44,951 nt of DNA. Origin: [Clostridium] clostridioforme AGR2157 (GTDB lineage Bacteria; Bacillota; Clostridia; Lachnospirales; Lachnospiraceae). Both the position numbers and the translations under genes were made by a program. A model generated the notes under the pieces. The model made no database searches and was not told the origin of the DNA. It saw only the letters and a list, made by a program, of their open reading frames with translations. Positions 1 to 44,951 of this stretch are shown here, in pieces (position 1 is the stretch's first letter; each line of letters starts with the position of its first letter). The stretch lies in assembly GCF_000424325.1 (NCBI RefSeq), contig NZ_AUJR01000041.1, positions 1 through 44,951 of the forward strand, written 5' to 3'.

Positions 1-318
1 AAGCTTTACTCCGTGACAGCGAATGTTTTATCGCCACTTTCACGTCCGTGAGACCTCCCCGGGTACTCACACGTTCTTTCCCACTTATACCTGCCCCGTT
101 TACTGCTGGCGTTCCGTGCAGTTATTGGACTTTAGTTTGTTAGGCAACCTCATCCACGCTTCACAGCCTATCCGGACAACTTTTACAGGCCAGTGGTTTG
201 CCTCCGGCTTCCTTCAGACCCCACCTCACGATGACGCCCTTGCCATTGGCTGCACCCTTCCCACTGCCGGGCGGGTCAGGGACTTTCACCCGTTAGAACG
301 TGCGCCCGCCGGGCGCAC
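1..318 (-). mobile_element. Group II intron, 5' end (domain I), runs off window start
   Basis: Read on the minus strand, the element begins at 318 with GTGCGCCC, the group II intron 5' consensus type (GUGCG), followed by a short GC-rich stem and then a GGGTGAAAGTCCC segment typical of the start of domain I. About 318 nt of structured, GC-rich, non-coding sequence follow and leave the window at base 1, so the catalytic domains and any reverse transcriptase lie outside. The 5' boundary sits five bases beyond a perfect 15-bp hairpin (323-360). Insertion just behind terminator-like hairpins is the known habit of bacterial class C introns; the class assignment here is inference. The open frame on the other strand (23-421) has no credible start or family and is taken as a shadow. 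Confidence 0.75.
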
Positions 319-322
319 CTAC

Positions 323-360
323 AACCATACAGGCGGGTATTTCTCCCCGCCTGTATGGTT
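323..360 (-). terminator. 15-bp perfect hairpin behind sugar-binding protein gene
   Basis: Arms 323-337 and 346-360 are perfectly complementary with an 8-nt loop. It lies 36 nt past the stop of the binding-protein gene. No clear T-run follows before the intron boundary at 318, so it is either a terminator whose T-tract was split by the intron or an intercistronic stabilising stem between a binding protein and transporter genes. Confidence 0.7.
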
Positions 361-396
361 CTCATCTTTTCCGGCCTGTTTCACCGGTCCATCTGA

Positions 397-1572
397 TTAC
401 TTTAACTGGTCTTCCGTGTAATAACCGGAATCAATCAGCATTTCTTTGTAATTATCGATTGTGACAACCACCGGCTCGCAGAGATATGTGGGGATTACGC
501 CTGTGCCGTTGTCATAAGACTTGGTATCGTTTACTTCTGCCTCTCCGCCCTGCATAACGGCGTCCACCATCTTAACTACCTGTGAGGCCAGGGTACGTGT
601 ATCCTTGAATACGGACATTGCCTGCTTGCCTGCAATCAGGTTCTTCACATTGGCGATATCACAGTCCTGACCGGTGATGATGGGATATTCGCCGGTATAG
701 GAGGATGCAAGGGCATTCTCAACACCCAGTGCGGTGGAGTCGTTGGAGCAGAGCACTGCGTTTAAAACGGTACCGTCGGAGTAATTTCCTGCGATGATGG
801 TATCCATTCTGTTCTGTGCCTTCTCTGAATCCCAGTTAGCGGTTGCCACCTGCTCAAATGTGGTCTGGCCGGACTTTACAACCAGCTTTCCGCTGTCAAT
901 GTATGGCTGAAGCACGTCCATGGCTCCGCCGAAGAAGAAGTTGCAGTTATTGTCAGCCGGGTCGCCGGTGAACATCTCGATGTTAAATGGTCCGTCGTTC
1001 TCCTCTAATCCAAGGGCCTCTACCAGATATTCGCCCTGCTTCTGTCCTACCATGTAGTTGTCAAAGGTTGCGTAGTATGTAACAGCGTCAGAGTTCATCA
1101 GAAGTCTGTCATAAGAAATAACAGGTATGCCTGCTTCCTTTGCCTGTCCCAGAGGCTCGCCCAGAGAGCTTCCGTCGATGGATGCGATTACCAGCATCTC
1201 ACAGCCGTTGGAAATCATGTTCTCCACCTGGGATACCTGAGTCTGTACATCGTTGCTGGCGTACTGAAGGTCTACCTCATATCCGGCTGCCTCCAGCTCT
1301 GCCTTCATGTTGCTTCCGTCCTGGTTCCATCTCTGCAGGTCCTTGGTTGGCATTGCCACGCCAATCAGGTGCTTTTCGCCGGATGCAGCCCCGTCCTTTG
1401 CTGCTTCTGTCTCAGTCTTGGTATCCTCTGCTTTGGCGTCCTCTGCCTTTGCATCGGCCTGCGCCTCTGTATTTGCCTCTGAAGCAGGAGCGGCTCCCTC
1501 CTTGCTTCCGCATGCCATTAGGCTGCCTGCCATGGCTAATGTAAGCATGGTCACTAACAATTTCTTTTTCAT
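397..1572 (-). CDS. Sugar ABC transporter substrate-binding lipoprotein (ChvE/XylF type)
   Basis: Extracellular sugar-capturing protein of an ABC importer, 391 aa. The start at 1572 is chosen because it gives a lipoprotein signal (Lys-rich n-region, hydrophobic core, lipobox LMAC with Cys at about residue 21) and has an AGGAGGA site just upstream; the longer frame to 1653 adds no signal. A Thr/Glu/Ala/Lys-rich linker (about 25-60) precedes a periplasmic-binding fold (Peripla_BP_4) with the family pattern VAMPTKDLQRW, ISYDRL and CSNDSTALG. No ATPase or permease gene is in the window; in this family they usually follow the binding protein, where the group II intron now sits. Sugar specificity cannot be read; ChvE/XylF relatives bind xylose, glucose, galactose or arabinose. 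A terminator separates it from the upstream operon, so it likely has its own promoter. Confidence 0.9.
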   Translation of the reverse strand: MKKKLLVTMLTLAMAGSLMACGSKEGAAPASEANTEAQADAKAEDAKAEDTKTETEAAKDGAASGEKHLIGVAMPTKDLQRWNQDGSNMKAELEAAGYEVDLQYASNDVQTQVSQVENMISNGCEMLVIASIDGSSLGEPLGQAKEAGIPVISYDRLLMNSDAVTYYATFDNYMVGQKQGEYLVEALGLEENDGPFNIEMFTGDPADNNCNFFFGGAMDVLQPYIDSGKLVVKSGQTTFEQVATANWDSEKAQNRMDTIIAGNYSDGTVLNAVLCSNDSTALGVENALASSYTGEYPIITGQDCDIANVKNLIAGKQAMSVFKDTRTLASQVVKMVDAVMQGGEAEVNDTKSYDNGTGVIPTYLCEPVVVTIDNYKEMLIDSGYYTEDQLK

Positions 1573-1668
1573 ATTGTAAATCCTCCTCCAAATGTTTTTG
1601 ATGGTTTCAATATACCACAGCCTGCTCTGGACTTGCTTGGCACCCATCTGCACACTTTTAAGAGGTTT

Positions 1669-1701
1669 AAAAAAATGCCCTGTGCTCTACAGGACATTTT
1701 T
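1669..1701 (-). terminator. Rho-independent terminator
   Basis: Arms 1671-1683 and 1689-1701 pair over 13 bp with one G-T pair and a 5-nt loop, and a run of T follows on the minus strand. It ends the transcript of the 1792-2853 binding-protein gene. Confidence 0.8.
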
Positions 1702-1791
1702 GCTGAGTTTGTATTATTTTTAGTTAAAAATGTGCTAGCTGCAATCCTTTTCTTACCTTGTATTTTAGGCTGTATCTTACTGACAGAAAAA

Positions 1792-2853
1792 TCAGTTTAC
1801 ATTCAGATACACATCCTCCTTGGCGTGGAACCCGCCCTTAATGATGACCTCGTCCATATTTTCCTTGGTGACGGCAATGGGCTGCAGCTCCAGATAGGGC
1901 ACATTATAGGTGCCGTCATAAGCAGTGTCCTGCACCTCCCCGATTTCCTCCCCCAGTCCCAGGAGCACCGCGCATTTGGCAGCCATGCCGGCCTCCTGTT
2001 CCACAGATTTAAAGGCCGTCATTTCCTGGGTTCCCTCCACAATGCGCTGACAGGCTGCCAGGTCGCCGTCCTGACCGGTCACGCACACCTTTCCGGCCAG
2101 CCGTTCCTCGGACAAGGCCCGGAATGCCTGGCTGGCCAGATCATCGTTTCCGCAGATGATTCCCTTTACATTGTGGCCCTGTTTTAATCCTTCCTTGGTA
2201 TAGGTATAGGCGTTCTCTGCAATCCAGCCAGGGCAGTTGGACTCATAGACCACATTGAGATTGCTGCCGGCCAGGGTCTCGTCGATGCCTTCGCGGATGA
2301 GCCTTACATTGTTATCGGTTAGCGGCCCCTGAATCAGGAAGATATCGCCTCCGTCCGGAATGTTTTCCAGCATGCTCTCAGCCATCAGCCTGCCCACCTC
2401 GGTGTTGTCAAAAGATATGTACAGGTCGCATCCGGCATTCAGTATGAGCCGGTCATAGGAAACCGTCTTGATTCCCGCTTCCCTGGCTTTAATCATCACG
2501 TCTGTCAGCGCTTCACAGTCCCCTGCCACTACCACGATGACGTCCGCCTGCTTCTTGATGAAATACTCAATCTGGGAAATCTGTTCCTTCACATCCCCGT
2601 TGGCATTCTGTACATTAACCTCCGCCCCCAGCTCCTTTGCCGCGGACACGAACACATCCCTCTCCCGCATCCATCGTTCTATTACAAAGGATTCAAAGCT
2701 CAGTCCAATCTGTACCCCCTGCTCCTCCTGCTCCACACTGCCCGCCGCCGCGTCCTCTGTCTTGGCGCAGCCCGAGGCCGCCAGGACTGTGAACAGTGCT
2801 GTAAGCAACATGCAGGCACTGCGCCCCGCGGTACTCCTTTTGCGTATACCCAT
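1792..2853 (-). CDS. Sugar-binding lipoprotein, second paralogue
   Basis: 353-aa substrate-binding lipoprotein of the same Peripla_BP_4 group as its neighbour at 397-1572. The start at 2853 gives a signal peptide ending in an AASGC lipobox (Cys about residue 28); the longer frame has an Arg-rich leader without signal character. Shared family pieces are KTVSYDRL, the hinge segment near FDNTEVGR and the CGNDDLASQ segment. It follows the response-regulator gene by 31 nt on the same strand and ends before a strong terminator, so it is the last gene of the sensor operon. Having no permease or ATPase partner nearby, it may feed a transporter elsewhere or act in sensing. Ligand unknown. Confidence 0.88.
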   Translation of the reverse strand: MGIRKRSTAGRSACMLLTALFTVLAASGCAKTEDAAAGSVEQEEQGVQIGLSFESFVIERWMRERDVFVSAAKELGAEVNVQNANGDVKEQISQIEYFIKKQADVIVVVAGDCEALTDVMIKAREAGIKTVSYDRLILNAGCDLYISFDNTEVGRLMAESMLENIPDGGDIFLIQGPLTDNNVRLIREGIDETLAGSNLNVVYESNCPGWIAENAYTYTKEGLKQGHNVKGIICGNDDLASQAFRALSEERLAGKVCVTGQDGDLAACQRIVEGTQEMTAFKSVEQEAGMAAKCAVLLGLGEEIGEVQDTAYDGTYNVPYLELQPIAVTKENMDEVIIKGGFHAKEDVYLNVN

Positions 2854-2884
2854 ATCGTTTCCCTGTCCTTTCCTTGTCCTTCTC

Positions 2885-4498
2885 TTAACCTTTGCCTGCC
2901 CCGTTCTCCATCCGTTCCCTGTACTCGCTGGGATTGACGCCCTCGTATTTCTTAAAAATACGGCTGAAATAATTCGGGTCGCTGTATCCAACCATGGCGC
3001 ATATCTGCTTAATGCTGTAATCCGGATTCCGGAGGCAGGCACAGGCCTGTCTCATCCTGGTCCGTGTCAGGTACTCGATGAAATTTTCCCCTGTTCCCTG
3101 TTTGAACAGCTTGCTGAAATAGTAAGGGCTTATATTCACCAACCTGGATATCTCGTCCAGGGAAATATCCTTCTGGTAATTTTCGTCAATGTATTTCCTC
3201 ACCGTATCCACCAGGTACTCCATCTCCTTCTTTTTCTCAGTTCCCGCGCATTTGCATATTTCCCTTGTCTTTTCCAGGAACCAGCGGCACAATTTGTCGC
3301 TGTCAGATGCCTCCTTTATCTCCCGGATATAACTGCCCCGGGGCTTCAGGCCGAACTCAGTGCCGTCCTTTGTGCATATCCGGTACTCCAGCTGCATGAT
3401 TAGCTCCAGCACCTTAGCCTCCATGTCCTCCCGGCAGACATACCTTCCCTGCATGCGTGAAAACAGTTCAGCCCCGCAGGCAGCGGCTCCCTCGCTGTCC
3501 GCCTTCAGCCCCCGCTCGTAATAACTGTATTCCAGCTCCTTTGGATATTCCCCGGTCACATCCTCCTGCCTGCTGGGGATATCCGTGATGTGGACCACAT
3601 GGCTGACGCTCTCCCGCAGGGCCCTCAGCGCCTCCCCGTATGACTCCTTTGCGTTTCCCAGAGTTTTTGTGCTTCCGATGCCGCTGCGGAAATCGCTGCC
3701 AATGTGTTCCTCCAGCTTCTGGAGCATGGTCCTGGTCCTGGTGATGACCTCCACCCGCTCTTCATATTTAAGCACCGGCTCAGAGGAAGGCACAAACAGT
3801 ACCACCCGGTTGCCCATGACAGGCCCGGTGATACAGGAAAAATAATCCTTCACGATTTCCCTCATGTCCTGGTAATACTTGTTGGCCTTTACGCTGGAAC
3901 CGATTGCATTGGTCAGCCTGCCGCTCTCATCCCTGTCTCCGAATTCCAGCACCAGGCAGAAACCGTAATTGTCCTTAATTCCCAGCAGTTCCTCGTAGCC
4001 GGAGCTGTCCGCTCCGCCGTCGTCCTGAAGCATGTTGTAGATAAACCCGCTCTCAATCATGGGCACCACGATTTCCAGCCTCTCCCTGATTTTAAGGTCG
4101 TCGCTCCGCTTCTGCCTGGCTTCCTCCACCCGCTGCATGGCTTTCATGCATACGTCCAGGATGATCTTTTTATTGGAAATGGGCTTGGTCAGATACTCCA
4201 TGACACCCAGGTTCACTGCCTCCTTTGCATAGGCGAATTTGTCGTAAGCCGTGATGATAATGACAATCATCTCCTTATTGACCTTCCTTATTTCCTGGAT
4301 GGCCTGGATTCCGCTGAGCCCCGGCATATGGATGTCCACAAACGCAATATCCGGGTGAAAGCTCTCTGCCATCTCCACCACAGCCCTGCCTGTCTTGACG
4401 CATCGTATATCGCATTCACTTCCAAAGCTGGTGGTAATGATATGCTTAAGGGACTCCAGCATGATTCCCTCATCATCTGCCAATAATATCCGAAACAT
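2885..4498 (-). CDS. YesN-type response regulator with AraC DNA-binding domain
   Basis: Cytoplasmic response regulator of 537 aa. An N-terminal receiver domain has acidic pocket D8/D9 and phospho-acceptor D55 (FVDIHMPG), with the conserved Lys in YLTKPIS near residue 107. A middle region of about 250 aa of the YesN kind follows, then a C-terminal AraC double helix-turn-helix (about 430-530, with the SPYYFSKLFK and GYSDPNYFSRIFKK signatures). The start at ATG 4498 is preferred over an in-frame TTG at 4504 because AAGGAGGAG sits at the right distance from it. The start lies 26 nt inside the end of the kinase gene, so the two are translationally coupled. It presumably activates the downstream sugar-binding genes. 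Confidence 0.93.
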   Translation of the reverse strand: MFRILLADDEGIMLESLKHIITTSFGSECDIRCVKTGRAVVEMAESFHPDIAFVDIHMPGLSGIQAIQEIRKVNKEMIVIIITAYDKFAYAKEAVNLGVMEYLTKPISNKKIILDVCMKAMQRVEEARQKRSDDLKIRERLEIVVPMIESGFIYNMLQDDGGADSSGYEELLGIKDNYGFCLVLEFGDRDESGRLTNAIGSSVKANKYYQDMREIVKDYFSCITGPVMGNRVVLFVPSSEPVLKYEERVEVITRTRTMLQKLEEHIGSDFRSGIGSTKTLGNAKESYGEALRALRESVSHVVHITDIPSRQEDVTGEYPKELEYSYYERGLKADSEGAAACGAELFSRMQGRYVCREDMEAKVLELIMQLEYRICTKDGTEFGLKPRGSYIREIKEASDSDKLCRWFLEKTREICKCAGTEKKKEMEYLVDTVRKYIDENYQKDISLDEISRLVNISPYYFSKLFKQGTGENFIEYLTRTRMRQACACLRNPDYSIKQICAMVGYSDPNYFSRIFKKYEGVNPSEYRERMENGAGKG

Positions 4499-5999
4499 TT
4501 CCAATCTCCTCCTTCACCGGAATATGGATAATGACCTCGGTCCCCATTCCGGGACCTTCGCTTACAATCTGAACCAGGCCCTTTTGCTGGTAATACAGTT
4601 CCAGACGGCTGACCACATTGTCCAGGCCGATCCCCGTGGAGTCGCCGTCGTCCGGTGTTTCCTGCTTCCTGCCCTCCATGACCTCAAGAATCCTCTCACG
4701 GCTCATGCCCTTTCCGTTATCCCGCACACTGATGCGGATGGAATCCCTGCATCCCTGAACCGTTAGAAGGATTGTCCCATTCTCCTCCATGCCGCGGATC
4801 CCATGTCTGACCGCATTCTCCACAATGGGCTGCAATATCATGCTGGGCATCTTCACATCCAATACCCGCTGGTCTACGGACTCTTTAAACTGTATGTCCC
4901 CTGCAAACCTCACATTCAGTATGTAGATATAATTTTCAGCCGCAGCCGTCTCATCCCCTACCGTGGCGTCCCCCAGCCCCTTCTTCACATTGTAGCGGAA
5001 GAACTCCGCCATCTTGTCCAGGAAAATACAGGTCTTTTCCGCGTCCTCCATCATGGCCAGCTGGGCCCCGGCATTGAGGGAATTAAACAGAAAATGGGGA
5101 TTAATCTGGGACTGCAGGTATTTGAGGCGCGCTTCCTTCAGGTGGTTTTCCATCAAGAGCTCCCGCTCCAAAAGCTCCTGCTCCTTCTCCGCCCCCTCCT
5201 TTACCTTAGCCACATATTCCTCCAGACTGCCTACCATCTGGTTGAAGGTCCTGGTGACAATGCCAATCTCGTCGTTGGAATCCGTATCCGGCATCTTTAC
5301 GTTAAAGTTACCCTGTCCCACCAGATTCGCGGTCCTTGCCAGACTGGTAAGGGGCGTTACCATATCCTTTACCAGCATCCTGAGCACCATAAGTCCTGCC
5401 AGCATGACAATCATCAGGATTACCATATTGAAAACCTCCATATAGCGAAGGGCTTCCCTCATGGTCTGGTAGCTGGCAGAGTTGTTTTTAAACTGGAACT
5501 CATTGAGCTCCGATATGCGCGTGTTGATGTACTGATACAGGGTAAGGGCTCTCTCATAGGCCTCCCTGTACCGCTCCACGTTCCGCCCCCGCTTGGCCTG
5601 CACCGCATCCTGGGTCACATCCAGATAGGATTCCGACATCATGCGGATGTTCTTTTCCAGGATTTTCCCCGGCTTGTCAACCGTCTTATCGTTCAGGCGT
5701 TCTAAAAATCCCCGGTATTCCTGCTGGCTTTTGTAGTAGCTCTCAAGGCTGTCCGAGCTCTTCACGGACACATAGTCCCCCATGTCCTTCTGCACATGCT
5801 CCAGGGCCTCCGACAGCCCGCTTAAGTTCACATTGCTGGCATATACCGTATCCATCTTGCCTGCTATCTTATTTACCTGGAGATAGATAAATATGTTGCT
5901 TATAAATAATGTCAGTATCATAAGAGTCACGGCCAGCAGTATTTTCTTCTCCAGGCTAAGATGGCCCCATATGTTCTTTCCCGGTCTCTCCATACGCAT
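4473..5999 (-). CDS. YesM-type sensor histidine kinase
   Basis: Membrane sensor kinase of 508 aa. Features in order: transmembrane helix about 18-38, extracellular helical region to about 185, second helix about 187-208, a HAMP-like linker, a coiled-coil stretch, then the His_kinase domain (phospho-acceptor in INPHFLFN) and an HATPase_c domain (RDNGKGM, and STGIGLDNV near the end). The start is either ATG 5999 or ATG 5993; neither has a strong ribosome site. The gene begins 21 nt after the membrane-anchored binding protein and overlaps the response regulator, forming a three-gene sensing unit. By analogy with the XylFII-LytS pairs of clostridia, the binding protein upstream may be its ligand-sensing subunit; that link is inference. 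Confidence 0.93.
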   Translation of the reverse strand: MRMERPGKNIWGHLSLEKKILLAVTLMILTLFISNIFIYLQVNKIAGKMDTVYASNVNLSGLSEALEHVQKDMGDYVSVKSSDSLESYYKSQQEYRGFLERLNDKTVDKPGKILEKNIRMMSESYLDVTQDAVQAKRGRNVERYREAYERALTLYQYINTRISELNEFQFKNNSASYQTMREALRYMEVFNMVILMIVMLAGLMVLRMLVKDMVTPLTSLARTANLVGQGNFNVKMPDTDSNDEIGIVTRTFNQMVGSLEEYVAKVKEGAEKEQELLERELLMENHLKEARLKYLQSQINPHFLFNSLNAGAQLAMMEDAEKTCIFLDKMAEFFRYNVKKGLGDATVGDETAAAENYIYILNVRFAGDIQFKESVDQRVLDVKMPSMILQPIVENAVRHGIRGMEENGTILLTVQGCRDSIRISVRDNGKGMSRERILEVMEGRKQETPDDGDSTGIGLDNVVSRLELYYQQKGLVQIVSEGPGMGTEVIIHIPVKEEIGNVSDIIGR

Positions 6000-6020
6000 C
6001 GCTCACTTTTCAGACAGGCT

Positions 6021-7022
6021 CTAATCCACATTTTCTTTCGTGACAAACTGCAAATCCACACTGTAATAGGAATTTGCATGCCCCTCCTGCAGATACTCCT
6101 CCAATGCCTGCACACAGTACCGCCCCATCTGCTCCGTATCGATGACAAGCGTTACCGGAATATTCCCCTTCCTGACAGCCTCCAGAAGCTGGTCCGACTT
6201 GTAATACCCCAGAAGCTGGAGCTCCCCCACCTTATTGTAGTCAATCATGGCCTGGTAGGCAGCCTCTGTATCCACGGCCTCGGTACACACCAGGACGTCC
6301 GGTATTCCCTCCTTGCGGAAGAATATGTTCCTGATGGTCTCGTCCGCATCCACCTTCCCGGTGGAGCGCATGGTCTCCTGTATGAGCCTGACCCTTCCCG
6401 ATGTGTCCGGGGAGGTCACCAGCAGGTTATTAATCTGTTCTGCAATCTGCACCTGACTGCTGTTATCCCTGTCGTGGAGCAGAAGCATCACCTCCACATC
6501 GTCCTTATCCGGCGGCACCAGCTTTAAAATCTGTTCCCCGTACTGCCGCCCCAGCTGGTAGTCGTTGACCCCCACAAAGCTTATGCGGCTGGTATCCGGA
6601 GCATCCTTGAGGACCGTGACCACAGGTATTCCCTCCTTACCAGCCTCATTAATCCGCTCATCTATCTTATGACCGCCCGTGTATTCCAGGATGATTCCGT
6701 CCACCCTGGAGGCAATGGCCATGTCCATGAGACTCTCTATCTCTATGGTGGAGGAGAGACTCTTGCCCATCAGCTCCACCAGGGCATTGTGCTCCCTGGC
6801 AGCCTCTCTGGTGCTCCCGTACACATCCTTCCAGAAAGGCATATCGGAATCCTCCACAATCATGACGTAATGGTAGCGGTATTCATTTCCATCCTCGCCG
6901 CCGTCCTCCCCCACCTGCTTTAAGACATTCTGGTAATAGGATCTGGTGACCAGCGTGAGGAACAGCACTACCAGTATTCCCGCAATTACAATTATCCGTT
7001 CCAAGCGTACCCGGTTTTTCAT
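6021..7022 (-). CDS. Membrane-anchored sugar-binding protein, probable sensor subunit
   Basis: 333 aa with one N-terminal transmembrane helix (about residues 9-27) and no lipobox, followed by a periplasmic-binding domain (Peripla_BP_4; EGIPVVTVLKDAP, SFVGVNDYQLGRQYG). It is the first gene of a run with a histidine kinase and a response regulator, spaced 21 nt from the kinase. Uncleaved, tethered binding proteins directly in front of YesM/LytS kinases are known as extracytoplasmic sensor subunits (XylFII with LytS for xylose in Clostridium beijerinckii). Here the role is inferred from position and anchoring; the ligand is unknown. Upstream is a 240-nt gap shared with a divergent small gene. 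Confidence 0.87.
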   Translation of the reverse strand: MKNRVRLERIIVIAGILVVLFLTLVTRSYYQNVLKQVGEDGGEDGNEYRYHYVMIVEDSDMPFWKDVYGSTREAAREHNALVELMGKSLSSTIEIESLMDMAIASRVDGIILEYTGGHKIDERINEAGKEGIPVVTVLKDAPDTSRISFVGVNDYQLGRQYGEQILKLVPPDKDDVEVMLLLHDRDNSSQVQIAEQINNLLVTSPDTSGRVRLIQETMRSTGKVDADETIRNIFFRKEGIPDVLVCTEAVDTEAAYQAMIDYNKVGELQLLGYYKSDQLLEAVRKGNIPVTLVIDTEQMGRYCVQALEEYLQEGHANSYYSVDLQFVTKENVD

Positions 7023-7262
7023 TGTTTTTTTGTGCCTGCCCTCTCAATCAGCCTCTTCTATTTTCCCCCAGCCACACATTATAATAAAATATCGGTATCC
7101 CTCTATTTTATAGCCGCCCCCAGTTCCTGTCAATCCGCCTTATCTTTTCACACTATCAAATCTCCCCCCGTCGTGCTATAATTAAATTATCACGTTCAGC
7201 CTGGGGCTTAGCCATAGAAGACCCGGCACACGGCAATGTAATGATATACGAGGGGGATGGTT

Positions 7263-7622
7263 ATGGTATTAAGATGTTTTTCGGCTCCGGATGAAAAGTT
7301 AAATCTCAGCTTTTATCCCTGCAGCTTTGACACTGGCCTGGGAGACCACTATACATACTGTAAGGAACCACTGTGCATTTATAAGACAGACTATACAAAA
7401 CTCCTGCTATCCTACCTGGAATCAGAATTCCCGGAATTTGACGTCTGTTGGGATAACCGCATACCTGCCGGGACCTGGAATATCATAATAGAGAAAATCG
7501 AAAATGACATGAGCCACATCCATTTCGACGATACTGTCTTTGACTTTTACAGCCGATTCATCGGCTGGATTGCAGATGCATTGGAGCAGGAGGATATAAT
7601 TATAGTGGAAGGGAACCAGTAA
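7263..7622 (+). CDS. Hypothetical protein, 119 aa
   Basis: A small acidic protein that I do not recognise. There is no signal peptide or transmembrane segment; aromatic and acidic residues are frequent (FYSRFIGWIADALEQEDI near the end). The start at ATG 7263 is chosen over 7257 because GAGGGGG ends directly against the first ATG and sits about six bases from the second. A TATAAT-like element lies at 7176-7181. It is divergent from the sensor operon and stands alone, followed by acetyltransferase debris on the other strand. It may be cytoplasmic; no function is proposed. Confidence 0.6.
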   Translation: MVLRCFSAPDEKLNLSFYPCSFDTGLGDHYTYCKEPLCIYKTDYTKLLLSYLESEFPEFDVCWDNRIPAGTWNIIIEKIENDMSHIHFDDTVFDFYSRFIGWIADALEQEDIIIVEGNQ

Positions 7623-7733
7623 GAAAGCGGCTGTAACTCACTTTTAAATGACAGCAGAAAAATGGTTTCATAGGGAGCCTTTGCCATATCTGCCAGCCGT
7701 ACCAAAAAACTGTAAAATATATTTTCATAATTC

Positions 7734-8084
7734 TTACAAAACATGATAGTGGGGAATGATGTCCTCATAATGCCCATCCTTCATCAGGAATCCTCCCGGT
7801 ATCACCCCCAGCTGCGTAAACCCAAGCTTTTCATACAGATGCAGCGCCGAAGCATTGCTCCTAACCACCGCGTTAAACTGCAGGATTCCAAATCCCAGCT
7901 CTTTTCCCTTTGCCATACAATGCTTCACCAGAGTCTCACCGATATGATGTCCCCGCAAATCAGCTCTTACCGCATAGCTTGCATTGCAGATATGGTCACA
8001 GCGCGCCTTAAGAAAATCAAGCCCCCCGCTTATATTACACACTTCATGGAATACCGGCATCCCCGAGTGGAAATTATTCTTCAT
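7734..8084 (-). pseudogene. GNAT acetyltransferase, C-terminal remnant
   Basis: From about residue 33 the reading frame matches the C-terminal two thirds of a GNAT N-acetyltransferase: DLRGHHIGETLV is the acetyl-CoA binding motif A, and LHLYEKLGFTQLG is motif B. Intact relatives are about 165 aa, so roughly the first 55 are missing. The ATG at 8084 directly abuts the stop of the amidohydrolase remnant and has no clear ribosome site, so the first 30 residues are probably junction sequence. Taken as a truncated gene. Confidence 0.7.
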
Positions 8085-8505
8085 TTAGTGATTCAGATAA
8101 GCATCCACAGATGCATTTGCCTTCTCGATGACAAGTGCTTCTTCTACACCGGTCAGCTGTCCTTCTTTTACAACGATCTTACCATTGACTACCGTGTAAT
8201 CTACACTGCCCTTCAATCCAACTGTACACAGCATGGATTTTACATCGTACTGGGCACCAACCAGTTCCAGTCGGTTTAAATCAATCATAAAGAAATCTGC
8301 TGCCATTCCCTCTGCAATCTGTCCCAGTTCTTTTCTTCCCAGAATTGATGCACTTCCTCTGGTATCCATTTTCAGGAAATCATAACCGTTAGGTGCTTTC
8401 TGACTCCAATTCAAACGATGAAGCAGATAAGCCACACGCATTTCCTCTAACAGATTGGAACCATCGTTACTATTTTACATTCTTAACCAGCAAAGTTCCC
8501 TTCAT
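8085..8505 (-). pseudogene. Amidohydrolase (deaminase type) with large internal deletion
   Basis: ATG 8505 has a good ribosome site (AAGGGGAT) and starts with MKGTLLVKNV, the usual opening of SsnA/8-oxoguanine-deaminase-like amidohydrolases. After about a dozen residues the frame is broken, and the sequence resumes near the C-terminus with DGSNLLEEMRVAYLLHRL, then GRKELGQIAEGMAADFF to the end. Intact relatives are about 450 aa, so some 300 residues, including all metal ligands of the barrel, are gone. Only the terminal beta-sandwich and tail remain. Cannot be catalytic. Confidence 0.7.
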
Positions 8506-8830
8506 TTTTTATCCCCTTCTGCATAATACCGTTTCATAGTATCCACTATATTTCTGGTGTACTGCTTGCAGTTTAAGGTAATCACGAAGACGCCTGCTGC
8601 ATTTTCGGCAATTCATATAACATGTGAGTCCAGCTACGTTTTAAACAGCTATATAGATATATTTTTGTCAATCTGCTTTGTCCTTTCGGATCATCATCCG
8701 CATTGCTTCTATATCGGTCTCAATGGCTCGCTGCTCCCAGCCAGTCGGGTAGTCCTCGGCATCGTTGGAATATGTCAAAATGTTCTGCAATCAAAGATGC
8801 ACGTTCCACACTGCCCGGAAGCTACATATT
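8506..8830 (-). other. Decayed coding sequence between two remnants
   Basis: No intact gene. Minus-strand translation shows two short open pieces: one ending at the stop 8668-8670 (contains YSNDAEDYPTGWEQRAIETD), and one running into the amidohydrolase start (contains GVFVITLNCKQYTRN, ending AEGDKK). Both read like C-terminal tails of lost genes in a nucleoside/purine utilisation run, but I cannot assign families. Confidence 0.4.
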
Positions 8831-8831
8831 T

Positions 8832-9170
8832 TCAATCTGGTCTTTCTTCATCCCAGCCAGTTGCCAGTCCTTCGTTGACAGTCTCATAAATCACCTCACC
8901 GGTAATCAGGTTGCCGGAAACCGCACTAATCATAGCAGCACGTTTCTTTCTGCGATGACATACCGTATACAGTGCGGAACTCTCCATCTCAACATTCAGG
9001 CAGCCCAGTTTGGAAAGCATCTCTTTTGCAGTGTCAATGATCGCACGGGTCAGATCAAAATCCGGTACAGCCGGGAAACATTCCGGTACATAGAAACGGC
9101 TGGTTCCCTCATTTTTCATGAAATCGGTAGAGATCGTAAAATCGCTGATTTCTTTTCCTATTAATGACAT
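8832..9170 (-). pseudogene. Nucleoside (uridine-type) phosphorylase remnant
   Basis: 112-aa frame carrying separated blocks of a PNP/UDP phosphorylase: DFMKNEGTSRFYVPE, FPAVPDFDLTRAIIDTAKEM, then CLNVEMESSALYTV, the conserved nucleoside-binding NVEMES block. In intact enzymes these blocks are part of about 250 aa; here the N-terminal phosphate-binding half and a segment between AKEM and LSKLG are missing. The first residues (MSLIGKEIS) resemble a peroxiredoxin N-terminus, so the start may come from another gene. It ends in a foreign tail after ATGWDEE. Probably non-functional. Confidence 0.6.
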
Positions 9171-9193
9171 ATTGTTTCCTTTTCAGGAAACCG

Positions 9194-9230
9194 CAAAAAA
9201 CAGCCAGACAAGTTTCCTCATCTGGCTGTT
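9194..9230 (-). terminator. Rho-independent terminator
   Basis: Arms 9199-9208 and 9221-9230 (AACAGCCAGA and its complement) with a 12-nt loop and six T on the minus strand. It lies 15 nt after the stop of the EIIC-like gene. Confidence 0.85.
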
Positions 9231-9244
9231 CCCACGCTGCGTTT

Positions 9245-10273
9245 CTACTCTTCAAACGAATTAATGACTGATAATTCCGGCTTGATATCATACTTTTTCT
9301 TAAAGGCAATGGCTCCCACGATTCCAGCCAGGGTACCGCTGATGGCAGCCAGCAGCAGCGCCATAAGTACCTTTAATGGCGGATTGAAGGCAAAGGGCGC
9401 CAGCAGTCCGGGTATGGGAGAAGCGGTTCCCGGGGCATTGTTGATAATGCCCAGGAATGCGGCGGCCACTCCCGAAAAGCCTCCCCCGAAAAAGTTGGAA
9501 CAGTAAATCGGTATGGGATACTTTGTTATGATATGTGCCTGCGTCAACGGCTCCATCATAACAGCTGCCACGTTGCTGTTATCCCCGAAGTGGAGCATTT
9601 TAAAGATGACGCCGTTGGTAAAGGAGCCGCCGAAGCAGGCAATGGCTGCAATGCCCATGGGCAGTCCCGTAAGTCCCAGCATGGCGGTAAGGGCCATGGA
9701 GCTGAGGGGCGACGTACAAATCATCTTGATGACCCCTCCCAGCAGAAGTCCCATAAGGACGGGTGACTGCTCTGTAGCTGCCGTAATCATGCCGCCGATG
9801 TGTGCCAGGGCCGCATTCACAGCCGGATCCACCAGGAATGCCATGAATCTGGCAATCGGTGCAATCAGGAGAGCTCCCAGCACGGAATCCAGGCCCTGCG
9901 GAAGATGCTTCTCAATAAACGGTGCAATGAAACCAATTGCATATCCTGCGATAAATCCCGGAAGGATGCCGTATCCTCCCAGGGCAACGCCTGCAACTAC
10001 CGCGAACACGGGATTCACTCCCATGCCTATCGGTACCATGATTGCCGCTGCCACGCCGCCCATGTTGCCCGATATGGTGCCCGTTTCCCCAAGGAATGCC
10101 AGGTGAAGCAAATCTCCGGATATGTACCTGTGGACAGCCTCCACAAGGAAAGATGCGACTGCTGCATTGGCCATTCCCGACATGGCCGCTGATCCCTTGG
10201 GCGCCTTCATGCTGAAAAGTGAGAAGGCTGCCAGCGTCAATAATAGTAATCCTAACCCCGTAATAATTGTCAT
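9245..10273 (-). CDS. PfoR/EIIC-like membrane protein (PTS_EIIC_2)
   Basis: 342-aa polytopic membrane protein with about eight to ten hydrophobic segments, very rich in Gly and Ala. The segment SPVLMGLLLGGVIKMICTSP followed by LSSMALTAMLGL fits the PTS_EIIC_2/PfoR family, which is related to EIIC but often has no EIIA/EIIB partners; none are present here. The start at 10273 has AGGAGGAACG upstream and begins directly in the first helix; the longer frame to 10333 runs into the leader. The gene stands alone, with promoter, tandem glycine riboswitch and terminator upstream and its own terminator downstream. The riboswitch suggests the substrate is glycine or a related small amino acid rather than a sugar; this is inference. 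Confidence 0.85.
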   Translation of the reverse strand: MTIITGLGLLLLTLAAFSLFSMKAPKGSAAMSGMANAAVASFLVEAVHRYISGDLLHLAFLGETGTISGNMGGVAAAIMVPIGMGVNPVFAVVAGVALGGYGILPGFIAGYAIGFIAPFIEKHLPQGLDSVLGALLIAPIARFMAFLVDPAVNAALAHIGGMITAATEQSPVLMGLLLGGVIKMICTSPLSSMALTAMLGLTGLPMGIAAIACFGGSFTNGVIFKMLHFGDNSNVAAVMMEPLTQAHIITKYPIPIYCSNFFGGGFSGVAAAFLGIINNAPGTASPIPGLLAPFAFNPPLKVLMALLLAAISGTLAGIVGAIAFKKKYDIKPELSVINSFEE

Positions 10274-10419
10274 AAATCTACGTTCCTCCTGTTTTTTGCT
10301 CTCCGTAGATATGCCTTGGCCGCTTTCCACCACAGACCGCCGTTACACAGCTCTTAAGCTAAGATATATCCTTGGTAGAGTTTTCGCAATGCAGGTAACG
10401 AAGAAGTCCCCAAAATTGC

Positions 10420-10466
10420 AAAAAAACAGAGACAGACATAAACGTAGCGTAGATGTCTGCCTCTGT
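10420..10466 (-). terminator. Riboswitch-controlled terminator
   Basis: Arms 10426-10439 and 10453-10466 form a 14-bp stem (one mismatch) followed by seven T on the minus strand. It directly follows aptamer 2 and shares its last bases, so it is the expression platform of the glycine riboswitch. Confidence 0.85.
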
Positions 10467-10640
10467 CCTTTTACCTGAAAGTTTCCCTGACGCGGTTGCT
10501 GCTATGCCGCCGGTTGCTTCATCGGTATTCACATTTTAGTGACCTTCTCCAGAGTCCCGTCCGAATTCGATTCTTTTGCCTGAGAGTTTGCGCATCCCCT
10601 TCGGCGTTACCTAACGGTAATCTCTCCCGAATTCATCAAC
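10458..10640 (-). promoter_or_regulatory. Tandem glycine riboswitch
   Basis: Read on the minus strand, aptamer 1 (about 10573-10630) has GGGAGAGA, then GCCGAAGGGG, then AAACTCTCAGGCAAAAG. Aptamer 2 (about 10465-10560) has GACTCTGGAGA, ACCGATGAAGCAACCGG and AAACTTTCAGGTAAAAGGAC. These are the conserved cores of the glycine riboswitch, with the short linker of the tandem form. A complementary GAATTCG pair flanks aptamer 1. The terminator at 10420-10466 follows at once. Whether glycine turns the gene on or off cannot be decided by eye. Confidence 0.93.
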
Positions 10641-10664
10641 CGGTCTGTCATTAACTTTGTTTAT

Positions 10665-10693
10665 ATTTTAACATCAAACATAGAAAAAAGCAA
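10665..10693 (-). promoter_or_regulatory. Promoter of riboswitch transcript
   Basis: Minus strand: -35 TTGCTT (10688-10693), 17-nt spacer, -10 TAAAAT (10665-10670), about 35 nt before aptamer 1. Confidence 0.6.
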
Positions 10694-10796
10694 TAGAATT
10701 ATGTTCAGTTTATTTATTTTCGCAAAAATTAAACCATATTTTTATGCATTTATCACAATTTATTTTGCAGAAAATGACAGAAAACAAACATATGTC

Positions 10797-11429
10797 CATT
10801 TATTCCGGTCAATCCGGTCCATGAGTCCCCGGCTGATGGCCCTCAGTGTCACCAGCTGGAACAGATTGTCCTCAGAGATGGTGATATCCGCTATCTCCCT
10901 CCTCCTTCCTGACCGGCACTGACTCTCCTGTCATGGAAGCCTGGTTCACCATGGCGTCCCCGGAAGTGACCACGCCGTCCAGAGGTATCACATTTCCCAT
11001 ATGGACCGTTACCAGGTCCCCCTCCCGGATCTTTGAAACAGGGACCAGGACCTCTGTTCCATCCACATTCTGCCATACCCTGGAAATGTTTAAGGACATG
11101 CTCCTGGCAAGGTCTCCCACTGACTTTTTATGGGTCCATTCTTCCAGAAGCTCCCCTATTCCCAAAAGGAACATAACAGAACCAGCCGTATCAAAATCCC
11201 TTCTCAGAACAGACACGGCAATGGCCGTGGCGTCCAGCACCTCCACCTCCAGCTTCCCCCTGAGCAGACAGCGGATTCCCTTCAGCAGATACCAGATGGA
11301 GTGGACTGCCGTATAGACGGCCCGGGCAGGCGCCGGCAGGAAGGACTTGGTAAACGCCCGCGCCATTACCTTCTGAGCCAGCTTTTCCTTGTATTCACGG
11401 TTCAGGGCCCTGCCGCTGTTCTTCGGCAC
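10797..11429 (-). pseudogene. Heavy-metal P1B-type ATPase with core deleted
   Basis: The frame 10872-11429 encodes transmembrane and actuator parts of a P1B ATPase (LLGIGELLEEWTHKKSV, SKIREGDLVTVHMGNVIPLD, then QASMTGESVPVRKEEG). Right after this the frame shifts and continues as ADITISEDNLFQLVTLRAIS, which belongs near the C-terminus. The CPC helix, the DKTGT phosphorylation loop and the nucleotide-binding domain are therefore missing, about 350 residues. The N-terminal metal-binding region is also absent and the last helices are cut. Position behind feoB and Fur suggests a former zinc/iron exporter. Non-functional. Confidence 0.8.
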
Positions 11430-11698
11430 CAGCTCCCGAACCGCTCATTATCATAAGAAAACCCCTGTATTCCCTCCAGGATTTCCCCGCAGCTGCCCTC
11501 ATACAAGCTGTCTCATCTTCCTTCAAATCTTCTGAGGTCTGCTCCGGGGCTTTCTCCCCGCTCTCATCCTCAAATACGTCCTCCCGGCAGCGCTGCGCGT
11601 TGATTTCCCTGGCCTCTGTTCCTACTTATGCTTATAGCCTGTGTAAACCGTCATCGCCAGACAGAATACCATGGACCAAGCTCAGAATCTGTGATTTT
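11430..11698 (-). other. Degraded sequence between Fur and ATPase remnants
   Basis: No open frame of note. Minus-strand translation gives an acidic piece (REINAQRCREDVFEDESGEK and on) that resembles the Glu-rich tails of small DUF6110-like proteins often found beside clostridial metal ATPases. Only a weak suggestion. Confidence 0.3.
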
Positions 11699-11974
11699 TC
11701 ATCTTACGTCACATCCTTTACGTAAACAATCCTTATCAGATACAAAAGAGTACTGATAGGAACGAGTCAGGACACCGATTTCCTCCAGTGTGCTTACAGT
11801 CCTGTACACGGTGGCCATCCCCAGCTTCGGATCACGTTTCCGCGCTTCGTAGAAAATCTCCTTGCAGTTTGTCCAGTTTCCTTCCAGGATTACATCCAGG
11901 AGCATCCTGCGCTGCTGCGTAATCCGCATTCCCCTCTTCTGAAACTCGTCTATCACCTGTTCCTTCTGCCACAT
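11699..11974 (-). pseudogene. Fur-family repressor, C-terminally truncated
   Basis: The frame starts at ATG 11974 behind GAGGAGGG and encodes 91 aa. Residues 1-75 are the Fur winged-helix domain (RGMRITQQRRMLLDVIL, then LGMATVYRTVSTLEEIGV, the DNA-recognition helix). After SYQYSF it reads SDKDCLRKGCDVR and stops, so the metal-binding and dimerisation domain (normally to about 140 aa) is absent. It lies about 140 nt behind feoB on the same strand. It might still bind DNA weakly, but metal sensing is unlikely. The next gene remnant follows directly, suggesting a deletion. Confidence 0.7.
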
Positions 11975-12114
11975 GTCGGTTCCCTCCTCACCTGCAATCG
12001 GCCATATCGAAATGTGTCCGGAAAATGCCTGCGTAAGCTTTTCCGGACACCTCTGTCCCCCAGGTCTGCCGCAGCCGGACTGTCCAGAGTCCACTTCCGC
12101 CTGCATCAGGGCTG

Positions 12115-14289
12115 TTATGATACTGTCTTTATCTTTACATTCACATTAAGGGAATTGCTCTCTTTATAAGGCCTTACCAGCAGATAGATGAATCCGGCCA
12201 CGGCTGCAATTGCCGCAATGGTTCCGATTCCAAAGGTTCCTGCTGTAAACCAGCTGCCAAACTGGTATATGCACAGTGCCACCACATATGCGAGTACAGT
12301 CTGATAACCGATTGCAAACCAGGTCCACTTTGCATTGTTCATCTCACGCTTGATGGCGCCAATGGCCGCAAAGCAGGGCGCGCACAGCAGATTGAACACC
12401 AGGAAGGAATATGCGCTGACAGCCGTAAAGCTCTGGGCCAGTGTTCCCCAGATTTCCGCCCCGTCCTCAGCCACTTCCGCAAAACCATAGAGAATGCCGA
12501 AGGTGCCAACTACATTTTCCTTGGCAACCAGACCTGTGATGGCCGCCACAGCAGCCTGCCAGTTTCCCCATCCAAGAGGAGCGAATATCCAGGCAATGGC
12601 CTGACCGATGTACGCCAGAATTCCATCAGACAAATCCTCCACCATTCCAAAGTGTCCGTCCACAAAGCCAAAGCTGGATGTAAACCAAACAAAAATGGTG
12701 GACAGCAGGATTACTGTTCCCGCCTTTTTAATAAAGGACCAGCCTCTCTCCCACATGCTGCGCAGAACATTCGACACGGTTGGAAGGTGGTAAGCAGGAA
12801 GCTCCATTACGAACGGCGCCGGGTCGCCTGCAAACATTTTTGTTTTCTTTAAGATGATGCCGGAGCAGATGATGGCTGCAATTCCTACGAAGTAGGCACT
12901 GGGTGCTACCCAGGAAGCGCCGCCGAACAGTGCTCCTGCAAACAGTGCAATAATGGGCAGCTTTGCTCCGCAGGGAATGAAGGTGGTGGTCATGACGGTC
13001 ATTTTGCGGTCCCTGTCATTCTCAATGGTACGGGAAGCCATGATGCCTGGAACGCCGCAGCCGGTTCCAATCAGCATGGGAATAAAGGACTTTCCTGACA
13101 ATCCGAACTTGCGGAAGATTCTGTCCATGATAAATGCCACCCTGGCCATGTAACCGCAGGACTCAAGGAATGCAAGGAAAATGAACAGCACCAGCATCTG
13201 GGGCACGAAGCCAAGCACAGCGCCCACGCCCGCCACGATACCGTCTAATATCAGGCTGGAAAGCCAGTCAGCACAGCCGACAGCCGTGAGGAATCCCTCC
13301 ACAATAACAGGTATGCCCGGCACTTCCAATCCGAATAGGCTCCAGCCTTCCCCAAACACGCCGTCGTTAGCCCAGTCAGTGGCCCAGGTACCCACGGTGG
13401 TAACTGAAACATAGTAGACAACCCACATTACTGCCGCAAAAATCGGGAGAGCCAGGAAACGGTTGGTGACGATATGGTCAATCTTGTCGGAGACACTCAT
13501 CTTCTCCCTGCTCTTCTTTGTATAGCACCTGCCAATAATGGATGTGATATATGTATAGCGCTCATTGGTGATGATGCTCTCAGCATCATCGTCCATGGCG
13601 TCCTCCATGCGCCCTATGATGCTTCCAACATCCGGAACCATGGTCATCTGCGCCGCAATCTTGTCATCCCGCTCAAACAGCTTGATGGCATAGAAGCGCT
13701 TCTGCGCCTCACGCACATTGCCTCCGATGCACTGCTCGATTTCCTCCAGGGCCGCCTCCACATCGGAGGAAAACTTGTGTACCGGCACGGACGCCCTGCT
13801 GTCCCTCGCAAGCTCCGCTGCCTTGATGGCAGCCTCCATGATGCCGGTACCCTTTAATGCGGAAATCTCCACCACCGGGCAGCCCAGTTCCCTGCTCAGT
13901 GCCTGAATGTTAATCTGGTCCCCGTTCTTTTTAACAACGTCCATCATGTTGACAGCCATCAGCACGGGAATTCCCAGCTCCATCAGCTGGGTGGTCAGGT
14001 ACAGGTTGCGCTCCAGGTTGGTTCCGTCCACAATGTTTAAGACGACATCCGGACGCTCGGTAATCAGATAGTTCCTGGCAACCACTTCTTCCAGTGTGTA
14101 AGGCGACAGTGAATAAATGCCGGGAAGGTCCATGATGATGACATCCTTGTTCCCCTTAAGCTTGCCTTCCTTCTTTTCCACCGTGACACCGGGCCAGTTT
14201 CCTACAAACTGATTGGACCCGGTAAGGCCATTGAACAGCGTGGTCTTTCCACAGTTGGGATTACCGGCCAAAGCAATTTTGATTGACAT
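12115..14289 (-). CDS. feoB: Ferrous iron transporter FeoB
   Basis: 724-aa inner-membrane Fe(II) transporter. The N-terminal G domain shows G1 GNPNCGKTT (residues 9-17), G3 DLPG and G4 NMMD; a helical GDI-like region follows to about 270. Two Gate repeats with about ten transmembrane helices follow, including GTGCGVPGIMASRT and FIPCGAKLPII (Cys residues of the gate), and later CAPCFAAIGAIKREM. Length is typical for clostridial FeoB. ATG 14289 is chosen over 14295 because AGGAGG would be only two bases from the latter. It is preceded by two feoA genes on the same strand and a palindrome at 14335, so iron-dependent repression is likely. Confidence 0.97.
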   Translation of the reverse strand: MSIKIALAGNPNCGKTTLFNGLTGSNQFVGNWPGVTVEKKEGKLKGNKDVIIMDLPGIYSLSPYTLEEVVARNYLITERPDVVLNIVDGTNLERNLYLTTQLMELGIPVLMAVNMMDVVKKNGDQINIQALSRELGCPVVEISALKGTGIMEAAIKAAELARDSRASVPVHKFSSDVEAALEEIEQCIGGNVREAQKRFYAIKLFERDDKIAAQMTMVPDVGSIIGRMEDAMDDDAESIITNERYTYITSIIGRCYTKKSREKMSVSDKIDHIVTNRFLALPIFAAVMWVVYYVSVTTVGTWATDWANDGVFGEGWSLFGLEVPGIPVIVEGFLTAVGCADWLSSLILDGIVAGVGAVLGFVPQMLVLFIFLAFLESCGYMARVAFIMDRIFRKFGLSGKSFIPMLIGTGCGVPGIMASRTIENDRDRKMTVMTTTFIPCGAKLPIIALFAGALFGGASWVAPSAYFVGIAAIICSGIILKKTKMFAGDPAPFVMELPAYHLPTVSNVLRSMWERGWSFIKKAGTVILLSTIFVWFTSSFGFVDGHFGMVEDLSDGILAYIGQAIAWIFAPLGWGNWQAAVAAITGLVAKENVVGTFGILYGFAEVAEDGAEIWGTLAQSFTAVSAYSFLVFNLLCAPCFAAIGAIKREMNNAKWTWFAIGYQTVLAYVVALCIYQFGSWFTAGTFGIGTIAAIAAVAGFIYLLVRPYKESNSLNVNVKIKTVS

Positions 14290-14334
14290 TATCATATCCT
14301 CCTCATTCTCTTATTGAGAAAATTTATCAACAAA

Positions 14335-14348
14335 TTAGTTGCAACTAA
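14335..14348. promoter_or_regulatory. Palindrome between feoA and feoB
   Basis: TTAGTTGCAACTAA is a perfect 14-bp palindrome 46 nt before the feoB start. It shares TTAG/CTAA ends with the motifs in the feoA/dtxR intergenic region, so it is a candidate operator for the DtxR-like regulator. Confidence 0.5.
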
Positions 14349-14373
14349 CTCAATCTTTAAAAAAAAGCAGTTC

Positions 14374-14595
14374 CTACTGCACTTCAATCATCTCGGCATC
14401 CGCTTTCCTTAAGGACAGCTCATAGCCCCTTACATTCACTTCCACGGGGTCACCCAGAGGTGCCACCTTGCGGACATAGACTTCCGTCCCTTTTGTGATA
14501 CCCATATCCATGATACGGCGCTTTACAGCCCCTTCTCCGTGAAGTTTAACAACCGTTACCGTGCTTTTGCATTTTACTTCCTTCAATGTGCGCAT
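14374..14595 (-). CDS. feoA: FeoA-domain protein (second)
   Basis: 73-aa SH3-like FeoA domain, full length for the family, with the typical RRIMDMGITKGTEVYVRKVA turn and GDPVEVNVRGYELSLR core. FeoA proteins are small cytosolic partners of FeoB. It lies 84 nt upstream of feoB and 39 nt behind another feoA. An AAGGAAAGG site precedes ATG 14595. Confidence 0.93.
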   Translation of the reverse strand: MRTLKEVKCKSTVTVVKLHGEGAVKRRIMDMGITKGTEVYVRKVAPLGDPVEVNVRGYELSLRKADAEMIEVQ

Positions 14596-14634
14596 CTTAT
14601 TAATGCTCCTTTCCTTACCATACCCGCGGCCAGT

Positions 14635-14844
14635 TTACACCATAATCTTATTGGCCATCTCTTTGCTGATAGCAACCCTTGATTCCTTTACATTGACAAT
14701 CACATTCCCATTGTTAGCAGAAACAACAGTCACGCTCGCTCCCGGTACGAATCCCATGTTCTCCAGATGACGTCTTACCTCTTCCTTACCGCCCACCCGG
14801 ACTATGGATGCCACCGTACCTTCTTTTACCAATGTCAACGGCAT
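14635..14844 (-). CDS. feoA: FeoA-domain protein (first)
   Basis: 69-aa FeoA domain protein (LENMGFVPGASVTVVSANNG, VIVNVKESRVAISKEMA). The start at ATG 14844 (MPLTLVKEG) fits family length and has GAGGAG about eight bases upstream; the longer frame to 14895 has no ribosome site. It is the first gene of the feo operon. Two FeoA domains ahead of FeoB are common in clostridia. Confidence 0.92.
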   Translation of the reverse strand: MPLTLVKEGTVASIVRVGGKEEVRRHLENMGFVPGASVTVVSANNGNVIVNVKESRVAISKEMANKIMV

Positions 14845-14917
14845 ACCCTTCACTCCTCTTTCTGAACCTGATGTAATTCTGTTCCCTGTATCCATATTGC
14901 AGCCGGATAGTTATGCT

Positions 14918-14963
14918 ATCCTAACTGCAAATTTAGGTTAGCACCAGTTAACTGAAATGTCAA
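14918..14963 (-). promoter_or_regulatory. feo promoter with overlapping iron-type operator
   Basis: Minus strand: -35 TTGACA (14958-14963), 17-nt spacer, -10 TAACCT (14935-14940). Inverted CTAAC/GTTAG half-sites at 14920-14940 and a GTTAAC in the spacer overlap the -10, resembling DtxR/IdeR-type boxes (TTAGGTTAG). Binding of the metal-loaded regulator here would block transcription. Confidence 0.65.
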
Positions 14964-15015
14964 TCATTTTTTCAATTTAATTGCGGTTTTTTGCAATTTC
15001 AGCCCTGCTGCCAAT

Positions 15016-15080
15016 TTGCGTTTCCTTTCAGGGTATGATAGAATAGAAAATAGCCGCCGCAGACTTAGAGCTAACTAACG
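15016..15080 (+). promoter_or_regulatory. Promoter and candidate operator of dtxR-like gene
   Basis: -35 TTGCGT (15016-15021), 17-nt spacer, -10 TAGAAT (15039-15044). Downstream, TTAGAGCTAACTAAC (15065-15079) carries TTAG/CTAA half-sites like those at feo, consistent with autoregulation. Confidence 0.5.
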
Positions 15081-15106
15081 TTTATCAGTGGGAGGATTTG
15101 ATTAAA

Positions 15107-15496
15107 TTGAAAATACAGGAATCAGCTGAAAATTATCTGGAAACAATCTTGATTTTAAGCCACCGCAACCCCTATGTCCGCTCTATCGACATCGCCAACG
15201 AGCTGGCATTTTCCAAACCCAGCGTCAGCGTGGCCATGAAGAATCTGCGTGAAAACGGTTATATCCTCATGGATGACCAGGGCCATATCACCCTCAGCAG
15301 CATAGGAAAAGAAATCGCCGAGACCATGTATGAACGCCACACCATGCTTTCCCAGTGGCTCATGTACCTTGGCGTGAATGAACAGACAGCAGTGGAGGAT
15401 GCATGCCGCATTGAACATGTGGTCAGCGCCGAAAGCTTCCGGGCCATCAAGGACCATATCACCAATGGGCATGAACTTCCGGGAGACAACGTATAA
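15107..15496 (+). CDS. DtxR/MntR-family metal-dependent regulator
   Basis: 129-aa transcription factor. Residues about 1-65 form the DtxR winged helix (SAENYLETILIL, then FSKPSVSVAMKNLRENGYI as recognition helix); residues 70-125 are the metal-binding/dimerisation helices (ERHTMLSQWL, VEDACRIEHVVS with Glu and His ligands). The SH3 domain is absent, as in MntR-size members. There is no ATG: the likely start is TTG 15107, eleven bases after GGGAGG, with TTG 15098 an alternative. Divergent from feoA-feoA-feoB with shared operator-like motifs, so it probably represses feo with iron or manganese. Confidence 0.9.
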   Translation: MKIQESAENYLETILILSHRNPYVRSIDIANELAFSKPSVSVAMKNLRENGYILMDDQGHITLSSIGKEIAETMYERHTMLSQWLMYLGVNEQTAVEDACRIEHVVSAESFRAIKDHITNGHELPGDNV

Positions 15497-15523
15497 AACA
15501 CGCAGTCAGGAACATTCACAAAA

Positions 15524-15570
15524 ACACAGCGCTTACCTGCCATACAGTGCGGAAGCGCTGTGTCTTTTTA
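15524..15570 (+). terminator. Rho-independent terminator
   Basis: Arms ACACAGCGCTT (15524-15534) and its complement (15553-15563), then CTTTTTA. Ends the dtxR-like gene. Confidence 0.88.
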
Positions 15571-15661
15571 TGGCTTCTCACTGTTTCTCTGTTCCTGCTG
15601 CTGTGTTCCCGCTGCTGTGTTCCCGCCGCTGTTCTTGCTGCTGTTCCTTCTGATATTCCTA

Positions 15662-17011
15662 CTAATGTCCCTGATTTTCTTCCAGGTTCCCCGGCCTGTC
15701 CGTCCTTATATACACGCTCTCCGGCCGCCCCTTGGTGGTGGTCCTGGTCTTATACGCAATCTTTAAATACCCCTCCTGCTCCAGTACGGCCAGAAAACGG
15801 TTGGCGCTCCGCTTGGTGATGCCCAGCCTGAGCGCGAGGGTCCTGGCTGTGATTTCCTGCTTATCGGAGGCGCTGATGGCAGTAAATATTTTCTTTACCG
15901 TCAGGGGCGAAAGCTTGGACTGTACGTCCAGCACCTCGCTGTTGTCCACATTCATGAGAAGCTGGCCGGAGACCCCCATGGGACCGATGAGCTGCTCCCG
16001 CTCATTGATCAAATAGGCCAGGGACTGCTTAAGTTCAGCCTCGTGGCAGGCGTCAAGGGCATTTAACCGGGCCTGGGAAAGGCTGTTCCCAAGGCCGCAG
16101 CCGATGCTGAAACGGGCGGACAGCTTTTTCTCCCTCAGAAACGGGCTGAGGCGGTCCTCCTTAAAATCTCCGGTCCAGCCCGACACATGTTTCTTGGTGG
16201 ACACGATTTCCAGCCCGTAATGGCGCCGGTAGACCGAACAGTCAATCATGGATGCCCCTATAAATTCAATCACAAGATTTTCAAGCCTCATATAATCATA
16301 ATCCAGCTCCTGGAACATCTCGCCGCCGAAACCATTTTCCGACAGCTTCACGATGATGACTCCCGGTATCTGCTCCTCCAGCTTCCTGCGCTCAATCTCT
16401 TTGAGAAGCTTATCGCACATCTCCCCCACATATCGCTTGCTGGGAAAGGGGAAATAGACCTTCACGCCGGCCTCCTGCAGTGCCGGCACAATGCTGGAAA
16501 ACCTCGTGACGGATAAATCAACCTTTCCTTCCTCCCAAAGCCTTACATGTTTCCTGTACTCCTCCTGCTCAATCCTAAGCATCCGCTCCATGTCAAACTC
16601 ATCCTCTGAAAGCTCCCGGATATCAGGCATGGGGCTGCGCCCCTCCACAAAATCCTTAAGGCCCACACCGAAGATTTCCACAATATCAGCGTAAACCCTT
16701 GTAAAATCCAGATTCCTGTTCTCATTTAACAGCTTCAGAAATAAGCGGTACAGGGCAGCCTCATCCGTGTTGAAAAAACAGATGGGGCGTTTCTCTTCTT
16801 TATAATAAAGATGTATCATATGCGCAGGAAAACTGCCGGAGGTTAGAATGCCGTCAAACTCCTCGGTAACATTTTCATGGATATGCTGTATATCCGAAAA
16901 TGTCTTATACGTAAATATGCAATAATCAAAGTCCAGGTCCGCAAGCATGGACTGGAGAAACTCTTTTATATATTCTGTTGCAATGACTGCAATCTTACTC
17001 TTCAATTCCAT
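15662..17011 (-). CDS. Transcriptional regulator: sensory N-domain, GGDEF-like, winged helix
   Basis: 449 aa from ATG 17011. An AGG-rich site lies only one or two bases from this ATG, so TTG 17005, seven bases away, may be the true start. Residues 1-180 resemble a PrpR/PucR-type sensing fold (EFDGILTSGSFPAHMI). Residues about 230-360 look like a degenerate GGDEF domain (IGCGLGNSLSQARLNALDAC) lacking the active-site motif. The last 90 residues hold a winged helix (TARTLALRLGITKRSANRFL). Divergent from an M20 amidohydrolase and an MFS gene, which it likely controls. I recognise the architecture but not a named protein; the inducer is unknown. Confidence 0.75.
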   Translation of the reverse strand: MELKSKIAVIATEYIKEFLQSMLADLDFDYCIFTYKTFSDIQHIHENVTEEFDGILTSGSFPAHMIHLYYKEEKRPICFFNTDEAALYRLFLKLLNENRNLDFTRVYADIVEIFGVGLKDFVEGRSPMPDIRELSEDEFDMERMLRIEQEEYRKHVRLWEEGKVDLSVTRFSSIVPALQEAGVKVYFPFPSKRYVGEMCDKLLKEIERRKLEEQIPGVIIVKLSENGFGGEMFQELDYDYMRLENLVIEFIGASMIDCSVYRRHYGLEIVSTKKHVSGWTGDFKEDRLSPFLREKKLSARFSIGCGLGNSLSQARLNALDACHEAELKQSLAYLINEREQLIGPMGVSGQLLMNVDNSEVLDVQSKLSPLTVKKIFTAISASDKQEITARTLALRLGITKRSANRFLAVLEQEGYLKIAYKTRTTTKGRPESVYIRTDRPGNLEENQGH

Positions 17012-17125
17012 TCCTCCCAAAACCGCTCTGTCTCCTATCTTAACATAGCAACGGGAAATCCGCACCCTCCAAATAGAAAAATCCCTTGTTTTTTGTCAAT
17101 TGTGCATATAATTTTTTTTATTATC

Positions 17126-17178
17126 TTGACATCTATGGTCTTTTTGCTATAATAAAGACGAGTCTTTATATAGTCTTT
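17126..17178 (+). promoter_or_regulatory. Promoter of M20/MFS operon with GTCTTT repeats
   Basis: -35 TTGACA (17126-17131), 16-nt spacer, -10 TATAAT (17148-17153). AAAGACGAGTCTTT (17154-17167) is a near-perfect palindrome on the start site, and further GTCTTT copies lie at 17138 and 17173. Candidate sites for the divergent regulator. Confidence 0.7.
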
Positions 17179-17201
17179 TTATGCTTTAGGAGGGTACCAC
17201 A

Positions 17202-18374
17202 ATGAACGAATTCTTACGACGAGCAAAGGAACTTGAACCCCAGATGCAGAAGGACCGGCGCTACCTGCACCAGCACGCCGAAGCAGGAGAGCACCTGCCC
17301 GGCACAGCCAAGTATGTCATGGAACGCCTTGCTTCCATAGGGCTTTCCCCCCGGGAAATCTGTGACTCAGGCGTCACTGCCCTGATTGAGGGCAGCCGCC
17401 CCGGCAAGACCATTCTCCTCAGGGCTGACATGGACGCACTCCCCATGAATGAGACCAACAGCCTTCCCTTTCAGACGGTCACGGATGCGGCCCACAACTG
17501 CGGCCATGACATACATACCGCCATGCTTCTTGCGGCTGCCCAGATTCTGTACGAGCGCAGGGATGAACTCTGCGGGAGCGTCAAGCTGATGTTCCAGCCG
17601 GCGGAAGAGGTCTTTACGGGTTCCGAAAACATGATTAAGGCAGGGCTTCTTTCCAATCCCACAGTGGATGCCGCCATGGGCATGCATGTGATGTTGGATA
17701 CCTCGGTTCCCTCCCTCAACTATGGCACAGGCTTCATTACATCCTCCTGTGACGGTTTTAAAATCACGGTAAAAGGCGTGGGCTGTCACGGCGCCATGCC
17801 TCATCTGGGTATTGACCCCATCAATGTGGGCTTCCATATTTACAGCGCCTTCCAGAACCTCATAGCCAGGGAATGCGACCCCGGCGAGAAGGCAAGCCTT
17901 ACCCTGGGCGCGTTTAATTCAGGATCCACATCCAACATTATTCCTGACAGCGCCGTGCTCATGGGCACTCTGCGCACCTATAATAAGGAGCTGCGCGCCA
18001 GGCTTGTAAAAAGGATGCATGAGATTACAGAATACATGGGAAAGGTCTTTGGAGTGACCGTTGAATACGAATCCCTCTCCGAGGTGCCCTCCACCTACTC
18101 TGACCCGGACCTTACCAGGGAACTGGCAGGATATGCCGCCGAGGTGGCGCCTGATTTCATTAAACGCACGGATTACTCCGTCACACCTTCCGATGATTTT
18201 GCCCGCGTGTCCGAAAAGGTCCCCACTGTCTACTTCATGATAGGATGCAGGGTGGATGGATGCACGGTCCAGCACCATAATCCGGGCGTATTATTCGATG
18301 AAACCGTCATGCCCTACGGGGCCGCAGTACACGCAGCCTGTGCATTTAACTGGCTGAACAGGAGAAACGCATAA
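17202..18374 (+). CDS. M20-family amidohydrolase/peptidase
   Basis: 390-aa cytosolic metallohydrolase of the M20D (hippurate hydrolase, HipO/AbgB-like) group, cleaving an N-acyl or aminoacyl amide. Visible motifs: RADMDALPMNE, NCGHDIHTAM (metal ligands), QPAEEVFTG (catalytic Glu pair) and a dimerisation domain with CHGAMPHLGIDPI. A C-terminal His ligand lies in VQHHNPG. The start at 17202 follows AGGAGGGTACCACA. Its stop shares one base with the start of the MFS gene (TAATG), so uptake and hydrolysis of one substrate are probably coupled. The substrate is unknown. Confidence 0.93.
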   Translation: MNEFLRRAKELEPQMQKDRRYLHQHAEAGEHLPGTAKYVMERLASIGLSPREICDSGVTALIEGSRPGKTILLRADMDALPMNETNSLPFQTVTDAAHNCGHDIHTAMLLAAAQILYERRDELCGSVKLMFQPAEEVFTGSENMIKAGLLSNPTVDAAMGMHVMLDTSVPSLNYGTGFITSSCDGFKITVKGVGCHGAMPHLGIDPINVGFHIYSAFQNLIARECDPGEKASLTLGAFNSGSTSNIIPDSAVLMGTLRTYNKELRARLVKRMHEITEYMGKVFGVTVEYESLSEVPSTYSDPDLTRELAGYAAEVAPDFIKRTDYSVTPSDDFARVSEKVPTVYFMIGCRVDGCTVQHHNPGVLFDETVMPYGAAVHAACAFNWLNRRNA

Positions 18375-19669
18375 TGGAACGCAAAAAAATATATTATGGC
18401 TGGTTTGTTGTCTTTGGATGTCTCATGATTACATGTACCATGGTGCCCCCCATCATGGCGCTCAGCAATAAATTTCTGATTCAGGTCACGGGTGAGCTTC
18501 AGATTTCCAGAAGCGCCTTTACCCTGGCCAATACCATTCTCCAGGGCCTTGGAATCTTCCTGTCCCCCATTGTGTCGGCCAGGCTTGCAAGAGGCAACAT
18601 GAAACGGATTCAGACCGTCAGTATTATTGGCTTTGTCCTTTCATACGCCTCCTTCTCCCTTGCCACCAACGCGATTCATCTTTACATTTCCTCCCTCTTT
18701 ACCGGTATTTTCTTCTTAAATGCCTCCCTGATTCCGGTAAGCATGATGATTACCAACTGGTTCGTCAAAAAGAGAGGACTTGCCATGAGCATTGCCATGG
18801 CCGGAATCGGCGTGGGCGGCACCATCTTCAGCCCTGTCATCACATGGCTGCTGGGAGCCTATGGCTGGAGGAGCACCTACCGAATCATGGCTCTCATTAT
18901 CCTGGTACTGGCCCTTCCCGCTGCCCTGTTCATCCTCAGGAAACGTCCGGAGGACATGGGACTTTTACCCTATGGCAGCGAGGATGCCTCCATCCAGGAT
19001 GCTGCCTCCAAACGTATCCCCAAAAAGGCCGACATTATATTTCCGCTCAGCGTGAAGGAATCGAGGACAAAGCTGTTCTTCATCCTTTTCATCTTCGGCA
19101 TGCTGTGCAACGGACTGATTAATACCGGCTCCCTGGGCCACTTCCCTCCGGCCATTGAGGAACTTCAGGGCCCCCAGGTACAGGCTTTAATCATCTCCAT
19201 GTATTCCATGATTGGTATTTTCGGGAAACTGGTCTTGGGATGGCTCAATGACAGGTTCGGCGTTGTGACCAGCACTGCCTTTGGATGCATCACCTTTGCC
19301 CTCTCCTTTATCTTCATCCTTTTTGGGCAGAACATCAGCATGCTCTACATCATGGCCTTCCTCTTCGGCCTGGGAGATGCCATCGGCACCGTGACCCCTC
19401 CTCTTATTACCTCCGCCATCTTTGGCGCTGAAAAATACGGCGAGGCATACGGAATCGCCAACAGCTTTACACAAATCGGCCTTTCCCTGGGAGCGCTCAT
19501 GGTGGCTGCCATATATGACGCCAGCGGCTCCTACAATACGGCCTGGATTCTCCTTCTTATCCTGACCCTGGGCGCCTTCACGGGCTGGGTGGGCGCGTAC
19601 GCGGCATCCAGAAAGTACTGCCAAAAGCCTGTGGCGGACAACACGCAGAATGCTCAGGCCACGCAATAA
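18374..19669 (+). CDS. MFS transporter (OxlT/monocarboxylate-like)
   Basis: 431-aa integral membrane protein with about twelve helices. The opening YYGWFVVFGCLMI is typical of OxlT-like MFS proteins; the loop after helix 2 has RLARGNMKRIQ, and the second half repeats it with GWLNDRFGVVTS. It overlaps the M20 gene by one base, and a ribosome site (AGGAGA) lies in the end of that gene. It likely imports the substrate of the amidohydrolase, perhaps an acyl-amino acid or other organic anion. No clear terminator follows; 19670-19891 holds an imperfect hairpin around 19711-19755 and nothing else that I can name. Confidence 0.9.
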   Translation: MERKKIYYGWFVVFGCLMITCTMVPPIMALSNKFLIQVTGELQISRSAFTLANTILQGLGIFLSPIVSARLARGNMKRIQTVSIIGFVLSYASFSLATNAIHLYISSLFTGIFFLNASLIPVSMMITNWFVKKRGLAMSIAMAGIGVGGTIFSPVITWLLGAYGWRSTYRIMALIILVLALPAALFILRKRPEDMGLLPYGSEDASIQDAASKRIPKKADIIFPLSVKESRTKLFFILFIFGMLCNGLINTGSLGHFPPAIEELQGPQVQALIISMYSMIGIFGKLVLGWLNDRFGVVTSTAFGCITFALSFIFILFGQNISMLYIMAFLFGLGDAIGTVTPPLITSAIFGAEKYGEAYGIANSFTQIGLSLGALMVAAIYDASGSYNTAWILLLILTLGAFTGWVGAYAASRKYCQKPVADNTQNAQATQ

Positions 19670-19891
19670 AGCCAGAAGCGGAGCAGGATATAATTAAAAG
19701 ATAAAAGCAAAGCGCCTTCAAACCATCCATGTATACCAGAATGGTGTTGGAGGCTCAACACATTAAAAATAACTCGGTCAAAGGCCGCTTCCCGCTGCTT
19801 CATAAATCCCCAATCAAAAATTCCCTCCTGGTTATGGGTTTTGTAGACAAATCAAAATACTCCACCCGGCCCAGGATCAATCATTTCTCCG

Positions 19892-21126
19892 TCAAATCAT
19901 TGTATCATCCCTCATTCCCTCCACTATATTGATGTCGCGTATCCTTCTGCCGGCTGTCCAGTATGCCATACCCACAAATACCAGAATCACTCCCCAAAAC
20001 AGTGCCAGAGGCTTTAATGGTATGACGGACAGATAATCACGGAACATAAACCTGCTCTGCCGGACCGTGAATATGACGAATCCTATATTAACCGGAATGC
20101 TTGCCACAACGGGCCTCAGGCCCACGATACATGCCTCCATGGCCAATATCCGCGCCACTCCTTTAGATGTAACTCCCACTGACAGATATCGGGCAAATTC
20201 CCGTTTTCTCATGTAGAGTCCGCCCAGGGTGTTGGCATATACATTGGCAATGCCCACAAGGGCCAGAAGCCCGCAAAGACTGCCCATGATAAGCTGGTAT
20301 CCTCTTCTTACATCCATCTCATATGCTTCCTCTGTCTGCCGGTTTTCCAGCTCATAGTCCGATTTCCCGTCCATCAGGCTGCGCACGCTTTCTTCCAGCT
20401 CCGGGACCGCCTCATCCGATACAGCTTTGATCTGATAATGCACTTCCTTTGGAATCCTGCATGGTTTGTATATGCTCCTGTGTGCAGCTGCATTATTCCT
20501 GCATTTTTTCCGTCTGTATTTTCACCAACCCAATTTCCACGATCTGCATATGCAGCATCTGTACTTCCACCGTCCCTGTTTTCGCCCATCCCCATCCCTT
20601 CAATCATCACAACAGTCACGGGATACTCAAACGGCCTGATAAACGGGAGGTCCCCGGCAATGTCCCATATCTCTTCCAATAACCGGTTTCTGGTCAGCAC
20701 TTCTCCCTGCCGGTTCAAAAAGACCAGCAGCAGCCTGTACTCCAGGGCTGACAATATGATTTCCTGTCCGTCCCTGGTTACGGTCCCCTTCACAGTGTCC
20801 ACAAGCAGGTCCCCAGCCCGCAGCACGGACCGGCTCCTGCCGCTTCGCCTGAGCACGTTCTTCACCCTGGAATTCAGTTCCAGGGGACGGAAGGGCTTTG
20901 CAATATAGTCATCCGCCCCCAGCTCAAATCCGGTTACCACACTTTCCTCGTCTCCCATAGCCGTAAGGAAAATAACCGGAATATCAGACTCCCGCTTCAT
21001 GGCAGTGCAGACCCAATACCCGTTTCCGTCAGGAAGCATCAAATCCAGCAAGACCAGGTCAAAGGGTTCCCGCCGTATCCGTTCAAGGCTTTCCTCCCTG
21101 GTTCCACCGCAACAGCCGTAAATCAT
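19892..21126 (-). pseudogene. Chimera of OmpR-type response regulator and FtsX permease
   Basis: Minus strand. The frame 20374-21126 begins inside a receiver domain (DLVLLDLMLPDGNG with the phospho-Asp, GADDYIAKPFRPLELNSRV) and continues into a winged helix as far as LLEEIWDIAGD. It then switches without a stop into an extracytoplasmic part of an FtsX-like permease (LPFIRPFEYPVTVVMIEGMG). After a frameshift near 20440 the permease continues in frame 19892-20443 with three transmembrane helices (GYQLIMGSLCGLLALVGIAN, GVILVFVGMAYWTAG). The parts usually between them (kinase, ABC ATPase, permease N-half) are gone. The regulator lacks about 35 N-terminal residues and its recognition helix. A peptide-antibiotic sensing/efflux operon collapsed by deletion. 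Confidence 0.8.
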
Positions 21127-21159
21127 TATATTATAACCAGCCCCGGGTGAAAAGACAAG

Positions 21160-21192
21160 TTAAAAGGCGGGACACTTATCGCATCCCGCCTT
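21160..21192 (-). terminator. Minus-strand terminator without a gene
   Basis: Arms 21164-21172 and 21184-21192 (9 bp) followed by TTTT on the minus strand. No minus-strand gene reads into it (the choloylglycine hydrolase is on the other strand), so it is a leftover of a lost gene or serves antisense transcription. Confidence 0.5.
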
Positions 21193-21302
21193 CCGGCATT
21201 GTTGAATCAACTCAAAGAACCTATGGCGGGGAATGTTCCTCCTACAAAAGGAATATACATAACCATAACTTCTACAAACTTCGTATAAAGGAGGTTTTGC
21301 CC

Positions 21303-22316
21303 ATGTGCACAGCTATGGTCACACAGACGTCCCAGGGGGACATTTATTTTGGCCGGACCATGGATTTTTCTTATCCCCTTGAACCAGAACTGTATGTGGT
21401 TCCCAAAGGTTATCAGTGGAACAATATCATGAACACCCACCAGGTCCGCAACCGTTACCGTTTCATGGGAATCGGACAGGACATATCCCCGGTGGTCTTT
21501 GCAGACGGTGTCAACGAGATGGGGTTCGGGGCCGCTGTCCTCTATTTCCCCGGCTATGCCCAGTATGATTCCCCTGACTCTGAGGATCCGTCCAGACCTG
21601 CCATCACAGCCCTGGAACTCACAGGATTTCTCTTAGGTTTAAGCGCATCCGTGGAGGAAGCAGCATCCCTTCTCCGCACCATCCGAATCGTTGGCGCCGA
21701 AGACTCCATAACCGGAACCGTTGCCCCGCTCCACTGGCTTGTGGCGGACCGGACCGGCAAATCCATGGTCATTGAAAAGACAGCCGACGGCCTGCATCTC
21801 ATGGATAACCCCATAGGAGTCCTCTCCAACAGCCCTGACTTCCAGTGGCACCTGACCAACCTGCGCAATTACATGAATCTCTCCTCCACGCAGAATCAGT
21901 CACAGACCTGGGGCAGTCTGGAGCTGACCCCCTTAGGACAGGGCACCGGCAGCTTTGGCCTGCCCGGTGATTACACTCCTCCTTCCAGGTTTGTCAGGAC
22001 CGCATTTCTAAAGACCCATACCCCCATTCCGGCAGGCAGGGAGGAAGCAGCGCTGACCTGTTTCCATATAATGGAAAGTGTCAGCATTCCAAAGGGCCCG
22101 GTCATCACCGGCCGGAATACGCCGGATTATACCCAGTACACAGCCTTCATCAACCTTTCCTCCAGAGAATACTTCTTCAGGACCTACGGCAGCAGCTGCA
22201 TCACCTCTGCATCACTGCCCGGCAATCCGGATACGGAAAGCGGCATGAAATCGCTGGCAGTCCTCAATCAGCCCGCTGCCTTTTGCCGATTACCCGCGTC
22301 TTCGGACACGTTCTAA
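21303..22316 (+). CDS. Choloylglycine hydrolase family (bile salt hydrolase/penicillin V acylase)
   Basis: 337-aa N-terminal nucleophile hydrolase. ATG 21303 is chosen because Met-Cys must open the protein: Cys2 becomes the nucleophile after Met removal, and AAAGGAGGTT lies just upstream. Arg18 and Asp21 (GRTMDF) stand at the catalytic positions known for bile salt hydrolases; the Asn of VLSNSPDFQWHL and the Arg of PPSRFVRTAF complete the set. It hydrolyses amides such as glyco- or tauro-conjugated bile acids, or penicillin V; the choice cannot be made from these motifs. No signal peptide, so cytosolic. Its 3' end overlaps the decayed kinase on the other strand by 27 bases. Confidence 0.92.
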   Translation: MCTAMVTQTSQGDIYFGRTMDFSYPLEPELYVVPKGYQWNNIMNTHQVRNRYRFMGIGQDISPVVFADGVNEMGFGAAVLYFPGYAQYDSPDSEDPSRPAITALELTGFLLGLSASVEEAASLLRTIRIVGAEDSITGTVAPLHWLVADRTGKSMVIEKTADGLHLMDNPIGVLSNSPDFQWHLTNLRNYMNLSSTQNQSQTWGSLELTPLGQGTGSFGLPGDYTPPSRFVRTAFLKTHTPIPAGREEAALTCFHIMESVSIPKGPVITGRNTPDYTQYTAFINLSSREYFFRTYGSSCITSASLPGNPDTESGMKSLAVLNQPAAFCRLPASSDTF

Positions 22317-23940
22317 CACCTGGTAGAGATATTCCACATCCACAGGCTTAGTCACAAAGCCGTCCATCCCGGCCTCTGCTGCTGCATCCGCATCCTCCTG
22401 AAAGGAATTAGCTGTCATGGCTATAACAGGGATGGAAGAGGCATCCTGTCTCTGCATCCCGCGGATGGATCGGCAGGCTTCCAGGCCGTTCATCTCAGGC
22501 ATCTGGATATCCATGAGAATAGCCTGATAGGTCCCGGGACTGCTCTGGGCGAACAATTCCACAGCCCGTTTTCCATTCTCCGCCCTGCGCACACCGGCCC
22601 CCTTATCTTCAGAAGCTCAATGGCTATCTCCGCATTCAGGTCATTATCCTCGGCCAGAAGGATGTTCATATGTTCCAGACTGCCGCTTTCCTGCCGGACC
22701 CGCCAGGGGAAATACAGCTGAAAAATAGAATACTTCCCTTGCCCAGCTCACTCTTAAGCTTCAGTTCCCCTCCCATCAGCCGCACAATAGTCCTGTGATA
22801 GTAAGTCCCCGCCCGGTTCCCTGGCTCTTGGAATAGTTGGACCCCACCTGTTCAAAGGCTCCGAATACGCGTTTCTGATTCTCCTCAGATATGCCCACAC
22901 CGTTATCAATCACCTGAAACTTATAGGTCACCTGCTGATCCGCGCAGCCGGTCCGGGTCACCCGCATGGTGATGCTGCCGCCTGCCGGGGTAAATTTAAA
23001 GGCATTGGAAACCAGATTGGTCAGAACCTGCTGGAGACGGATAACATCCCCCTTAAGCGTATGGCTTTCCACATCCTTTGTAACGGTAAACTCCAGTCCA
23101 CGGCGCGTGGCCTCTGGGGTCAGCATGTCCTCAAGCTCGTCCACGGCCTGGTTCATGGAAAATGCCTCATTTGACACCGTCATTTTCCCGCTCTCAATGC
23201 GGCTCATATCCAGGATATCGCTGATTAACCGCAGCAGATACTGGGATGAGGACCGGATTTTCCCCAGGTTTTCCCTTACCTGTTCCGGGACATCCTCCAT
23301 CATTGATGTTAAATCGCTGAGTCCCACAATGGCATTCATGGGCGTACGTATCTCATGGCTTCAACTCCACGACAGATGCGGTACGGGACCCTATGGTCAT
23401 CATATTCTGGTTAGTCAATGCGGTTTTCTGTTCACTGCTCAGACTGTTAACCGACTTATTCAGGATAGGAAGCAATTCGCCGTCAACCGGCCTGGTAACC
23501 GCAAAACAGATATCATTTCTGTCATTAACCAGGGTATTCGGAACCACGTTTGGGTAGTGGTGGGCCTGCATATCGTGCTCGATTTTGGTGGAGATTCCGT
23601 AGAAAAAATCAACCTCCCCATTATTCACTGCCCGCAATGCCGCCCTGACATCAGGAAAGTATCTGACCTCATCCGCCTAGCTCCCACCAGACCATCCGAG
23701 GGATAGCTGACCCCCTTGTTCATGACGATATGGACGCATACGCCTTTGAAAGAGCCAGCCCCATGTCTGCCCCGTCCTCCTCGGAACCCAGAAAGGCTCC
23801 CAACACATCTGCCTTTCCCTGATATACCAGATCCAGCGCTTCCTGATAGGTGGTGCCGCAAAAAGGCCCTGGTATTCCAGGGCCCGGCATGATAACTTTT
23901 TCACAATCGTAAAACATTCAAAGCCATACAGAAACGATTC
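22290..23940 (-). pseudogene. Hybrid sensor histidine kinase, multiply broken
   Basis: Minus-strand pieces in order: a solute-binding sensory domain (23940-23353; ESFLYGFECF, YQEALDLVYQGKADVLGA, VNNGEVDFFYGIS) with at least two frameshifts; HisKA starting at the phospho-His of HEIRTPMNAIVGLSDL (about 23360); HATPase_c (LVSNAFKFTPAGG, VIDNGVGISEEN) broken after SKSQGTG; and a receiver domain (22592-22290; AILMDIQMPEMNG, FVTKPVD). The transmembrane linker between sensory domain and kinase is deleted. Intact relatives are about 900 aa. It cannot give a full-length product. Confidence 0.85.
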
Positions 23941-23960
23941 AGGTGCGGCAATATCCCCTT

Positions 23961-24554
23961 CTATCTCAGTCCGGCCTCCCTCAGCATCCAGGCAATCCTG
24001 GCGCTTTCCTCCAGCTCTTCCAGGCAGTAAAAGGCGTCCATCAGATTTTTTCCCGGCACCACTGCCCCGTGCTGCTTCAGCAGATAGCCGTCGCTTTCCA
24101 TCACACGCTGCTCAAAAGCGTCAAACAGTGCCTGGGAACCCGGCTTCTCGTAGGGAACCAGCCCCACCTTACCCAGCTTCATCTTCAGATACGGGGTATG
24201 GTCCGGGATTGCGTCTGTTTCGTCCTCAGCCGGCACAAAGCTCCACAGCACCCCATAGGTGCCATGGGTATGCAGGATAGCGCCTGTTCCCGGCTTTTTC
24301 TGGTATACCTTCAGATGCAGGGGCCATTCCTTGCTGGGCTTGCTGCTGCTCAGACATTCCCCGTTCATATCCATGACTGAAAATTCATCCTCTTTCAGGG
24401 TTCCAAAGCAGCTTCCGCTCTGGCTGATGTACATCCTTCCATCATGGAAAAAACTCATATTAGCCGATGAACCGGCTGTCTTGTTCCTCTCAAACAGACT
24501 CCTTCCAATCCAGACCGCGTCCTTTAATTTCTGCGCTAACTCCTTGTCCATCAT
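23961..24554 (-). CDS. otnC: 3-oxo-tetronate 4-phosphate decarboxylase (class II aldolase family)
   Basis: 197-aa cytosolic class II aldolase/adducin-fold enzyme. Zinc ligands are visible in ILHTHGTYGVLWS (His-x-His) and LLKQHGAVVPGKN (third His). It follows the OtnK kinase with a 4-nt ATGA overlap, so the two are translationally coupled. In the characterised OtnK/OtnC pathway the kinase phosphorylates a 3-oxo-tetronate and this enzyme decarboxylates it to dihydroxyacetone phosphate. Length fits (about 210 aa). Other class II aldolases (L-fuculose-P type) look alike, but the kinase partner favours OtnC. Read from the sigma-54 promoter in front of otnK. Confidence 0.85.
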   Translation of the reverse strand: MMDKELAQKLKDAVWIGRSLFERNKTAGSSANMSFFHDGRMYISQSGSCFGTLKEDEFSVMDMNGECLSSSKPSKEWPLHLKVYQKKPGTGAILHTHGTYGVLWSFVPAEDETDAIPDHTPYLKMKLGKVGLVPYEKPGSQALFDAFEQRVMESDGYLLKQHGAVVPGKNLMDAFYCLEELEESARIAWMLREAGLR

Positions 24555-25822
24555 TTTCCTTCCTCCATCCGCGTCATCTCCAACACTTTCACAAAAAACT
24601 CTTCCTGCCCGAAATTCCCGGACTTTAATACAAGGCGAAGCGACTCATTCTCCATGGGCACCATGACCGGCACTCCGGGCGCCACGCTGGCGCCAATCTG
24701 GTAGGAAGAAAATCCCAGCCGTTTTGTCACCGCACCGGAGGTCTCTCCCCCTGCCACCACCACTCTCCTGATTCCATGGGCCACTGCCCGTTCCGCCAGC
24801 TTGGCGGCTGCCTGTTCCAGCATCTCTGCCACACGCTCCTGCCCGTATTGCTGCACTTCCTTCACATTTCGGGCTGTATCAGAGCTGTACACCAGCACCG
24901 GGGTTCCCCAGTTTTCTCTCACAAACTTCCACGCGTCCTCCAAAGTCTCCCTGTCCTCAAGCATGGCCACAGGGTCCATCTTATAGCTGAGTCCGCCGTG
25001 GGCCTGGAAATAGTCAATCTGCCCCAGGGTAGCCTTGGAACAGCTTCCCGCAAGCAGAATGGCGGATCCCTCTGCCTGAATATCAAGCTCCGGCAGCATC
25101 TCCTGCCGGCTGCTCAGCCGTTTTGCAAGCGGCTCCAGAATCCCGCTTCCGCCTGTCAGCAGGGCCAGATCCCCGAACAGCTCCACAATCCGTTCCCCAT
25201 CCTCCATATCCCGGTAATCCGGTATCACATAGAAATGCTCCTGCCCGTCCGCTTGTTCCGTAAGCATGGCAAGGATTTCATCTGCCGGCCTGTTCATCTG
25301 CTCCTTCCAGAGCTCCACACAGGGGTACTTGCTCTGGGGCTTCATCAGGTTGGCGATTCTGGAGTCCCACATGGGAGTCAGAGGATGCTTCTTCATAGGG
25401 CTCTCATGCAAAGGCACATCGCCCACATACAGTTCCCCATTTCTTACCACACGTCCGTTGACAGGCAGCGCCGGGCACAGTACCGTATAGGACACCCCAA
25501 GGAATTCCATGGCGGCGTCTGCAACAGGGCCAATATTCCCCTCCGGAGTAGAGTCAAAGGTGGAACAGTATTTCAGATAAAATTTCTCCACGCCCTGCTC
25601 CTTCAGCCAGCCAAGGGACCGCATGGTATCCGCCACTGCCTCCCCGATATCCTGGGTCCTTGATTTAAGCGCTATCACAATAGCCTGTACTCCCTCCGCA
25701 ATCCTGCTTCCTTTTGCCGGAATCCCGTTAAAGAGCTGGACCGACATGCCTCCCTTTACCAAAAATGAAGCTGCGTCGCTGGCGCCTGTAAAATCATCGG
25801 CTACACATCCGAATATTGGCAT
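24551..25822 (-). CDS. otnK: 3-oxo-tetronate kinase (four-carbon acid sugar kinase)
   Basis: 423-aa cytosolic kinase of the DUF1537 family. The N-terminal substrate domain opens with GCVADDFTGASDAA (conserved DDxTGA); the C-terminal nucleotide domain has VVVAGGETSGAVTKRLG. Full length for the family. ATG 25822 follows AGGAGGTAAACT. Family members phosphorylate 3-oxo-tetronates from D-threonate, L-threonate or D-erythronate; close relatives act on 3-oxo-isoapionate. A near-consensus sigma-54 promoter and TGTTGCA elements lie upstream, shared with the divergent activator. No pdxA2 or tetronate dehydrogenase (ltnD/denD) is in the window. Confidence 0.92.
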   Translation of the reverse strand: MPIFGCVADDFTGASDAASFLVKGGMSVQLFNGIPAKGSRIAEGVQAIVIALKSRTQDIGEAVADTMRSLGWLKEQGVEKFYLKYCSTFDSTPEGNIGPVADAAMEFLGVSYTVLCPALPVNGRVVRNGELYVGDVPLHESPMKKHPLTPMWDSRIANLMKPQSKYPCVELWKEQMNRPADEILAMLTEQADGQEHFYVIPDYRDMEDGERIVELFGDLALLTGGSGILEPLAKRLSSRQEMLPELDIQAEGSAILLAGSCSKATLGQIDYFQAHGGLSYKMDPVAMLEDRETLEDAWKFVRENWGTPVLVYSSDTARNVKEVQQYGQERVAEMLEQAAAKLAERAVAHGIRRVVVAGGETSGAVTKRLGFSSYQIGASVAPGVPVMVPMENESLRLVLKSGNFGQEEFFVKVLEMTRMEEGK

Positions 25823-25867
25823 AGTTTACCTCCTGTTATCATGAAATGATATATTATACAATTATAT

Positions 25868-25885
25868 TAGCAAATTTCATGCCAA
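25868..25885 (-). promoter_or_regulatory. Sigma-54 promoter of otnK-otnC
   Basis: Minus strand TTGGCATGAAATTTGCTA: -24 GG at 25883-25882 and -12 GC at 25871-25870, exactly 10 nt apart, matching the RpoN consensus TGGCAY-N5-TTGC. About 45 nt before the start codon. Confidence 0.88.
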
Positions 25886-25925
25886 CATGAATCACAGCCT
25901 TCCTGCTTTGTTCTTCAGCCATATA

Positions 25926-25955
25926 TGTTGCAAAACCGTTGACCAAACTGTTGCA
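25926..25955. promoter_or_regulatory. Upstream activator sites (TGTTGCA, 23-nt spacing)
   Basis: TGTTGCA occurs at 25926-25932 and 25949-25955, starts 23 nt apart, with a weaker GTTGACC between them. They lie 40-90 nt upstream of the sigma-54 promoter, the usual place for enhancer-binding-protein sites, and recur at the other two sigma-54 promoters. Confidence 0.7.
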
Positions 25956-26009
25956 TTATTGTAGAATCGAAACAGCAACAACTGTACCATCCGCCATAGG
26001 AGGCCCGCT

Positions 26010-27908
26010 ATGATTCATATACTATTCATTGTACCATATCCTGAACTTCGGGAAAAGGTTGAGTATGTCTTAGACAACCATCCTGAAAACAAACGAATTT
26101 CCGCCAACATACAGGTATTGACAGTTGACCAGATTTCACGGATTAATGCAGGAAGCTACGATGCTGTCATCGCCCGGGGGTTCAGTGCTAAACAGCTGAA
26201 AGCCATGCATCCCCAGACTCCCGTTATCGACCTGGCCATTTCCGGTTATGATATCATACGCACGGTAGCTGAATGCCGCAAAGATTTTAATTCCACACAG
26301 ATTGCCATTTGCGGATTTTACGGAAAAATATATGAGGCCTCCGACATATGCAAACTGTTAGGATGCGAAGTGGAAATTTATCCGGCCAGCAATCACAGGG
26401 ACCTGGAAGCCAACATAGACGAGGCCGTCGCCCATGGATGTGACGCGCTAATCGGAGGATACTCCGCTGTAGAGCTGGCTGAAAGACATGGCATCCCATC
26501 CCGCCTGATACGTACCGGAGAGGATACCATCCTTCAGGCAATCAATGAGGCCATACGCACGGTCGAACAGATACAGATCGAACGAATTGTCGCCGAGACC
26601 TATAAGACCATCATATACGCGTCCAAGGACGGCATCCTGTATATTGATTCCTCCGGTACCATACGGGTACGCAACCGGGTGGTCAAAGCCATGAACAACA
26701 ATATCAGCCTGCTGTCAAGGTCTCTGCAGACAACCCTTCCCTATCTCTACAAATCCTTTAGCGAGGTTTTAAAGGGGGGGCAGGAAATAAACGGCAGCAT
26801 TCTTACCATCCCCAAAAGCAACCTTACCGTATCCGCCTCCTTTGTTCCTGTTGTGGTCAATAACAACATTTCCGGCGTCGTGATTACCTTATCTGATATA
26901 ACTGAGATACAGAAGCTGGAAAATCAAATCCGCCGGAGCCTCAGCGAAAAAGGACTCCGTGCAAAATATACCTTTGGCGACATTATTCATAAGAGCGCTG
27001 TCATCGACGCCACCATTGATACGGCGCGCAGATATGCTGCCTCGGATTCCAATGTCATCATTGTGGGAGAAACCGGGACAGGAAAAGAATTGTTTGCACA
27101 GAGCATACACAATGCCAGTCCTCGTAAAAATGGACCTTTTGTCGCCATCAACTGTGCCGCTCTACCGGAAAATCTGCTGGAAAGCGAGCTCTTTGGCTAT
27201 GTGGAGGGCGCCTTTACCGGCAGCGTCAAAGGCGGCAAAATGGGACTCTTTGAACAGGCGCACGGCGGAACCCTGTTTCTGGATGAAATCGATGAATCCC
27301 TTTCCACCCAGACCAAGCTGCTGCGGGTCCTCCAGGAACGTGAGGTCAGAAGAATTGGTGATAACAAGGTCATCTCCATCAATGTCCGCATTATTTCCGC
27401 CACCAATAAAAGCATCAATCAGCTTGCCGGCAAAGAACTGTTCCGCCGTGATTTGATGTACCGCCTGGATGTTCTGAGAATTTTCCTCCCCCCTCTTCGC
27501 CAGAGAGACCGGGACGCGGAACTTCTGTTCCTGCATTTGTTGCGGCAGCGGGGGCAGGAGTGCGGGATACCTGTTCCCGAAATCAATCTTTCGGCCTTAT
27601 CTGTCCTTAATGATTATCCATTTAATGGAAATATAAGGGAACTGCGCAACATTGTAGAGCGCTCTCTGGTAATCTGCTCCGGAAATGCCATCACCAGAGA
27701 TGATTTGCTAAGGGCGCTATATCCCCAGGATTTAGAGGATTCATCTCCGGTTCCTGTCTATACTGCATCTCAGACCTCCAGCGAAGAAAGTTCCATCATA
27801 TGGGCACTTGGAGAATGCGGCGGCAATCAGACCAGGGCTGCCAGGCTGCTGGGTATTAACCGTTCTACACTATGGAGAAAAATGCAGAAATATAATATAA
27901 AAATATAA
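26010..27908 (+). CDS. PrpR-type sigma-54-dependent transcriptional activator
   Basis: 632-aa enhancer-binding protein. Residues 1-185 match the PrpR N-terminal sensing domain (AVIARGFSAKQLK, GYDIIRTV); about 195-310 a PAS-like domain; 320-555 the AAA+ sigma-54 interaction domain with Walker A GETGTGKE, the sigma-contact loop GAFTGS (Ser for the usual Ala), Walker B GGTLFLDEID and arginine finger region FRRDLMYRLDVL; 585-632 a Fis-type helix-turn-helix (GGNQTRAARLLGINRSTLWR). ATG 26010 follows AGGAGGCCCGCT. Divergent from otnK. PrpR-type sensors respond to organic acids or phosphorylated intermediates; the ligand here is probably an intermediate of the tetronate-like pathway. Confidence 0.93.
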   Translation: MIHILFIVPYPELREKVEYVLDNHPENKRISANIQVLTVDQISRINAGSYDAVIARGFSAKQLKAMHPQTPVIDLAISGYDIIRTVAECRKDFNSTQIAICGFYGKIYEASDICKLLGCEVEIYPASNHRDLEANIDEAVAHGCDALIGGYSAVELAERHGIPSRLIRTGEDTILQAINEAIRTVEQIQIERIVAETYKTIIYASKDGILYIDSSGTIRVRNRVVKAMNNNISLLSRSLQTTLPYLYKSFSEVLKGGQEINGSILTIPKSNLTVSASFVPVVVNNNISGVVITLSDITEIQKLENQIRRSLSEKGLRAKYTFGDIIHKSAVIDATIDTARRYAASDSNVIIVGETGTGKELFAQSIHNASPRKNGPFVAINCAALPENLLESELFGYVEGAFTGSVKGGKMGLFEQAHGGTLFLDEIDESLSTQTKLLRVLQEREVRRIGDNKVISINVRIISATNKSINQLAGKELFRRDLMYRLDVLRIFLPPLRQRDRDAELLFLHLLRQRGQECGIPVPEINLSALSVLNDYPFNGNIRELRNIVERSLVICSGNAITRDDLLRALYPQDLEDSSPVPVYTASQTSSEESSIIWALGECGGNQTRAARLLGINRSTLWRKMQKYNIKI

Positions 27909-27917
27909 TTCAATTCA

Positions 27918-27978
27918 TGCAATGGTGTTGCACATTTTGTTGTGATATCGTTGCATTTTTTGCTGTAATACTGTTGCA
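27918..27978. promoter_or_regulatory. Upstream activator sites, three copies at 23-nt steps
   Basis: TGTTGCA at 27926-27932, CGTTGCA at 27949-27955 and TGTTGCA at 27972-27978; starts are 23 nt apart. TGCAATGGTGTTGCA at 27918-27932 is an inverted repeat. They lie about 100 nt before the sigma-54 promoter at 28080. Confidence 0.72.
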
Positions 27979-28079
27979 ATCGCACTCCCCCTCACCCCCC
28001 CGGTGTATTTCTCACTATATCGACCTTTTTCTTGTGTCTTTTATGAAGCTTTTATTATTTTTAGCCGATATCCATATAC

Positions 28080-28097
28080 TTGGCATAATAATTGCTT
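28080..28097 (+). promoter_or_regulatory. Sigma-54 promoter in front of permease remnant
   Basis: TTGGCATAATAATTGCTT: -24 GG at 28082-28083 and -12 GC at 28094-28095, 10 nt apart. The permease coding sequence resumes mid-gene about 30 nt later. Confidence 0.87.
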
Positions 28098-28127
28098 TAA
28101 ACAACTGCATCGAGCAATAGGAACACG

Positions 28128-28697
28128 CCATGCTCCGGCCCTGCCGGGGTGGTCAGTCTCCGGGGTATCCTGTCCTTAAACGACGGTCCATTTCTTACCA
28201 TGATTGCACTGGGCACCACCGGCCTTGCGGAAATTCCAATTCTGTCTCTGGTAGCAGCCATAGTTCCTCTGATTATCGGTATGATTTTGGGCAATCTGGA
28301 TTAAGATTTCAAGGTGCTGTTATCCAACGGATTAGCTATGCTGCTTCCCTTTAACGGCTTTGTGCTGGGAGCCAATACAAGCCTGTTTACTATTGCAAAG
28401 GCCGGTGCCGGCGGTATTGTCCTTGGACTTATAACTGTTTTGTTTACGGGTGTGCTAACTTATTACCTGTACAGCCTGATTCGAAGAAAACCGGATCCCA
28501 TGGGAATGGCCATTGGTACCACCGGAGGCAATGCTGTAGCTGTACCTGCATCCGTTGCCATGGCGGATCCTTCCCTGGAGCCGGTAGTGGGCGTGGCTAC
28601 CGCGCAGGTAGCTGGCGCTGTTGTTATCACAGCCATTCTGACCCCCATTTTGACCGGATTCTTTGCCAGAAGGGCTGCTAAAAGGCAGCAGAAATAA
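28128..28697 (+). pseudogene. 2-keto-3-deoxygluconate-type permease, N-half lost
   Basis: C-terminal half of a KdgT-family sugar-acid:H+ symporter. Homology starts abruptly near 28128 ([20 protein letters not shown]) without start codon or ribosome site, only 30 nt past the sigma-54 promoter. An in-frame TAA at 28302-28304 follows GMILGNLD, where a Glu codon is expected. The rest is open and well conserved (LLPFNGFVLGANTSL, GNAVAVPASVAMADPSLEP) to the stop at 28697. The first ~150 residues were deleted and a nonsense change followed. The former role was import of the sugar acid consumed by this regulon. Confidence 0.85.
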
Positions 28698-28736
28698 TGA
28701 TGAGCTTAATTGCATTGAAAGAAAGTGAGGACTTTT

Positions 28737-29893
28737 ATGGAACGTTATATCATTAAGGCAAACAAAATCATAGCGGGAGATCAGCTGGAAGTCATGGAAA
28801 ACAGCGGGCTTCTGATTGAAAATGGAAAAATCCAAAAAATATACGATAATATCTTTCAAGTTGAAATACCAGAGCAAACAAACGTAATTGATTATGGCGA
28901 TAAGGTAATCATCCCCGGCATGATTGACTGCCACAACCATCTGGCATTAGACGCCAGACTTGAAAATCACCTGGTCAAAATGGAGGACTGCGAGGCAGAG
29001 CAGACCATACGCGCCATTAAAACCATGAAGGACGACCTGGCAGCCGGTGTAACCACCTCCAGATGTCTGGGAGACAGGTTCTATATTGATGTAATATGTA
29101 AAAAGGCGCAGAAGGAAGGACGTATCGCAGGACCGAAGCTGGTTGTCAGCGGCATCGGCATGCGCAGCAGCCATGGGCATGGATATGTAGGAATGCCCCA
29201 TTGCGGCGCGGAAGCTTTCCGCAGGACCTCCAGGGAAAATATCCCCGCGGTGTTGATTTTCTGAAAGTATTCATGACAAAGGTAATCAATGCAACCCCTT
29301 TCATCTATCACTTTTTGACCTTAGAGGAACTGAAGGCAGTGGTGGAAGAAGCAAAAAGCGTGAATATAACCACAGCCTGCCATTGCTCAGGGGGACAGGG
29401 ATTAGACGACTGCCTGACTGCGGGCATTGACTGTCTGGAACATGTGTATTATATCACCCAGCCCCAGGTGGAGCGCGTTAAAAAAGAGGACCGCTGGGTG
29501 GTATATACTCCCAGCTACGCCCTGAACGACCAGCTGTTATTCAAGTTCTCGCCTCATGACAGGGAGGGGAGCCTTCGTGAAAAGGAAATTATCTGCAAGT
29601 GCTTATCCGGCGCCATTGAGGGCGGACTTAAGTTTGGCATTGGCACTGACGGGCTGCATCAGGGTTTGGCGCAGGAAGCATGCTATATCTCTGGTCTGGG
29701 TGCTAAAAACCGGGATGTACTGGCCGGAATCACAATCAACGCGGCTCGGATCTGCGGGGTAGACGGAAACACCGGCTCTATCGCGGAAAGAAAAGCAGCT
29801 GATTTTGCAGTCCTGGAAGGCAATCCGTTAGATGATATCGAAGCTTTAAAGAAGGTTACATCTGTTATCCAGGACGGAACCATTATCTTCTAA
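28737..29893 (+). pseudogene. Amidohydrolase (imidazolonepropionase-like) with frameshift
   Basis: ATG 28737 follows AAGTGAGG. The N-terminal part includes IPGMIDCHNHLALDA (metal-binding HxH) and runs to a stop at 29264. The continuation is in another frame from about 29245 (RGVDFLKVFMTKVIN), with the metal/active-site pieces TTACHCSGGQGLDD and GIGTDGLHQG, ending with the usual GSIAERKAADFAVLEGNPLD at 29893. A one-base change near 29245 would restore an enzyme of about 385 aa with all catalytic blocks, so the lesion is recent or a sequencing error. It lies behind the permease remnant in the sigma-54 operon; a lactonase/amidase role on the regulon substrate is possible. Confidence 0.82.
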
Positions 29894-29941
29894 ATTATTA
29901 GGGGAGCACTGCTTTGCTGTTAAATCTCCCTTTCCATCTGC

Positions 29942-29991
29942 AAAAAGGATGCTGCTGCAAACTGAATTCGCTTTGCAGCAGCATCCTTTTA
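29942..29991. terminator. Bidirectional terminator
   Basis: Perfect 19-bp stem (29943-29961 with 29972-29990), 10-nt loop, with T-runs on both strands. It separates the converging amidohydrolase and oxidoreductase genes. Confidence 0.9.
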
Positions 29992-30032
29992 TTCTGTGTC
30001 ACATCTATATCATGTTAAAGCCTGTGTTACAA

Positions 30033-31403
30033 TCAAAGCTTCAATCCTTCGTTATATAATTCATAAGGAAGGCTTCCTGACAAATCCACCACATTCTTTG
30101 TTATGGGCTGCCCTGCCTTTACATCCTCCAGCAGTGTTGTACCATTTAACAGATAGAATGGAGCCACATTTCCCGCATCCTTAAGTTCCCACAATTCCGG
30201 AACCAGGCCCTCGATGGAATGATGATGTCCCTGGACCTTAAGTACGGTTCCCCTGGGCATGTCCTTCTGAGCCACACCGGTCATAACGGAAACCTGACGG
30301 CATTCAGAGTGGGTACCCAGTCCCAGGATATCTCCTAACAGAATGGATATGGGCGTCTCCAGTCCCATATAATGATAAGGAAGATAGATACATGCATATT
30401 TACCATTACGGCTTACCACATGCCCTTTACTTGTAAGCAGTTCCCATACCGTTTCATTCTCGCATCTGATGATGATGAACTCACCACCTGCAAAACTGGC
30501 CTCATCCGGCGCACGCAGATTGCAGAATACATCTACCACGCCAGTCTTCTTAAGTATGCCGCCATCTTCCTCCGGAATAAAGATATCTGCCAGTTCGCTG
30601 ATCTTTGCAACAGGATAATTCAGACGTCTGTCAGACGGCACCAGCCCGGTGACATTGGACACAAGATTCATCTCGCAAAGGTCGGCGGAAATAACTGCCA
30701 TATATTTTTCTAACAGCTTACGGCGTCCCTCCAATGTCTCACGGCCTTCATAATGCCAGAACTCCTTCAGACCAGGAATATTCTCATGTGGTTTTTCAGG
30801 GCCTTCCATATAAGTGAATTCGTCAGTATCCGGATCCCATACAAAGTCATACTCGCTGGCTTTGCCCGCTGCTATGATCTCTAATCCCAATACTTTTCCC
30901 CAAGAGTAAAGATCCAGAAGGTTTCTTGGCTGATCTCCGTTAACCAGAGAGTATACGGTGCCGTGTTTCTCAGCAATATTATTTAAAATAGGGCCGCACA
31001 CGCTGTCAGTCTCCTTTGAAACCATGTAAACATTGATTCCCTTCTTTAATGCGGCCGCGGATACCTCTGAGCTCACAGCCGTGTTTCCCGTACACTCAAC
31101 CAATGCCGTAATATCGCTTTCCAGAACCAGCCGGTAGTCATTTACAATAAGAACCCCATGGCTGGGAGCGCTCTGGACCTGCTCTTTATTCCCGCATATA
31201 ATAATATCCTCTTTCTTATATCCAAGACCTGTGAGCACCTCTACACATTCGTCCGTATGCCGTGAAGATATCAGCCTCAGTTCCATTAACTCAACCTTTG
31301 GAATTTGTGCCAACAGCGTATAGCCATAGCCGCGGGTTGCACCTATAATTCCTACTTTTGACTTTTTTCCGCCGTTGTTCTTAAATAAACTTGTGTAATC
31401 CAT
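30033..31403 (-). CDS. DXR-like/homoserine-dehydrogenase-like NAD(P) oxidoreductase with SAF domain
   Basis: 456-aa cytosolic oxidoreductase of the COG4091 type. An N-terminal Rossmann fold (KVGIIGATRGYGYTLLAQI, about 15-35), a conserved VECTGNTAVSSEVSAAAL helix, a central DRL-like catalytic domain, and a C-terminal SAF domain (about 370-440, MPRGTVLKVQG). ATG 31403 is chosen for spacing to AAAGGAAA. The family includes the Brucella DXR-like enzyme; other members have no assigned reaction. A sigma-54 promoter and TGTTGCA sites link it to the otnK/otnC regulon, where it could supply the oxidation (or oxidation plus isomerisation) that makes the 3-oxo acid for OtnK. That role is inference. Confidence 0.83.
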   Translation of the reverse strand: MDYTSLFKNNGGKKSKVGIIGATRGYGYTLLAQIPKVELMELRLISSRHTDECVEVLTGLGYKKEDIIICGNKEQVQSAPSHGVLIVNDYRLVLESDITALVECTGNTAVSSEVSAAALKKGINVYMVSKETDSVCGPILNNIAEKHGTVYSLVNGDQPRNLLDLYSWGKVLGLEIIAAGKASEYDFVWDPDTDEFTYMEGPEKPHENIPGLKEFWHYEGRETLEGRRKLLEKYMAVISADLCEMNLVSNVTGLVPSDRRLNYPVAKISELADIFIPEEDGGILKKTGVVDVFCNLRAPDEASFAGGEFIIIRCENETVWELLTSKGHVVSRNGKYACIYLPYHYMGLETPISILLGDILGLGTHSECRQVSVMTGVAQKDMPRGTVLKVQGHHHSIEGLVPELWELKDAGNVAPFYLLNGTTLLEDVKAGQPITKNVVDLSGSLPYELYNEGLKL

Positions 31404-31546
31404 ATCGCGCATTTCCTTTCTGTTTTGTATTTTTCTTTTCACCCTGCCTGTAACAGCCGTTTCTGCCTCATTCTGTCTGAATGTCAAGAGCAGTCTGTGA
31501 TGCTTCAGGTAATGATATGAGTATATTTACTACTACTAAACTATAA

Positions 31547-31564
31547 TAGCAAATATCATGCCAA
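31547..31564 (-). promoter_or_regulatory. Sigma-54 promoter of the DXR-like oxidoreductase
   Basis: Minus strand TTGGCATGATATTTGCTA: -24 GG at 31562-31561, -12 GC at 31550-31549, 10 nt apart. It differs from the otnK promoter at only one position. Confidence 0.88.
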
Positions 31565-31681
31565 AAACAGATTGACGAAAATATAACAGAATTTTTACCC
31601 AAAAAACCAGTAAAATAAGGGCGCTGTCAAAACATAAGAAACATGGTAATATGCTGATTCAATTAAACTTCGTGACATGTA

Positions 31682-31717
31682 TGCAACAAAAACAGTCAAC
31701 AATGCAACAGCGTTGCA
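31682..31717. promoter_or_regulatory. Upstream activator sites
   Basis: TGCAACA at 31682-31688 and 31703-31709; the second is half of the perfect inverted repeat TGCAAC-AGC-GTTGCA (31703-31717). About 120 nt upstream of the sigma-54 promoter; same motif as at otnK and the permease. Confidence 0.7.
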
Positions 31718-31752
31718 ACTGCTGCTAAATGCTCTATTTCTCAGATGTCTTA

Positions 31753-32148
31753 TCATCCAGTCTTTTGGGGACATCTCCCCGCATCATTAGCCACCCCCAC
31801 ATTCTTAGTCACCACCACATCGCTCCCCAGCCCCAGCACGTCCGCCACCACCACCTGTCCAATATGCACCGGTGCCTGGATACGTATTTTTTTTATTTCA
31901 GCGACCACATCAAATATCCTGGATTTTGGGATTGGGTTTGTCAGGCGGACGCCGGCCAGCTCCAGCTCCCCATTCTCCACCAGGACTGATGTGGCAATGT
32001 TTCTCATGGGATTGACCAGTTCCCGGGTCACATAATCCATTCCCTTGGGACACGTGTTTCCGGTTATGGATTCTATTTTGCCGCCGCTCCATTCCGCCTC
32101 GATACGGCAGCCCTGGGGACACATGATGCAGACAAATTCTCGTTTCAT
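31753..32148 (-). CDS. DUF1667 protein
   Basis: 131-aa cysteine-containing protein: CIMCPQGCRIEAEW at the N-terminus and NTCPKGMDYVTRELVNP next, the four-Cys pattern of DUF1667. Such proteins accompany FAD-dependent oxidoreductases in anaerobic glycerol-3-phosphate-type operons and probably bind an iron-sulfur or zinc centre. The start overlaps the FAD-oxidoreductase stop by 4 nt. The last ~10 residues (DAGRCPQKTG) are unlike the family and may come from a deletion removing the true stop. Its partners are broken, so it may be stranded. Confidence 0.85.
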   Translation of the reverse strand: MKREFVCIMCPQGCRIEAEWSGGKIESITGNTCPKGMDYVTRELVNPMRNIATSVLVENGELELAGVRLTNPIPKSRIFDVVAEIKKIRIQAPVHIGQVVVADVLGLGSDVVVTKNVGVANDAGRCPQKTG

Positions 32149-32757
32149 GAAATCCTCACCTCCAGCCCCTGCTCTGTATTCAGCTTATCCGCCCCTATGG
32201 GAATCTGTATCATCTCCGCCGGAATGGCCCGCTTCATCCTCCGCATCCCGATAACCCTGTTTCCCTGAAATACCTCTATGGTACAGTTTTCCCGCGGCTC
32301 CCTAACCCGCAGGGAAAGCTTGAATCCGACGGAGCCGCTTATCCTACGAGGAACTGTATGAGTCACCTGTCCGTCTGTCCTTATCTCCAGGGGACAGTAG
32401 GCAAATGGCCTGACCTGATATACCGGACCACGCCATCCGCCAGACTCTCCGCCTCCAGGGATACGAAATCCACCAGGTCGTGGACCTGGAGAACATTACC
32501 GGCGGCAAAGATTCCCTCCACGCTGGTCTGGTAATGTTCATCCACCACGGCTCCCCTGCTGCGCTCATCCAGCACTACGCCTGCTCCCAGAGATAACTCA
32601 TTCTCCGGTATCAGGCCTACGGAGAGAATCAACGTATCACAGGCATACTCCTTTTCCGTCCCCGGAATAGGGCGCATGTTCCGGTCCACCTGTGACACCG
32701 CCACGGATTCCAGGCGCTCTATCCCCCTTATGTCCGTGACTGTATGGCTAAGATACA
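32145..32757 (-). pseudogene. FAD-dependent oxidoreductase, C-terminal remnant
   Basis: The minus-strand frame 32381-32704, with upstream continuation, reads RGIERLESVAVSQVD, DTLILSVGLIPENELSLGAG, VEGIFAAGNVLQVHDLVD: the C-terminal FAD/NAD domain of a pyridine nucleotide-disulfide oxidoreductase of the glycerol-3-phosphate operon type. A one-base lesion near 32398 shifts the frame, and the tail continues to 32145. The N-terminal half, with the dinucleotide-binding GxGxxG, is missing; the left junction at about 32757 joins a GntR fragment. Confidence 0.8.
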
Positions 32758-32950
32758 GCCATGGAGGCCATGCGGGGCTCTATCATCAGTCGTACCTGGA
32801 GCAAATCCCTGACCATTTTCCGCTTATCGCACACAAGGGACAGTCCCAGCGGATCCTCTGTCAGCCCCAGCTTCGCAGACACAAAGGTCCCGGCCCCCCG
32901 GCGCCGCCGGTCTGCCGCTGTTTCCAAAAGAAGGTCAATATCCCCGCATG
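32758..32950 (-). pseudogene. FadR/GntR-type repressor fragment
   Basis: Minus-strand translation gives RRRGAGTFVSAKLGLTED (wing of the GntR helix-turn-helix), then KRKMVRDLLQVRLMIEPRMA, the first helix of the FCD effector domain, after which it runs into the oxidoreductase remnant. No start codon can be assigned; the N-terminal helices are not in frame. Confidence 0.6.
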
Positions 32951-33027
32951 AGCATCCGACAATGGTTCATATGTATTGGATGACTTGGATTCCTGCTTTT
33001 TTCTCAGATAAGATGTCAGCTTCTCAG

Positions 33028-33573
33028 CTATTTTTTCGCCCGGCATACAGCTCCCCCTGTCTCATCCCTGTCACTGCTTTGGGCAGAGAGCAAATAGTCG
33101 ATAATGCGGATATCATGCTTATCCACTTCCCTGAATTCATATCCTGTATGGAATATCTTCTGCCCCTTTGCCGAGATACACGGTATGGTCCTGCCCTCAA
33201 AGACCGCGCTTCCAAAATAATCCGCCTCAAATTCATACCATCCGCCTTCCAGGTCCGCCTGCTTTGCAGTTCCATCCTCGTTGATTACAAATGGATGGAT
33301 ATCCACATAACTCAGCTCCGGGTGGCAGAGTTCAATCCGCACCGGGCGCCAGTCCGTCGTGATTTCATACCCATGGGAAACCAATGTGCGGAGCAATGCG
33401 TCTGTATACCGGGCATCAAAGTTAATATCCACGTCCCTGTGCTCCCTGGTCTGTTTCCCAAGCAGCACATCCACACCCCAGCCGCCGTCCAGCCAGTACC
33501 GCATGCCAGATGTCTCCATCAGGTCCAATACTTTCAATAAATCTGCCTTTGTTACTGTCTCTTTTTTTATCAT
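33028..33573 (-). CDS. Lincosamide/aminoglycoside nucleotidyltransferase-like protein
   Basis: 181-aa nucleotidyltransferase-fold protein (PF10706, Lnu(A)-like). The core YWLDGGWGVDVLLGKQTREH followed by RDVDINFDA holds the GGW motif and the two metal-binding Asp; SYVDIHPFV and PCISAKGQKIFHTGYE follow as in LnuA. ATG 33573 follows GGCGGAG. Relatives adenylylate lincomycin/clindamycin, but many chromosomal homologues have untested activity, so resistance should not be assumed. The last ~10 residues may be altered by the junction with the downstream remnant. It stands alone. Confidence 0.85.
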   Translation of the reverse strand: MIKKETVTKADLLKVLDLMETSGMRYWLDGGWGVDVLLGKQTREHRDVDINFDARYTDALLRTLVSHGYEITTDWRPVRIELCHPELSYVDIHPFVINEDGTAKQADLEGGWYEFEADYFGSAVFEGRTIPCISAKGQKIFHTGYEFREVDKHDIRIIDYLLSAQSSDRDETGGAVCRAKK

Positions 33574-33731
33574 AAAATCTCCGCCTTTCCCCATAAACTG
33601 CTCATCTGATGCTTTCTGTCACTGCATCAAGTTTACCATATTTCTCCCCTCATATCTACCCGGTTCAGCAGCTGAAACGGAGGAGAAATGGAAACCGGGA
33701 GAACCCATCGGACCTCCCGGCATTCCAGATA

Positions 33732-35875
33732 TCACGTCTCTTCCCGCAGTTTCTGAATCAGCTGTTCAAGCTGCGGTACCGGCTGCATACATTCATGCCC
33801 CACACAGAGGTAAAATAATTCTCCGGCCTCAGGCACCGGATAATCTCTTGTATAGGGTGCCAGACGCTCCATTTCCCGTACATTTTCCTCTGTTTTTACC
33901 ACCACAGACAGCCCCTCTGACGTTTCGGCCAGGTTTGCGAGCTGAGCAATCAGCTTCCTGTGCCTTTCCGTGTCAGCGCCAGGCGACAGCGTACACACCA
34001 GTTCCTTAGTGGGATACAGTACATCCATCATGGTCAGAAGCCCATAGCTGTGCCCAGAAGGATATCCGTCCATGGCGCCTGCCAGGTAATAGAGCTGTTT
34101 CTCCAGCACCTTCTGCCATTTGACCTCGCCGGTAATTTGGGTCAGCCGGTGCAGTACCTGAGCTGCCACGGAATTCCCGGACGGCATGGCGCCGTCATAG
34201 GTCTCCTTTGTCCTCACAATAAGCTGTTCCCCGTCCTCAGCATACAGATAAAATCCCCCGCGTTCCCGGTCAAAGAACTGTTCTGTCATTATCTCCGCCC
34301 AGGCAGCTGCCCGTTTCAGATAATCAGCCTGGAATGTCACCCGGTACAGCTCCAGCAATGCAAGACTATAGCAGGCATAGTCATCCAGCTTTCCCTCACC
34401 TGCGGCATCTCCGTCACGGTAGCGCACCATCAGACGCCCGTCCTTCACAAGGCGGCTGTTTATAAATGCTTCTGCCCTGACAGCCATATCCACATACTGC
34501 TTTTCCCCCAGCACAGCTCCTGCCATTGCGCATGCACAAATCATCCATCCGTTCCAGGAAACCAGTATCTTGTCGTCCTTGTGAAGCCTGGTGCGGTCAA
34601 GCCGGTATTGATACAGTTTTTTGCAGTCCTCATTTTTTCTGCCGCCAAAGCTGTTACGGACGCCATGACAGACATTGCCGCCATGGTCATCACCGCCCCA
34701 TGGTTCCTCACAAATCTCCTCGTAATTCTCATTTTCCAGCAGGTTGGGTATGCTCCTGCCTTCAAAATTACCATGCCTTGTAATTCCGTATTGCCGGCAA
34801 AAGTCCCTGCCCGCTTTCTCTCCCAGTACCGCCCTTATCTCCTCCTGGGTAAACACATAGTATTTTCCTTCCACACCATCGCTGTCCGCGTCCTGTCCGC
34901 AGTAAAAGCCGCCCTGGGAATCCGTAAGCTCCCGCCTGACGTATTCCAGAATCTTTCCCGCCACACATCCATACATCTTCCGCCCGGTGCGTCCATAGGC
35001 TTTGATGTAAGCCATGACCAGCAGGCTATTGTCGTAGAGCATTTTCTCAAAATGGGGCACCAGCCACTGTCCGTCCGTGGAATATCTGGAAAATCCGCCT
35101 CCAATGTGGTCAAAGATACCGCCCCTGTACATCTGCACCAGGGTTGTCTCCGCCATGGCCAATGCCTCCGGCCGCTTCTCCCTTGCGCTATACTCCATCA
35201 GGAATATCAGGCTGTGGGGCGTGGGAAACTTGGGCGCGCTTCCAAAACCGCCGTTTTTACTGTCAAAACTATCCGCAAACTGCCTGAAGGCCTGATGCAC
35301 CGCCGCAAGCTCCGGCTCGGCCCATCTTCCTGTCCGTTCCTGGCTTTTTAGGTGTTTCTCTATCTGTCCTGCCTGGTCCAGAAGTTTTTCTTTTTTCACC
35401 TTCCACTGAGCTGCGGCCGCTGTCAGCAGTTCTTCCAGACCAGGCCTTCCATAACGGGCCCTGGGCGGAAAATAGGTGCCGGAAAAAAATGGCCTGCAGT
35501 CCGGTGTCATTATTATGGTCAGCGGCCAGCCACCCTGTCCGTTCATGGCTTGGCACACTGACATGTATACAGAATCCACATCCGGCCGTTCCTCCCGGTC
35601 CACCTTAACACAGACATATTCCCTGTTCAGGATTTCTGCAATCACATCATTTTCAAATGATTCCCGTTCCATCACATGGCACCAATGACATGTACATCAT
35701 CCGGGACATGTCAGCTGTACCCAATAGATAGGAAAACAGGCTTATTTTCAAGCCTTGCTTTCTCAAATGCCTCCTCTCCCCACGGAAACCACTGCACCGG
35801 ATTGTACGCATGCTGCAGCAGATAGGGCGATTTCTCATTGATTAACCTATTGGGTCTGTTGTTTTGATTGTCCAC
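33732..35875 (-). pseudogene. YyaL/SSP411-type thioredoxin-like protein broken by 20-nt insertion
   Basis: Start GTG 35875 (behind GGGAGGTGAT) gives the family opening [20 protein letters not shown] and runs to SIGYS, where a 20-nt insertion (35694-35713) brings a stop at once. Without it the frame continues TCHWCHVMERESF, exactly the conserved redox-like motif, and then 647 intact residues: thioredoxin-like domain (VKVDREERPDVD) and an alpha/alpha-barrel (GGGFSRYSTDGQWLVPHFEK, ILVSWNGWM, GNSVAAQVL). A restart at ATG 35675 could give a protein without the Cys motif. The family's biochemical role is uncertain. A weak hairpin at 33697-33722 follows the stop. Confidence 0.88.
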
Positions 35876-36031
35876 AATATCACCTCCCTGTTACTGAATA
35901 TTTGCCCTACTATGTTCTCCATGGATACATAGAATTATACCCTCCCACTGTCAGTTATGTATATCTGTTCGGGCTGAAATCATGTCTTTTGGGAGCGTAC
36001 ACAACCAAATGCAGGATGTTATAATTCCTTT

Positions 36032-36049
36032 AGTTAGATGGTTCTAACT
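36032..36049. promoter_or_regulatory. Inverted repeat, candidate operator
   Basis: AGTTAGA-TGGT-TCTAACT, perfect 7-bp arms, 48 nt before the small frame at 36097. Its GTTAG/CTAAC halves resemble those at the feo locus. Confidence 0.5.
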
Positions 36050-36096
36050 CCATATCTGCTTTGCATAATTAAAAGATACAGAAAAGAGGAATACCC

Positions 36097-36270
36097 ATGA
36101 CATTAAAAAACAGACAGCCACGGCACATATACCAGGCAAAACAGGCGGAAATGCTTGGCCATACAAAGCCAGCGTTTTTGGCGGGAATCCGCATTTTAAA
36201 AGAAAACGGGCTGGTTGCCATGGTTGTGTGCATGTGGAGTATTGACAGACAGGGCTGGTTATTGGAATAA
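36097..36270 (+). CDS. 57-aa frame, possible DtxR-type winged-helix remnant
   Basis: ATG 36097 has AGAGGA eight bases upstream. The segment AEMLGHTKPAFLAGIRILKE-NGLVAM resembles the recognition helix and wing of DtxR-family regulators (compare FSKPSVSVAMKNLRENGYIL in the gene at 15107), but the metal-binding C-terminal domain is missing and the helices before it are short. The palindrome upstream would suit such a regulator. Probably a truncated gene; could be chance. Confidence 0.4.
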   Translation: MTLKNRQPRHIYQAKQAEMLGHTKPAFLAGIRILKENGLVAMVVCMWSIDRQGWLLE

Positions 36271-36301
36271 TGGGCAGCGGGGAAGCAGGCGTCCGGTGAT
36301 A

Positions 36302-38149
36302 TCAAGACAAACAAACGGTTTCCCCCGCGAACACCTTCATAGCCTCCTCTTCATCAAACTGCCTGGAATACAGTTCATAATAGTATCCCTTTTGCTCCAG
36401 CAGTTCCGGATGGCTGCCCCGCTCTATGATTTTCCCGTCCTTTACAACCAATATCAAATCAGCCTGACGGATTGTGGATAAACGGTGTGCAATCACAAAG
36501 GAAGTATGTCCCTTCAGCAGATGAGCCGTCGCATCCTGAATCAGTTTTTCTGTTTGGGTATCAATGGAGGAGGTGGCCTCGTCCAGAACAAAAATGGCAG
36601 GATTGGCCAGGACCGCCCGCGCAAATGAAATCAGCTGCTTTTCGCCTGTGGACAACAGGCCTCCGCTTTCGCCCACATCGCTGTCATACCCCTTTTCCAT
36701 TTTCGCCACAACCATATCTGCGGACACACTGCTCGCCGCCTCTTCAATCTCCTCATCCGATGCATCCAGGCGGCCATACCTTATATTCTCCCGCACAGTT
36801 CCCGAAAACAGGTGAGGATTTTGCAGCACATAACCAATCTGGCTGTGAAGCCACAGCTGCGACCGTTCCCGGTAATCCACACCGTCAATCAATATTCTTC
36901 CCTTTGTAGGTTCAAAGAACCGGCCCACCAGGTTCACAAGGGTAGACTTTCCCGCCCCGGTCTCACCCACAATGGCAACATTCATACCGGCAGGCACATG
37001 AAGGTTAAAATGTTCCAGCACATATTCCTTCCCGTCCGGATACATAAAAGAAACATCTTCAAACACGATGTCTCCCCGGATTTTTTCCCAATTATCCTTA
37101 TTGGGTGAAAAGGCGTCTCCGTACTTCTTAAGCACATCGGTCCGGTCTACCACATTGGGCTTTTGCTCCAGCAAATCCATTACCCGCTCAATATTCGCCT
37201 GACAGGAAATCAAATCTGCCAGCAGTCTGGCAAGCTGCTGTATGGGTTCAAATATAACGACCGCGTACGAGATAAATACAGACAGTGTCCCCAGTTTTAT
37301 GATATTCTCCTGAACCATATAGCCGCCCTTTGCCAATACAACCGCTGAGGCCACAGAGCTGAAAAACAAAATAGCCGGAATATAGACCGCATTCAGCTTT
37401 GCCGAATGAATTGCCGCCTGATGCATATCCGATGTCTTTTCTAAGAAGCGCTTCTCATTGTCTGTTTCAATGACCATACTCTTTGATGTCTTAACTCCGG
37501 TAATGCCTTCATTGTACGCGCTGGTAATCTGGGAATTGATCCGTCTCACCTTCCGGTTCCATTTCAAAATCCGATTCTGGAAATATACTGTCAGCAGAGC
37601 AATACACGGAACAATCATGGTGATGATAAATGCCAGCTGTGGATTCAGTATAAACATAATCACAAACACACTGACCACATAAATCAGAGCCCAGAACATA
37701 TCCACCAGGCCCCACGCTATCATCCCCGCAATCCTCAGAGTATCACTCATCACCCGGGCATGGATATATCCCACCGGAGTCGTATTATAGTAGGAAAATG
37801 ACAAGGTCTGCAAATGTTTAAACTGCGCTCTCTTTAAATCTTTTCCCACATTCATCTCTATGGTTGTAGCCGCGTGAACCGACACATACACACAGATAGT
37901 CTGACTAACAATAACCAAAATATAAACCAGCGTAAATACTCCAAGTCCATCCAAACGGTCCGGTATAATGAATGTATCAATGGCATAGCTCTGGAACAGA
38001 GGCACAAGGATATCAACTCCCGCAAGCAGAATATTAAGTCCCAATGTAATTGCAAAAAACTTCTTATATGGCTTGAAAAATGGAAACAGCTTCATCCATA
38101 TACTGAAGCTGAAGGGATTGTTATACTCCTGTTCTTCATATGCTGCCAT
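36302..38149 (-). CDS. ABC exporter half-transporter (catalytic-site subunit)
   Basis: 615-aa permease-ATPase fusion. Six transmembrane helices occupy about 30-320, the ATPase domain about 360-590: Walker A GETGAGKSTLVN, degenerate signature LLSTGEKQ, Walker B AIFVLDEATSSID with the catalytic Glu, H-loop FVIAHRLSTI. Its start overlaps the preceding ABC gene by 14 nt, so the two form a heterodimer. With the partner's LSGGQ it makes the one competent ATP site, as in BmrCD or TM287/288-type exporters. The substrate is unknown (drugs, peptides or lipids). Confidence 0.93.
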   Translation of the reverse strand: MAAYEEQEYNNPFSFSIWMKLFPFFKPYKKFFAITLGLNILLAGVDILVPLFQSYAIDTFIIPDRLDGLGVFTLVYILVIVSQTICVYVSVHAATTIEMNVGKDLKRAQFKHLQTLSFSYYNTTPVGYIHARVMSDTLRIAGMIAWGLVDMFWALIYVVSVFVIMFILNPQLAFIITMIVPCIALLTVYFQNRILKWNRKVRRINSQITSAYNEGITGVKTSKSMVIETDNEKRFLEKTSDMHQAAIHSAKLNAVYIPAILFFSSVASAVVLAKGGYMVQENIIKLGTLSVFISYAVVIFEPIQQLARLLADLISCQANIERVMDLLEQKPNVVDRTDVLKKYGDAFSPNKDNWEKIRGDIVFEDVSFMYPDGKEYVLEHFNLHVPAGMNVAIVGETGAGKSTLVNLVGRFFEPTKGRILIDGVDYRERSQLWLHSQIGYVLQNPHLFSGTVRENIRYGRLDASDEEIEEAASSVSADMVVAKMEKGYDSDVGESGGLLSTGEKQLISFARAVLANPAIFVLDEATSSIDTQTEKLIQDATAHLLKGHTSFVIAHRLSTIRQADLILVVKDGKIIERGSHPELLEQKGYYYELYSRQFDEEEAMKVFAGETVCLS

Positions 38150-40001
38150 TGATTATCCCCCCATCCTTCTTATCCATTTCATCCTGCCCCATCATCTCTC
38201 TGTCATCACGGCTCATCTGTATTTCATAAATCCTGCGGTAGATTCCATTTCCCCGTATCAGTTCCCCATGCGTTCCGCGTTCTTCTATTTTCCCCTGATT
38301 CAGCACCAATATCTCATCCGCTCCCATAAGGGATGTCACTCTGTGGGATATGAGGATTACGGTTGCCTCCTTCATATGTTCCTTCAGCGCACACCGGATG
38401 TTATAATCTGTCTGGGAATCCACTGCTGATAAGGAATCGTCAAATACCATAACCGGCGCTTTCTGAAGGAGCATTCTTGCAATAGCAATCCTCTGCTTCT
38501 GCCCTCCTGACAAAGTGACTCCCCGTTCCCCCACAAGAGTGTCATATCCGTCCGGAAAACTCAAAATGGCGTCGTCAATGCACGCAATTCGCGCCGCATA
38601 CCGAATCTCCTCCAGAGACGCGTCCGGTACGGAGGCAGCTATATTTTCCCGGATTGTCCTGGAATACAAAAACGGTTCCTGCAATACCATTCCTATATTT
38701 CTCCTGAGCTCCTCAATAGGGATATCCTTAATATCTCTGCCGCCAATACAAATACTTCCCCTGTTTACCTCCAGCTCATAGAGCCGCGAAAGGAGCTGGA
38801 TTACCGTAGACTTCCCGCTGCCCGTTCCACCCAGAATCCCAAACGTACTGCCTTCAGGGACTGTAAACGAAATATCCCGGAGCACATCCTTTCCTTCCTC
38901 ATATCCAAAAGATACATGCTGAAAGGAAATATTATACTTCCCACCGGAATTTTCGCTTTCCTTCCCGTTTTTTTCATCTGCTTTTCCATAGGCTTCTTCC
39001 TGAGAACGAATAATATAATCCACACGTTCAAAAGAAACGCCTGCCTTGCTCATATCAGAAAGAATACGCCCAAGGCCGCGGATTGGCCACACCAGCGTTG
39101 AATTGTAAGCTGCGAATGCCACAAATTCACCAACGGATATGAAACCATTTACTGCCTCTATCACTCCGAAGATAATAACCGCAATCACCTGCAGTCCCGT
39201 TATCAGATCCCCAATCCCCCAGTACAGTCCTGATAACGTCCCCAGACGAATCCACAGCTTGGCAAAAGCATTATTCTTCTTGTCAAACCGCTCCATCTCA
39301 AATTGTTCCCGGCCGAATGCCCGCACCACACGCACTCCTGTGGCATTTTCCTGCACAACCGCAGAAAGTTCTCCCTCCGCTTCGTCCGCAGTGGTGAACC
39401 GCTTAGCTATCAATCGGTAAAACACAGTGGAGTACACCACAACAACCGGTACGAACAGAAGAACGATGCAGGAAAGCTTCGCATTCATGGAAAACATCAT
39501 AGCAAAAGACATAAGCACAAGAAATGCCGTGCGGAACACCTCCAGAAGCTGAGTAACTACAAATCCGCGTATCACCTCCACGTCAGAAGTACACCGCTGA
39601 ATAATATCCCCTGTCTGGTTCCTGTCATGCCATTTCATGGGAAGCTTCTGCACATGAATAAATAATGCATCTCTTAAGTTTTTAGCAAAATTCTCCCCCG
39701 CCCTGGCCGTATTGGTACGGCTGATATAGGTAAAAATCCCTGAAGCTACCGCCACCGCCACAATCATCAGCGCCAGTATCCAAAGGTGACTGGACAGATA
39801 GCTTCCTCCGTTCCTGCTGTTTCCAATGTTTCCACTAAGCACCTCATCAATGCTGAACCGGAAAATCTGCGGTGTCAGGGCATTTAATATGGTTGATATC
39901 AGTGAGGCGGCTATGGCTGCTGCAAAATAGATTTTGGAACCTTGGAGGAACCTGAATATTAGATAGAGTTTTCTGTGTTTAAGTCTTACATTTTTTTCCA
40001 T
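38136..40001 (-). CDS. ABC exporter half-transporter (degenerate-site subunit)
   Basis: 621-aa permease-ATPase fusion with a cytosolic N-terminus and six helices (about 25-330). ATPase: Walker A GGTGSGKSTVIQ, canonical signature LSGGQKQRIAIAR, Walker B PVMVFDDSLSAVD with Asp in place of the catalytic Glu, H-loop ILISHRVTSL. A Lys/Glu-rich linker (about 345-360) precedes the ATPase. ATG 40001 has GGATTATAAG upstream, a weak site. First gene of the pair; the 230 nt before it hold a G-rich tract and no recognised regulator. Confidence 0.93.
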   Translation of the reverse strand: MEKNVRLKHRKLYLIFRFLQGSKIYFAAAIAASLISTILNALTPQIFRFSIDEVLSGNIGNSRNGGSYLSSHLWILALMIVAVAVASGIFTYISRTNTARAGENFAKNLRDALFIHVQKLPMKWHDRNQTGDIIQRCTSDVEVIRGFVVTQLLEVFRTAFLVLMSFAMMFSMNAKLSCIVLLFVPVVVVYSTVFYRLIAKRFTTADEAEGELSAVVQENATGVRVVRAFGREQFEMERFDKKNNAFAKLWIRLGTLSGLYWGIGDLITGLQVIAVIIFGVIEAVNGFISVGEFVAFAAYNSTLVWPIRGLGRILSDMSKAGVSFERVDYIIRSQEEAYGKADEKNGKESENSGGKYNISFQHVSFGYEEGKDVLRDISFTVPEGSTFGILGGTGSGKSTVIQLLSRLYELEVNRGSICIGGRDIKDIPIEELRRNIGMVLQEPFLYSRTIRENIAASVPDASLEEIRYAARIACIDDAILSFPDGYDTLVGERGVTLSGGQKQRIAIARMLLQKAPVMVFDDSLSAVDSQTDYNIRCALKEHMKEATVILISHRVTSLMGADEILVLNQGKIEERGTHGELIRGNGIYRRIYEIQMSRDDREMMGQDEMDKKDGGIINGSI

Positions 40002-40108
40002 CTTATAATCCTTCTCAAATCATATGGCATATCCTGTTCACCATTTTTCTGCTTTAACCGGCCCAAAACCAGGGACTTTCTGCATGCATCAATTATTTGT
40101 AACTGTGT

Positions 40109-40135
40109 GGGGGATGGGGGGGGAGAGAATGGGGG
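40109..40135 (+). other. G-rich tract, possible G-quadruplex
   Basis: Three G-runs of five, eight and five within 27 nt on the plus strand; the eight-G run can supply two tracts of three, giving a four-tract G4 pattern. It lies about 110 nt upstream of the ABC exporter start. Homopolymers of this length are also error-prone. Confidence 0.45.
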
Positions 40136-40247
40136 TGAGATTTTTGATGGTGAATGTCCGCTCTCCCATAACAGCAGTTTTAATTTCTCTATGATACTTT
40201 GTCTGTGCGTACATGAACTCCCTCCCATTTCATAAAATTTTGATAGC

Positions 40248-40282
40248 GTAAAAAGGTGGCACTGCGAAAAGTGCCGCCCTCT
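40248..40282 (-). terminator. Terminator at left edge of GC-rich block
   Basis: Minus-strand stem GGCGGCACT-TTTCGC-AGTGCCACC (one mismatch) followed by TTTTTAC. Ends the symporter/serine dehydratase transcript. Confidence 0.7.
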
Positions 40283-40297
40283 GGCCTGTCCTCACCT

Positions 40298-40316
40298 TGG
40301 GACAAATTGTCTCGAA
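40298..40316 (+). repeat. Left copy of 19-nt repeat flanking the GC-rich block
   Basis: TGGGACAAATTGTCTCGAA. 16 of 19 bases match the copy at 42816-42834 in the same orientation; the core is near-palindromic (GGGACA/TGTCTC). It marks exactly where the serine dehydratase coding sequence stops. Confidence 0.5.
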
Positions 40317-40428
40317 CTTAATAGTCTTGCCGGCCAGGCCGCCGATCACGGCGGCCCCGGCCGTGTGGGAGCTTGAGGGTCCGATCATGTTGGGACCCAG
40401 CACGTCAAAGACGCTGATAAAGGACATC

Positions 40429-41661
40429 TCAGGCCCTCCCGGCCTTAGCGGGCCTGGCGCCGGTGATGAACTTCTGGTAGATGGACTCCACGATCACGCC
40501 GATGGCGTTGTCACCGGAGACGTTGCAGGCGGTGCCGAAGGAGTCCTGGGTGATGTACAGCGCCACCATGATGGCGCAGATGGGACCGTTGGGGTCGCCG
40601 GCCTCCGCGCCGAAGATCATGTACAGGAAGGGCAGGGCGGTCATAATGGAGCCGCCGGGGGCGCCGGGGGAGGCGACCATGGCAATGCCCAGGGTCATGA
40701 TAAAGGGGATGACGACGCCCAGGCTGATAGGCAGGCGGTTCATCAGGCACACGGCGGTGGCGCAGGCGGTGATGGTGATCATGGAGCCGGCCATGTGGAT
40801 GTTGGCGCACAGGGGCACCACGAAGTTGCGGATCTGCTCGGAGACGCCGTCCTTGGCGGCGCACTGCAGGTTCACCGGGATGGTGGCGGCGGAGGACTGG
40901 GTGCCGATGGCGGTGGCGTAGCCGGGAATCTGGTTGCGGATGAGCTGGACGGGGTTCTTGTGGCTGATGGCACCGGCGACGACGAACTGGATGCAGATGC
41001 AGATCAGGTGCATCAGGATGACCACCAGGAACACCTTCCACAGCACGCTGAGGATGGCGAAGGTCTTTCCGGACTTGGTCATGTCTACAAAGGTGCCGCA
41101 GATGTAGAGGGGCAGCAGCGGGATGATCACGGCGTGGAGGACCTTGTCGATGATGCCGGAGAAGTCCTTCATGCACTCATAGAGGGTATTGCTGATGGTC
41201 TTGCCCCGCAGCATGGACAGGCACAGCCCCAGCACAAAGGCGAGCACCACGGCGGACAGGGTGTCCAGCAGGGGCGGGATGGTGATGGAGAGGTAGCTGT
41301 CCAGGGACACGCCGGCGGTGGCGGCGATCTGTTCCATGGCCCCTTCGCTCATAAAGTGGGGAAAGAGGCTGGAGGCGACCAGGTAGGAGGCTGAGCCGAA
41401 GATCAGGGTGGATGTGTAGGCCAGGGCCACGGTAATCAGCAGCAGCTTGCCCGCCCCGCTCTTCAGGTCGGCGATGCCCATGGTCACATAGGCCACGATC
41501 ATCAGCGGGATGATGAACTTCAAAAAGGTGCTGAAAATGCCGGATGCCGTTACGATGATGCGGCAGAACCACACGGGCAGAAATTGACCGATCAGGATAC
41601 CAACAACGATTGCAATCAGAATTTTGGGAAGAAGGCCGAGCTTAAACGATTTCTTTTCCAT
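40429..41661 (-). CDS. Dicarboxylate/amino acid:cation symporter (SstT-like)
   Basis: 410-aa DAACS-family secondary transporter with about eight helices and two re-entrant loops; AIGTQSSAATIPVNLQCA is the substrate-binding serine-rich hairpin, nearest in form to the Na+/serine symporter SstT, and ANIHMAGSMITIT and APGGSIMTALPFL the second half. ATG 41661 follows CGGAGGTAGTTGTGTT. The downstream coupled serine dehydratase stub points to L-serine uptake for deamination. GC content and codon bias (GGC, CTG, GTG, GCC) are much higher than in flanking genes, a sign of transfer, perhaps from an Oscillospiraceae-like donor. Divergent LysR regulator. Confidence 0.9.
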   Translation of the reverse strand: MEKKSFKLGLLPKILIAIVVGILIGQFLPVWFCRIIVTASGIFSTFLKFIIPLMIVAYVTMGIADLKSGAGKLLLITVALAYTSTLIFGSASYLVASSLFPHFMSEGAMEQIAATAGVSLDSYLSITIPPLLDTLSAVVLAFVLGLCLSMLRGKTISNTLYECMKDFSGIIDKVLHAVIIPLLPLYICGTFVDMTKSGKTFAILSVLWKVFLVVILMHLICICIQFVVAGAISHKNPVQLIRNQIPGYATAIGTQSSAATIPVNLQCAAKDGVSEQIRNFVVPLCANIHMAGSMITITACATAVCLMNRLPISLGVVIPFIMTLGIAMVASPGAPGGSIMTALPFLYMIFGAEAGDPNGPICAIMVALYITQDSFGTACNVSGDNAIGVIVESIYQKFITGARPAKAGRA

Positions 41662-41718
41662 AACACAACTACCTCCGTTTTATTTGGCCAATTTTTTCCT
41701 TGACCAGTGGATGATTTT

Positions 41719-41747
41719 AGTATAACATACCCTATATATTTATGCAA
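41719..41747 (-). promoter_or_regulatory. Promoter of symporter gene
   Basis: Minus strand: -35 TTGCAT (41742-41747), 17-nt spacer, -10 TATACT (41719-41724). The intergenic region is AT-rich, unlike the genes on either side. Confidence 0.65.
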
Positions 41748-41768
41748 ATTCATATAATTCATAAAACG

Positions 41769-41785
41769 GTTGAAAAAAATTCAAC
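41769..41785. promoter_or_regulatory. Inverted repeat, candidate LysR binding site
   Basis: GTTGAA-AAAAA-TTCAAC, just upstream of the symporter -35 and about 22 nt before the LysR start; placement fits a shared autoregulatory site. Confidence 0.5.
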
Positions 41786-41807
41786 TATAATCCGGAGGGA
41801 AGCCATC

Positions 41808-42683
41808 ATGGAACTGCGTCAAATCAATACCTTTGTCCGGGCCGCGCAGATGAAGAGCTTTTCCAAGGCGGCAGACAGCCTGGGCTACTCCCAATCGGCG
41901 GTGACGGTGCAGATCCGGCTGCTGGAGAAGGAGCTGAACACGCAGCTGTTCGACCGGGTGGGGCGGCAGGTCGTCCTCACCGGGGCGGGGGAACAGTTTC
42001 TGTCCGGGGCCTGTGCCGTGCTCTACGAGGTCAACAAAATTAAGCTCTCCGTGTCCGGGACGGAGGAGCTGCGGGGGAACCTGCATCTGGGGGTCATTGA
42101 TTCCCTGTGCATGGCCAAGCTGCCCGGCATCCTGACCCGTTTTCGCGCCCTGCACCCCAGGGCCGCGGTTCAGATCACCACCGGCTCCCCGGAGGAGCTG
42201 ATTGAAAAGATGGAGCGGGGCGCGCTGGACCTGGTCTATATCCTGGACGCGCCCAGGTACAACAATCTCTGGTGCAAGACGCTGGAGCAGAAGGAGGAGA
42301 TCGTCTTTGTGGCCTCCGCCTCCCTGGGGATCGGCGGCCAGGGGGCGATGGATCTGTCCGGGCTGCTGCACCTGCCCTTTTTCCTCACCGAGCGGGACGC
42401 CAACTACCGGCGGGCGCTGGACGTCAAGCTGGCCTCCCACAACCTGTCGGTCACTCCGTTCCTGGAGACCGGGGATACCGCGCTGCTCCTGCGGATGCTG
42501 GAGGTGAGCCAGGGGATATCCTTTCTGCCCCGGTTTATGGTGGAGCGGGGCGTCCGGGAGGGGAAGCTGGAGGAAGTCCGGGTCCAGGGCTTTCACCTGT
42601 CCATGTACCGCCAGATCTTTTACCGCAAGGACCGCTGGAAGACCCGGGAGATGGAGACCTTCATCCAGCTGGCGGAGGAGTAG
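41808..42683 (+). CDS. LysR-family transcriptional regulator
   Basis: 291 aa. N-terminal winged helix (residues 1-60: LRQINTFVRAAQMKSFSKAA, YSQSAVTVQIRLLEKELNTQ), then a LysR substrate-binding domain from about 90 (GNLHLGVIDSLCMAKLPGIL, FVASASLGIG, SQGISFLPRFMVERGV). ATG 41808 follows CGGAGGGAAGCCATC; the longer frame to 41742 covers the promoter. Same high GC and codon use as the divergent symporter, so both arrived together. Likely controls the symporter/serine dehydratase unit; a terminator follows at 42946. Confidence 0.92.
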   Translation: MELRQINTFVRAAQMKSFSKAADSLGYSQSAVTVQIRLLEKELNTQLFDRVGRQVVLTGAGEQFLSGACAVLYEVNKIKLSVSGTEELRGNLHLGVIDSLCMAKLPGILTRFRALHPRAAVQITTGSPEELIEKMERGALDLVYILDAPRYNNLWCKTLEQKEEIVFVASASLGIGGQGAMDLSGLLHLPFFLTERDANYRRALDVKLASHNLSVTPFLETGDTALLLRMLEVSQGISFLPRFMVERGVREGKLEEVRVQGFHLSMYRQIFYRKDRWKTREMETFIQLAEE

Positions 42684-42815
42684 GGTCCTCCGGCTGTTTG
42701 CGGCCGAGGAGCTTCATCAACGTCTCCCGGTTGTTTGGCGTCTCCCCGCTCGGCACCCGCTCCAGTCCCGCACGCAGCCGCCTACCAGATAGTGGCCCGC
42801 GCCGGCCAGGACCAG

Positions 42816-42834
42816 TGGGACATTTTGTCTCAAA
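42816..42834 (+). repeat. Right copy of 19-nt repeat
   Basis: TGGGACATTTTGTCTCAAA; matches the copy at 40298-40316 in 16 of 19 bases. Lies in the non-coding stretch behind the LysR gene. Confidence 0.5.
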
Positions 42835-42868
42835 GTTGCTATGCGATAATTCTGACTTTTCGGGAGGA

Positions 42869-42936
42869 ATGGCCGGGGTCTGCTGGGGACCGCCTTGTCA
42901 ACCAAAGCAGGGTGGCCCCCAGCAGACCCCGGCCAT
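42869..42936. repeat. Perfect 20-bp inverted repeat
   Basis: Arms 42869-42888 and 42917-42936 are perfectly complementary (ATGGCCGGGGTCTGCTGGGG and complement) around a 28-nt loop. No T-run follows, so it is not a standard terminator. GC-rich like the block it closes. 42684-42945 contains no gene that I can support. Confidence 0.75.
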
Positions 42937-42945
42937 ATCGCGTAA

Positions 42946-42986
42946 AAAACTGCCGCTTTGAGTTGCCCAACAGCGGCGGTTTTGTG
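42946..42986 (+). terminator. Terminator at right edge of GC-rich block
   Basis: Arms AAAACTGCCGCT (42946-42957) and AGCGGCGGTTTT (42972-42983), one G-T pair, ending in T-rich sequence. Confidence 0.7.
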
Positions 42987-43119
42987 TAGGTTGGCTCCAT
43001 TCTTGAGTGTCCAATTATTATACCCTGGTCAAATACACTAAGTTGTTTTGCATACCAATACCTGCGGATGGAAGAACAGAGGAAATCCAGTTCACGTCTA
43101 ACGCCGTATAGGAAAAAAT

Positions 43120-43435
43120 GGGAATAAGAATTACCACAATGGAAATCAGCAACACCGATAACGCCTAAATTGATGTTCGGCAGATTGATATCTGAAAACA
43201 GCATTTGCAGAGATGTTTTCAAGCAGTTCGTTCCAAATGCCAGATTTGAAATCAGCAGATGGAACGTGATACCGATAGTAAACGCCACAATAGAGATCGT
43301 ACAGGATGCCAATATTCTTGTAACCGCCAATTTAATGCGCCCATGCTTGGTACAGTATAGACCTGAATACCGTCCTCCCGCAAGCGGAACGGATTGTAGC
43401 CGGTCTTGACGGTCACGGAGTATTTTACTTCCAGG
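43120..43435 (-). pseudogene. ABC-2-type permease remnant
   Basis: Minus strand: SVTVKTGYNPFRLREDGIQV, then after a frame change near 43330 KLAVTRILASCTISIVAFTI, a transmembrane segment, and FGTNCLKTSLQMLF. The hydrophobic helix followed by a GTN/Q-rich loop looks like the middle of an ABC-2 family permease. No start or end is preserved; 42990-43120 shows nothing I recognise. Low confidence. Confidence 0.35.
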
Positions 43436-43439
43436 CAGT

Positions 43440-43925
43440 CTAAAAGCTGCTTTTCTCCATACCTTTTTGCAAACAGGTTAAACGCATATGGCTTTATCTT
43501 GGTTAATAAACCTTTCTGGCAGTCTTCATCACACGTATAACAATGTCCAATTCCCTTTTCCAATGAACATTTTCTGTTCTCACACCAGTCTTTATCCGCA
43601 CATTCCCCGGAATTACAGCCTGCACAGTTTGTATTTTCCGAACATAAGCAACAGAATTCTTCATCTGCATAGAGTGGTCGGCTTTATTTTCTTCCCTTGT
43701 TTTTGTCGGGCCATATAGTGGCTGCATGGCAATTCCTCACATTGACCGCAATGCCCGTATTTTCTTTGATTGATGCAGCATTCATAAATGTCACAGCAGC
43801 TTTCTCCTGTATATTCCAGCCAGAATACTTTGCCTTTTATCTCCCCGCTTCCCCGGCAATCCGCCGGATAATACTCACAATCTGAGCATATGGTACCAAC
43901 AGCGCATCTTCTTTACCATGGGCAT
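43440..43925 (-). pseudogene. DUF3795 gene(s), frameshifted
   Basis: Cys-rich pieces in two frames on the minus strand: CSDCEYYPADCRGSGEIKGK, SCCDIYECCINQRKYGHCGQ with CEELPCSHYMA, then after a frameshift near 43715 PTKTREENKADHS, and back to CCLCSENTNCAGCNSGECAD and GHCYTCDEDCQKGLLTKIKP, ending at LLDCLE where the permease remnant begins. The pattern fits one or two DUF3795 proteins fused or collapsed by deletion. DUF3795 proteins have many CxxC motifs and probably bind metal; function unknown. Confidence 0.7.
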
Positions 43926-43935
43926 TTTCTCCTTA

Positions 43936-44343
43936 TCACATTTTCCACTGGCACTCACTGCACTCTGCATCATGGATTGAAATAATTCCTCCACATTCCT
44001 GGCAGGTATATTTTTCTTTTTGCTGTGCCAGAAATACAGCCATTCCCTGTTCTTTTACCATTTTGCTATTTCCCATCAAGCTGGCATGGTAGCGGGTATT
44101 ATAACTTTTTTCCAACCGTTTTATCTGCTTACAGGGATATTCAGGGCATTCAAAACAATATGTAATCTGCCGCTCCACCACACAATCCTTTATCCTGCAC
44201 TTTCTGCAGTACTCTGGTTTTCCCTGGTCACTTTTCAAACAGCCTGCGCATGGCTTTTTATGATAGCAATGCTTATAACAAACCAGGCAGTTCATCCCAC
44301 AGGGCGCAAACATGACGGGTTCTATATTTTCTGGCATCTTCAT
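43936..44343 (-). CDS. DUF3795 cysteine-rich protein
   Basis: 135-aa cytosolic protein with about 17 Cys: FAPCGMNCLVCYKHCYHKKP, CAGCLKSDQGKPEYCRKCRI, ITYCFECPEYPCKQIKRLEK, and a C-terminal CQECGG with CSECQWKM zinc-ribbon pair. This is the DUF3795 arrangement, here with an extra C-terminal ribbon. ATG 44343 is chosen (GAGGAG ten bases upstream); an in-frame TTG at 44349 is the alternative. It is the intact member beside a decayed paralogue. Metal binding is likely; no function is established. Confidence 0.8.
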   Translation of the reverse strand: MKMPENIEPVMFAPCGMNCLVCYKHCYHKKPCAGCLKSDQGKPEYCRKCRIKDCVVERQITYCFECPEYPCKQIKRLEKSYNTRYHASLMGNSKMVKEQGMAVFLAQQKEKYTCQECGGIISIHDAECSECQWKM

Positions 44344-44359
44344 TTTCAATCAACTCCTC

Positions 44360-44640
44360 TAACCAGTTTATAGTTCGGAAACCAGCGATATCTTCATTGG
44401 ATAGCGGTCTCTCAAAGCTTTGAAGAAACCGTCCATTGTGGACAACTCTACACGGCAAATGCCGCAGATCCAGCAAGTATATTTTATCATAATTCCATCT
44501 GTAACTATAATATTGGTCTTTCCAGCAGCATTTGGACCATAAATTACAGATGAACATAAACTGCGATATGTTCTTTTTCGCAGATGTGCCAGATACACGA
44601 CTTTATAACTTTTTAAGAAAAAAAATATCGTACAGGACAC
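44360..44640 (-). pseudogene. P-loop ATPase (AAA_15-type) fragment
   Basis: Minus-strand frame 44368-44640 contains LCSSVIYGPNAAGKTNIIV, a Walker A of the kind found at the start of AAA_15/SMC-like ATPases of defence and overlapping-nuclease systems. The next residues do not fit the family. A second frame (44273-44557) carries HNGRFLQSFERPLSNEDIAG, not identified. Cut on the upstream side by the insertion sequence at about 44630. Confidence 0.5.
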
Positions 44641-44951
44641 TTTGGTGTATAATTAGTTTGCCAACAAAATATACAAAGGAAAGTGACCCTGTACGACAAA
44701 CTCATTATACAACGAAAAGAACCTGATTGGTAGACTTCATCAATATTTTTCCATCTATTTTAAAACGTTTTCTTCCCCTACCGCGGAGACTTTATTTCTA
44801 CTGGCTTTATCCATACTTGCCATGGAGTCGGCGGATTCCATCCGTTCCCTCTACCGACATTTTTTGTCTGCCATCACCCAAAAGTCACTGACTGCTTTTT
44901 ATTATGCCTGTTCCTACTCCAAAGCAGACTATTCCAGATTCATGAATGTAA
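44629..44951 (+). mobile_element. Insertion sequence, 5' end with partial transposase
   Basis: CGTACAGGACACTTT (44629-44643) and AAAGTGACCCTGTACG (44680-44695) are inverted near-copies at the element's end. A frame open from 44687 to the window edge reads NLIGRLHQYFSIYFKTF, LALSILAMESADSIRSLYRH, YYACSYSKADYSRFMNV, which resembles the N-terminus of an IS4-like DDE transposase. No standard start codon is present in frame before CTG 44723, so the initiation site is unclear or damaged. The catalytic DDE residues lie beyond 44951. Confidence 0.65.

Follow-up and report, generated by a model that had tools for sequence, protein, structure and literature searches.

Catabolism of tetronates through OtnK and OtnC has been described as a four-step L-threonate route, LtnD-OtnI-OtnK-OtnC, in which OtnC of the Aldolase_II type is assigned to the 3-oxo route (PMC12540250). 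For the control of tetronate use in Brucella, a regulator of the DeoR family has been described (PMC10580937). Among the sigma-54 regulons of Clostridiales, 39 activator groups have been distinguished, 15 of which use inverted TGT-N10-12-ACA sites, with most sites lying 100-250 bp from the promoter (PMC6615313).

Here, we analyze a locus of [Clostridium] clostridioforme AGR2157 that lies in a 44,951-nt stretch of DNA (contig NZ_AUJR01000041.1, referred to as the window). The cluster shares with OtnK/OtnC tetronate catabolism an OtnK above the NCBIfam cut-off and an OtnC of the Aldolase_II type; it differs from the LtnD-OtnI-OtnK-OtnC route in having a DRL-family oxidoreductase and no LtnD, OtnI, or DenD among its identified proteins, some open reading frames being unassigned (PMC12540250). 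Its predicted sigma-54 control contrasts with the DeoR-family regulator of Brucella (PMC10580937). In common with the Clostridiales sigma-54 regulons, it has the -24/-12 consensus, an activator gene beside its targets, and multiple upstream sites, whereas its dominant element is same-strand GTTGCA in helical phase, 48-160 nt upstream of the promoters; otnK, otnC, and DRL genes are not among the targets named in Table 1 of that paper, where some targets are given only as "hypothetical" (PMC6615313). Text searches of the literature returned no sigma-54 regulon of this type.

Results

The locus carries three perfect -24/-12 promoters

Perfect matches to TGGCAYN5TTGCT occur at three places inside 5.7 kb: upstream of otnK-otnC (TGGCATGAAATTTGCT, 25869..25884, minus strand), upstream of a kdgT remnant (TGGCATAATAATTGCT, 28081..28096, plus strand), and upstream of the DRL gene (TGGCATGATATTTGCT, 31548..31563, minus strand), which bears out the three near-identical promoters of the preliminary description. 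The whole genome holds 12 such sites, three of them at the locus, and none for the reversed-pattern control; at the rate set by the remaining nine, the probability of three perfect sites in 5.85 kb is about 2e-7. With a loose pattern allowing at most two mismatches, the window shows no enrichment (15 found, 28.8 expected). Neighboring -24/-12 promoters with upstream sites, looked for as a mark of sigma-54 control, are thus found at the locus.

Between the first two promoters lies a PrpR-type sigma-54 activator gene (26010..27908, plus strand), the product of which has PrpR_N (PF06506), AAA+ (PF00158, 216.9 bits), and HTH_8 (PF02954, 52 bits) domains. The motifs GETGTGKE, GGTLFLDEI, and GAFTGS provide the Walker A/B motifs and the GAFTG loop that, with the Fis-type HTH, mark a sigma-54 enhancer-binding activator. 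AAA+ and HTH_8 are shared with PrpR and PrdR, and PrpR_N with PrpR, but the protein scores below both curated cut-offs (TIGR02329, 369.7 of 499.2; NF041552, 395.3 of 795) and its neighbor genes differ. On the minus strand, otnK (24551..25822), a predicted 3-oxo-tetronate kinase of the DUF1537 family, reaches 434.7 bits with NF043035, above the cut-off of 350. The otnC gene (23961..24554) is of the Aldolase_II type (PF00596, E 1e-38); its best family, NF043034, gives 173.8 bits, below the cut-off of 250, as also in relatives (174.0 in L012 and 180.7 in L009).

Behind the second promoter, the gene of a KdgT-type permease (28167..28697, plus strand) is missing its 5' part and is interrupted by an in-frame TAA, and an amidohydrolase gene is split into two pieces in different frames on the same strand (28737..29264 and 29216..29893, the latter matching PF01979). 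In relatives L001 and L004, kdgT is open over 335 and 320 aa, respectively, and the amidohydrolase is one 385-aa frame. The earlier reader had noted neither the broken kdgT nor the split amidohydrolase. Of the gene content listed in the preliminary description, otnK, otnC, the activator, and the DRL oxidoreductase were confirmed, and the permease and amidohydrolase proved to be broken here. Since the import arm looks broken in this genome, uptake would require a different carrier.

GTTGCA copies are concentrated upstream of the promoters

Predicted activator sites precede each promoter. Two GTTGCA copies with starts 23 nt apart lie at 25927..25955 (plus strand), three copies spaced 23 and 23 nt lie at 27927..27978 (plus strand), and a cluster at 31682..31719 (minus strand) combines copies on the same strand, at spacings of 11 and 21 nt, with an inverted copy. 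Nine of the window's 20 GTTGCA/TGCAAC copies lie within the 170 nt that precede one or other of the three promoters, against 0.126 expected for the three regions together (P about 2e-14), and GTTGCA-N14-18-GTTGCA has six matches in the whole genome, four of them at the locus, with one match for the reversed control. The seven-letter form TGTTGCA is not enriched across the window as a whole (nine against an expected 7.8; equally high in 39 of 100 shuffles). The preliminary description had reported TGTTGCA clusters before each promoter, with starts at 25926/25949 and 27926/27949/27972 and an inverted pair at 31703-31717. The starts and the pair (TGCAAC-AGC-GTTGCA) are correct, and the concentration upstream holds for GTTGCA; the middle site, 27949-27955, reads CGTTGCA.

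The upstream element and the gene set recur in relatives

In related loci, GTTGCA ranks first of the 1361 hexamers seen ahead of perfect -24/-12 sites, occurring at 22 of 25 sites with 1.17 expected (near-copies L001 and L014 dropped beforehand). Loci added later have it upstream of 16 of 20 perfect sites. In the combined set, it occurs at 38 of 44 perfect sites, 32 of which have at least two copies; this count has promoters in common with that of 25 sites, just 20 of its 44 sites being additional. L001, L014, L019, L086, L087, and L092 were dropped before the combined and phasing counts. Same-strand copies are in helical phase (32 pairs, best period 10.6), a signal that 1 of 5000 jittered sets matched in strength, and six pairs are spaced by exactly 23 nt, a number reached in none of 5000 jittered sets. 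The spacings in use are 9-12 and 19-23 nt. As such, "23-nt phased" as first proposed is too strict; we rejected an exact 23-nt spacing as a general rule, 23 nt being one among several helical spacings. Copies are absent upstream of the L001 DRL promoter. None lies within 170 nt of the L090 promoter that leads into DRL-otnK-otnC, or of three of the five perfect sites of L098.

Among 26 non-duplicate loci chosen by DRL, 18 cluster activator, otnK, otnC, and DRL; this count left out L014, L086, and L092, as well as L090, L091, L093, and L094, which are without a close DRL. Starting from the activator instead, we found it in 8 of the 17 genomes of the genus at E 1e-200. In all eight, otnK and otnC are its neighbors; a DRL-family gene is present in seven, and in the remaining one the contig is cut. 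The preliminary description had called for a search for this co-occurrence with the sites, and had named activators without these targets or sites as the finding that would speak against it. Altogether, these results support a conserved sigma-54 regulon that unites otnK-otnC with the DRL gene and a carboxylate transporter, the upstream element common to them being GTTGCA.

In three genomes (L010, L015, and L016), the sole rpoN found sits inside the cluster. One of them, G712 (L016), has a single strong sigma-54 activator match, the cluster's own, at 235 bits, all others scoring at most 33.5.

The cluster DRL proteins form a clade of their own

The DRL gene encodes an NAD(P)-type oxidoreductase (30033..31403, minus strand); its likely start, placed by alignment, is the ATG at 31403, the open reading frame being listed to 31487. 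It matches DRL_cat (PF21135) at 88.6 bits against a cut-off of 27, and a Foldseek search with its model returned 3upl (E 2.7e-29), the best solved match being Brucella DRL (3upl/3upy). In a tree of 50 rows, in which near-copies were kept (L001 and L087 with the window; L011 with L014), the cluster proteins form a deep clade whose stem measures 2.68 changes per column. They separate from other Bacillota DRL with supports of 100/100 and 100/98, the 20 control rows carrying no individual DXR-II or DLO labels. Named members of the clade are called 'homoserine dehydrogenase' (one search).

Of the residues that anchor fosmidomycin in DXR-II, Lys191 is kept in all 27 cluster rows, Lys193 is replaced in all of them (Ser in 26, Thr in 1; Lys in 19 of 20 classical rows), and the position of Thr229 lies in an alignment insertion of the window's DRL. 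Arg320, of the DXR-II dimer cavity, is kept by all 20 classical rows and by none of the 27 (Tyr in 16, Leu in 7, four others once each). The proteins thus have in common with DXR-II/DRL and DLO the fold, PF21135, Lys191, and the Pro-Tyr-His motif, and differ in their deep clade, the change of Lys193 to Ser or Thr, the loss of Arg320, the insertion near Thr229, and their genomic partners (PMC3847144). Near classical DRL genes, otnK and otnC were found in 0 of 20 cases.

A DXR-II identity was rejected, given the separate clade and the loss of Lys193 and Arg320. An isoprenoid enzyme sitting here by chance, which would account for the shared fold and Pfam family and the best solved match, is highly improbable; the linkage of DRL to otnKC under a promoter of the same type also argues against it.

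Discussion

The reading that we favor, with some reservation, is that the locus forms a sigma-54 regulon serving the use of a predicted four-carbon sugar acid and that DRL makes the substrate of OtnK. The PrpR-type activator would sense the acid and switch on all three promoters together, probably binding the GTTGCA copies along a single face of the double helix, in phase with one another, with its GAFTG loop contacting sigma-54 RNA polymerase. The acid would be imported by a carboxylate carrier that varies by genome (KdgT, GntP, MatC, or TctA). DRL would then oxidize it, or oxidize and rearrange it, to 3-oxo-tetronate, which OtnK would phosphorylate and OtnC would decarboxylate to dihydroxyacetone phosphate. 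The preliminary description had proposed one pathway with a first step new to OtnK/OtnC; the shared regulon proved to be conserved, and the DRL step is one that we infer.

That description had also taken the local PrpR-type protein as the activator. It is indeed the nearest one, but other proteins could use the sites. Six of the 26 loci have sites and no linked core-clade activator: L012, L015, L018, and L098 have a linked activator from outside the core clade, and in the genomes of L002 and L013 no core-clade activator was found. The motif may therefore serve a wider group. GTTGCA copies also lie upstream of a sigma-54 promoter at L127, and at L021, the locus of the nearest paralogue (45%) within this genome, two TGCAAC precede that locus's promoter by about 264 and 280 nt. 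In addition, the recognition helices are nearly alike in a comparison over the activator tree, from which pieces of L001 and L008 below 380 aa were left out and which L006, with an interrupted frame, entered as its longest stop-free piece. On these grounds, GTTGCA could be the site of a wider PrpR-type group, or of another protein, with the local activator one of several users and the regulon cross-wired. We regard this as unlikely, given that GTTGCA lies within 200 nt of none of the nine other perfect sigma-54 sites in the genome, some of which look intragenic (within 300 nt of one, at L021), that two of the nine, on contig C5, bear TGAAACA repeats instead, and that in G712 just one strong activator was found.

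The role of DRL can likewise be read differently. DRL may handle another acid, with the zinc alcohol dehydrogenase that directly adjoins it in 13 of the 26 loci, or an unlinked LtnD-type enzyme, feeding OtnK. DRL does occur without any OtnK match in the genome in L007, L018, and L098, all with TctA, and in L008, a cut contig. Searches were made with the families NF043037 (LtnD) and NF043036 (DenD, the D-erythronate enzyme). LtnD-like genes, all below the cut-off, are present in 10 of 13 genomes searched, the window's included, elsewhere than in the cluster, so that other first-step enzymes may exist; DenD matched in 0 of 13, the controls being without a match too. Yet the remaining 13 loci do without this alcohol dehydrogenase, and otnKC is present in 10 of them. 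DRL shares one strand with otnK and otnC in L002, L004, L012, L013, and L015, and the slot beside otnC-otnK in L090 is taken by a DRL from a second clade (29% identity). A separate acid for DRL thus seems doubtful to us. Somewhat less doubtful, though still on the unlikely side, is that in this strain the locus is a remnant in decay, its promoters conserved but its pathway not working. The broken kdgT and amidohydrolase speak for decay, as does damage to the activator of close relatives (a transposon insertion in L087, one in-frame TAG in G309), but the otnK, otnC, activator, and DRL frames are open and the three promoters perfect; moreover, the draft assembly (133 contigs) may contain errors, and further open reading frames near the locus also look broken.

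Within the favored reading of a DRL-fed OtnK, a bolder version that we hold to be improbable would make the DRL clade a reverse-DXR oxidoisomerase, turning 2-(hydroxymethyl)glycerate or a like branched C4 acid into 3-oxo-tetronate. Its regulon would be self-contained, the only sigma-54 of some Clostridia lying in the same cluster and serving it through helically phased direct-repeat enhancers. The reverse-DXR idea and the comparison with D-apionate oxidoisomerase are drawn from chemistry; a literature search returned nothing of use on D-apionate oxidoisomerase or on gut threonate/erythronate pathways.

Taken together, the gene set, present in many Clostridia and partly broken here, probably allows them to use a small sugar acid as a nutrient. 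With this, a deep DRL clade gains a testable function and OtnK/OtnC metabolism gains a predicted entry step, and the genomes in which the only rpoN found lies inside the cluster, including one that has just one strong activator match, would offer simple natural cases for clostridial sigma-54 control.

Three sigma-54 promoters of the window share clustered GTTGCA sites

The preliminary description had placed three near-identical -24/-12 promoters in the window, and all three are perfect matches to TGGCAYN5TTGCT. They stand before otnK-otnC (25884-25869, minus strand), a KdgT-type permease remnant (28081-28096, plus strand), and the gene of a DRL-family NAD(P)-type oxidoreductase, hereafter DRL (31563-31548, minus strand). 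The pattern occurs 12 times in the 4.94-Mb genome and its reversed control never; judged by the remaining nine, the chance of finding three in a 5.85-kb stretch is about 2e-7. A loosened -24/-12 pattern shows no enrichment in the window.

Upstream clusters of TGTTGCA had also been described. This heptamer alone is no more frequent in the window than expected by chance, and the copy at 27949 reads CGTTGCA, but the clustering of the core GTTGCA/TGCAAC upstream of the promoters is real, with 9 of 20 window copies lying within 170 nt (0.126 expected). Genome-wide, GTTGCA-N14-18-GTTGCA has six matches, four of them at this locus (reversed control, one), and the inverted pair reported at 31703-31717 is present as TGCAAC-AGC-GTTGCA. 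The other nine perfect promoter sites of this genome have GTTGCA within 200 nt in no case and within 300 nt in one. Other sigma-54 promoters of the genome lie on another contig (G000:C5, 102692-115676, L039-L041), which also carries other PrpR-type activators; L040 and L041 have TGAAACA repeats upstream. The single rpoN of this genome is located outside the window locus.

Gene content and apparent damage of the window locus

The PrpR-type protein (26010-27908, plus strand) has the domains expected of a sigma-54 activator, as first described: PrpR_N, a sigma-54 AAA+ domain (GETGTGKE, GGTLFLDEI, and GAFTGS) and HTH_8. OtnK (24551-25822) scores above its NCBIfam cut-off (434.7 vs 350), whereas OtnC (23961-24554), of the Aldolase_II type, has its own family as best match yet falls below the cut-off (173.8 vs 250). 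The oxidoreductase (30033-31403, minus strand) matches PF21135 (DRL_cat), and its alignment suggests the ATG at 31403 as start. Elsewhere in the window are a choloylglycine hydrolase family protein (21147-22316, PF02275, 303 bits), perhaps an enzyme of the bile-salt or penicillin V acylase type, and, near the locus, an aminoglycoside 2''-adenylyltransferase family protein (33028-33594, PF10706, 209 bits).

Three close relatives appear to be damaged, each in a different part. In the window (28167-29893), permease homology begins at 28167 with the 5' part missing and an in-frame TAA (the ORF has 335 aa in L001 and 320 aa in L004), and the amidohydrolase occupies two frames (28737-29264 and 29216-29893) vs one in L001 and L004. 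In L087 (7023-8389), the activator is broken by an insertion carrying HTH_32 and DDE_3 transposase ORFs, presumably of the IS630 type, and the activator of genome G309 (L049, L086) has one in-frame TAG. Since a DUF1667 ORF and a partial Pyr_redox_2 ORF at 31753-32704 also resemble fragments of broken oxidoreductase genes, some breaks near the window locus may be assembly errors.

otnK, otnC, and the activator gene are linked to DRL

Few genomes of the family have a close DRL gene (6 of 299 at E 1e-40). Scanning with the DRL protein turned up 19 loci, to which searches of the family and the genus added more; the 26 non-duplicate loci kept for counting all have a close DRL by selection. The co-occurrence proposed for relatives is borne out in this set: within about 9.5 kb of DRL we found otnK in 20, otnC in 20, an activator gene in 22, and all four genes together in 18. 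Among the six loci lacking otnK, L005 and L019 are cut contigs with otnK elsewhere in their genomes; the genomes of L008 (also a cut contig), L007, L018, and L098 gave no otnK match. L007 (8759-14135) combines DRL with TctA, a transaldolase-like protein, a GntR regulator, and a xylose-isomerase-like protein, perhaps a different downstream route.

Seen from the activator, detected at E 1e-200 in 8 of 17 genus genomes, the predicted targets are likewise adjacent: otnK and otnC in 8/8, a DRL-family gene in 7/8, the exception (L091) being a cut contig. One of these seven, that of L090 (6716-8110), belongs to a second DRL clade (29% identity), which there takes the place of DRL next to otnC-otnK and an activator of the core clade. 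The control set, 20 regions (14-20 kb) surrounding other Bacillota DRL genes, gave no otnK/otnC match at E 1e-6.

The remaining content varies. Carriers across the 26 loci are GntP (13), KdgT (5, including the window remnant), TctA (4), and MatC (2), with none of these found in two; a zinc alcohol dehydrogenase occurs in 13 and an amidohydrolase in 7, never together. Eight loci have both otnK and otnC on the same strand as DRL (L002, L004, L012, L013, L015, the window, L001, and L087), with wider gene distances in the last three.

GTTGCA recurs across loci and activator clades

Among 1361 hexamers, GTTGCA ranks first within 170 nt upstream of 25 perfect -24/-12 sites from 16 of 18 loci, occurring at 22 (1.17 expected); the misses are L010 4628, L016 3770, and L019 5, the last with hardly any upstream sequence available. 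Compared with 0/9 at the other sites of the window's genome, this gives a Fisher P of 4e-6, a control weakened because some of the nine look intragenic. Eight later-added loci have it at 16 of 20 promoters (one miss in L090, three in L098). Combined, 38 of 44 promoters (23 of 25 loci) carry at least one copy and 32 two or more; L001, a near-copy left out of the count, has none before its DRL promoter. Near classical DRL genes the figure is 2 of 7 perfect sites.

The 23-nt phasing first described holds in part. Six same-strand pairs at 23 nt, three of them within the window, are matched in 0/5000 jittered sets, but 24 of the 32 pairs at 7-45 nt spread over 9-12 or 19-23 nt. The best period, 10.6, is matched in 1/5000 sets, under a null that leaves kinship among loci in place.

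The preliminary description read these sites as one otnKC regulon under the adjacent activator. Linkage and sites are conserved, but several results speak against a one-to-one pairing with this activator. The activator tree has a core clade of 19 rows including the window's (support 100/99), outside which the linked activators of L012, L015, L018, and L098 fall; in the genomes of L002 and L013, whose promoters carry two GTTGCA copies, no core-clade activator was found. Two TGCAAC, at about 264 and 280 nt, precede the promoter of L021, the nearest activator paralogue in the window's genome; L127 shows a single TGCAAC/GTTGCA copy at 138 nt. From these distributions, GTTGCA may be a site shared by a wider group of activators.

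In five of the 26 loci rpoN lies inside the cluster (L010, L012, L013, L015, and L016). L012 and L013 come from genomes with a second rpoN; in those of L010, L015, and L016 the cluster copy is the only one found, an absence that is provisional because these are metagenome assemblies. In G712 (L016), the cluster activator is the only strong PF00158 match (235 bits, against no more than 33.5 for the three others).

DRL is a relative of DXR-II

The window protein and 26 relatives form one group (stem, 2.68 changes per column), separate both from the 20 classical Bacillota DRL proteins and from a second, small group (L090, L093, and L094). The only solved structures found to be related by sequence are 3upl and 3upy. 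The predicted DRL structure (mean pLDDT 85.3) matches 3upl best (E 2.7e-29), followed at E 3e-7 or weaker by acetaldehyde dehydrogenase and sugar-type NAD(P) oxidoreductases, with ordinary DXR at 4e-6. Of the DXR-II residues named in the portion of PMC3847144 consulted (Lys191, Lys193, Thr229, and Arg320), Lys191 is retained, Lys193 replaced by Ser or Thr, and Arg320 lost in 27/27 rows; the Thr229 position falls inside an alignment insertion of the window DRL. The split in the tree and the replacement of Lys193 and Arg320 throughout argue strongly against DXR-II membership, and judged by its sequence DRL is a relative outside DXR-II itself. The few source names among the 120 relatives listed read "homoserine dehydrogenase".

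A candidate entry enzyme in a new combination of parts

The preliminary description proposed a ligand-controlled pathway whose first step had not been linked to OtnK/OtnC before. OtnK requires 3-oxo-tetronate. Of the oxidoreductases found, DRL alone is linked to otnKC in both carrier types of locus (an alcohol dehydrogenase is present in half), and for this reason we infer that DRL would supply the OtnK substrate. By family knowledge, a carboxylate carrier would import an acid that the PrpR_N part of the activator would sense; DRL would make 3-oxo-tetronate, either through simple oxidation of a C4 sugar acid or through an oxidation that also rearranges its substrate; OtnK would take this product, and OtnC would act on 3-oxo-tetronate 4-phosphate, the compound to which Aldolase_II-type OtnC is assigned in the portion of PMC12540250 consulted. 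The same portion describes a four-step route in which LtnD and OtnI produce 3-oxo-tetronate.

A Clostridiales sigma-54 reconstruction describes 39 activator groups, 15 using inverted TGT-N10-12-ACA; none of otnK, otnC, and DRL is among the targets named in its Table 1 (PMC6615313). A term search of the text of a 2025 survey (PMC12316311) returned neither tetronate nor PrpR, and full-text literature searches on DXR-II, SAF, or DUF1537 and on sigma-54 with C4 acids gave, among the matches listed (15 of 223 in one search), no paper on the link described here.

Altogether, we consider the locus very probably a real, conserved sigma-54 regulon. On genomic linkage, DRL is a slightly favored candidate for its entry enzyme, and any particular substrate is doubtful. 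The regulon is a new combination of known parts.
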